A program made the position numbers and the translations under genes. 33,419 bases of DNA, taken from the IMG/VR virus record IMGVR_UViG_3300033145_003170, positions 1 through 33,419 of that record. One strand, written 5' to 3'. Source of the DNA: a virus. Shown piece after piece: positions 1 to 33,419 of this stretch. Each line of letters starts with the position of its first letter. Positions within the stretch are counted from its first letter, which is position 1. The notes under the pieces were generated by a model, which saw nothing but the letters and a program-made list of their open reading frames with translations, was not told where the DNA came from and searched no databases.

Positions 1-356
1 GACTGCTCGAACCTGGCCCGGACCACTTTGCCACTGAAGATCGTCACCGCGAGGTCCTCGTTTCCGCGATGGGCCCGATAGACGGTCACTCCGACCGGTG
101 AGGACGGCAGATCGCCGATGAACAGCCCTGGAACCGGGTTTGCGCGGGGGAGGGTCAGTTCGATCGTCTCGCCGGTGTCTTCCTGGGAAAAGTCCAGTTC
201 GCTGCGCACGATGGCTTCAGGGGCGAACACACCAGCGGGCAGGGTGATGGCCCGATCTGCCGAGGTATAGAGCCAGGTGTTTGTGCCTTGGGTGAACCGG
301 AACCCCTCGATGGGTTGGCCCAGGTAACGGCTCTTTTCTCTTGAGTCAAAGGTCAC
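1..356 (-). CDS. DUF2163 / BR0599-family phage tail protein, N-terminal part (runs off the window)
   Basis: The gene starts at a GTG whose last two bases form part of the TGA of the upstream gene (GTGA overlap). It reads leftwards off the window, so only about 118 residues are visible. The start VTFDSREKSRYLGQPIEGF, followed by a segment ending in ELDFSQEDTGETIELTLPR, resembles the N-terminal domain of the DUF2163 / BR0599 family. In gene transfer agents and siphophages that family lies just after a DUF2460-type protein and before the NlpC/P60 and hub genes, and it belongs to the baseplate or tail-tip hub. Its place at the distal end of the tail operon fits. Family assignment is from recall of the motif pattern. 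Moderately sure. Confidence 0.65.
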   Translation of the reverse strand, partial: MTFDSREKSRYLGQPIEGFRFTQGTNTWLYTSADRAITLPAGVFAPEAIVRSELDFSQEDTGETIELTLPRANPVPGLFIGDLPSSPVGVTVYRAHRGNEDLAVTIFSGKVVRARFEQ

Positions 357-973
357 AGGGGTGCCTCCAAGGGAAGTTCACGGACCTGGATCGTAGCTTC
401 GGCCACTTGCGGGCTCGGATAGGAGATCTCGACGCGGTCGTCCTCCAGGCGGCAGAACTTCAGGAACGACAGCACGGTCTTTCCCCGTGGGTAGTCGCGG
501 ATGGCCACCGGATCGAGCGTGAGGGTTTCGGTCAGGTAGTTCGCAGGGTCAGTGGCGGTGGTGATCTGGCAGTAGTCCATGGTCCCATCACCCAGGGACC
601 AGATTGCCAAGTGGCGCCTGGCTCCGGTCGTGCCCCACATCTGCTGTTTGTACCGGACCCACGAGATGGTCACGCTCGACTGGTTCTGCGGGACGTCCTC
701 GGACAAGGCGAGATCCCACTGGAAACTGGGCAGCCAGAACGGGACGGCCCGGCCCTGGCGGGCGTCGAGAAAATCGCGCATGGCCGTGATCTCGGCCCGG
801 CCGATAGCTGTCCAGGTAAATGGGCGCGAAGGTGCGGGGGCAGGGGCTTGGTCGTCGGTAACACTCCGACCGGTTTTCGAATTGAGCAGCACGAACTTCC
901 GCCGCAGTCGCTCTTCGAAGGCACCGACTCGGTTGTAGTTGAGCTCCAGGACGTCGAAACCGAGATAGCTCAT
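353..973 (-). CDS. Phage tail-tip protein (206 aa), function unassigned
   Basis: This 206-residue protein has no signal peptide or membrane segment. Its ATG overlaps the preceding TGA (ATGA), so translation is coupled within the tail operon. The central stretch AMRDFLDARQGRAVPFWLP, followed by an acidic segment and a beta-rich C-terminus, is of a kind seen in distal tail genes that sit immediately before DUF2163 genes. A DUF2460-like or other tail hub role is inferred mainly from position. Length and gene order match the g12-g13 position of alphaproteobacterial gene transfer agents, but similarity to DUF2460 itself is weak by eye. It could equally be an unrelated minor tail protein. Confidence 0.6.
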   Translation of the reverse strand: MSYLGFDVLELNYNRVGAFEERLRRKFVLLNSKTGRSVTDDQAPAPAPSRPFTWTAIGRAEITAMRDFLDARQGRAVPFWLPSFQWDLALSEDVPQNQSSVTISWVRYKQQMWGTTGARRHLAIWSLGDGTMDYCQITTATDPANYLTETLTLDPVAIRDYPRGKTVLSFLKFCRLEDDRVEISYPSPQVAEATIQVRELPLEAPL

Positions 974-2046
974 GGCCGGAATCCCTCGATGTCAAAGGTG
1001 AGTGCGGTTGAACCAACGGTGAGGGATTCCCACGTGAACGCCTCGTCGGCGGAAAGGCGGCCGACCACCACGGGCAGCACCGCAGTCTCGCCTGCGGTCC
1101 AGTCATTCAGCAGGCCGAAATTGAGAAGGATGCGGTCACCCAGGACGCTATCGACCGTCTGGACTTCCCACCTGTAGGGATCGGCCCAAAGAAGGACCAG
1201 GCTGCCCGGTTCGTAGGGGATGTCGGCCGTGTCGCAGATGATTTCGTGGTCACCTACGATGGCGTCCTGCTGGAGTTGATTCTGGAACTGCCAGCGTCCC
1301 ACACCGAAGACACGCGACTGATTGCCGAAGAGAATCGCGTTTGCCATTTGGGCGTCGCGCAAGTCACTCAGGAGGGTCGAGTAGCGGATCGTGCCGATCG
1401 GAATGGCGCGCAGTTGGATGCGTTGCTCCATGCCCCGGTACGAAACCAGGATGTCGGTCATGAACCCAAAGGTCTCGGTTACCGGTTGAGCCCAGTTCGG
1501 CGGGAACGGGAATGGGATCAAACGGAAGCCCAGCAGCCTGATATTGGTGCCCAGCGGATCGACGCCCGTGAAGATCCACGTGACCAGGTTGTCGATCAGG
1601 GGATCGCCATCGGCCAGGGTCTTAACGTGATAGACCTCGGAATCGGAAGCCGCGAAACTGGCCGGTTGCCCGAGATGGTCGATCACCTCGATTCCCGAGG
1701 GGCCATCGACGGTGATCTGCTCGAGGGTCTGCCCATGGATCAGGTCGGCGTTCCAGACTTCGACCTCCGCTTCCTGCTCTGAGACCACGGCCCCGAGGTC
1801 GTACCGGCGGGGGATCACGTGGATGCGTCCGAGTACGGCCAAGCCGTGGACAGGTGCCGTGCCACCAATCTTCTGCATCGCTGCGGGCCGTGGATCGGCC
1901 AGAACCGAGAACACGCCGCCTTTCATACCCACCACGTGCATGGCGTGTACGGTTGGAAGATCGAGACTTGCTGCAGAAAGATCCCCTGAAACCCCACTGC
2001 CGGGTCCAAGGAACAAAGGCGGCGGAACCTTGACTGCGATGGCCAT
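970..2046 (-). CDS. Putative tail-tip / baseplate protein (358 aa)
   Basis: This is a beta-rich soluble protein of 358 residues whose family I do not recognise. The N-terminus contains a segment rich in Pro and Gly (VPPPLFLGPGSGVSG). The middle has an IPFPFPPNW motif and the C-terminal third is a series of short strands ending in TFDIEGFRP. The ATG shares one base with the upstream TGA (TGATG), showing tight coupling to the paralogous tail-tip genes before it. The location between those genes and the DUF2163 gene makes a structural part of the tail tip likely. A host receptor function cannot be claimed from sequence alone. Confidence 0.55.
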   Translation of the reverse strand: MAIAVKVPPPLFLGPGSGVSGDLSAASLDLPTVHAMHVVGMKGGVFSVLADPRPAAMQKIGGTAPVHGLAVLGRIHVIPRRYDLGAVVSEQEAEVEVWNADLIHGQTLEQITVDGPSGIEVIDHLGQPASFAASDSEVYHVKTLADGDPLIDNLVTWIFTGVDPLGTNIRLLGFRLIPFPFPPNWAQPVTETFGFMTDILVSYRGMEQRIQLRAIPIGTIRYSTLLSDLRDAQMANAILFGNQSRVFGVGRWQFQNQLQQDAIVGDHEIICDTADIPYEPGSLVLLWADPYRWEVQTVDSVLGDRILLNFGLLNDWTAGETAVLPVVVGRLSADEAFTWESLTVGSTALTFDIEGFRP

Positions 2047-3116
2047 CAGGCTGCCTTCCGGACCGCGAAGAACGGAAAGAGCATGTAGTCCTGGCCACCC
2101 ACCTGGTAGATGTCACCGGCGCTGAACCCGTTGCCCACAGCTTCGGTCCAAAACACCGTCGGTGGGTATCCGATGGGCGCCCATCTGTCGCCGGGGTCGG
2201 TTTCCATATAGCAGTGAAGTGGGAGCAAGAGAGCCCCACCGAAGGCGCTTTGTAGGGTTCGTTCGCCTGGGCCACCAGATCCGTCATCCCACAGGTACTG
2301 GTAGTTGACGTACTGGTCCTCCTCCATCTGTCCCTGGGCGGCGAGACACTTGTTCAGCGCGTCACGCATCCGGCGGCCGGTCCAGCCGTAGCCTTCATTT
2401 TCGTCTTTGCAGTCGCCGATCCACCGGCCGGACCAGGAGGCCGCATCCACGCGCACGAACGCGGTGCAATGGGTCTGACTGATGCCGGTGGTCGTCGAGT
2501 AATCTTCGTCGGTGTGGGACATCGGCGGGTAGGCGGTCAGGTCGAACCCGCGCCGGTTTCCGGCCGGGACGACTGCGGATTCGGCGGTGTTGAGCTTCGT
2601 GCTCGAACTGGCGAAGAAGTAGGGGAACGGTTCAGGCAGAGTTGCCCGCTGCATGGTTGGTCCCCAGCCCATATGACAGAAGATGCTCGGCGAGCGCTCG
2701 ACCACCACGGTGATGTGGTCGTTGCCGTCGTCGAAGAAGTGGTAAGCGGGCACCGATCCCTGGGGCAGATTCACTCCACAGCCCGATGTGCTCAGGTCGT
2801 AAGGTCGCAGCGGCCCGCCAGGTTGGCTGTCCCAGGAGACAAGATCGTCCCACCCGGTGCCGAGATACAGCCCGATGCCGTAGCCACCGTCGCCCAGGTC
2901 GTGATACCCGCCGCTTCCTTTGGGCCAGAGGTTCTCATCCATCGCGGCCCGCAGGTTGACGTGCAGGCTGCCGGCCTTGGCCAGATGCGCCCGCCAGCCG
3001 GACCCGTCCGCTTCTGACAGGTTCACGGTCCAGCCCTGGCCCGATAGCCAAGTGACCAGCGACTGTAGCAAGTCGGTGGGTGAACTGCTGATTCCTGTCT
3101 GGTAGGAGGCGGCCAT
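2046..3116 (-). CDS. Tail-tip protein, shorter paralogue of the preceding gene (356 aa)
   Basis: The protein begins with a short helix of pattern DLLQSLVTWLSGQGW and continues as a Trp-, Gly- and Tyr-rich beta protein. Three blocks align by eye with the 545-residue product encoded just upstream: the N-terminal DLL-L-WL helix, a central block (DHITVVVERS followed by LPEPFPYFFASSS) and the C-terminus (LLLPLHCYMETD, then FSAGDIYQVGGQDYMLFPFF). The pair is therefore a tandem duplication. This copy lacks the discoidin-like insert of the longer one. The start ATG overlaps the upstream TGA by one base. Function is inferred to be structural, in the tail tip or fibre network. The family was not recognised by name. 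Confidence 0.6.
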   Translation of the reverse strand: MAASYQTGISSSPTDLLQSLVTWLSGQGWTVNLSEADGSGWRAHLAKAGSLHVNLRAAMDENLWPKGSGGYHDLGDGGYGIGLYLGTGWDDLVSWDSQPGGPLRPYDLSTSGCGVNLPQGSVPAYHFFDDGNDHITVVVERSPSIFCHMGWGPTMQRATLPEPFPYFFASSSTKLNTAESAVVPAGNRRGFDLTAYPPMSHTDEDYSTTTGISQTHCTAFVRVDAASWSGRWIGDCKDENEGYGWTGRRMRDALNKCLAAQGQMEEDQYVNYQYLWDDGSGGPGERTLQSAFGGALLLPLHCYMETDPGDRWAPIGYPPTVFWTEAVGNGFSAGDIYQVGGQDYMLFPFFAVRKAA

Positions 3117-4753
3117 CAGTCCAACCCCACAGCGCAGAAATCGTCACGGTCATTGCGGAAGACGTTGGGAATGACGATCCAGTCGACCTGGCCCTGGCGG
3201 ATCAACGTTTCGGCGGTCAGGCCTTGGCCGGTGACCAGGGCAATGCCCGGCAACTGGCCGGGCGTGTTGTAGCCGTTACCAACCTCCCCCAGCATCAGCA
3301 TCACTGGCCAGAGGTCGTAGTTGCCATCAGGGCCGGGGTCGAGCTGCGAAAGGCCGCAGCGGGTGGGCCAGATGATGTGGTAGTTCGTGTTCGGAGTTGT
3401 GGCGATCCCGTCGTAGAGCGATCCCTCCAGGGCTTTCCAACTGCCGTCGAGGTTGCGGACACGGAGTTGGGAATCCCAGGGGTCACGTTCTCCGGTACCG
3501 ACCATAGAACTGCCCACGTCGGCGTGGGTCGGGATGCGATGGCGGTTATCCGAGAGCGACCACCGGTAATCGGTGTCGTTCCAGTAGGAGAACTCGCCGT
3601 GGGTCAATGAGCCGCCGAGCACCAGGGGATACGGCCACTGGCCCGGTGAGTAGTAGGGCTCGAGCAAGCCGAAGACCGCGATCTCGTACTGGGTGGAGAT
3701 CTTGGCGATCACGACGGCGCGACGGCCGTCGCAGACGAACCAATAGGGGATGCTCGCGTTCCACAGCGGGAGATAGAGGTTCCCCTGAAATCCCGCCTGC
3801 TGGTAGAAGCGGGTCGAGGAAATCCAGCCGTCCATGCCCGCGATCTCCCAGTCGTAGTAGTCGGCGTCCTGGCGCTCGAAGGCGTGCATACCGAGGTAGA
3901 TCTCGGATGCGCCATCGTTGCCGGGGGCCTGCCAGGCGTATTCGTTGAAGCAGGCGTCAACGCCGTCTGACTGCCGGAACATCCGCAGCGATCCCATGCG
4001 GCACTGGGTGTAGCGGATCGAGGTGATGTGCCAGCGGTACCGAGTGGCCGACACCGGAGAGGCAATATCAAAAGTCTGGGGAACTCCATCGACGAAGTGG
4101 ATTCCGGAACGGGTGTCGAGCGTGACCCAGGCGCTGCCGTCCCAATACTGCATCTCCCAGTAATCAGGATTTTGTCCGGTGGTGTCCGCAGCGGTGAGCT
4201 CATAGGAGGCGATGATTTCGGGCTCGAAGAAGGTGATTTCCACATCTTGAGGGATCACCACGGTGTCGTAGATCTGCCAGGAGCGGTTGGCAAGAGAGGC
4301 GATATTGAACGGCCAGACGTCAACCTTTCCATCGACGAGGTTCTGGGCTGCGTAGGAGCCCTCATTTCCTTGGGTGGCCAGGATACGGCAGCCACGCGAG
4401 CGTCTGAGGCTGGTCCACTTAGGCGCGGTCGAGATGGTGAACTGGTCGCCGGCCACGAAAGGGGCTGCACCGGCGGTGATCAAGAACTCCAGGTTGGCGT
4501 GACTGAAAGGCGTGCCGACGGTGGCAGGCCCGATCGAGCCCGTGATGCTGCCTGTCACGTCGAATGAGGTGGCCGAGGTCGCGGTGATGGTGAATGTTTC
4601 AGCGACCGAGGATGCCCCACCGGAATATCCGGTCAGTGTGCCGTCTCCAGTCCCGGAGTAGGCGAGTCCGAAGGCTGATCCCTTGGCCGTCAGAAACGTG
4701 TTCAGCCTTTCGAGCAGATCGTTGTAGTCAGTGGCGGTTCCAATCGAAAACAT
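3116..4753 (-). CDS. Tail-tip protein with inserted F5/8-type (discoidin-like) domain (545 aa)
   Basis: This is the first gene after the tape measure gene, beginning two bases after its TAG, with GGGGA as a likely ribosome binding site. Residues 1-30 are a helix (DLLERLNTFLTAKG) shared with the next gene. Residues about 35-110 are a Gly/Thr/Ser-rich beta segment. Residues about 120-260 read as a galactose-binding-like jelly roll: NLVDGKVDVWPF, IASYELTAAD, WEMQYWDGSAWVTLD, then ATRYRWHI and RMGSLRMF near the end, the strand pattern of discoidin / coagulation factor 5/8 C domains. The C-terminal 280 residues match the paralogue. Such domains bind sugars, so a role in surface glycan recognition is inferred. 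No enzyme motif was seen. Confidence 0.65.
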   Translation of the reverse strand: MFSIGTATDYNDLLERLNTFLTAKGSAFGLAYSGTGDGTLTGYSGGASSVAETFTITATSATSFDVTGSITGSIGPATVGTPFSHANLEFLITAGAAPFVAGDQFTISTAPKWTSLRRSRGCRILATQGNEGSYAAQNLVDGKVDVWPFNIASLANRSWQIYDTVVIPQDVEITFFEPEIIASYELTAADTTGQNPDYWEMQYWDGSAWVTLDTRSGIHFVDGVPQTFDIASPVSATRYRWHITSIRYTQCRMGSLRMFRQSDGVDACFNEYAWQAPGNDGASEIYLGMHAFERQDADYYDWEIAGMDGWISSTRFYQQAGFQGNLYLPLWNASIPYWFVCDGRRAVVIAKISTQYEIAVFGLLEPYYSPGQWPYPLVLGGSLTHGEFSYWNDTDYRWSLSDNRHRIPTHADVGSSMVGTGERDPWDSQLRVRNLDGSWKALEGSLYDGIATTPNTNYHIIWPTRCGLSQLDPGPDGNYDLWPVMLMLGEVGNGYNTPGQLPGIALVTGQGLTAETLIRQGQVDWIVIPNVFRNDRDDFCAVGLD

Positions 4754-4755
4754 GG

Positions 4756-7314
4756 CTACGTCCCCAGTGCCGAGCGGATGGCGCGGCGGTTCTTGGACAT
4801 GGCCTTCACCAGAACCCGTTGTCCGGCTGGGCTTTCCAGGTGGCGCAGGACTAGGCCCTCTTCGAGCCCAACAAGAAGTTGGCTGTCCTGGTTGGGTTGC
4901 TCGCTGGTCGCGGCACCCTGGTCAACCAGGCCGCCCTCAGCGAACCTGGGCACAGGCGCCTCGATCATAACCGGCACCGGAGCCAGTGCTCGGGACCCGT
5001 GCCGGTTCAAATCTTCCAGGTGGCGCAAGACGCCAGGCTCGCGGACCACGGCGGCGCGCACGAGGTATTCCCCACGGGAGAACCAGGCCAGGTTGGAGTC
5101 CGACGTGCCGGTGCCGATGCCGCCCAGGACGCCACCAGTGGCCTTCTTTTCAGTTCCACCGATCTGTCCGCCGCCGCTGAACACCCCGGCGATCTTCTTC
5201 ATTATCGCGGTGGCCAGTAGCTGGGCGGCCATCCGTTTCAAATCGGCGATGATCGACAGGGCCATACTCTTGAAGGCATCGCCCAGGGATTTCGCGCCGG
5301 TGATCCCGGTGTCGAAGAACTCGGTCAGGGCGTCCCTGCCGGAATCGACCGCGGTCTTGCCAAAGGCGGCCAAAGAGGCCCTGGCCCCCTCGACCGCGAA
5401 TCCGAGATCACGGATAGACGCGGTGAACTCGCGTGCCTGGGCAATTCGCTCGGGATCGCCTGTGGCCCAGGACGCCTGCTCGAGAGCCTCCGCGAGCGAC
5501 TGGAGAGAAGCCAGGCGTTGTTCTTCGATGGCCTGGATCTGCTGCTCGCCTTCGACCTGGGATAGCAATCCAGCCGAGACACGGGCCTCAATCTCAGACA
5601 GGGCGGCGTCCATGTCCGCGAGCGCACCTTGTGCTTGGCGCTGGACTTCTTCGAAGTTGGCCCCGGATTCAAGGGATCGGCGCAAGCGGTTCAGGGTAGC
5701 TTCTCGCTCGGCATCCGAAGCACCTTGCTTTTGCAGCAGGAGGTCGGCCTTGCGGATCTCCTCGTCGATTCCCAGGAGGGCTGCCTCGTGACGACGGCCT
5801 TGGGCCTCCAGCAGGGTCTTCTCAAGTGCCAGGCGCTCCTGGGCGAGTTTCTGAACTGCGTTCCGCTCCTCAAACAGCATGGCCGCAATACGTTCCTCGT
5901 GGGTGAGGCGTGCCTTGGCAAGCTCGGTATCGATCTTCCCCTGTTCCTGAAGCCTGCGGCTGGGGTCGATCTCGCTATCCAGAAGCGCGCGCTTCTTATT
6001 GAGGACCTCGATCTCCTTTGCAAAATTCTCCTCCGCTACCTTGCGCCTGCTGTCGTAGTACTGGCGGACATTCTGCAGTCCCTTGTCGAAGGCGCGTTTT
6101 TCTTCGGCGTTGCGCAGGTTGGCCATGGAGCGAACCAGGGCCAGCTCCCGGTCCAGGGTCATCTGCAACGCTTGGGCTCGCTTGGCAGCCAGGATAGCCG
6201 GATCTTCAGGCATATCACCCGCAGGTGCTTCTTTTCGCGCCGTGGGCTCAGGTGGTGTGGAAACCGTGATCTCGAACCTGGCTTTGAGCCTGTCCATCAG
6301 GGCTTTCTGCTCGGCGGTGATCGCTTCGCCCGCGGTCTTGAGGTATGCCTTGGCTTCATCGAGATTGCCGTGCAGTAGCTCCCACACCGCCCGGACACTG
6401 GAATCGATCCGCATCAACAGGAATGAGATGGCGGTTCCGACCAGGTCGAACGCAGAAGAAACCACCGCGACGATGAACTTGACCACCAGGCCGATCCCCT
6501 GGCCAAACTTCTCCCAGGCGTCGGTGGTCTGCTTGAGATCCCCGCTCATGATCTGTAGCGCTTGGGACAACTGCGGGACGAGGCCCGCGGCAAGCCGGGT
6601 GCCCAAACCTTCACTTTGAGCCTTGAGCAGCTCGAAATCGTCGTTCATCTGGCGTGCGGACTCGGCGAGCCGGGTGTCGATCAGAACGCCCAGTTCGCGG
6701 GCCCGTTCGGTGACCTTTGCCAGGCCTTCGTCCGCCAAGGCGTTCATCGTCGGGATGAGGTTCGCGCCTGCCCGCCCGAAGATATCCATGGCCAGCTTGG
6801 TCTTTTGCAGGGGCGACGGCAGGGCGGTGATCCGCTGGGCGAGCAGTTCGAAGATCTGGACCGAGTCCTTACCCTTGAAATCCTTCAGCGTCAGGTTCAG
6901 GTCCCGTAGCGTGGCCACCGCTTTAGGGTTCCCCTCGGCGGCCTCGCCGATGAACTTGTTCTGTTTCGCGAGGGCGGACCCCATCTCCTGGAGACTGGAA
7001 GACGAAGTTCGCACGATCAGGTGCAACGCGGACAGGTTCTCGGTGGATGATCCCACCTTCTGACCGAGTTTCTGGATCTGGTCCGCGGCGTTCACCGAAG
7101 ACTGGATCCACTGCTGAAACTGACGCACACCAAGAACCACACCCAAACCACTGAGCAGTGACGTGGTCGATCCCAGCACCCGGTTCAGCCCCAGAAAGCC
7201 ACGGGACCCGCCGGCAGCGGCCTTCTTTCCTTCGGCCTGGACCTTTTTGAGGGCACCTACGACCTCGGCCACGCCTTCAGCGGATAGTTTGACGCGTACA
7301 TCAGGTGTGGCCAT
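4756..7314 (-). CDS. Tail tape measure protein
   Basis: At 852 residues this is the largest tail gene, and it lies directly after the frameshifted chaperone genes, which is the invariant siphophage order. The N-terminus (VRVKLSAEGVAEVVGALKK) is typical of tape measure proteins. Residues about 270-300 are strongly hydrophobic (GIGLVVKFIVAVVSSAFDL), as expected for a segment that enters the host membrane. Residues about 390-640 are long charged helices rich in Glu, Arg and Lys, predicted coiled coil. The C-terminus contains ATGGVLGGIGTGTSDSNLAW and SRGEYLVRAAVV, the conserved ending of lambda gpH-like proteins. It sets tail length and is released during infection. The ATG overlaps the end of the frameshift product by 14 nt. 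Confidence 0.9.
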   Translation of the reverse strand: MATPDVRVKLSAEGVAEVVGALKKVQAEGKKAAAGGSRGFLGLNRVLGSTTSLLSGLGVVLGVRQFQQWIQSSVNAADQIQKLGQKVGSSTENLSALHLIVRTSSSSLQEMGSALAKQNKFIGEAAEGNPKAVATLRDLNLTLKDFKGKDSVQIFELLAQRITALPSPLQKTKLAMDIFGRAGANLIPTMNALADEGLAKVTERARELGVLIDTRLAESARQMNDDFELLKAQSEGLGTRLAAGLVPQLSQALQIMSGDLKQTTDAWEKFGQGIGLVVKFIVAVVSSAFDLVGTAISFLLMRIDSSVRAVWELLHGNLDEAKAYLKTAGEAITAEQKALMDRLKARFEITVSTPPEPTARKEAPAGDMPEDPAILAAKRAQALQMTLDRELALVRSMANLRNAEEKRAFDKGLQNVRQYYDSRRKVAEENFAKEIEVLNKKRALLDSEIDPSRRLQEQGKIDTELAKARLTHEERIAAMLFEERNAVQKLAQERLALEKTLLEAQGRRHEAALLGIDEEIRKADLLLQKQGASDAEREATLNRLRRSLESGANFEEVQRQAQGALADMDAALSEIEARVSAGLLSQVEGEQQIQAIEEQRLASLQSLAEALEQASWATGDPERIAQAREFTASIRDLGFAVEGARASLAAFGKTAVDSGRDALTEFFDTGITGAKSLGDAFKSMALSIIADLKRMAAQLLATAIMKKIAGVFSGGGQIGGTEKKATGGVLGGIGTGTSDSNLAWFSRGEYLVRAAVVREPGVLRHLEDLNRHGSRALAPVPVMIEAPVPRFAEGGLVDQGAATSEQPNQDSQLLVGLEEGLVLRHLESPAGQRVLVKAMSKNRRAIRSALGT

Positions 7315-8013
7315 CGGTTCTTCGACCTTTCAGGATGTCCGGCACCTGTGGCGGGCGCGGACGCGAGCCCTTGGCTGCGTGTGGAGCCAGGACGCACCAG
7401 CAGAGGAAACGGTGACGGTAATCCAGCAGCGCTTGTTCTTTCATCGCCCCGCGGTAGGCCTCGAGGGCGACACGGAGCGGCCAGCGGTAGATTCGCTCGG
7501 CCTGGTCGTGGTCACCTGCGGCGAGTTCCTGAACGAGCTCGGTCCAGGGGCCGTACCTGCCTGTCCTGTCTTCTGTTTGTTGGTTTCCGGGATCGCCTCG
7601 CCTGAGGACATCTTCGAAGTCCACAAAGAGACGATCCCGCTGTCGAAAAAAGAGACAAGCAGGGACAGGACCAGACCTCGTACTTCCGCCTTGTCCTTGG
7701 GGTTGCGCAACCCGCCGAGGAAACGCGCGGTTTCGTCGCTCATCTGCCGGGTCCACACTTCTCCGGCGTCCCGGTCTTGAGGTGCTCGGTCCTCAGGGAC
7801 CAGCAAGCACCCCAGGAGGTCGAGGATCACCCCGTTTTCGATCGTTGTTTCCAGGAGCCGCCGGGCGAAGTCCTCCGGGTTCTCGCCCTGGGCCATGGTG
7901 ATCTCGTCGATCCGGGCCTGTTTTACCAGGGCCAGGAACCTGAAGTCCTGCTCCACGGTGGACTCTGTGACCGGCAGGAAGGTCCTGCCGCCCAGAATGT
8001 GTTTCTCGCTCAT
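7301..8013 (-). CDS. Tail assembly chaperone, -1 frameshift fusion product (GT-type, 237 aa)
   Basis: This product needs a -1 ribosomal frameshift at TTTTTTC (7645-7651). The first 123 residues are shared with the short chaperone. After the two Phe codons the reading frame moves back one base and adds 114 residues beginning RQRDRLFVDFEDVLRRG, containing WTELVQELAAGDHDQAERIY and RWPLRVALEAYRGAMKEQ, and ending at 7301. The added part has the helical Trp-Pro-rich look of lambda gpT and ends 14 nt inside the tape measure gene, as in many siphophages. The short and long forms together coat the tape measure protein and recruit tail tube subunits. The frameshift is predicted, not demonstrated. Confidence 0.8.
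7441..8013 (-). CDS. Tail assembly chaperone, unshifted short form (G-type, 190 aa)
   Basis: The likely ATG sits one base into the TGA of the tail tube gene (TGATG), with AGGA seven bases upstream. A GTG one codon earlier is the alternative. Residues 1-123 form a plausible helical domain (VEQDFRFLALVKQARIDEIT, then FARRLLETTIENGVILDLLG). After the slippery Phe-Phe codons the remaining 67 residues become low-complexity and rich in Ser, Thr, Pro and Arg. That is what is expected where the other frame carries the constrained coding sequence. The protein is made in excess over the fusion form in related phages. It is a chaperone absent from the mature virion. Confidence 0.8.
   Translation of the reverse strand: MSEKHILGGRTFLPVTESTVEQDFRFLALVKQARIDEITMAQGENPEDFARRLLETTIENGVILDLLGCLLVPEDRAPQDRDAGEVWTRQMSDETARFLGGLRNPKDKAEVRGLVLSLLVSFFDSGIVSLWTSKMSSGEAIPETNKQKTGQAGTAPGPSSFRNSPQVTTTRPSESTAGRSVSPSRPTAGR
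7645..7651 (-). promoter_or_regulatory. Programmed -1 ribosomal frameshift site TTTTTTC
   Basis: On the minus strand the heptamer TTTTTTC lies in the 0 frame as T-TTT-TTC, the X-XXY-YYZ pattern. Both tRNAs can re-pair after moving back one base (TTC/TTT for Phe). It sits inside the chaperone gene between the tail tube and tape measure genes, the conserved place for this event. The -1 frame is open from here to 7301. No strong downstream hairpin is evident by eye. Confidence 0.8.
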
Positions 8014-8780
8014 CACGCGTTCCTGATCAGCCGGTAGTGCGGCTCGTTAGGGTGGTTCGCAGCGTCGGATTCGATATCACCGGTCAGGGTGAAGCTCGCG
8101 TATTCGTCACTGATGAAGCCGATGGCCCCGTCAGCGCGGATCGAAGCACGCCAGATCTCGCACTCGTACTTGGGACCACGGGCGGGGTCGCCAACGAACC
8201 GCAAGTAGCCCTTGATCGAGGTCTGGGTCATGCCGCGAATGGTCGGCAGGGCGATCGTGCCGTAGGTGAAGTCCACCTCGATGTCGGTGCCATCGGTGAT
8301 GGCTCCGTCTTCGACGATGTAGATGCGGCCCGTTACGGCATCGACCTTGTAGTCGTCATCCAGATCATAGGTGGGGGTGCCGCCAGTGCCGGTTACGGTG
8401 ACAGCACTGACCTGGCGCATGGACAGCGGGTAGTACCGTCCCTGCTGGACTCCTGAGATGGCCTCAGCCGTTACCGTGGATCCGGTCTGGGTCAGGGTTG
8501 CCGTATCTCCGAACAGGACCATGGCGAGGTTTTCCTTGGAGAATTCATCGCCGACGATCCGCAGGGCCAACGTGGTGCGCAGAACGTCAGAAGCGATCAG
8601 GTCGGCCGACCTGTCCGCGCTCGAGTACTTCTTGATGTCCTCGCTGGTGGGGGTGATTTCAAACGTGGGGCAGTTGCCCAGGAACAGTTCACCTGTGCGC
8701 TGGCCGCTGGAGTCGAACCGATCGAAATAGATCTTTCCCCTGCCGAGCAGGATGTTGTTGCCGTTGACTGTTTCAGGCAT
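8013..8780 (-). CDS. Major tail tube protein
   Basis: This 255-residue protein starts at an ATG preceded by GGGAGA. The start MPETVNGNNILLGRGKIYF, the early stretch on cryptic epitope-like strands (FEITPTSEDIKKYSS) and the later TYDLDDDYKVDAVTGRIYIV are typical of the siphophage tail tube family, which is a polymerising beta-sandwich. The C-terminus (FVGDPARGPKYECEIWRASI, then FTLTGDIESD) has the closing strands. It lies between the tail completion gene and the frameshifted chaperone genes, as expected. It should be the most abundant tail protein, forming stacked hexameric rings around the tape measure. Length is in the usual range. Confidence 0.85.
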   Translation of the reverse strand: MPETVNGNNILLGRGKIYFDRFDSSGQRTGELFLGNCPTFEITPTSEDIKKYSSADRSADLIASDVLRTTLALRIVGDEFSKENLAMVLFGDTATLTQTGSTVTAEAISGVQQGRYYPLSMRQVSAVTVTGTGGTPTYDLDDDYKVDAVTGRIYIVEDGAITDGTDIEVDFTYGTIALPTIRGMTQTSIKGYLRFVGDPARGPKYECEIWRASIRADGAIGFISDEYASFTLTGDIESDAANHPNEPHYRLIRNA

Positions 8781-8793
8781 GGATATCTCCCTC

Positions 8794-9264
8794 TCAGGTC
8801 AGACTTTCGGGGTCACCGGCACGGGTCTGGTACTCGATCCGAAACGACTGGGTGGCCCGGCAGAACGAAGTCTCGCCCTGCTCATACTCGAATTTTGTGC
8901 CGAGTTCATCGGCGGGGTTGTTGGCCAGCCCGCCAAAGTTCCCGGCGGCGCTCAACGCCCCAGTAACCCAGGCGAGGATCGGGTCAGCCGCCTTGTCCGG
9001 TTCATCGCCTGAGTCGGCCTTGGTCAGGACTTCGACACTGAGCAGAACGGTACGCCTGACGATGGGGCCACGACTGATGGCACCCGTTTTGGCGTCCCGC
9101 ATGGGCTCGACCGTTTCGATGGCCTGGTAGATTGTCAGGGCAGGCAGCTGGTCCGCGCTTGGGGAATCCAGGCGTGTCCGTACAGGCGTGGGGATCCCCG
9201 CAGGGATGCTCGTGGCAATGGCGGTCACGGCAGCCGTGGTGATCTGTTCTCTGATCGTGCTCAT
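8794..9264 (-). CDS. Tail completion / minor tail protein (gpU-like, 156 aa)
   Basis: The ATG overlaps the previous TGA (ATGA) and has GAGGA just upstream. The protein begins MSTIREQITTAAVTAIATSI and contains an ALTIYQAIETVEP strand and VRRTVLLSVEVLTKAD. This layout, an N-terminal helix with a mixed alpha/beta body, is that of tail-terminator proteins of the gpU / gp17 type, which cap the growing tail tube and join it to the head. Position between the connector gene and the tail tube gene agrees. Assignment rests on pattern and gene order, as there is no catalytic motif to check. Confidence 0.7.
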   Translation of the reverse strand: MSTIREQITTAAVTAIATSIPAGIPTPVRTRLDSPSADQLPALTIYQAIETVEPMRDAKTGAISRGPIVRRTVLLSVEVLTKADSGDEPDKAADPILAWVTGALSAAGNFGGLANNPADELGTKFEYEQGETSFCRATQSFRIEYQTRAGDPESLT

Positions 9265-9566
9265 GGTTTCCTCAGCACTACGCGGGCCATGGCCCCGTCC
9301 CCGTAGGGCAGGACCTTCAAGACGGTGTAATCAGTCCCGGCCACGGTGATCGATGCGCCTGAGGCCAAGCTTGGCAACGCTCCGCTCTGGATATGCACGA
9401 CCACGTCGGCCGCCACGACAGCAGGCATTTCAGACCCGAACAACTCGACCGCCTCCCGGTCCAGCAGACCGGTCACCTTGGCATCGCCGAGGATGACCTC
9501 GACGCCTCCACCGGCTGTCGCCAGGTCGGCCATCATCACGCTGATGTCCGATTCGCCGAGAAACAC
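9261..9566 (-). CDS. Head-tail connector / head closure protein (101 aa)
   Basis: This small beta-rich protein probably starts at GTG 9566, three bases after the preceding TGA. No good ribosome binding site is seen, so reinitiation is likely. The next Met codons are ten residues further on. The C-terminal part (ASITVAGTDYTVLKVLPYGD, then MARVVLRK) has the strand-turn-strand pattern of gpFII / head-tail attachment proteins. Those proteins sit below the portal and adaptor and seal the filled head. The gene order capsid, decoration, connector, tail completion is the usual one. Family name is by analogy only. Confidence 0.65.
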   Translation of the reverse strand: MFLGESDISVMMADLATAGGGVEVILGDAKVTGLLDREAVELFGSEMPAVVAADVVVHIQSGALPSLASGASITVAGTDYTVLKVLPYGDGAMARVVLRKP

Positions 9567-9569
9567 CGG

Positions 9570-9959
9570 TCAGCTCGCTTTCCTGATTCCCACGAACTCC
9601 ACGCCGAAGTCGAACGACGGCGAGGTGCCGGCGATCGTGCCAACGACACGCAGATAGCGCTTCAGGTCGGCCGCGTTGACCTTCATGACCTTCACGCCGG
9701 CGGTCTCGGCCGCGTCAGTGACCTGGGTGAAGGCTCCGCTTGTCACATCGACATAGGCTGAATCATCGTCCGAGTGCTGGAGCTTCACATCCAACGTGGG
9801 GCTGGTTCCGCTGCCTGCTGATGTGTTCAGCAGCACGAGAGCCACTCCCTCGTAGTCCAGCACGTCGATCCCGGTGCCGGTCAGAGTCGCCGTTCGCTGG
9901 TCCGCAGGGGCCAGGACCGTGCCGGTGGCCTGGGCCAACGCGTTCAGTAGGTGAGTCAT
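9570..9959 (-). CDS. Putative head decoration protein (129 aa)
   Basis: The ATG at 9959 is fixed by an excellent AGGAGG seven bases upstream, which itself includes the stop of the upstream gene. An in-frame upstream extension encodes only Arg/Pro-rich shadow sequence and is rejected. The product has helices at the start (MTHLLNALAQATGTVLAPAD) and then repeated Thr/Ser-rich strands, including LDVKLQHSDDDSAYVDVTSG and a Gly-Thr-Ser-Pro segment before FDFGVEFVGIRKAS. It lies two genes after the capsid gene, where decoration or head fibre proteins are commonly encoded. Function is inferred from position and beta-rich composition. Confidence 0.65.
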   Translation of the reverse strand: MTHLLNALAQATGTVLAPADQRTATLTGTGIDVLDYEGVALVLLNTSAGSGTSPTLDVKLQHSDDDSAYVDVTSGAFTQVTDAAETAGVKVMKVNAADLKRYLRVVGTIAGTSPSFDFGVEFVGIRKAS

Positions 9960-9963
9960 CGAG

Positions 9964-10269
9964 TTACCTCCTGCCGGCACGGGGCCGGCTTTTGCGCCTT
10001 TTGGGCGTTTCGGTGACGGGGTCCCGGTTTTGGGTGACCGGGTCCTGGTTCGTGACTGCCACGGGCCCGGAAGCCTCCTTGCTCTCCGGCCCCGGTTCAG
10101 GTTTATCCGGAATGACACGGGCGTAGCCCATGCGGACCTTCTTCCAGGCCTCAGCCACAGGCAGGTCCCTGGGGGCTACGAGGACCTGACCTGGGCAGAC
10201 GTCGTTTCCTTCGCCGCCCAGGCAGTGTCCAGTCGTCACCTCGATTGTGAGCTTGCCTTGCTCGGTCAT
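9964..10269 (-). CDS. Small protein after the capsid gene (101 aa), function unknown
   Basis: Start ATG 10269 is chosen because GAGGG lies nine bases upstream. The ATG three codons earlier would overlap that site. The N-terminal half (MTEQGKLTIEVTTGHCLGGE, then DVCPGQVLVAPRDLPVAEAW) looks folded and has two Cys. The C-terminal 45 residues are disordered, rich in Pro, Lys and Arg, with an imperfect repeat around QDPVTQNRDPVTET. Similar small genes between capsid and connector genes are common in proteobacterial siphophages and are usually unannotated. A head-associated role is inferred from place only. The gene is tightly packed, with its stop inside the next ribosome binding site. Confidence 0.65.
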   Translation of the reverse strand: MTEQGKLTIEVTTGHCLGGEGNDVCPGQVLVAPRDLPVAEAWKKVRMGYARVIPDKPEPGPESKEASGPVAVTNQDPVTQNRDPVTETPKRRKSRPRAGRR

Positions 10270-10292
10270 GCGATCCATCCCTCTATGCTGTG

Positions 10293-11654
10293 CTACGCCA
10301 AAGTGGCACCGGTTCCCTTGACGAACGATTCGCCACGGCGGACCGCGGTATCGCCCATCGAGTAGCTGGTGATCAGGATCTGGCCCCGGGCGGCCTTGGT
10401 CACCACGTCGACCACGATCTCCAGATCGTTGCCCCACATGCCCACCAGCAGGTCATTCCAGTTGCCGAAGATCAGGCCGTGCTCGTTGGTGCCTGCCCCG
10501 AGGGTCTTGGAGATCTGGTTGGTGGTGCGGGCGGGATATCCGCCGAGTTCGCCTTCGCGGTAGGTGCCGGCCCACAGGAACACCGGGTAGCCGCTGACCA
10601 GGGGCGTGCGCTTGAGCACGCCGGCCATCAACGGGGTGGTCATCCAGGACAGAGCTCCGAGGTCGGCGTTCTTGTCCGCGACCAGGGCGGGCATCGTTGT
10701 GATGTCCTCGAGGTCGGGCACGCCGCCCACTGCGTGGGATTGCACGTCCGCCGCGCCGTAGATGCCCACCGGCTGCTTGTCCGTGCCCTTGCCGTGCAGC
10801 GCGCCAAGGTCCAGGGCCAAGCCATGGCCGGTGGCCAGGTCGTTCCTGATGTCAGCTTCCACATCGATGGACGACATCACCAGCAGTTGCCGGGGGATCT
10901 GCACCTGGCCGATCAGGGTCTTGGGCGACAGGGAGATGTAGCCGTACGCGGGATCGGACTGCGGAGCGTCGGCGGGCGGATTCTCTTCCATCCAGGTCAC
11001 ACTCGGAGCGCCGGTCTTCTTGTTGAAGTACACGACCCCCTGCAGGCCGGGATACAGGCGGGCACCGGCTGCCAGCACCAGGGCGCGGTTGCGTAACAGG
11101 TCGATCATGTCGGGCATGATCTGCTGGCCGACCAGGGTGGCACCACCGGTGGTTTCGGTGGTCCCCAGCACACGCTGTTGGTCGTTGTCATGTAGACGCC
11201 AGGGGACCAGCACACCGCCGTGATCGCCGCCGGTCCGGTGCTTGGCCAGTTCGGTGTGGACCTCGGCCTCCAGGCCGTCGTACCCGCTGCGCTTGCCATC
11301 CATCAGTTCGGCCTGCATACGGATCGCCCGGTGGATGGAATAGCGTTTCTTGTCCCTGGCCGGCATCTCGGCCAGGGCTTCGGCCGAAGGTTGCCCCGGA
11401 CCATGGGTGCGCACGGCCTTGAGGATCTCACGGGAGACCTGGTCCGGAGTCAGATCCTGACGAATCCAACCGGCCGCCTTGTCGGCCAATCCGTGGGCCT
11501 GGGCCATATCCATGATATCGGCGGCTTCCGCCCCGCGGTCACGGACGTTGACGGGTTCAGGTGTCGGCGGAGCCGCCACGGGCTTCGCCTCGGTCTCAGT
11601 GCCCCTGGCGGGCGTTTCGACCGCAGCGGGCGGGGTTCCAGCTTCGACACTCAT
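10293..11654 (-). CDS. Nested in-frame capsid product from internal start (453 aa)
   Basis: Inside the fusion gene, ATG 11654 (MSVEAGTPPAAVETPARG) is preceded by AAGGAG (11663-11668) with eight bases between. This is a much better ribosome binding site than that of the full-length form. Translation here would give a capsid precursor with an N-terminal Pro/Ala-rich and helical arm (a delta-domain candidate) without the protease. This resembles the nested C/Nu3 arrangement of lambda in logic, though here the nested product is the shell protein. It would solve the stoichiometry problem of a 1:1 protease-capsid fusion. Predicted from sequence only. Confidence 0.65.
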   Translation of the reverse strand: MSVEAGTPPAAVETPARGTETEAKPVAAPPTPEPVNVRDRGAEAADIMDMAQAHGLADKAAGWIRQDLTPDQVSREILKAVRTHGPGQPSAEALAEMPARDKKRYSIHRAIRMQAELMDGKRSGYDGLEAEVHTELAKHRTGGDHGGVLVPWRLHDNDQQRVLGTTETTGGATLVGQQIMPDMIDLLRNRALVLAAGARLYPGLQGVVYFNKKTGAPSVTWMEENPPADAPQSDPAYGYISLSPKTLIGQVQIPRQLLVMSSIDVEADIRNDLATGHGLALDLGALHGKGTDKQPVGIYGAADVQSHAVGGVPDLEDITTMPALVADKNADLGALSWMTTPLMAGVLKRTPLVSGYPVFLWAGTYREGELGGYPARTTNQISKTLGAGTNEHGLIFGNWNDLLVGMWGNDLEIVVDVVTKAARGQILITSYSMGDTAVRRGESFVKGTGATLA

Positions 11655-12272
11655 AGTTCTTTCTCCTTCAGGAACAGGTTCTTCGATGGTGAACTCGACC
11701 AGGTCCGGCTGGTCGGCGCCGCTCCCGCGGCCGAAGCCGACCTTGTGGTCGGCGGGGATGGGTTCGGTGGAGACTTCGTAGGGCATCCAGTTGCAGCGGT
11801 AGGTCGGGACGCCGGTCTCCTTGTCTTTGGAGACCATCTCCATCCCAAGGACCTGGTAGCCGACCGACACGGTCTTGATGTGCCCCTCGCGGAGCATGGT
11901 TTCCTGCTCCTGTCCCAGCGGGATCGACGAAAAGCTCGCCATCCCGCGCAGGCGTCCCTGCTTCTGGTCGACCTCGATGTTGTTCACCGAGCCGAAGTGC
12001 AGAAGCCGCTGGTGGGATTTGATCAGGGGCAGGCCGTTCTTGGCCCGGGTGAGGTCGATATCCCTGGCGTCATGGGAGAGGACTTCGTCGTACTCCTCCC
12101 AGGTGTCCCAGGAGAAACGGCGGACGGGAGCTTCGCTGGAAAACGAGACAGGATAGAGGCGGACTTGTTCTTCGCCGCTGTCTTGGCGGGTCTCGACTTC
12201 GACTTCGAAGTCCCGGTACTGGATCCGCGGCACTTTGACGGTGCGCGCCTTGCTGGCTGCTTTTGTGCTCAT
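10293..12272 (-). CDS. Prohead protease-major capsid protein fusion (659 aa)
   Basis: Starts at ATG 12272 (MSTKAASKARTVKVPRI). Residues about 10-200 read as a U35/S78-type prohead protease: LPLIKSHQRLLHFGSV carries the likely catalytic His and MLREGHIKTVSVGYQV the likely Ser. Residues about 205-330 are a linker and delta-like helical region. The rest is an HK97-fold capsid: ALVLAAGARLYPGLQGVVYF, then WMEENPPADAPQSDPAYG, IPRQLLVMSSIDVEADIRND and the terminal GQILITSYSMGDTAVRRGES. Proteases and capsid proteins are normally separate genes, though fusions are known. The ribosome binding site of the long form is weak (GGAT). A second, stronger start for the capsid part lies at 11654. Confidence 0.88.
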   Translation of the reverse strand: MSTKAASKARTVKVPRIQYRDFEVEVETRQDSGEEQVRLYPVSFSSEAPVRRFSWDTWEEYDEVLSHDARDIDLTRAKNGLPLIKSHQRLLHFGSVNNIEVDQKQGRLRGMASFSSIPLGQEQETMLREGHIKTVSVGYQVLGMEMVSKDKETGVPTYRCNWMPYEVSTEPIPADHKVGFGRGSGADQPDLVEFTIEEPVPEGERTMSVEAGTPPAAVETPARGTETEAKPVAAPPTPEPVNVRDRGAEAADIMDMAQAHGLADKAAGWIRQDLTPDQVSREILKAVRTHGPGQPSAEALAEMPARDKKRYSIHRAIRMQAELMDGKRSGYDGLEAEVHTELAKHRTGGDHGGVLVPWRLHDNDQQRVLGTTETTGGATLVGQQIMPDMIDLLRNRALVLAAGARLYPGLQGVVYFNKKTGAPSVTWMEENPPADAPQSDPAYGYISLSPKTLIGQVQIPRQLLVMSSIDVEADIRNDLATGHGLALDLGALHGKGTDKQPVGIYGAADVQSHAVGGVPDLEDITTMPALVADKNADLGALSWMTTPLMAGVLKRTPLVSGYPVFLWAGTYREGELGGYPARTTNQISKTLGAGTNEHGLIFGNWNDLLVGMWGNDLEIVVDVVTKAARGQILITSYSMGDTAVRRGESFVKGTGATLA

Positions 12273-12304
12273 GCATCCAGTAGTGATGCATCTGAGAAAC
12301 ACCG

Positions 12305-12331
12305 ACCAATCTAAATATGATTTAGATTGGT
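12305..12331. promoter_or_regulatory. Perfect 12+12 bp palindrome between the divergent virion operons
   Basis: The arms ACCAATCTAAAT and ATTTAGATTGGT are separated by ATG and are exact reverse complements. The site lies in the 90-bp gap between the capsid gene (leftwards) and the gpW-like gene (rightwards). A TATGAT hexamer (12316-12321) inside it is a plausible -10 for the rightward operon, with a weak -35 (CTGAGA, 18 bp upstream). An operator for a dimeric regulator of both late operons is the simplest reading. A second smaller inverted repeat (ATGCATC and GATGCAT, 12271-12291) overlaps the capsid start. Confidence 0.6.
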
Positions 12332-12362
12332 GGGCTGATTCTGGAAATGGCACCGTGGCCGC

Positions 12363-12920
12363 ATGGCACAAGAACTCTCGACACTTCCTGCGCAGTTCGC
12401 TGCTGGCACGACGGTCTGTTACCGCAGACGTTTGGCCGACTATCCCGCCTCCGGTGGTTGGACGCTTCGGCTCCATCTGGCCGGCGCGAGTGTGCTCGCA
12501 ATAACAGCCACCACAGATGGTGACGACTTCATTGTCACGATTTCAGCCACCAACACGGCCGGCGGATTCTCTCCTGGTCTCTACAAATGGGTTGAGCGGG
12601 TTTCGAATGCTGAGGGCGAGGTCTATGAGGTAGCCACTGGCTCAGTCACGGTACAGCCCAACCTGGCTGAAGCCACCGAGGGCAGCGAGCAGGAGTGGAT
12701 CGAACGGGCCATTGCCGCACTCAGAGCTCATGTCGAGGGCCGCCTGCCTGCCGGGATGGAGAGCTACCAGATCGCAGGCCGGGTTGTTGCCAAGATGCCG
12801 GTCAAAGAAGCGGTTGGCCTGCTAACCAGCCTGGAATCCCGCCTCGCGAACCTGAAGAACCCCGATTTTGTCACCCGGCCCGTTCTCGTGTCGTTCACCG
12901 GTCCTGGGTTTGAACGATGA
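12363..12920 (+). CDS. gpW-like head completion protein with beta-rich N-terminal extension (185 aa)
   Basis: The last 70 residues (IERAIAALRAHVEGRL, a hairpin SYQIAGRVVAKMPVKEAV, then LLTSLESRLANLKN) match the helix-hairpin-helix layout of lambda gpW, which plugs the portal after DNA packaging. As in lambda, the gene directly precedes the portal gene, here overlapping it by four bases (ATGA). The first 110 residues are an added beta-rich domain (WTLRLHLAGASVLAITATTD, then FIVTISATNTAGGFSPGLYK) that looks immunoglobulin-like and is absent from classical gpW (about 68 residues). The start ATG has no clear ribosome binding site. Assignment of the C-terminal part is by eye. Confidence 0.6.
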   Translation: MAQELSTLPAQFAAGTTVCYRRRLADYPASGGWTLRLHLAGASVLAITATTDGDDFIVTISATNTAGGFSPGLYKWVERVSNAEGEVYEVATGSVTVQPNLAEATEGSEQEWIERAIAALRAHVEGRLPAGMESYQIAGRVVAKMPVKEAVGLLTSLESRLANLKNPDFVTRPVLVSFTGPGFER

Positions 12921-14407
12921 ATCGGCCACTGTACAGGCGTCTTGGACGCGCCTTCCAATTGGCCTGGCAGGAGCTTCGAGGGAAGCGGGCGGTGTTCGAT
13001 GGTGCCGGTGTCAACCGGCTGCTGCTTGATTGGATTGCCCAGGCCAGGTCCGCAGACGAGGAAATCCGGGGCGACCTGCGGCTTCTGCGAGCTCGCGCCC
13101 GTGAGCTTGGCCGCAACAACAGTTACGTCAAACGCTACTTCCGCCTGCTGGTGAACAATGTGATCGGGCCCATGGGGATCAAGCTCCAAGCCCAGGTCAA
13201 AGCCGGGGATGAACCCGATACCACGGCCAACGCTGAAATTGAATCTGGGTGGAACGCCTGGGCCAGTTCTCCGGTCACCGTTGACGGCAAGCTTACTCTG
13301 CGCCGCTTCGAGAAACTGATCATCAAGACTATGGCCTGTGATGGCGAGGCATTTGTTCGCCTGTGGTTAGGGTTTGAGGGCAATGCCCATGGCTTGGCCC
13401 TGCAGTCCATCGACGCCGATCTGCTTGATGAATCTTTCAATCGGCCCAGGCGTGGCAGTCAGAATGAAATCAGGATGGGCGTAGAGATCGATTCCATCGG
13501 GCGAGCGGTTGGTTATTGGGTCTGGAACGCACCTGGGACCGACCTGATGCGCGAGCGCTACTTCATTCCTGCCGATCAGATGATTCACCTCTACGATCCA
13601 GAGCGGGTGAACCAGACCCGGGGTGTAACCTGGGTGCATTCGGTCATGGTCCCGGCCCACATGCTGAACGCATACGAGGAAAGCGAAGCTGTCGCTGCCC
13701 GAATCGGGGCCTCGAAAATGGGGCTGTTCGAGAAGCGGATCGACTCCCTGGCTGGGGATCTCTCCACAGATCCTAAGCCCGCGACCATGGAGGCCAATCC
13801 GGGGACGTTTGAAATTGTTCCTGACGGATATGAATTCAAGGCCTGGGAGCCCGATCACCCGACGGCCCAGTTCCCCGCGTTCATCAAGCAGATGCTCCGC
13901 AAGATCGCTTCTGGGTTCAGTGTCTTCTACAACGTGCTCGCCAATGATGCCGAGGGTGTCAGCTACTCCACCATGCGGAGCTTTGCGTTGGTCGAGCGGG
14001 ACGATTGGCGCTCCATCCAGCAGGATTTCATCGATATGTGGCGCAGGCCGCTGTATTCGGTCTGGCTCGGTATGGCGATGTTGACCGGCAGCTTGAAGCT
14101 TCCCTCCCGCGATCCCTCTCGTTACCTGGCCGTTCGGCACCGTCCTCGTGGTTGGCAGTGGATCGATCCGGAGAAGGAGGCCAAGGCGGCGGTGATTTCA
14201 ATCCAGAACGGCCTGGGCACACGCACCGGGTTCCTGGCGGAGAAGGGCGAGGACATCGAGGACGTCTTTGCCGAATTGGCCAGGGAGCAGGAACTGGCCC
14301 AGGAGTATGGGCTGAACATCTCGAGCGATCTGCCGGCCGATACGCAGGGGCAGAAGCAGGGGGATGAAGAGGCAGCCGGTACCGGCAATGCGAACGAGAG
14401 CGCATGA
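12917..14407 (+). CDS. Phage portal protein, lambda family
   Basis: This 496-residue protein matches the lambda gpB type. Signs are an early YVKRYFRLLVNNVIGPMGIK, a mid-region YWVWNAPGTDLMRERYFIPA followed by MIHLYDPERVNQTRGVTW, and MLRKIASGFSVFYNVLANDA with a YSTMRSFALVERDDWR segment that forms the stem and wing. The C-terminus (RTGFLAEKGEDIEDVFAELA) is characteristic of the family, followed by a disordered Gln/Ala-rich tail. Twelve copies form the DNA gate at one capsid vertex. It overlaps the gpW-like gene by ATGA. Notably it is transcribed away from the capsid genes, and no terminase precedes it. Confidence 0.92.
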   Translation: MNRPLYRRLGRAFQLAWQELRGKRAVFDGAGVNRLLLDWIAQARSADEEIRGDLRLLRARARELGRNNSYVKRYFRLLVNNVIGPMGIKLQAQVKAGDEPDTTANAEIESGWNAWASSPVTVDGKLTLRRFEKLIIKTMACDGEAFVRLWLGFEGNAHGLALQSIDADLLDESFNRPRRGSQNEIRMGVEIDSIGRAVGYWVWNAPGTDLMRERYFIPADQMIHLYDPERVNQTRGVTWVHSVMVPAHMLNAYEESEAVAARIGASKMGLFEKRIDSLAGDLSTDPKPATMEANPGTFEIVPDGYEFKAWEPDHPTAQFPAFIKQMLRKIASGFSVFYNVLANDAEGVSYSTMRSFALVERDDWRSIQQDFIDMWRRPLYSVWLGMAMLTGSLKLPSRDPSRYLAVRHRPRGWQWIDPEKEAKAAVISIQNGLGTRTGFLAEKGEDIEDVFAELAREQELAQEYGLNISSDLPADTQGQKQGDEEAAGTGNANESA

Positions 14408-14455
14408 GAAACCCATGATGGCCCCGAACGTGGGGCGGAACGGAGAGGTAGAGTC

Positions 14456-14833
14456 GTGAGGAAAATTGTCATCTGTTTGGTGCTGCTGATCGTGGTCGTG
14501 GTGCTATTTCCTCTGTTCGGCCTGGCCGCGCAGGACGGTACCGTCGCCGCGGCTACCGGCTGGGTACCCTTTTATGGCACCGGCCCGGTGGGATCGAAGA
14601 AAGCCCATATCCTGGACATGTACGCGTTGCCTGACTCGGGGACAGTCTTCATGTCTTTCTGGGCCTACAACGGTGCGGCGCACACCTGGTCACAGCTTAA
14701 GCCGAAGACGGCTTTTGGGGATTCGATCTTTCCCCTGAGAGAGGGCCTGCCCGTCCGCTTCATCTTTGAGCCGAACGCTCCGGATGCTGCTCTGCTTTCA
14801 GGTGAGGGTAAAGCCGACATGATGTGGGAGTGA
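14456..14833 (+). CDS. Small exported or membrane-anchored protein (125 aa), function unknown
   Basis: Starts at GTG 14456 with GAGAGG seven bases upstream. Residues 4-25 are a strong hydrophobic segment after Arg-Lys (IVICLVLLIVVVVLFPLFGL), followed by AAQDG, so it is either a signal peptide cleaved after Ala or a membrane anchor. The remaining 100 residues are a small mixed domain containing HILDMYALPDSGTVFMSFWA. I do not recognise a family. The gene lies between portal and lysis genes with no overlap to either. A role at the host envelope, such as lysis accessory or superinfection exclusion, is conceivable but not supported by a motif. Confidence 0.65.
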   Translation: MRKIVICLVLLIVVVVLFPLFGLAAQDGTVAAATGWVPFYGTGPVGSKKAHILDMYALPDSGTVFMSFWAYNGAAHTWSQLKPKTAFGDSIFPLREGLPVRFIFEPNAPDAALLSGEGKADMMWE

Positions 14834-14839
14834 TCTGTC

Positions 14840-15337
14840 ATGCGAGTTCGGATTCTATGGTTGATTGCCTTCTTCCTGCTTGGAATGGCGGCACCCAAGG
14901 TCGTTTGGGCTCAATACGGAGGTTCGGTGCACAGTGGCGGCTGGGCCAACGGCATGGGCGTTCTCCTGCCTCCGCATCGAGCTGCAGAACCCATTGTACC
15001 GGTGGCTCTCGCCCTTTCGGGGCAGACATCTTTCACCGCTGGTGGCACCAACGCCTTCGCTGATCTGTACCTCAACGCCCCGATGTCAGAAGGCAGGGGG
15101 CGAATACGAATCATCCGCATCAGCGACTCCACGGTGGTCGGGACGAGCGGCTGGACGAGTGCGTCGTTCAACAGTGTGTACATAACCAGCCTGGTAGTCG
15201 GAACGACCTACCGTGTCGAGGTTGACCTTGAGGCCCTGGCCCCCGCGTGGCTGAGCGTACCCTGGTTCACGATGATCGCCTCCTACGTTCAGCCCGGCAA
15301 ATACGACCCTCCATATGACTTCTACGAGGAGCCCTAG
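14840..15337 (+). CDS. Secreted small beta protein (165 aa), function unknown
   Basis: A clear Sec signal peptide opens the protein: Arg at 2 and 4, hydrophobic LWLIAFFLLGMAA, then KVVWA with likely cleavage before QYGG. The mature part is rich in Ser, Thr and Gly and reads as a beta-sandwich (VALALSGQTSFTAGGTNAFA, then IRIIRISDSTVVGTSGW and TTYRVEVDLEALAPAW). It is preceded by GGGAG near the end of the previous gene and begins six bases after it, so the two exported proteins are likely co-translated. No family recognised. Phage-encoded secreted proteins are uncommon and may act in the periplasm or on the cell surface during lysogeny or lysis. Confidence 0.65.
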   Translation: MRVRILWLIAFFLLGMAAPKVVWAQYGGSVHSGGWANGMGVLLPPHRAAEPIVPVALALSGQTSFTAGGTNAFADLYLNAPMSEGRGRIRIIRISDSTVVGTSGWTSASFNSVYITSLVVGTTYRVEVDLEALAPAWLSVPWFTMIASYVQPGKYDPPYDFYEEP

Positions 15338-15359
15338 CAGCGATGAAGGAAGGTATTCG

Positions 15360-15719
15360 ATGGAACACACAATTGATGTAGCCCGCAGCTTCGGGCTCGG
15401 TGGGCTGGGGCTGATGGCGACGATGATGGCCGTGAAGTTGGCCGTTCAGGCGCTCGACCTTGCCAGGAATCAGCTATGGCGCCGTGGCGGTGGCAACGGA
15501 TCGAAGGTCGCTTTCGATGAACTCAAGGTCGTCTGTCCGCTCGCACCCGGCCACCATTCCCTGGATGACGTGCACGAGGTTCTGATCCAGATCCGTGCGG
15601 GCATGGAGCGAATGAACGAGACCCAGAAGGAAATCGAGTCGGACATGAAGGACAGAAGCCAGCGGCTGTGTGACATCTTAAGTGCCCTCCGCCTGGAACT
15701 GGCCAGAAGGGAGGCCTGA
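15360..15719 (+). CDS. One-TM coiled-coil protein of the lysis block (119 aa)
   Basis: ATG 15360 (MEHTIDVARSFGLGG) is preferred over an upstream in-frame start because AAGGAAGG lies six bases before it. Residues about 10-32 are a Gly-rich hydrophobic helix (LGLMATMMAVKLAVQAL). Residues 75-119 form a charged helix (LIQIRAGMERMNETQKEIES, then LARREA) likely to be coiled coil. The gene is immediately followed by the endolysin. Layout resembles small phage membrane proteins that act as holin partners or inner-membrane spanin subunits. The lack of an outer-membrane lipoprotein partner argues against a standard i-spanin. Family not identified. Confidence 0.6.
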   Translation: MEHTIDVARSFGLGGLGLMATMMAVKLAVQALDLARNQLWRRGGGNGSKVAFDELKVVCPLAPGHHSLDDVHEVLIQIRAGMERMNETQKEIESDMKDRSQRLCDILSALRLELARREA

Positions 15720-15720
15720 G

Positions 15721-16215
15721 ATGAAGGGCAGGGAGCTTTTCGATCGGGCTATCAATGTGGTTCTGGAGCACGAGGGCGAGTCGTTCACAGATGATCCTCG
15801 AGATAAGGGCGGGCCGACCAAGTTCGGGATCTCCCAGCGTTGGAACCCGGACGTGAAGGTGCGGGAATTGTCCCGTGGCCAGGCGATCGAGATTTACTGG
15901 AAGCGGTACTGGCGAGGACGCAGGTACGAGACTCTGCCGGATGGGATTGCTATCAAAGTATTCGATCTGGCGGTCAACCTGGGGCACAAGACTTCGGTGA
16001 CCTGTCTTCAGCGTGCCCTCCATGCCTGCGGAATGAAGGTGGCAATTGATGGGCGGCTCGGACCGCAGACCAGCGGCGCGGCCGGGCTGGCCAACCAAGA
16101 GGCATTGATGGCGGCTTTGAGATCGGAGGCTGCCGGGGAATACAGACTGCGGGTGGAGCGGAAGGCAGATCAGGTGGCATTCGAGAAGGGTTGGCTGAAT
16201 CGGGCGTACGCCTGA
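15721..16215 (+). CDS. Endolysin, glycoside hydrolase 108 (N-acetylmuramidase)
   Basis: The start MKGRELFDRAINVVLEHEGE follows GGGAGG with six bases between, and is better than the upstream in-frame start. Residues 10-45 carry the GH108 signature: catalytic Glu in the HEGE segment, then DDPRDKGGPTKFGIS. The family usually has EGG; here the position reads EGE. Residues about 70-90 (IAIKVFDLAVNLGHKTS) and the C-terminal half (CLQRALHACGMKVAIDGRLG, then LRVERKADQVAFEKGWLNR) match the PG_binding_3 part that accompanies GH108. The enzyme cleaves glycan strands of peptidoglycan. It has no signal peptide, so release depends on the holin encoded next. Length 164 residues is normal. Confidence 0.85.
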   Translation: MKGRELFDRAINVVLEHEGESFTDDPRDKGGPTKFGISQRWNPDVKVRELSRGQAIEIYWKRYWRGRRYETLPDGIAIKVFDLAVNLGHKTSVTCLQRALHACGMKVAIDGRLGPQTSGAAGLANQEALMAALRSEAAGEYRLRVERKADQVAFEKGWLNRAYA

Positions 16216-16226
16216 GAGGAGCAGAT

Positions 16227-16631
16227 ATGGTTGGGGAGATTCTTGGAATCCTGGGAAAAGTTGTAGGCACTGTCGCGGATAGTGTATTCCCTGATCCTGA
16301 ACATGAATTGAAGCGGATTGAGTTACAGCAGGCCCTGCAGGCGGCTGTGCTGGAGAGGACTTCGGAGATCGAAAAGGCAGCAGCGGATGTCGTAAAGGCC
16401 GAGGCCCAAGGCCAAAGCTGGCTGCAGAGGACCTGGCGACCGATCACGATGCTTGTTTTTGTGGGGCTGATTGTGGCCCGCTGGCTTGGCTTTTCGGCTC
16501 CGAACCTTGGCGAGGCCGAGGTGCTGAAGCTGTGGGATATCGTCGAGATCGGCCTGGGCGGGTACGTCATTGGGCGGTCGGCGGAGAAGGTGTTGCCAAT
16601 GGTAGTTCAATCACTGGGGAAGTCTGGATAG
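16227..16631 (+). CDS. Holin, GTA-type three-TM family
   Basis: The likely start is ATG 16227 (MVGEILGILGKVVGTVADSV) with GAGAGGAG five bases before it. The middle helix (ELKRIELQQALQAAVLERTS) is followed by a segment with Gln-Ser-Trp-Leu-Gln-Arg-Thr-Trp-Arg-Pro and a membrane helix (MLVFVGLIVARWLGF), then a second (IVEIGLGGYVIGRSAEKVL). This is the layout of the holin family named for gene transfer agent release (PF11351). It permeabilises the inner membrane so that the endolysin can reach the wall. It is the last gene of the rightward late operon. The next 165 bp contain no gene and no convincing terminator. Confidence 0.82.
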   Translation: MVGEILGILGKVVGTVADSVFPDPEHELKRIELQQALQAAVLERTSEIEKAAADVVKAEAQGQSWLQRTWRPITMLVFVGLIVARWLGFSAPNLGEAEVLKLWDIVEIGLGGYVIGRSAEKVLPMVVQSLGKSG

Positions 16632-16722
16632 AGCCGAACCCACGGTCGTACACTCCTCGCTCTCAAACATGCTAACTCATTGCGGTCCAATATGGTCCGG
16701 TATTTATGTTTTGGATACCCGA

Positions 16723-16751
16723 TTGACACAATTACCTTAATATCCTACTCT
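16723..16751 (+). promoter_or_regulatory. Probable promoter of the type I RM operon
   Basis: A perfect TTGACA (16723-16728) is followed by a 17-bp spacer and TACTCT (16746-16751), a 3/6 match to the -10 consensus. It lies in an AT-rich gap after the holin gene, 46 bp before the HTH gene. The rest of the gap from 16632 shows only a direct repeat of GGTCC. Confidence 0.55.
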
Positions 16752-16766
16752 CGCCCTTGTTGTCCT

Positions 16767-16781
16767 ATTATCACCGATAAT
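16767..16781. promoter_or_regulatory. Inverted repeat downstream of the RM promoter, operator candidate
   Basis: ATTATC and GATAAT flank ACC, giving a 15-bp dyad placed just after the predicted start of transcription and 15 bp before the HTH gene. This is a natural place for autorepression by the HTH protein. The HTH start has no obvious ribosome binding site, so this sequence may also matter for translation. Confidence 0.4.
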
Positions 16782-16796
16782 GATAGACTACATGAC

Positions 16797-17018
16797 ATGA
16801 ATTCCGACGCACAAACAGAGCGCTGGTACTCGGTGGACGAAATCGCTGCCCATCTTGGAATTGGGCGTGAAACCGTCTACCGCTGGATAGAAAAACGGGA
16901 ACTACCCGCCCACCGCCTCGGAAAATTCTGGAAGTTCAAGATATCCGAGGTGGATGCCTGGGTTCGGGCAGGAGCCTCTGTACCCAAATCCAACTCGAAG
17001 ACCCGCAAAAAGGACTGA
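16797..17018 (+). CDS. Excisionase/MerR-like helix-turn-helix protein (73 aa)
   Basis: The sequence RWYSVDEIAAHLGIGRETVY followed by RWIEKRELPAHRLGKFWKFK is the HTH_17 excisionase-type fold: a DNA-binding helix pair with a small wing. The last 15 residues are a Lys/Ser-rich tail. Start ATG 16797 is preferred because it begins just before the domain, although no good ribosome binding site precedes it. Such small proteins often stand directly before hsdM and probably regulate the RM operon. The alternative role as recombination directionality factor is possible because a serine recombinase lies 11 kb away. The stop is three bases before hsdM. Confidence 0.8.
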   Translation: MNSDAQTERWYSVDEIAAHLGIGRETVYRWIEKRELPAHRLGKFWKFKISEVDAWVRAGASVPKSNSKTRKKD

Positions 17019-17021
17019 CCC

Positions 17022-19466
17022 ATGGCCTTGAAAAAATCCCAACTCTACAGTTCCCTCTGGCAAAGCTGCGACGAACTGCGCGGCGGCATGGACGCCTCCC
17101 AGTACAAGGACTACGTCTTGACGCTGTTGTTCATGAAGTACGTCTCGGACAAGTTCGCCGGCTCGCCTGACGCGTTGATCGAGGTGCCAAAGGGCGGCAG
17201 TTTTGCAGACATGGCCGCCCTCAAAGGCGACAAGGAAATCGGTGACAAGATCAACAAGATCATCGGGCGCTTGGCGGAGGCCAACGATCTGAAAGGTGTC
17301 ATCGACCAGGCGGATTTCAACGACGAGGGTAAGTTGGGATCGGGCAAGGAGATGCAGGACCGGCTTTCCAAGCTGGTGGCCATCTTCGACAGTCTTGATT
17401 TTCGCGCCAATCGAGCCGAGGGCGACGACCTGCTGGGTGATGCCTACGAGTACTTGATGCGCCACTTCGCCACCGAGAGCGGCAAGAGCAAGGGGCAGTT
17501 CTATACCCCGGCCGAAGTGTCACGCATCCTGGCCCGGGTGGTCGGAATCGGCCCTGATACCCGGCAGGACCAGACCATCTACGATCCAACCTGTGGCTCT
17601 GGATCGCTCCTGCTCAAGGCCGCGGACGAGGCGCCGCGTGGCATTTCCATATATGGCCAGGAAATGGATGTGGCCACGTGGGCCCTGGCGCGGATGAACA
17701 TGATCCTGCACGGCCATGCCACGGCCGAGCTGTGGCGCGGTAACACTCTTTCAACCCCCCATTTCAAGAACAAGGACGGCAGTCTCAAGACCTTCGATTT
17801 CGCCGTGGCCAATCCGCCTTTTTCCACCAAGGCCTGGTCCAACGGGCTCGACCCGACCAACGATGAGTTCGGGCGTTTCGAGTACGGCATTCCCCCAGCG
17901 AAAAACGGTGACTACGCTTTTCTGCTTCACTTGATCAAGTCGCTCAGGAGCACGGGCAAGGGGGCAATCATCCTGCCGCACGGTGTGCTGTTCCGGGGGA
18001 ACAAGGAGGCGGACATTCGCCGCAATCTGGTCCAGCGCGGCCTGATCAAGGGGATCATCGGTTTGCCGGCCAACCTGTTTTATGGCACGGGCATTCCTGC
18101 CTGCATTCTGGTCATCGATAAGGAGAATGCCCACGCCCGCAAGGGGATCTTCATGATCGACGCCAGCAAGGGGTTCGTCAAGGACGGCAACAAGAACCGC
18201 CTGCGGGCCCAGGACATCCACCGCATCGTAGAGGTGTTCAACGGGCAGCTCGAAGAGCCGCGTTATTCGCGTCTTGTGCCGTTGAGTGAGATCGCAAGCT
18301 CAGCCAACGACTACAATCTCAACCTTCCACGGTACATCGATTCCAGCGAGCCCGAGGATCTGCATGACTTGGATGCCCATCTCAACGGCGGCATTCCCAA
18401 CCGCGACATCGATGCCATGAATACCTACTGGGAGGTTTTTCCCTCCCTACGCGAGGCGTTGTTCAAGGACAACGGTCGCGAAGGGTACAGCGAGGCTTGT
18501 GTTGAGGCGCAGCAGGTAAAGGCCACGATCATCGACCATGAGGAATTCCAAACCTACGCGAAGCGGGTTGGTGAAGTGTTTGAGAGTTGGCGCCAGGCCC
18601 ATGAAGAACGGCTTATGGATCTGCAAGAGGGCTGCAACCCCAAGGAATTGATACGTGAACTTTCCCGGGATCTGCTCACACGCTTTGCTGATCTTCCGCT
18701 GCTGGACCGCTACGACATCTATCAGCGGCTGATGGACTACTGGGAAGATGTAATGCAGGACGACCTATACCTCATTGCTGCCGAGGGGTGGGTGGAGGCC
18801 GCTAAACCACGCGGGATCATCGAAGACAAGCAGAAGAAGATCAAGGAGACGCCGGACCTCGTCATCAAACGCAAGAAGTACAAGATGGACCTGGTGCCGC
18901 CGGAGTTGATTGTGGCCCGTTATTTCGCGCCCGAACAGGCGGCCATCGAGGAACTGCAGGCAGCACAGGAAACGGCCACGCGCGCGTTGGAGGAGTTCGT
19001 CGAGGAGCAGACCGGTGAAGAGGGCTTACTGGCCGATGCCGTCAATGACAAGGGCAAGGTCACCAAGGGTGCGGTGAAGGAGCGTATCAAGGCCGTCAAA
19101 GCCGAGCCGGAGTGTGAAGAGGAATGGGAGGCCCTAACGCGATGTCTGGCCCTGATAGAGGCCGAGTCCAAGGCGGGAAAAGCGGTCAAGGATGCACAGG
19201 CAGAGCTGGACGCCAAGGTGCTGGCCCACTACGGCGAGCTTACCGAAGGCGAGATCAAGGTTCTGATAGTCCAAGACAAGTGGCTGGCCAGTATTCAAAC
19301 CGCCGTGGAGGGCGAGGTGCAGCGACTGACGCAGCAGCTTGCCGGTCGGATCAAGGGATTGGCGGAGCGTTACGAAAAACCGTTGCCGGTATTGGAGAGG
19401 GAGGTCGAGGAGTTCAGTGCCAAGGTCGAGGGGCATCTGAAAAAGATGGGACTGGTGTGGGAATGA
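17022..19466 (+). CDS. hsdM: Type I restriction-modification DNA methyltransferase subunit
   Basis: HsdM transfers a methyl group from SAM to adenine N6 within the HsdS-specified target. AAGGA lies seven bases before the ATG. Residues 1-135 form the HsdM N-terminal helical domain (LWQSCDELRGGMDASQYKDY). The FYTPAEVSRILARVV segment and SAM-binding DPTCGSGSLLL follow at about 160-200, and catalytic NPPF is at about 263-266. At 814 residues it is about 300 longer than the classical enzyme. The extension, from about 500, is mostly charged helices (ELQAAQETATRALEEFVEEQ and more). Long forms of this kind exist in other type I systems. Its stop overlaps the hsdS start (ATGA). Confidence 0.95.
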   Translation: MALKKSQLYSSLWQSCDELRGGMDASQYKDYVLTLLFMKYVSDKFAGSPDALIEVPKGGSFADMAALKGDKEIGDKINKIIGRLAEANDLKGVIDQADFNDEGKLGSGKEMQDRLSKLVAIFDSLDFRANRAEGDDLLGDAYEYLMRHFATESGKSKGQFYTPAEVSRILARVVGIGPDTRQDQTIYDPTCGSGSLLLKAADEAPRGISIYGQEMDVATWALARMNMILHGHATAELWRGNTLSTPHFKNKDGSLKTFDFAVANPPFSTKAWSNGLDPTNDEFGRFEYGIPPAKNGDYAFLLHLIKSLRSTGKGAIILPHGVLFRGNKEADIRRNLVQRGLIKGIIGLPANLFYGTGIPACILVIDKENAHARKGIFMIDASKGFVKDGNKNRLRAQDIHRIVEVFNGQLEEPRYSRLVPLSEIASSANDYNLNLPRYIDSSEPEDLHDLDAHLNGGIPNRDIDAMNTYWEVFPSLREALFKDNGREGYSEACVEAQQVKATIIDHEEFQTYAKRVGEVFESWRQAHEERLMDLQEGCNPKELIRELSRDLLTRFADLPLLDRYDIYQRLMDYWEDVMQDDLYLIAAEGWVEAAKPRGIIEDKQKKIKETPDLVIKRKKYKMDLVPPELIVARYFAPEQAAIEELQAAQETATRALEEFVEEQTGEEGLLADAVNDKGKVTKGAVKERIKAVKAEPECEEEWEALTRCLALIEAESKAGKAVKDAQAELDAKVLAHYGELTEGEIKVLIVQDKWLASIQTAVEGEVQRLTQQLAGRIKGLAERYEKPLPVLEREVEEFSAKVEGHLKKMGLVWE

Positions 19467-20731
19467 GCAGTGAAACGATGAAGATTAACGACACTGCGAA
19501 TCAAGATGTGCCGTCAGGATACAAGCGAACTGAGGTGGGGGTGATACCGACCGACTGGGAAGATCGGTCGCTCGCTCAGTTGGGAGGATTCCTTGCTGGG
19601 GCTGGTTTCCCCATCCGGTATCAAGGATCAGTTTCGGGCGATTTTCCATTTTTCAAAGTCTCTGACATGAACACTCCGGGTAATGAGTTGTTCATGTGCC
19701 AGGCGAATCACTACATCACGGAGGAAATCAGGAACAAGCTCAATGCTATCCGAGTACCAAGGGAAAGCATTGTATTTGCTAAGATCGGTGCCGCCATCTT
19801 TCTAGAACGCAAGCGGCTTCTGGCTCAAGATAGTTGCATCGACAACAACATGATGGCGTTCAAGCCAGAAGTTGGTTTGGTATCTCTGCGCTACATGTAT
19901 TACGTCTTGCTCCACCAGAGTTTTGGCGAACTTGTTGCGACAACAGCACTCCCATCCTTGTCCAGTCGTCAACTCGGAGTAATTAGGGTTGCGGTCCCAC
20001 CCCCCTCTGAACAACACGCCATCGCCGAAGCCCTCTCGGATGTGGACGCTCTTCTTAAATCCCTTGATGCCCTGATAACCAAGAAAAAGGCAATCAAACT
20101 GGCGGCCCTGCAGCAACTCCTTACTGGGAAGACAAGGTTGCCAGGATTCAGTGGGGAGTGGGAGAGGAAGAGGTTGGGAGAGATTGCTGAAATCGTCATG
20201 GGTCAGTCGCCAAGCTCAGCATTCTACAACTCGCGCGGCGTAGGTTTACCATTGATTCAGGGCAATGCGGACGTCGAAGGACGGAAAACAATCAAGCGAT
20301 TTTACACTTCCCAGGTCACGAAGCGTGGGCGCAAAGGGGATGTGTTGATGTCTGTTAGAGCGCCTGTTGGTGAGATATCAAGGGCGACATTTGATTTATG
20401 TCTAGGCCGCGGTGTCTGCGCTTTACGGTTTCCCAATGACTTTCTCTTTCATTATTTGATCTATCTTGAGCCGTCATGGTCGAGGCACTCCAAAGGCTCT
20501 ACCTTTGATTCGGTGAATTCAGCAGACGTACGAAGTGTGGAAATTGAAATGCCATCTAGTTCGACCGAACAATTGGCCGTCGCCACTGTCCTCTCCAACA
20601 TGGACACCGAAATTACCGCCCTCGAAGCCCGCCGCGAAAAAACCCGAGCAATCAAAGAAGGCATGATGCAACAGCTTCTCACCGGTCGAGTGCGCTTGAT
20701 TGCGCCCGAACAAAGGGAGACCACCGGATGA
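19463..20731 (+). CDS. hsdS: Type I restriction-modification specificity subunit
   Basis: HsdS has 422 residues and starts at the ATGA overlap with hsdM. It shows the duplicated layout of the family. TRD1 begins at YKRTEVGVIPTDWEDRSLAQ (about 20-180). The first spacer helix is at about 180-230 (EQHAIAEALSDVDALLKSLD, then LLTGKTRLPGF). TRD2 begins WERKRLGEIAEIVMGQSPSS (about 230-365). The second spacer helix is at 365-413 (EQLAVATVLSNMDTEITALE, then LLTGRVRL). The two TRDs read half-sites of a bipartite target that cannot be deduced by eye. No truncation or inverted repeats for phase variation were seen. Confidence 0.93.
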   Translation: MSSETMKINDTANQDVPSGYKRTEVGVIPTDWEDRSLAQLGGFLAGAGFPIRYQGSVSGDFPFFKVSDMNTPGNELFMCQANHYITEEIRNKLNAIRVPRESIVFAKIGAAIFLERKRLLAQDSCIDNNMMAFKPEVGLVSLRYMYYVLLHQSFGELVATTALPSLSSRQLGVIRVAVPPPSEQHAIAEALSDVDALLKSLDALITKKKAIKLAALQQLLTGKTRLPGFSGEWERKRLGEIAEIVMGQSPSSAFYNSRGVGLPLIQGNADVEGRKTIKRFYTSQVTKRGRKGDVLMSVRAPVGEISRATFDLCLGRGVCALRFPNDFLFHYLIYLEPSWSRHSKGSTFDSVNSADVRSVEIEMPSSSTEQLAVATVLSNMDTEITALEARREKTRAIKEGMMQQLLTGRVRLIAPEQRETTG

Positions 20732-22677
20732 AGATTTCGACGATTCTTGACCATATCGATAGCGGCCACATGGCCTTGCCCGAGTTCCAGCGCGGATATG
20801 TTTGGAACAGGGATCAAGTGCGGGGTCTGTTCGATTCCCTATATCGCCGCCATCCGGTCGGCGGGCTGTTGGTATGGGTTACGGAATCAAAGACGGCCGA
20901 TCACCGAGGAGACGGGCAGTTAGCTGCGGGAATCGTGAAGCTCCTCCTTGATGGCCAGCAACGTATGACATCGCTCTATGGGGTTGTGCGCGGAAAGCCG
21001 CCGAAGTTTTTCGATGGGAATCCGAAGGCGTTTACCGGCCTGCGTTTTCATCTTGAGCGTGAAACCTTCGCATTTTACCAGCCGGTGAAAATGAAGGATG
21101 ATCCACTCTGGATCGATGTGACGGAGTTGATGAGTCACGGCAATGCTGGACACGAGGCCCTAGTCGAGAAGCTGGCCGAAGATCCAGCGATCGGAACAAA
21201 GGCGGTCAAGTACTCCAGTCGCATATCCCGTATCCTGGGAATCCTCGAAATTGATCTCCACACTGAAGAGGTCACGGGAAGTGAAAAGACATTGGATGTG
21301 GTGGTGGACATCTTCAACAAAGTCAACAGCGGCGGTACGAAACTCTCCAAGGGCGATTTAGCACTCGCAAAGATTTGCGCTGATTGGCCAGACGCGCGTG
21401 ATGCGATGAAGGCCAAACTCAAGGACTGGGCCCAGGCTGATTACAACTTTAACCTGGACTGGCTATTGCGCTCCATCAACACGGTCTTGACTGGTGAGGC
21501 AAAATTTCAATTCCTGCATGACCGGAATGCCGACGAGATCCAGGGCGCACTCGATCGAGCTGGCAAGCATATCGACACTTGTCTGAACATGATCAGTGGG
21601 CGGCTTGGTCTGGATCACGACCAGGTTTTCTTCGGCCGCTTCGGTGTGCCGGTGATGGTCCGCTATCTGGATCAGCACAACGGCCCTTTGAATGAGAAGG
21701 AGCGGGATAAGTTATTGTTCTGGTTCGTTCAGGCCGGTATGTGGGGGCGATTCTCCGGGTCGACTGAATCCTTTATTGATAAGGACCTAGAGGCGCTGGA
21801 AGGTGCAGACGGCAGTCTGGATAAATTGCTGGAACAGCTTCGCCTTTGGCATGGGGGATTGAGAGTAGAGCCGGGGCACTTCACAGGATGGAGCGTAGGG
21901 GCGCGTTTTTATCCGGTTCTTTACCTGCTGACCCGCATGGGAGAATCTCGAGACTGGGGGACGGGGCTGCCTCTCAAGGCGAATCTTCTCGGCAAGATGA
22001 GCAAGCTCGAAGTGCATCATGTTTTTCCCAAAGCGCAGCTCTACAAACACGGATACAAGCGCCCGGAGGTCAATGCACTTGCCAATTTCTGCTTCCTGAC
22101 CAAGGACACGAATATCAATATCAGCGACCGCTTGCCGGAAATCTATTTCCCCGAGATTGAGCAAAACCACCCGGGGGTTCTTGCGTCGCAGTGGATTCCC
22201 ATGGATGAGACCCTGTGGAAGATCGAAAGTTTTCCTGACTTTCTCGAAGCCCGCAAGGTGCTTCTCGCTGAAGAGTTGAATAGTCGCATGGGGGAATTGT
22301 TGCACGGCGATACAAGTTGGCTTGAGGGGGGGCGTCCGGCTTCTCCGGTGGCGGCAAAGGTTCTTGGTGGTATCACAAGTGAAGCCGAGGAGGAGGCTCT
22401 CTTGTCTCTGAACCAATGGATCTCTGACAAGGGCCTAAATCCTGGGGAACTTTCATATGATTTCGCCGATCCGGAAACAGGGGAACAAAGAGCTGTGTTT
22501 GACTTGGCTTGGCCAACCGGTATCCAGGCAGAACTCAGCCAGCCGGTGGTGGTTCTTCTCAATGAGACTAGCGAAACCATAGCCTTGGCCAGCCAGGCGG
22601 GATTCCGGTGCTTTACGGCTGTGAAGGAATTCAAAAAGTACGTGAAAAATGAGATTTTGGGGGAGGGCGTTGAATGA
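20728..22677 (+). CDS. DUF262-HNH protein embedded in the type I RM operon (649 aa)
   Basis: N-terminal DUF262: ALPEFQRGYVWNRDQVRGLF (16-35) and the nucleotide-site motif DGQQR (75-79). A HNH-like motif follows at about 427 (KLEVHHVFPKAQL), then NALANFCFLTKDTNINISDR. This two-domain layout is shared with GmrSD-type and SspE-type modification-dependent nucleases, where DUF262 binds or hydrolyses nucleotides and the HNH domain cuts DNA. The C-terminal 150 residues are not assigned. The gene overlaps both hsdS and hsdR by ATGA, so it is co-translated with the RM enzyme. DUF262 genes have been reported among R-linked ORFs of type I loci (rlo genes); their role there is poorly known. Function inferred. 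Confidence 0.85.
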   Translation: MKISTILDHIDSGHMALPEFQRGYVWNRDQVRGLFDSLYRRHPVGGLLVWVTESKTADHRGDGQLAAGIVKLLLDGQQRMTSLYGVVRGKPPKFFDGNPKAFTGLRFHLERETFAFYQPVKMKDDPLWIDVTELMSHGNAGHEALVEKLAEDPAIGTKAVKYSSRISRILGILEIDLHTEEVTGSEKTLDVVVDIFNKVNSGGTKLSKGDLALAKICADWPDARDAMKAKLKDWAQADYNFNLDWLLRSINTVLTGEAKFQFLHDRNADEIQGALDRAGKHIDTCLNMISGRLGLDHDQVFFGRFGVPVMVRYLDQHNGPLNEKERDKLLFWFVQAGMWGRFSGSTESFIDKDLEALEGADGSLDKLLEQLRLWHGGLRVEPGHFTGWSVGARFYPVLYLLTRMGESRDWGTGLPLKANLLGKMSKLEVHHVFPKAQLYKHGYKRPEVNALANFCFLTKDTNINISDRLPEIYFPEIEQNHPGVLASQWIPMDETLWKIESFPDFLEARKVLLAEELNSRMGELLHGDTSWLEGGRPASPVAAKVLGGITSEAEEEALLSLNQWISDKGLNPGELSYDFADPETGEQRAVFDLAWPTGIQAELSQPVVVLLNETSETIALASQAGFRCFTAVKEFKKYVKNEILGEGVE

Positions 22678-25600
22678 GCACCGTTGGAGAACGCGAAATT
22701 CGTACACAAAAACGTGTGATATCGTTTTTTGTTGACACTCTCGGCTACGATTATCTCGGCCACTGGAAAGATCGCGGGGGTAACAGCAACATCGAGGTTG
22801 ACCTGCTTACGGCTTGGCTCAACAACGAGGGTCACGGCAACAAGATCATAACCAAGGTGCTGCACGAATTGGACAAGGCGGCGTCCGTAGGTGGCAACAA
22901 GACCCTCTACGATGCCAACCGGGCCTTCTACAGCCTGCTGCGCTACGGCGTCAAAATTAAACCAGGAGTGGGCGCACAGAATATCACCGCCTGGTTGATC
23001 GACTGGAAAAATCCGCAAAACAACAATTTCGCCATCGCCGAGGAAGTGACAGTTACCGGGGAAAACACTAAGCGCCCCGATATCGTGCTCTATGTCAATG
23101 GGCTGGCCCTGGGAGTGCTGGAACTGAAGCGCTCGACCGTGTCGGTGGCCGAAGGCATCCGCCAGAACCTGGACAGCCAGAAGAAGGAATTCATCCAGTC
23201 CTTCTTTGCCACGATCCAGCTCGTGATGGCGGGCAACGAGACCGAAGGCCTGCGCTATGGCGTGATCGAGACGCCGGAAAAGTATTGGCTACGTTGGAAG
23301 GAGACCGACGCTCACCCCGCAGCCGGCGACAACCCGCTGCTGCAGGAACTGGGCCAGCTATGTGGCAGGGAACGCCTGCTTGAAATCGTGCACGATTTCA
23401 TCGTATTTGATGCGGGCGTAAAGAAAACCTGCCGTCACAACCAGTATTTCGGTGTGCAGGCGGCCCGGGGACGGGTCGAGCGTCGCGAAGGCGGCATCCT
23501 CTGGCACACCCAAGGCAGCGGCAAAAGCTTGATCATGGTCTGGCTGGCCAAATGGATCCGCGAGCATGTCCGTGATTCCCGGGTGCTGATCATCACCGAT
23601 CGCACCGAACTGGACGATCAGATTGAAAAGGTTTTCAAGGGGGTCGATGAGGGGATCTACCGCACCAAGAGCGGAGCGGACCTGGTGCACGTGCTCGATG
23701 CCAGCGAGGAGTGGCTGATCTGCTCGCTGATCCACAAGTTCGGCTCCTCGGAAGAGGGAGATCTCGACGCCTTCCTTGAAGATATCCGCAGTCACCTGCC
23801 CAAGGGGTTCCGGGCCAAGGGAGAGGTATTTGTCTTCGTGGATGAGTGCCACCGCACCCAGTCCGGCAAGCTGCACGAGGCCATGAAGGCCCTCTTGCCG
23901 GAGGCCATGCTGATCGGCTTCACCGGTACGCCGCTGCTCAAGTCGGATAAGCGCCGCAGTATCGAGACCTTCGGACCATACATCCACACCTACAAATACG
24001 ACGAAGCAGTGGGCGATGGAGTTGTACTTGATTTGCGGTACGAGGCCCGCGATATCGATCAGAGCATCACCTCCCAGGACAAGATCGATCAGTGGTTCGA
24101 CCTGAAAACCCAGGGTCTGACGGATATGGCCAAGGCCCAGCTCAAACAGCGCTGGGGCACGATGAAGAAAGTCCTGTCCGCCAAAGGGCGCCTGGAGAAG
24201 ATTGTTGCGGACATCCTGATGGACATGGAGACCCGTGATCGCCTCAAGAGCGGGCACGGCAACGCCATGCTCGTTTCCGGCAGCATCTATTCGGCCTGCC
24301 TGTTTTTCGAGATGTTTCAGAAGACCGATCTGGCCGGAAAATGCGCCATCGTCACTTCCTATGAACCCTCCCCCGCGGACATCAAAGGGGAAGAAACCGG
24401 TGAAGGACTGACCGAAAAACTCCGGCAGTACGAAATCTACCGCAAGATGCTGGCGGACCATTTCGGCGAGCCTGAAGACACGGCCATGCACAAGGTCGAG
24501 CAATTCGAGCAGGAGGTGAAAAAACGTTTCATCGAAGAGCCTGGGCAGATGAAGCTGCTGATCGTGGTCGACAAGTTGCTGACCGGTTTCGACGCGCCCC
24601 CCGCGACTTATCTCTACATCGACAAGAAGATGCAGGATCACGGCTTGTTCCAGGCCATCTGCAGGATCAACCGTCTGGATGGAGACGACAAGGAGTACGG
24701 TTACGTTATCGACTACAAGGACCTTTTCGGCTCCTTGGAAGATGCCATCAAAGACTACACGGGTGAGGCTTTTTCCGGTTTCGATGCGGCCGATGTTGAG
24801 GGCCTGCTCAAGGATCGGTTGGAGCAGGGTCGGCAACGCTTGGAAGATATGCGCGAGGCGATCAAGGCGCTTTGTGAGCCAGTGGAACCACCAAAGGACA
24901 CGGCGGCATATCTTCGTTACTTCTGTGCCGTTGAGAGTGGCAACGCAGAGCAGCTCAAGGAAAACGAACCCAAGCGGGTCGCACTCTACAAACTGGCTGG
25001 TTCGTTCCTGCGGGCCTATGCGAACCTGGCAAACGAGATGCGCGAGGCCGGATATTCCGATGCAGAGATCCAGGAGTTCAAGGCCGAGGTCGGACACTAC
25101 GAGAAGGTTCGCGAAGAGGTAAAGCTTGCCAGCGGTGATTACATCGACATGAAGATGTACGAACCGGCAATGCGCCATCTCCTGGATACCTACATTCGGG
25201 CTGAAGAAAGTGAAACGCTCTCGTCTTTCGACGATATGACTTTGGTTCAGCTGATTGTCGAAAAAGGAGAAGATGCCGTCGGTTCCCTGCCGGAGGGAAT
25301 CCGCAGAAACCGAGAGGCCGCTGCCGAGACCATAGAGAACAACGTGCGGCGGCTGATCATTGACGAGATGGCTGTCAATCCCAGGTACTACGAGAAAATG
25401 TCGGAATTGCTTGACGCCCTGATTGCTCAACGGAAACAAGAGGCTCTGGATTACAAGGAGTACCTGAGAAAGATAGTCGAACTTACCAGGCAGGCAGCAA
25501 ACCCCGGTTCGGATCGATCTGCTTATCCGAATCCTCCCATCAGCAGTGCGCCGCTGAGGGCTCTCTACGACAATTTGGAGGGGCTCCAAGTGGACCCGAC

Positions 25601-25829
25601 AACAAACGCCACCCCTTCCTATCAGTATGGTGGCTCATCGCAATTTGAGGCCCGGACAGGAATGGCCCTGGCGTTGGACGCCGCTATTCGGCAAGTAAAG
25701 AAGGATAATTGGCGGGGAAACAGGTTCAAAGAACGAGAGGTGCGTAACGCGATCAAATCCCAACTGGGAGAGAACGAAGATCTTGTGAACAAGATTTTCG
25801 AACTTGTGAAGAACCAGCATGAATACTAA
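22674..25829 (+). CDS. hsdR: Type I restriction endonuclease motor subunit
   Basis: HsdR has 1051 residues. The nuclease domain shows the PD-(D/E)xK residues D136 (RPDIVLY), E150 and K152 (GVLELKR). The SF2 translocase follows with Walker A HTQGSGKS at about 278-285, a motif Ia-type VLIITDRTELDDQIEK, the DECH box at about 389 (VFVDECHRTQSGK), GFTGTPLL, and motif VI near QAICRINRLDGDDKEYGYVI. The C-terminus is helical and binds the methylase core. All key residues are present, so the enzyme should be active. It cuts unmodified DNA after translocation. ATGA overlap with the DUF262 gene. A long open frame on the opposite strand is a coding shadow. Confidence 0.95.
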   Translation: MSTVGEREIRTQKRVISFFVDTLGYDYLGHWKDRGGNSNIEVDLLTAWLNNEGHGNKIITKVLHELDKAASVGGNKTLYDANRAFYSLLRYGVKIKPGVGAQNITAWLIDWKNPQNNNFAIAEEVTVTGENTKRPDIVLYVNGLALGVLELKRSTVSVAEGIRQNLDSQKKEFIQSFFATIQLVMAGNETEGLRYGVIETPEKYWLRWKETDAHPAAGDNPLLQELGQLCGRERLLEIVHDFIVFDAGVKKTCRHNQYFGVQAARGRVERREGGILWHTQGSGKSLIMVWLAKWIREHVRDSRVLIITDRTELDDQIEKVFKGVDEGIYRTKSGADLVHVLDASEEWLICSLIHKFGSSEEGDLDAFLEDIRSHLPKGFRAKGEVFVFVDECHRTQSGKLHEAMKALLPEAMLIGFTGTPLLKSDKRRSIETFGPYIHTYKYDEAVGDGVVLDLRYEARDIDQSITSQDKIDQWFDLKTQGLTDMAKAQLKQRWGTMKKVLSAKGRLEKIVADILMDMETRDRLKSGHGNAMLVSGSIYSACLFFEMFQKTDLAGKCAIVTSYEPSPADIKGEETGEGLTEKLRQYEIYRKMLADHFGEPEDTAMHKVEQFEQEVKKRFIEEPGQMKLLIVVDKLLTGFDAPPATYLYIDKKMQDHGLFQAICRINRLDGDDKEYGYVIDYKDLFGSLEDAIKDYTGEAFSGFDAADVEGLLKDRLEQGRQRLEDMREAIKALCEPVEPPKDTAAYLRYFCAVESGNAEQLKENEPKRVALYKLAGSFLRAYANLANEMREAGYSDAEIQEFKAEVGHYEKVREEVKLASGDYIDMKMYEPAMRHLLDTYIRAEESETLSSFDDMTLVQLIVEKGEDAVGSLPEGIRRNREAAAETIENNVRRLIIDEMAVNPRYYEKMSELLDALIAQRKQEALDYKEYLRKIVELTRQAANPGSDRSAYPNPPISSAPLRALYDNLEGLQVDPTTNATPSYQYGGSSQFEARTGMALALDAAIRQVKKDNWRGNRFKEREVRNAIKSQLGENEDLVNKIFELVKNQHEY

Positions 25830-26547
25830 ACAGAAGACCATGGAAGTTGGAGGAATTCCCGTGGAGGTTGTCCACAAGGACATCAAGAACCTCCATGTGG
25901 GTGTTTACCCTCCGTCTGGTCGAGTTCGTGTTGCGGCCCCTTTGCGCCTGGACGACGAGGCCGTGCGTCTGGCTGTCGTGTCGCGTTTGGGGTGGATCAG
26001 ACGCCAGCAAGCTGCGTTTGTAGAACAGGTGCGTCAGTCCGAGCGGGAAATTGTGACAGGGGAAAGCCACTTCTTCGCTGGGCATCGATATCGTATGGAT
26101 GTGATAGAGTCCAATGAATCCCCAAAAGTGAAATTGCTGAATAATACGACTATGGAGCTTCGTGTTCGTCCGGGGACCTCCAGAGATGGGCGTGATGCCG
26201 TCCTTCAGAAATGGTATCGGGCGAAACTCAAGGAACAACTGCCGAAGTTGATCGCCAAGTGGGAACCGGTGGTTGGGGTTTCTGTCGTGGATGCCCGGAT
26301 TAAGAGGATGAAGACCCGATGGGGTAGTTGTAACGCTGAGGCCGGTCGAATTTGGTTGAATCTGGAGTTGGTCAAGAAGCCGGCGGCCTGCTTGGAATAT
26401 ATCCTTGTCCACGAGATGGTCCATTTTCTCGAAAGACATCATAACGATCGTTTCCGAGAACTGCTCGAGGCAGCCATGCCGACTTGGCGATTGCACCGTG
26501 AAGAATTGAACCGAGCGCCGTTGGCGCATGAGGCTTGGGATTATTGA
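25819..26547 (+). CDS. YgjP-like zinc metallopeptidase (242 aa)
   Basis: The C-terminal half holds MKTRWGSCNAEAGRIWLNLE and the zinc motif HEMVH (198-202) followed by RHHNDRF, the pattern of the YgjP/DUF45 family. The N-terminal half is a beta-rich domain (IKNLHVGVYPPSGRVRVAAP). All metal ligands are present. The start overlaps hsdR by 11 nt, and there is only a weak ribosome binding site, so translation is probably coupled to hsdR. Such peptidases often follow hsdR in type I loci. Regulated proteolysis of HsdR, as ClpXP does in enteric bacteria, is an attractive but unproven role. A Met seven codons later is an alternative start. Confidence 0.88.
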   Translation: MNTKQKTMEVGGIPVEVVHKDIKNLHVGVYPPSGRVRVAAPLRLDDEAVRLAVVSRLGWIRRQQAAFVEQVRQSEREIVTGESHFFAGHRYRMDVIESNESPKVKLLNNTTMELRVRPGTSRDGRDAVLQKWYRAKLKEQLPKLIAKWEPVVGVSVVDARIKRMKTRWGSCNAEAGRIWLNLELVKKPAACLEYILVHEMVHFLERHHNDRFRELLEAAMPTWRLHREELNRAPLAHEAWDY

Positions 26548-26606
26548 TGCTCATGAGTGGTTTCCGTTGTGTGATATCTTCATGCCAAGACAGTTAGGAG
26601 CTGCTT

Positions 26607-27308
26607 TTGAAAATTGATGTTTATTGCGACGAAAGCCATCCAGACCTCTTTGCTTCTGGGGGCTCAGAGTTTTCTTTTATGGTCCTCGGTGGACTTTGGT
26701 GTGCCCGTGGATTTCGAGACCAATTCAAGTCGGAAATCCACCATCTGAGGGATAAACACCAATATGGGGGAGAATTCAAATGGCAAAAAGTCACGCCAGC
26801 CAAGGCGGGGTTTTATCTAGATTTGATCGATTGGTTTTTCGACAAAGGGGACGATCTAAGATTCCGATGCATCGTAATTGACAAGAATAAGGTAGACCTT
26901 GCCAAATACCACGACGATGACCAGGAACTGGGGTTTTATAAATTCTACTATCAGCTCTTGAAACACTGGATAAAGCCGAGTAATAGCTATCAGGTCTTTC
27001 TGGATTTCAAAACAAATAGACAGCGAGATCGACTCGACGTCCTTCACCGTTGTTTGGGACATGCATGTCCCAATTCCGAAGTAATCGGGGTTCAAGCAAT
27101 TCGATCACGCGAATCGGTCCTAATTCAGGTTGCCGATTTTCTTACGGGTGCTGCTTCTGCCAGCCTCAACAGGTCTATTTTATCTAGCGACAGTAAGCGA
27201 AAGGTAATTTCTGAAATTGAAAGTCGGTTGGGCGGTGGAATTCGGTCAACTGTAAAGTGGGAAAAGAAGTTCAATGTGTTTGCGATTCAACTGAACGGAG
27301 GCTGGTGA
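26607..27308 (+). CDS. DUF3800 protein, RNase H-like fold (233 aa)
   Basis: Starts at TTG 26607 with TAGGAG six bases upstream. No ATG in this frame precedes the domain. DUF3800 hallmarks are the N-terminal DVYCDESHPD with Asp-Glu-Ser, a middle strand VFLDFKTNRQRDRLD and a C-terminal ESVLIQVADFLTGAASASLN with Asp. The acidic residues are placed as in an RNase H-like nuclease active site. DUF3800 genes are frequent in defence islands and mobile elements, and some act in phage defence, but no common activity is established. The next gene begins directly after the stop. The pair is about 60 bp downstream of the RM operon and slightly more AT-rich. Confidence 0.85.
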   Translation: MKIDVYCDESHPDLFASGGSEFSFMVLGGLWCARGFRDQFKSEIHHLRDKHQYGGEFKWQKVTPAKAGFYLDLIDWFFDKGDDLRFRCIVIDKNKVDLAKYHDDDQELGFYKFYYQLLKHWIKPSNSYQVFLDFKTNRQRDRLDVLHRCLGHACPNSEVIGVQAIRSRESVLIQVADFLTGAASASLNRSILSSDSKRKVISEIESRLGGGIRSTVKWEKKFNVFAIQLNGGW

Positions 27309-27746
27309 ATGGGGCGCCGGCCAGCTCTGGTCGAATATAATTCGGTGCAGGAATATCGAAACTATTTCGAAGAGGTCTATTGCCAAGGCCCGATCGAAAC
27401 ACATGACGGGATCTTGGTACGGTTTCGTAAACAACAATTCGACCATGCCTTCTTTGAGTCGATTGCCGGGGCTAAAGACAGCGTTTTTTCAAATCCACGC
27501 GCTCAGCGCGTCGATTGGATCAAGTGGACCTTGGAAAACCCCAATGCCGAATTGTATGTTGGTTGGGACAACAAACGGAAACGGACGACTCCCAACCGGC
27601 GTGTGGCAATTGTGAACGACGACTATGTTGTCATAATCCGGTTGGGCCGCGGTGATCGAGCTGAGTTTGTAACGGCTTTTGTTGCGGACCACGGGACGAT
27701 TGGGAAGATTAGGCTAAATGGTCGATGGGCAAAAAAATACCGCTGA
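27309..27746 (+). CDS. BECR-fold-like nuclease candidate (145 aa)
   Basis: The ATG directly follows the TGA of the DUF3800 gene, with GGAGG seven bases upstream, so the two are coupled. The protein contains DGILVRFRKQQFDHAFFES, RAQRVDWIKWTLENPNAELY and VAIVNDDYVVIIRLGRGDRA, ending in Arg/Lys-rich NGRWAKKYR. This pattern, a helix with His, then a Trp-Ile-Lys helix and a final hairpin, resembles phage-type BECR (Barnase-EndoU-colicin-RelE) nuclease domains. I recall similar proteins encoded beside DUF3800 genes. Candidate residues are H53 and the later Arg/Lys pairs, but no active site can be named with confidence. The last codons form one arm of a hairpin (see terminator). Confidence 0.6.
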   Translation: MGRRPALVEYNSVQEYRNYFEEVYCQGPIETHDGILVRFRKQQFDHAFFESIAGAKDSVFSNPRAQRVDWIKWTLENPNAELYVGWDNKRKRTTPNRRVAIVNDDYVVIIRLGRGDRAEFVTAFVADHGTIGKIRLNGRWAKKYR

Positions 27747-27769
27747 TTCGCCAGGCGGGCTCAGCGGTA
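27731..27769 (-). terminator. Factor-independent terminator for the leftward recombinase transcript
   Basis: On the minus strand a perfect 9-bp stem (TACCGCTGA with TCAGCGGTA, 14-nt loop) is followed directly by seven T. This is a standard intrinsic terminator about 220 bp after the recombinase stop. It overlaps the last codons of the BECR-like gene on the plus strand, where the stem includes the TGA stop. On the plus strand the run of A precedes the stem, so it would not terminate well in that direction. Confidence 0.75.
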
Positions 27770-27815
27770 AAGCCTTTAAAGATTCCACTGCCGCTGGCAG
27801 AGAACTAATGTAAAT

Positions 27816-28049
27816 CTACCAGAAGTTATCGACAGCGTCAACGAGTTCCTTTAGCTTTATTTGGTGCTGTGGCTTCATTTCGATGATGTAGACGCTGTAA
27901 CTTGTTTTTGTAAAGCAGGTTATCATCGTTTGGAAAATATCGGTCCAGACCAGTTTGTTTGTGGGCTGAATATCGTCTTCTGGAATCAGGCACGCATTTT
28001 CTTGCAATATGAATCGATGCACACTATTTTGACCGAACAAGCTTCCCAA
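27816..28049 (-). CDS. Possible small protein downstream of the recombinase (77 aa)
   Basis: An open frame overlaps the last 64 bases of the recombinase gene in the -1 frame and ends 47 bp before the terminator. The start would be TTG 28049, with no clear ribosome binding site, so coupling or nothing are the options. The product looks protein-like (VYIIEMKPQHQIKLKELVDA) and is acidic and AT-rich in codons. Family not recognised. Without it, the stretch 27770-27985 holds no gene. Confidence 0.3.
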   Translation of the reverse strand: MGSLFGQNSVHRFILQENACLIPEDDIQPTNKLVWTDIFQTMITCFTKTSYSVYIIEMKPQHQIKLKELVDAVDNFW

Positions 28050-29581
28050 GAGTTCGATAAGGGTATCGATCGGGGAGCCAAATGTTCCGGTCTACGAATA
28101 GAGCTCTGATTCGGTAACCCGTACCAGATCTCGATCGTACGCCGATCATGAACAAGGACCTTCTTCACGAGGCGGCGAAGAAGGTCCTTTTTCTGTGGGT
28201 TGGTCCCCTCCGTCATCACGTTTTCCAGCTCATCCAACATCCCTGCGAGCATGTTCTTGTCGATGGCTTCGATATCCAGCTGCTTCCGCCTTGTATCCAG
28301 GTCGTGTTTTTCAGCCTGAAGTTCGGCGATCCGGGCGTTCAGGTCGTCGACCTTCCGGGTGCAGACCTCTGGCTTGAGGGTCTCGGCTTCGAAGGCTGCG
28401 AAGTAACGGTCGATCGTGGCCCGAGCCTTGGTGATCTTGGCCTCGACGTTGGCGATCTCTTTCTCCAGCGATGGCTTCTCGGCACAAAGACGAACGTTGG
28501 CCTCCGCCCAGATGCGGGCCAGGAAGGACTCGTCCTGAAGTATGGCTTTGATGTCCTTCAGGATTGCACTTTCAAGCAGGTCGGCACGCACGTAGTCCTG
28601 GTCGCAGTCCGCTTTGTTCATCCAGCGTTTGTTGCAGATGTAGTACGGGAACTTCTTGTCCTTCTTTTGGGTACTGACGCCAATCATGTGGGATTTGCAA
28701 CGGGCGCACTTGATGATACCGGTGAGCAGTCTTTCCTCTCCGTTGTGGAAACGACGTCCATTCAGATCGCCAACTCGAGTCTTCATGATCGCTTGGGCTT
28801 TATTGAAGATGGTATCAGAGACGAGAGCCTGGTGATTACCCTCGTAGACCGCATCGTTCCAGCGGAGCTTTCCGATATAGAGCGGGCTTTTGATGATGTG
28901 CAGGATGACCCGCTTGTCCCATTTCTTGCCGCTACGTTTTCGGTGGCCCGCTAGGTTCAACTTTCGGCAAATCGTGTGCGTGCCTTCATGGCCGAGTGAG
29001 TACATCTGGAACATTTTCCGGACGATGACTGCTTCTTCCTCGTTGATGATCAATCCCTGTTCGGGGTCGAGTTGGTATCCGAACGGCACGACCCCTCCGA
29101 CCCAGGCCCCGCTCTTTGCCTTCTTTTCCATTCCGACCTTGGTACGCTCAACAATGGTTGCGTGCTCAAACTCGGCAAAGACCCCCAGCATCTGGAGCAT
29201 CATCTTGCCGGCTGCGTTGGCGGTGTCGAACGGCTCGGTGATGGATTTTAGGACGACGTGGTTCTTGGTGAGTTCGTCCACCATGAGGGCGAGTTCCCGA
29301 ACCTTGCGTGACAAGCGGTCGACGCGGAAAACCAAGAGCGTATCGAAGGCCTGGGATTCGGCGTCGAAGAGCATCTCCTCGAGACCGGGGCGGTTCATGT
29401 GAGTGCCGCTCTCGGTGTCGCGGTAGATTTTGTGGAGGCGCCAGTCGTCGCCCCACTGGGATTTGCAGAAGGCTTCAAGCCGCTCGGACTGGGCACCGAG
29501 GGAGTATTTCTGGTGGTCCTCGTCGGTGGAGATCCGGATGTAGAAGGACACACGGTGTGGGGTCTGATGACGTTCTTGCAA
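27986..29581 (-). CDS. Large serine recombinase (phage integrase type, 531 aa)
   Basis: Start TTG 29581 is chosen because AGGAGG lies six bases before it. An ATG seven codons earlier would place that site inside the gene. Catalytic Ser18 is in FYIRISTDEDHQKYSLGAQ, with conserved Arg in FRVDRLSRKVRE and the E-helix ERTKVGMEKKAKSGAWVGG. The recombinase domain follows (GVVPFGYQLDPEQGLIINEE, TICRKLNLAG), then the zinc ribbon (KCARCKSHMIG ... YICNKRW ... DCDQDY) and a coiled coil at about 370-470. This is the full set for an integrase that joins attP and attB. It is probably the integrase of this element. C-terminal 30 residues (HLAPRSIPLSNS) are unconserved. Confidence 0.92.
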   Translation of the reverse strand: MQERHQTPHRVSFYIRISTDEDHQKYSLGAQSERLEAFCKSQWGDDWRLHKIYRDTESGTHMNRPGLEEMLFDAESQAFDTLLVFRVDRLSRKVRELALMVDELTKNHVVLKSITEPFDTANAAGKMMLQMLGVFAEFEHATIVERTKVGMEKKAKSGAWVGGVVPFGYQLDPEQGLIINEEEAVIVRKMFQMYSLGHEGTHTICRKLNLAGHRKRSGKKWDKRVILHIIKSPLYIGKLRWNDAVYEGNHQALVSDTIFNKAQAIMKTRVGDLNGRRFHNGEERLLTGIIKCARCKSHMIGVSTQKKDKKFPYYICNKRWMNKADCDQDYVRADLLESAILKDIKAILQDESFLARIWAEANVRLCAEKPSLEKEIANVEAKITKARATIDRYFAAFEAETLKPEVCTRKVDDLNARIAELQAEKHDLDTRRKQLDIEAIDKNMLAGMLDELENVMTEGTNPQKKDLLRRLVKKVLVHDRRTIEIWYGLPNQSSIRRPEHLAPRSIPLSNSWEACSVKIVCIDSYCKKMRA

Positions 29582-29684
29582 GTGTAACCTCCTAAAAAAC
29601 ATGCACTTGGGGAGGATTTAGCCCCATTCAGTCCTACCTCTGAACTACCCTCACATCAAGGCAATCCAGATAGTAAAGGGCTGC

Positions 29685-29710
29685 TTAGTGTCCCAGACCG
29701 GGACAACTAA
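29685..29710. repeat. Near-perfect inverted repeat upstream of the recombinase gene
   Basis: TTAGTGTCCC and GGGACAACTAA flank AGACC and are complementary except for one unpaired base. It lies about 105 bp upstream of the recombinase start. Serine integrase att sites are imperfect dyads of 30-50 bp often placed beside the gene, so this may be an att core or a regulator site. Further dyads (ATTCGA/TCGAAT 29717-29734, ACCGAA/TTCGGT 29722-29744) crowd the same gap. Confidence 0.45.
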
Positions 29711-29769
29711 CGGTGCATTCGACCGAAATCGAATCGGCTTCGGTGTGTTTCTCAGGAGGTGAACCTGGA

Positions 29770-30225
29770 TCAGGCCTGGGGCACCAAGAGGGCGTGGGTC
29801 TTGATGAGCTCAACCTTCGGGTCCAGTTCGACGGACCGGCCAATGACCCTGGCATCAAGAACACGGCGGACGCACTGACCGATCTGACGGTGGAGGGTCC
29901 ACCTTAGATCATCGTTCTCTTTCCCTGAAGGGTCGGTGATGGCGGCCTGATAGTCTTTCCGAATGGCCAAGTCATCCCTGATCTGTCGGAAGACGGACAG
30001 GGTAACGTCCTGTGGAAAACTGTCCTTGTTCGGGTATTGGTTCGTCAGCCACTGTGCGATCTGTTTCAGCAATTCCATCCTGGGATTGGCGTCCATTCCT
30101 ATCTCCTTTCGAAGTCCGGCCTCCACGATATCTGCAAACGTGAGACCAAGTGACACGGCTTTCAGCTCGGTGGCTTCCACTACTTGGCGGGGCAATCTGA
30201 CCGACTTGACTACTTGCTCGTCCAT
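29770..30225 (-). CDS. Ribbon-helix-helix DNA-binding protein with C-terminal domain (151 aa)
   Basis: Start ATG 30225 has AGGAGG five bases upstream. The extra in-frame residues further upstream are rejected. Residues 1-45 (DEQVVKSVRLPRQVVEATEL, then LGLTFADIVEAGLRKEI) are a ribbon-helix-helix: a short strand followed by two helices, a dimeric DNA-binding fold as in Arc and CopG. Residues 50-151 are mostly helical (MELLKQIAQWLTNQYPNKDS) and unassigned. The gene is divergent from lexA with promoters facing apart. It may regulate the lexA region or the adjacent recombinase. It could also be an antitoxin, but no toxin gene lies beside it. Confidence 0.75.
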   Translation of the reverse strand: MDEQVVKSVRLPRQVVEATELKAVSLGLTFADIVEAGLRKEIGMDANPRMELLKQIAQWLTNQYPNKDSFPQDVTLSVFRQIRDDLAIRKDYQAAITDPSGKENDDLRWTLHRQIGQCVRRVLDARVIGRSVELDPKVELIKTHALLVPQA

Positions 30226-30248
30226 GATTTCCTCCTGATTGTGACACA

Positions 30249-30277
30249 ACTATAATCAAGCGTATTACACTTGTCAT
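30249..30277 (-). promoter_or_regulatory. Promoter of the ribbon-helix-helix gene
   Basis: On the minus strand ATGACA (30277-30272) and TATAGT (30254-30249) are separated by 17 bp. The -35 overlaps one of two direct copies of TGTCATG (30272-30278 and 30287-30293), 15 bp apart, and lies between the arms TATTAC and GTAATA (30263-30285). Repeats of this size and spacing suit a ribbon-helix-helix regulator, so autoregulation is likely. Confidence 0.5.
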
Positions 30278-30353
30278 GCGTAATAGTGTCATGTCGGTCG
30301 CCGAGTTATATATCAGAAGAAGTCCAAGATGAACACACCTCTATTCTTCGAAC

Positions 30354-30382
30354 TTGACACCTAACGATCGTTAGGGGATATT
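30354..30382 (+). promoter_or_regulatory. lexA promoter with palindromic operator between -35 and -10
   Basis: TTGACA (30354-30359) is followed by a 17-bp spacer and GATATT (30377-30382). The spacer is filled by a perfect 16-bp palindrome, CCTAACGATCGTTAGG (30360-30375). This is the position of a LexA box in an autoregulated lexA promoter. The sequence differs from the enterobacterial CTG-N10-CAG box and from the Gram-positive GAAC-N4-GTTC box. Confidence 0.7.
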
Positions 30383-30418
30383 CCACGGGTTTCGGCCCTC
30401 CCAAAGGAGAACCAAAAC

Positions 30419-31045
30419 ATGGCAAAACTTGAATCTAGACTGCCAACGCCCCGGCAGCTGGAGATCCTGGATTGGATAAAGACCTTCATCCACGGTCATG
30501 GCATGCCTCCGACGGTGCGTGAGATCGGGAGCGCCTTCAACATCAAGAGTTCCAGTGTTTTCGACTTGTTGAAGGCGTTGGAACAAAAAGGGCATCTTCG
30601 CCGTGGTGGTCTTGGGGCCCGCTCTCTGGTCCTCGAGGGGCACGGCCATCATCATGAGTGCAGTTGCGAAGAGGTCAGGGTAGTGGGGCGAATCCGTGCC
30701 GGCCACCTCATCGAGGCGATCGAAGATGACTGCGGTACCATCACTGTGAAGCGGGCTCTCCTCCGCGGCTGTGAGGCTTTCGCGCTGCGAGTCGCAGGCA
30801 GCAGTATGATCGAGGCCGGGATTCTTGATGGTGATTTTGTGGTCGTGCGGAAGCAGGAGACTGCCGACGACGGAGATATCGTCGTGGCACTCATAGAGAA
30901 CGAGGCAACGTTGAAGCGCCTGTATAAAGATTCGGACGGAGTGCGGCTTGAGCCCGCTAACCGAGATTGGTCCACTATCGTTGTACGGTCAGGGGAATTC
31001 AGGGTTCAGGGTAAGGTTATAGGCGTACAGAGACTACTAGACTAG
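30419..31045 (+). CDS. lexA: LexA-type repressor with self-cleaving S24 domain
   Basis: AAAGGAGA precedes the ATG. Residues 8-70 are the LexA winged helix (PTPRQLEILDWIKTFIHGHG, PPTVREIGSAFNI, LKALEQKGHLRRG). Residues 85-208 are the peptidase domain with cleavage site Ala94-Gly95 (GRIRAGHLIEAIED), nucleophile Ser129 (AGSSMIEAGILDGD) and general base Lys166 (EATLKRLYK). All catalytic parts are intact, so RecA-stimulated self-cleavage is expected after DNA damage. The linker (EGHGHHHECSCE) is His/Cys-rich. Whether this is the host's main LexA or a copy carried by the element is not known. Two unknown genes follow 26 bp downstream in the same direction. Confidence 0.93.
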   Translation: MAKLESRLPTPRQLEILDWIKTFIHGHGMPPTVREIGSAFNIKSSSVFDLLKALEQKGHLRRGGLGARSLVLEGHGHHHECSCEEVRVVGRIRAGHLIEAIEDDCGTITVKRALLRGCEAFALRVAGSSMIEAGILDGDFVVVRKQETADDGDIVVALIENEATLKRLYKDSDGVRLEPANRDWSTIVVRSGEFRVQGKVIGVQRLLD

Positions 31046-31071
31046 ACACTTCGATAAGTAAGGAGTGATTT

Positions 31072-32250
31072 ATGGCAAGCGAATACGCACAAAAACAGTA
31101 TCTCAGACAAGCAGAGATCGTGTTGCTCAGACAATACTTTGAGGCACGAGGCGAACTCGACAGTCTGAACTGGGAAGACCTATCGGAGGCGGACGTCACC
31201 CCAATACATGAAGCATGGCAGATACTCCCCGAGCTGTCTCTGGCTGAAATCGATGACGACTTCAGAAGTATTTTTGATCTCGCTTCTACGGACGGCACAC
31301 GAACTCTTATCGAGGAAGGCCATTTCCACAAGATCGATTTGAAACCTCATCTCGACGCCCAAGAAGGTTTCATCAACAAGGCATTTTGGGTGTTTTTGAA
31401 TCACAGGAGGGTTTTTGACGTCGCCCACATTCTGGATCGTTCAGACCATTTCAACCGACGATATTGGCGGAAGCGAAAGGGTCTTCCGAAGAAGAAACCT
31501 GATCTGTCACCGGCTGCAATCACCGAGCTGGAACATTCGATTTCCACGTACTATAGAGAAAAGCAAGGGCGCGGCAGGCACTGTCATGTCGACAAGTATC
31601 TTCGAGGCAATCGCTACCATTACTTTTTTGCTTATCCGCAGGACTACACGGACACCTTCGTTGGTTTCGACGGTGATGGAAAATTTGAACGTAAACGTCA
31701 GAATCCGGCTTTCGAGGTGGTATATGTGTATGATCCCGATGACGGTACCCTCGACCTATATGCTCAGGGGGGGAAGGACATTAAGAAAGACTTGCAGGAA
31801 CTGTTTGCGCGGACGGTTTTACATGAGGAACTCGGAGAAGAGGACAGCAATTCGCAGCCTTACGAACTAAACCCACTGAAGAAACGCAGCTTTAAGTTTC
31901 CGACCGACCCAGCCGATCGTGTCATTGAGGTCAGAATCAAGGAGCTGCGCCTGTCTATTGTCGGTAGCGCGCGCAATCGGATCACGTTCGAAGCAACGCC
32001 GACCGGCGCAACAGACGAGATTTACGGATTTATTGAGAAGGCCCTCCACGAAGACCGGCTTCCTATGGCAATGGTAAACGTGAGCTCTGCCGTGATCCAG
32101 GTTCGCTTCGATAACACCGGAGGAAAGGGAAGAGCGACGAAAACTGTGACGTTCCGAATCTCCTATCCCGATTCCTGCAACCTCAAGGACAAACCAGAGC
32201 ACTTGATTGTGAAGAAGTACCTGAAGGTGTGGGGGATTGAACGTGCTTGA
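31072..32250 (+). CDS. Unknown protein A of the lexA operon (392 aa)
   Basis: TAAGGAG lies seven bases before the ATG and 26 bp after lexA, so co-transcription under the LexA operator is likely. I do not recognise a family. The N-terminal 90 residues are acidic and helical. A basic patch follows at about 128-142 (FNRRYWRKRKGLPKKK). Then comes a His/Tyr/Arg-rich segment at 166-192 (GRGRHCHVDKYLRGNRYHYF, then FAYPQDY) leading into strands with Asp-rich turns (FEVVYVYDPDDGTLDLY). The C-terminal 100 residues are strands and helices ending LIVKKYLKVWGI. No signal peptide or membrane helix. Basic patch and strands suggest nucleic acid binding, which is inference. It overlaps the next gene by eight bases. 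Confidence 0.85.
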   Translation: MASEYAQKQYLRQAEIVLLRQYFEARGELDSLNWEDLSEADVTPIHEAWQILPELSLAEIDDDFRSIFDLASTDGTRTLIEEGHFHKIDLKPHLDAQEGFINKAFWVFLNHRRVFDVAHILDRSDHFNRRYWRKRKGLPKKKPDLSPAAITELEHSISTYYREKQGRGRHCHVDKYLRGNRYHYFFAYPQDYTDTFVGFDGDGKFERKRQNPAFEVVYVYDPDDGTLDLYAQGGKDIKKDLQELFARTVLHEELGEEDSNSQPYELNPLKKRSFKFPTDPADRVIEVRIKELRLSIVGSARNRITFEATPTGATDEIYGFIEKALHEDRLPMAMVNVSSAVIQVRFDNTGGKGRATKTVTFRISYPDSCNLKDKPEHLIVKKYLKVWGIERA

Positions 32251-33349
32251 CCCGCTCAAGGTTGTTTGGTTGCGTGCTGATGCGGACGAGGCCAGGATCG
32301 ATGGCGACGAGGCCATAGAATGTGGTATCGGTATCATCGACCTGTTGGTCAACGCCGGCCTGGTCCACCGCGCTGAAAATGCCCGCTGCATTCCATGCGA
32401 TGCCTGCGCTGAGCACCATTTGGAAGAGGTTACGTCTATCGAAAGCCCCCAGGGCGCTCAGGTTCGTTCCTATATCTACTGCCCTGAGCACGGTCGTGTC
32501 TTCGTTCACCCGGAGAGATTGAAACAGTGGGTTGTGGATTTCGAAGGTTTAGCGAAGGCTGCGGCCATAGGGCTGGAATTGGCTGGTGACATCGAAGATA
32601 TCATTGCTGGCAGGCTATGGTATCTCGGCAAGAGAACGATCGGCGGAAGGACGCGCGAGGTTTTTCTGGCTAGAGGTACGACAGCAAAGGACGCGCCTGA
32701 TATCTTTGGCCCATGCGAGCGGCTGAACGCGTCTAGTGCCGCGGTACTCATGGTTCCCGGAGAAATGCCGTCAAAGGATATGTGGACCAACGATTCACTA
32801 TCTGTCATTCCGTTTAAACTCGTCGCAAGAATGGAAGATCGGAGCCTTGTTTTCGATCAGGATCACGTTGAGGGTCTGCTCGCCGGGGGACACCGAAAGG
32901 CTCCTGTGAAAGCCCAGAAATCTTTCCCAACACCAGCAGGAACAACATGGGAAGATGTCAATGTTTGGGTCTCGGACCATGACACTACAATCGAGATCAA
33001 GCGCTTAAGCCGTGTTTTTACCTTCCAAGATGCGGGTTTCGAAGAAAAACGGAAACGAGGTGTGCCAGATGCCAAATGGGCCCTTTTAAAAGTGTTCGCT
33101 ATGCACGGCGGCATTATTCCGTTTGACGGATCAGAATTAGACCATGGTACGCAAACAAATCTTAAGCAATATGTCAGCGTCCTCCGTCAGCGAATAAGAG
33201 CCCTGATCCCCGGCATCGATGGCGACCCGATTCCGTATGTCAAGGACGAGCGATCCTACAAGATGCCTTTCAAGATTACGAGTAGGGAGGGCCTAACCTT
33301 CCCCGTGTCCTACCCAAAAAATCCATCTTGCCCCGGAACCCGCCTCTGA
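32243..33349 (+). CDS. Unknown protein B: Cys/His cluster plus C-terminal winged helix (368 aa)
   Basis: GTG 32243 is favoured because GGGGG lies seven bases upstream; TTG 32237 is the alternative. Residues 49-59 (CIPCDACAEHH) and 80-83 (CPEH) form a Cys/His cluster likely to bind zinc. Residues 95-250 are a mixed domain without known motifs. Residues about 275-350 (DAKWALLKVFAMHGGIIPFD, then LKQYVSVLRQRIRALIPGID and VKDERSYKMPFKI) look like an OmpR/PhoB-type winged helix with its recognition helix and C-terminal hairpin, but without a receiver domain. So it may bind DNA. It overlaps gene A and closes the operon. The gene ends 70 bp before the window edge. Confidence 0.85.
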   Translation: MLDPLKVVWLRADADEARIDGDEAIECGIGIIDLLVNAGLVHRAENARCIPCDACAEHHLEEVTSIESPQGAQVRSYIYCPEHGRVFVHPERLKQWVVDFEGLAKAAAIGLELAGDIEDIIAGRLWYLGKRTIGGRTREVFLARGTTAKDAPDIFGPCERLNASSAAVLMVPGEMPSKDMWTNDSLSVIPFKLVARMEDRSLVFDQDHVEGLLAGGHRKAPVKAQKSFPTPAGTTWEDVNVWVSDHDTTIEIKRLSRVFTFQDAGFEEKRKRGVPDAKWALLKVFAMHGGIIPFDGSELDHGTQTNLKQYVSVLRQRIRALIPGIDGDPIPYVKDERSYKMPFKITSREGLTFPVSYPKNPSCPGTRL

Positions 33350-33359
33350 TTTCAGGATA

Positions 33360-33388
33360 CCTTAGGAATCCAAGGCTTTCAATTTTTT
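33360..33388 (+). terminator. Weak terminator candidate after gene B
   Basis: A short stem (CCTTAGG with CCAAGG, one bulged A, loop AAT) starts 11 bp after the gene B stop and is followed, after seven bases, by six T. The stem is weak and the T run is displaced, so termination may be partial. The remaining bases to 33419 show no gene. Confidence 0.3.
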
Positions 33389-33419
33389 CAGGCCAGGAAA
33401 CCATGGGCCGTCATCCCCA

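What the first reader, a model, noticed from the sequence alone, without database searches (positions are those of the whole stretch)
30354..33349. lexA-A-B: a damage-responsive operon with two unrecognised genes
An intact LexA with autoregulatory palindrome is followed at 26 bp by gene A (392 aa), which overlaps gene B (368 aa) by eight bases. B joins a Cys/His cluster to an OmpR-like winged helix without a receiver domain, while A has a basic patch and a His/Arg/Tyr-rich segment. lexA operons usually carry sulA-like, imuAB-dnaE2 or polymerase genes; none is here. The set on a phage-derived element beside an RM system could be an SOS-triggered defence, induction or repair module.
Basis: partly seen in the sequence, partly recalled or inferred. 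Interest (0 to 1): 0.72.

Follow-up and report, generated by a model that had tools for sequence, protein, structure and literature searches.

The report
Prophage repressor with conserved two-gene partner
Next to a damage-sensing off-switch in a virus that hides in bacterial genomes lie two always-paired genes, one shaped like proteins known to bind or encircle DNA (RdgC, the kinetochore proteins CENP-N/L) and one that looks like a DNA-binding regulator, and together they probably help decide when the virus wakes up.

Summary
Confirmed. lexA, A and B form one operon behind a promoter whose -35/-10 spacer is filled by a 16-bp palindrome. The core TAACGNNCGTTA occurs five times in 951 kb of examined loci, each time in this place upstream of a phage lexA.

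A and B are not orphans. Searches seeded with one found the other next door in nearly every intact locus, across Planctomycetota and Verrucomicrobiota plus single cases in an acidimicrobial MAG and a gammaproteobacterial plasmid, usually with overlapping frames. They sit in prophage early regions: recombinase, variable (often defence) cargo, repressor (LexA, or XRE plus ImmA-like peptidase), A, B, sigma-like gene, exonuclease, AAA ATPase, helicase, primase. Random loci lack this.

A folds confidently (pLDDT 91.8) into the RdgC / CENP-N / CENP-L / Iml3 fold, which lambda RexA, a DNA-binding switch modulator encoded beside cI, also has. B has a Cys-cluster N-terminus, no membrane segment, and interchangeable C-termini, several HTH-like.

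Best reading: a Rex-like, repressor-coupled switch module under an SOS-type (or ImmA-type) repressor, not a defence gene itself. Functions are inferred; nothing was tested. No sequence homology to RdgC or RexA was detectable. New variant of a known kind.

The parts
30354..30382 (+). Promoter with LexA operator: TTGACA (30354-30359), palindrome CCTAACGATCGTTAGG (30360-30375), GATATT (30377-30382)
   Evidence: Same architecture with core TAACGNNCGTTA in L006, L007, L008, L011; one-mismatch form in L044; promoter scan
30419..31045 (+). lexA: phage-borne LexA repressor with Ala-Gly cleavage site and Ser/Lys dyad
   Evidence: TIGR00498, PF01726, PF00717; residues
31072..32250 (+). Gene A, 392 aa: helical N-terminus (1-125) plus RdgC/CENP-L/CENP-N-fold core (about 126-392)
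   Evidence: phrog_37634 E=1.4e-28, function unknown; AlphaFold pLDDT 91.8; RdgC Z 9.4, CENP-N/Chl4 Z 7.8-9.0
32243..33349 (+). Gene B, 368 aa (GTG start, 8-base overlap with A): N-terminal Cys cluster (C52, C55, C80 in alignment numbering), middle domain, C-terminal winged-helix-like module
   Evidence: Alignments A5 and A7; one-module form compared with 490-aa relatives
27986..29602 (-). Large serine integrase, divergent from the lexA operon
   Evidence: PF00239, PF07508, PF13408; phrog_95; about 64% identical in L006, L007, L008, L011
17022..27746 (+). Defence-type cargo next to the integrase: Type I RM genes, HEC-05-like protein, PDC-M04A/B pair
   Evidence: PADLOC

Best explanation
lexA-A-B is the head of the SOS-inducible early operon of a temperate phage (shown: promoter-operator anatomy, gene order, prophage context). 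LexA dimers on the single operator between -35 and -10 shut off the promoter during lysogeny; RecA-activated self-cleavage after DNA damage would open it (inferred from LexA chemistry). A, an RdgC/RexA-fold protein, probably binds DNA without sequence specificity as a dimer and acts with B, a likely DNA-binding protein with interchangeable C-terminal modules, as one complex that biases the lysis-lysogeny switch and the start of early gene expression (inferred from near-universal pairing, single-frame A+B cases and fold). The repressor slot is exchangeable (LexA, XRE plus ImmA-like peptidase, perhaps others), so A-B is the constant part and the damage or stress sensor the variable part. This works like the cI-rexA-rexB immunity operon of lambda, except that the second partner is soluble and probably binds DNA rather than sitting in the membrane.
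For: Operator found only in phage lexA promoters. In L008 the only promoter-like site in 8 kb is this one, and lexA, A, B and the recombination genes follow on one strand with short gaps; in L006 the operator sits ahead of two extra genes placed before lexA. A-B pairing in searches seeded by either gene, an 8-base overlap in many loci, and two single-frame A+B cases. Prophage synteny with mostly empty control loci. A fold: pLDDT 91.8; the top 16 VIA rows are all RdgC, CENP-N/Chl4, CENP-L or Iml3; phage RdgC-type hit in BFVD. RexA has the RdgC fold, binds DNA non-specifically, sits beside cI and stabilises the lytic state (PMC11077077). Sub-threshold HTH hits pile up at one place in B relatives L041 and L097.
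Against: No sequence-profile link between A and RdgC or RexA (hhalign P about 0.09). RexA itself was not in the listed structural matches. DNA binding of A and B is untested; the B winged helix lacks statistical support. Some A-B loci have no recognisable repressor or prophage genes nearby (L012, L111). The window record ends 70 bp after B, so read-through into early genes is seen only in relatives.
Confidence: 0.55

Rival explanations
1. A-B is a recombination/replication accessory pair: A acts like RdgC, coating or encircling DNA to restrain RecA, protecting the phage's own exonuclease/annealing recombination, with B as its DNA-targeting partner. Its place behind the repressor only reflects early expression.
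For: A is structurally nearest to RdgC over the whole RdgC chain (Z 9.4, 212 residues); the DUF3799 PDDEXK gene, AAA_24 ATPase, DUF669, RusA-like gene and helicase follow. RdgC reduces RecA strand exchange and RecA-dependent LexA cleavage (Drees 2006, cited in PMC11077077). In L009 an A gene lies among replication and repair-type genes.
Against: B's exchangeable C-termini and the tight link to repressor genes fit regulation better; loci without adjacent recombination genes exist.
Confidence: 0.25
2. A-B is a superinfection-exclusion or abortive-infection pair expressed by the lysogen, like lambda RexAB and the rex-like genes of actinobacteriophages.
For: RexA-type fold and position beside the repressor; rex-like genes of actinobacteriophages protect lysogens (PMC11077077; PMC6426606, abstract); defence genes in the adjacent cargo.
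Against: A-B belongs to the constant early region, not the variable cargo; B has no membrane segment (best 19-residue hydropathy 1.5 against 2.4 for RexB); no PADLOC match.
Confidence: 0.15
3. lexA-A-B is a cellular SOS operon that a virus-calling program wrongly assigned to a phage.
For: LexA matches the cellular equivalog model.
Against: Capsid, portal and tape measure in the record; integrase next door; early phage genes downstream in relatives; box absent from a LexA promoter found in a control locus.
Confidence: 0.05

Closest known systems
Lambda cI-rexA-rexB immunity operon (RexA)
   Same: Gene directly behind the prophage repressor; A shares the RdgC-type fold reported for RexA; two-gene partner unit
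   Different: No detectable sequence similarity; A has an extra helical N-terminus; B is soluble with a Cys cluster and likely DNA-binding C-terminus, whereas RexB is a membrane protein; repressor is LexA or XRE plus ImmA-like instead of cI
RdgC, recombination-associated protein
   Same: Whole RdgC chain aligns with A 123-392, Z 9.4; RdgC genes also occur in phages and plasmids
   Different: No sequence-profile similarity; A has an N-terminal domain of about 125 aa and a regular partner B; sits at the repressor
CENP-N/Chl4 and CENP-L/Iml3 of the inner kinetochore
   Same: Z 7.0-9.0, and for CENP-N/Chl4 the match starts at residue 57-59 and so includes part of the helical N-terminus
   Different: Eukaryotic centromere proteins; no sequence similarity found; function unrelated as far as known
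ImmR/ImmA repressor-protease modules of integrative elements
   Same: XRE plus Peptidase_M78 gene occupies the repressor slot in front of A-B in many loci
   Different: The window uses LexA instead; A-B is not part of the ImmR/ImmA systems as I know them
Cellular LexA operons (imuAB-dnaE2, sulA-like)
   Same: Autoregulated lexA at the head of an operon
   Different: None of these genes is present; the operator is at one phage promoter only

Membership tests
LexA (TIGR00498) | LexA DNA-binding domain plus S24 peptidase with Ala-Gly site and Ser/Lys dyad | tested here: met
   188.7 bits against cut-off 110.95; PF01726, PF00717; A94-G95, S129, K166
LexA (TIGR00498) | Autoregulatory operator in its own promoter | tested here: met
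   Palindrome in -35/-10 spacer, conserved in relatives; binding itself not tested
RexA/RexB exclusion system | Gene adjacent to the prophage repressor and co-oriented with it | tested here: met
   lexA-A-B, 26-bp gap; XRE/M78-A-B in others
RexA/RexB exclusion system | RexA sequence family | tested here: not met
   hhalign of A9 against a 4-sequence RexA alignment: P 0.096
RexA/RexB exclusion system | RexA/RdgC-type fold | tested here: inconclusive
   RdgC fold matched; RexA structure not among the listed rows
RexA/RexB exclusion system | RexB partner with transmembrane helices | tested here: not met
   B has no hydrophobic segment at the RexB level
RexA/RexB exclusion system | Exclusion of other phages; switch modulation | not testable with these tools
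   Needs experiments
RdgC (nucleoid/recombination protein) | RdgC fold | tested here: met
   Z 9.4 and 9.0 over 212-213 residues to 2OWL/2OWY, model pLDDT 91.8; rmsd about 6 A, so the fold family rather than a close relative
RdgC (nucleoid/recombination protein) | RdgC sequence family | tested here: not met
   No RdgC Pfam hit for A; hhalign P 0.092; no PDB sequence hit
RdgC (nucleoid/recombination protein) | Ring-shaped dimer binding DNA non-specifically | not testable with these tools
   Dimer not modelled; needs a bench assay
Anti-phage defence system (PADLOC) | Match to a known or candidate defence model | tested here: not met
   No hits for A or B or for B relatives
OmpR-type winged-helix protein (B) | Trans_reg_C-type DNA-binding domain | tested here: inconclusive
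   Pattern resembles it, but no Pfam hit and no PDB sequence hit

The most novel reading that the evidence does not exclude
A is a prokaryotic, prophage-borne relative of the CENP-N/CENP-L inner-kinetochore proteins: its helical N-terminus plus core matches CENP-N/Chl4 over both parts, whereas RdgC matches the core only. The A-B pair would then be a mobile DNA-clamping switch complex and a candidate prokaryotic source of the fold used at centromeres.
Probability: 0.15. Interest if true: 0.85.

Novelty: new variant of a known kind. Interest (0 to 1): 0.62.

Why it matters
It suggests that a RexA/RdgC-fold protein next to a prophage repressor is not a lambda oddity: a sequence-unrelated pair at the same place recurs in prophages of Planctomycetota and Verrucomicrobiota, paired with a putative DNA-binding partner and with exchangeable damage or stress sensors. 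That makes the old question of what Rex-type proteins do for the prophage itself testable in a second, independent lineage. It also supplies a LexA operator (CTAACGNNCGTTAG) for finding such prophages, and a fold for a family so far without a function (phrog_37634).

Tried and rejected
Sequence searches of A and B against Pfam, NCBIfam, PADLOC and PDB gave nothing usable. A first fold of A with 9 sequences was too weak (pLDDT 67.6; best Foldseek E 0.03); 38 sequences gave 91.8. tblastn of A in named phages found nothing, and in plasmids one distant A-B pair. Viral-contig scans beyond the close relatives added nothing or could not run. Idea that A-B is itself a defence gene: rejected as the main reading because it is constant and the defence genes vary. 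Idea that B is truncated by a contig break: not favoured, since B has its own stop and L048 has a one-module B too.

Full report
What is there. The promoter TTGACA-CCTAACGATCGTTAGG-GATATT is one of the two best of three promoter-like sites in the last 3.8 kb.

Operator. The core TAACGNNCGTTA was searched in the window and the fetched loci (950,716 bases). It occurs five times: window, L006, L007, L008, L011. All five lie in the spacer between -35 and -10 ahead of a phage lexA. L044, another lexA next to a B-type gene, has a one-mismatch version in the same setting, and L010 an imperfect one by eye. From base composition about 0.02 would be expected in the window, so about 0.6 in all the loci. 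In L006 the box precedes two extra genes ahead of lexA, which suggests that the genes behind it travel as one operon. In L008 the only promoter-like site in 8 kb is this one, and lexA, A, B, a 227-aa gene, a sigma-like gene, the DUF3799 exonuclease-like gene, the AAA_24 ATPase and the DUF669 gene follow with short gaps. The window itself ends 70 bp after B, so this continuation is known only from relatives. The sole LexA promoter seen in a control locus, from another genome, lacks the box.

Conservation of the pair. A search with only the N-terminal domain of B in 392 Planctomycetota genomes hit 16 genomes. At 15 of the 17 new places an A-family reading frame lies directly upstream; both exceptions are in one genome, and one of them has lexA there. 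The reverse search with A hit 24 of 392 Planctomycetota, 17 of 289 Verrucomicrobiota and 1 of 198 Acidimicrobiia genomes. By my count, nearly all intact A genes have a B-profile hit in the next frame; most of the rest have a B-like frame by eye or A and B in one frame. In L099 and L102 A-like and B-like or HTH sequence share one reading frame; L099 lacks the start of A and L102's B part is by eye only, so the fusions are supportive rather than proof. A distant pair lies on a plasmid of Candidatus Tenderia electrophaga. In many loci the frames overlap by exactly 8 bases.

Context. A marker table shows a repeated order: serine recombinase with or without DUF2924, then LexA or XRE plus Peptidase_M78 (ImmA/IrrE type), then A, B, sigma-like gene, DUF3799, AAA_24, DUF669, RusA-like, helicase, Prim-Pol; marker identities are, while the sigma-like and RusA-like labels are mine from sequence. 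Of 20 control stretches from the same or related genomes, 18 had none of these markers, one had a LexA and one a DUF2924/recombinase pair. Defence-type genes (Type I restriction, Hma-type helicase, NsnA-like, PDC-S11) lie in the variable stretch beside the module. On the A tree the four repressor classes need at least seven changes, although 'other' is a mixed class. In L047, L053 and L057 no separate repressor was seen between the recombinase and A, which leaves open that A-B can itself carry the switch.

A. With 38 sequences AlphaFold2 gave pLDDT 91.8 and pTM 0.83. The 16 best VIA rows are E. coli RdgC (Z 9.4, 212 residues, 6.3 A), CENP-N/Chl4 (Z 7.8-9.0), CENP-L (Z 8.0-8.1) and Iml3 (Z 7.0); unrelated folds start at Z 6.9. 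Foldseek put Chl4/CENP-N chains in its first five ranks, probability 0.82-0.99, and in viral models found a phage exonuclease (probability 1.00) and a phage recombination-associated protein (0.99). The Z values are moderate and the rmsd high, so the fold family is well supported but not the exact relative. Sequence profiles do not link A to RdgC or RexA. The published RexA structure has the RdgC fold, binds DNA non-specifically, and modulates the lambda switch independently of RexB; RexA also resembles Iml3/Chl4 (PMC11077077).

B. Three Cys (C52, C55, C80) and W96 are invariant over 22 relatives. The middle domain is shared by most of them; the C-terminus is exchanged: a winged-helix-like module (window, L003, L011, L012, L048, L079), HTH-like segments with sub-threshold Pfam hits (L041, L097; single weak hits in L047, L089), or others. 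The winged helix was not confirmed by profile search. Exchange of a DNA-binding end on a conserved front end is what I would expect of a regulator whose target sites diverge between phages; this is inference.

Mechanism. Shown: operator, operon anatomy, pairing, prophage context, predicted fold of A. Inferred: LexA cleavage as trigger, DNA binding by A and B, an A-B complex, and its effect on the switch. A RecA-directed role of A (brake on LexA cleavage, as reported for RdgC) is possible and directly testable.

Verdict. It works most like the lambda repressor-rex operon but is not a member of the Rex system by sequence or partner type.

Noticed in passing
L009 7917-8822: An 81.8-kb viral contig has an A-family gene with a shortened N-terminus among replication/repair-type genes and with only a short B-like frame behind it, so A may also work outside the repressor setting.
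   Followed up: partly
window 25819-26547: YgjP-like metallopeptidase directly behind hsdR, overlapping it by a few bases.
   Followed up: no
window 26607-27746: DUF3800 gene plus PDC-M04B gene: the PADLOC candidate pair PDC-M04 between restriction genes and integrase.
   Followed up: no
window 20728-22677: HEC-05-like protein (weaker NsnA and PD-T4-2 hits) inserted between hsdS and hsdR.
   Followed up: no
L001 6496-7212 and L003 5153-5836: Family of about 230 aa directly behind B in the lexA-bearing relatives, without any Pfam or PADLOC match.
   Followed up: no
L120 6514-7506 and L123 4822-5880: In some Verrucomicrobiota loci a WYL-type-looking regulator (by eye) lies upstream of A instead of LexA or XRE/ImmA.
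   Followed up: no
L044 7545-9628: lexA with a near-identical operator, then a 174-aa gene, then a B-type gene without a detectable A.
   Followed up: partly
window 29770-30249: Minus-strand 159-aa gene between integrase and the lexA promoter with no significant family match; its own promoter-like site at 30277-30249 faces away from lexA.
   Followed up: no
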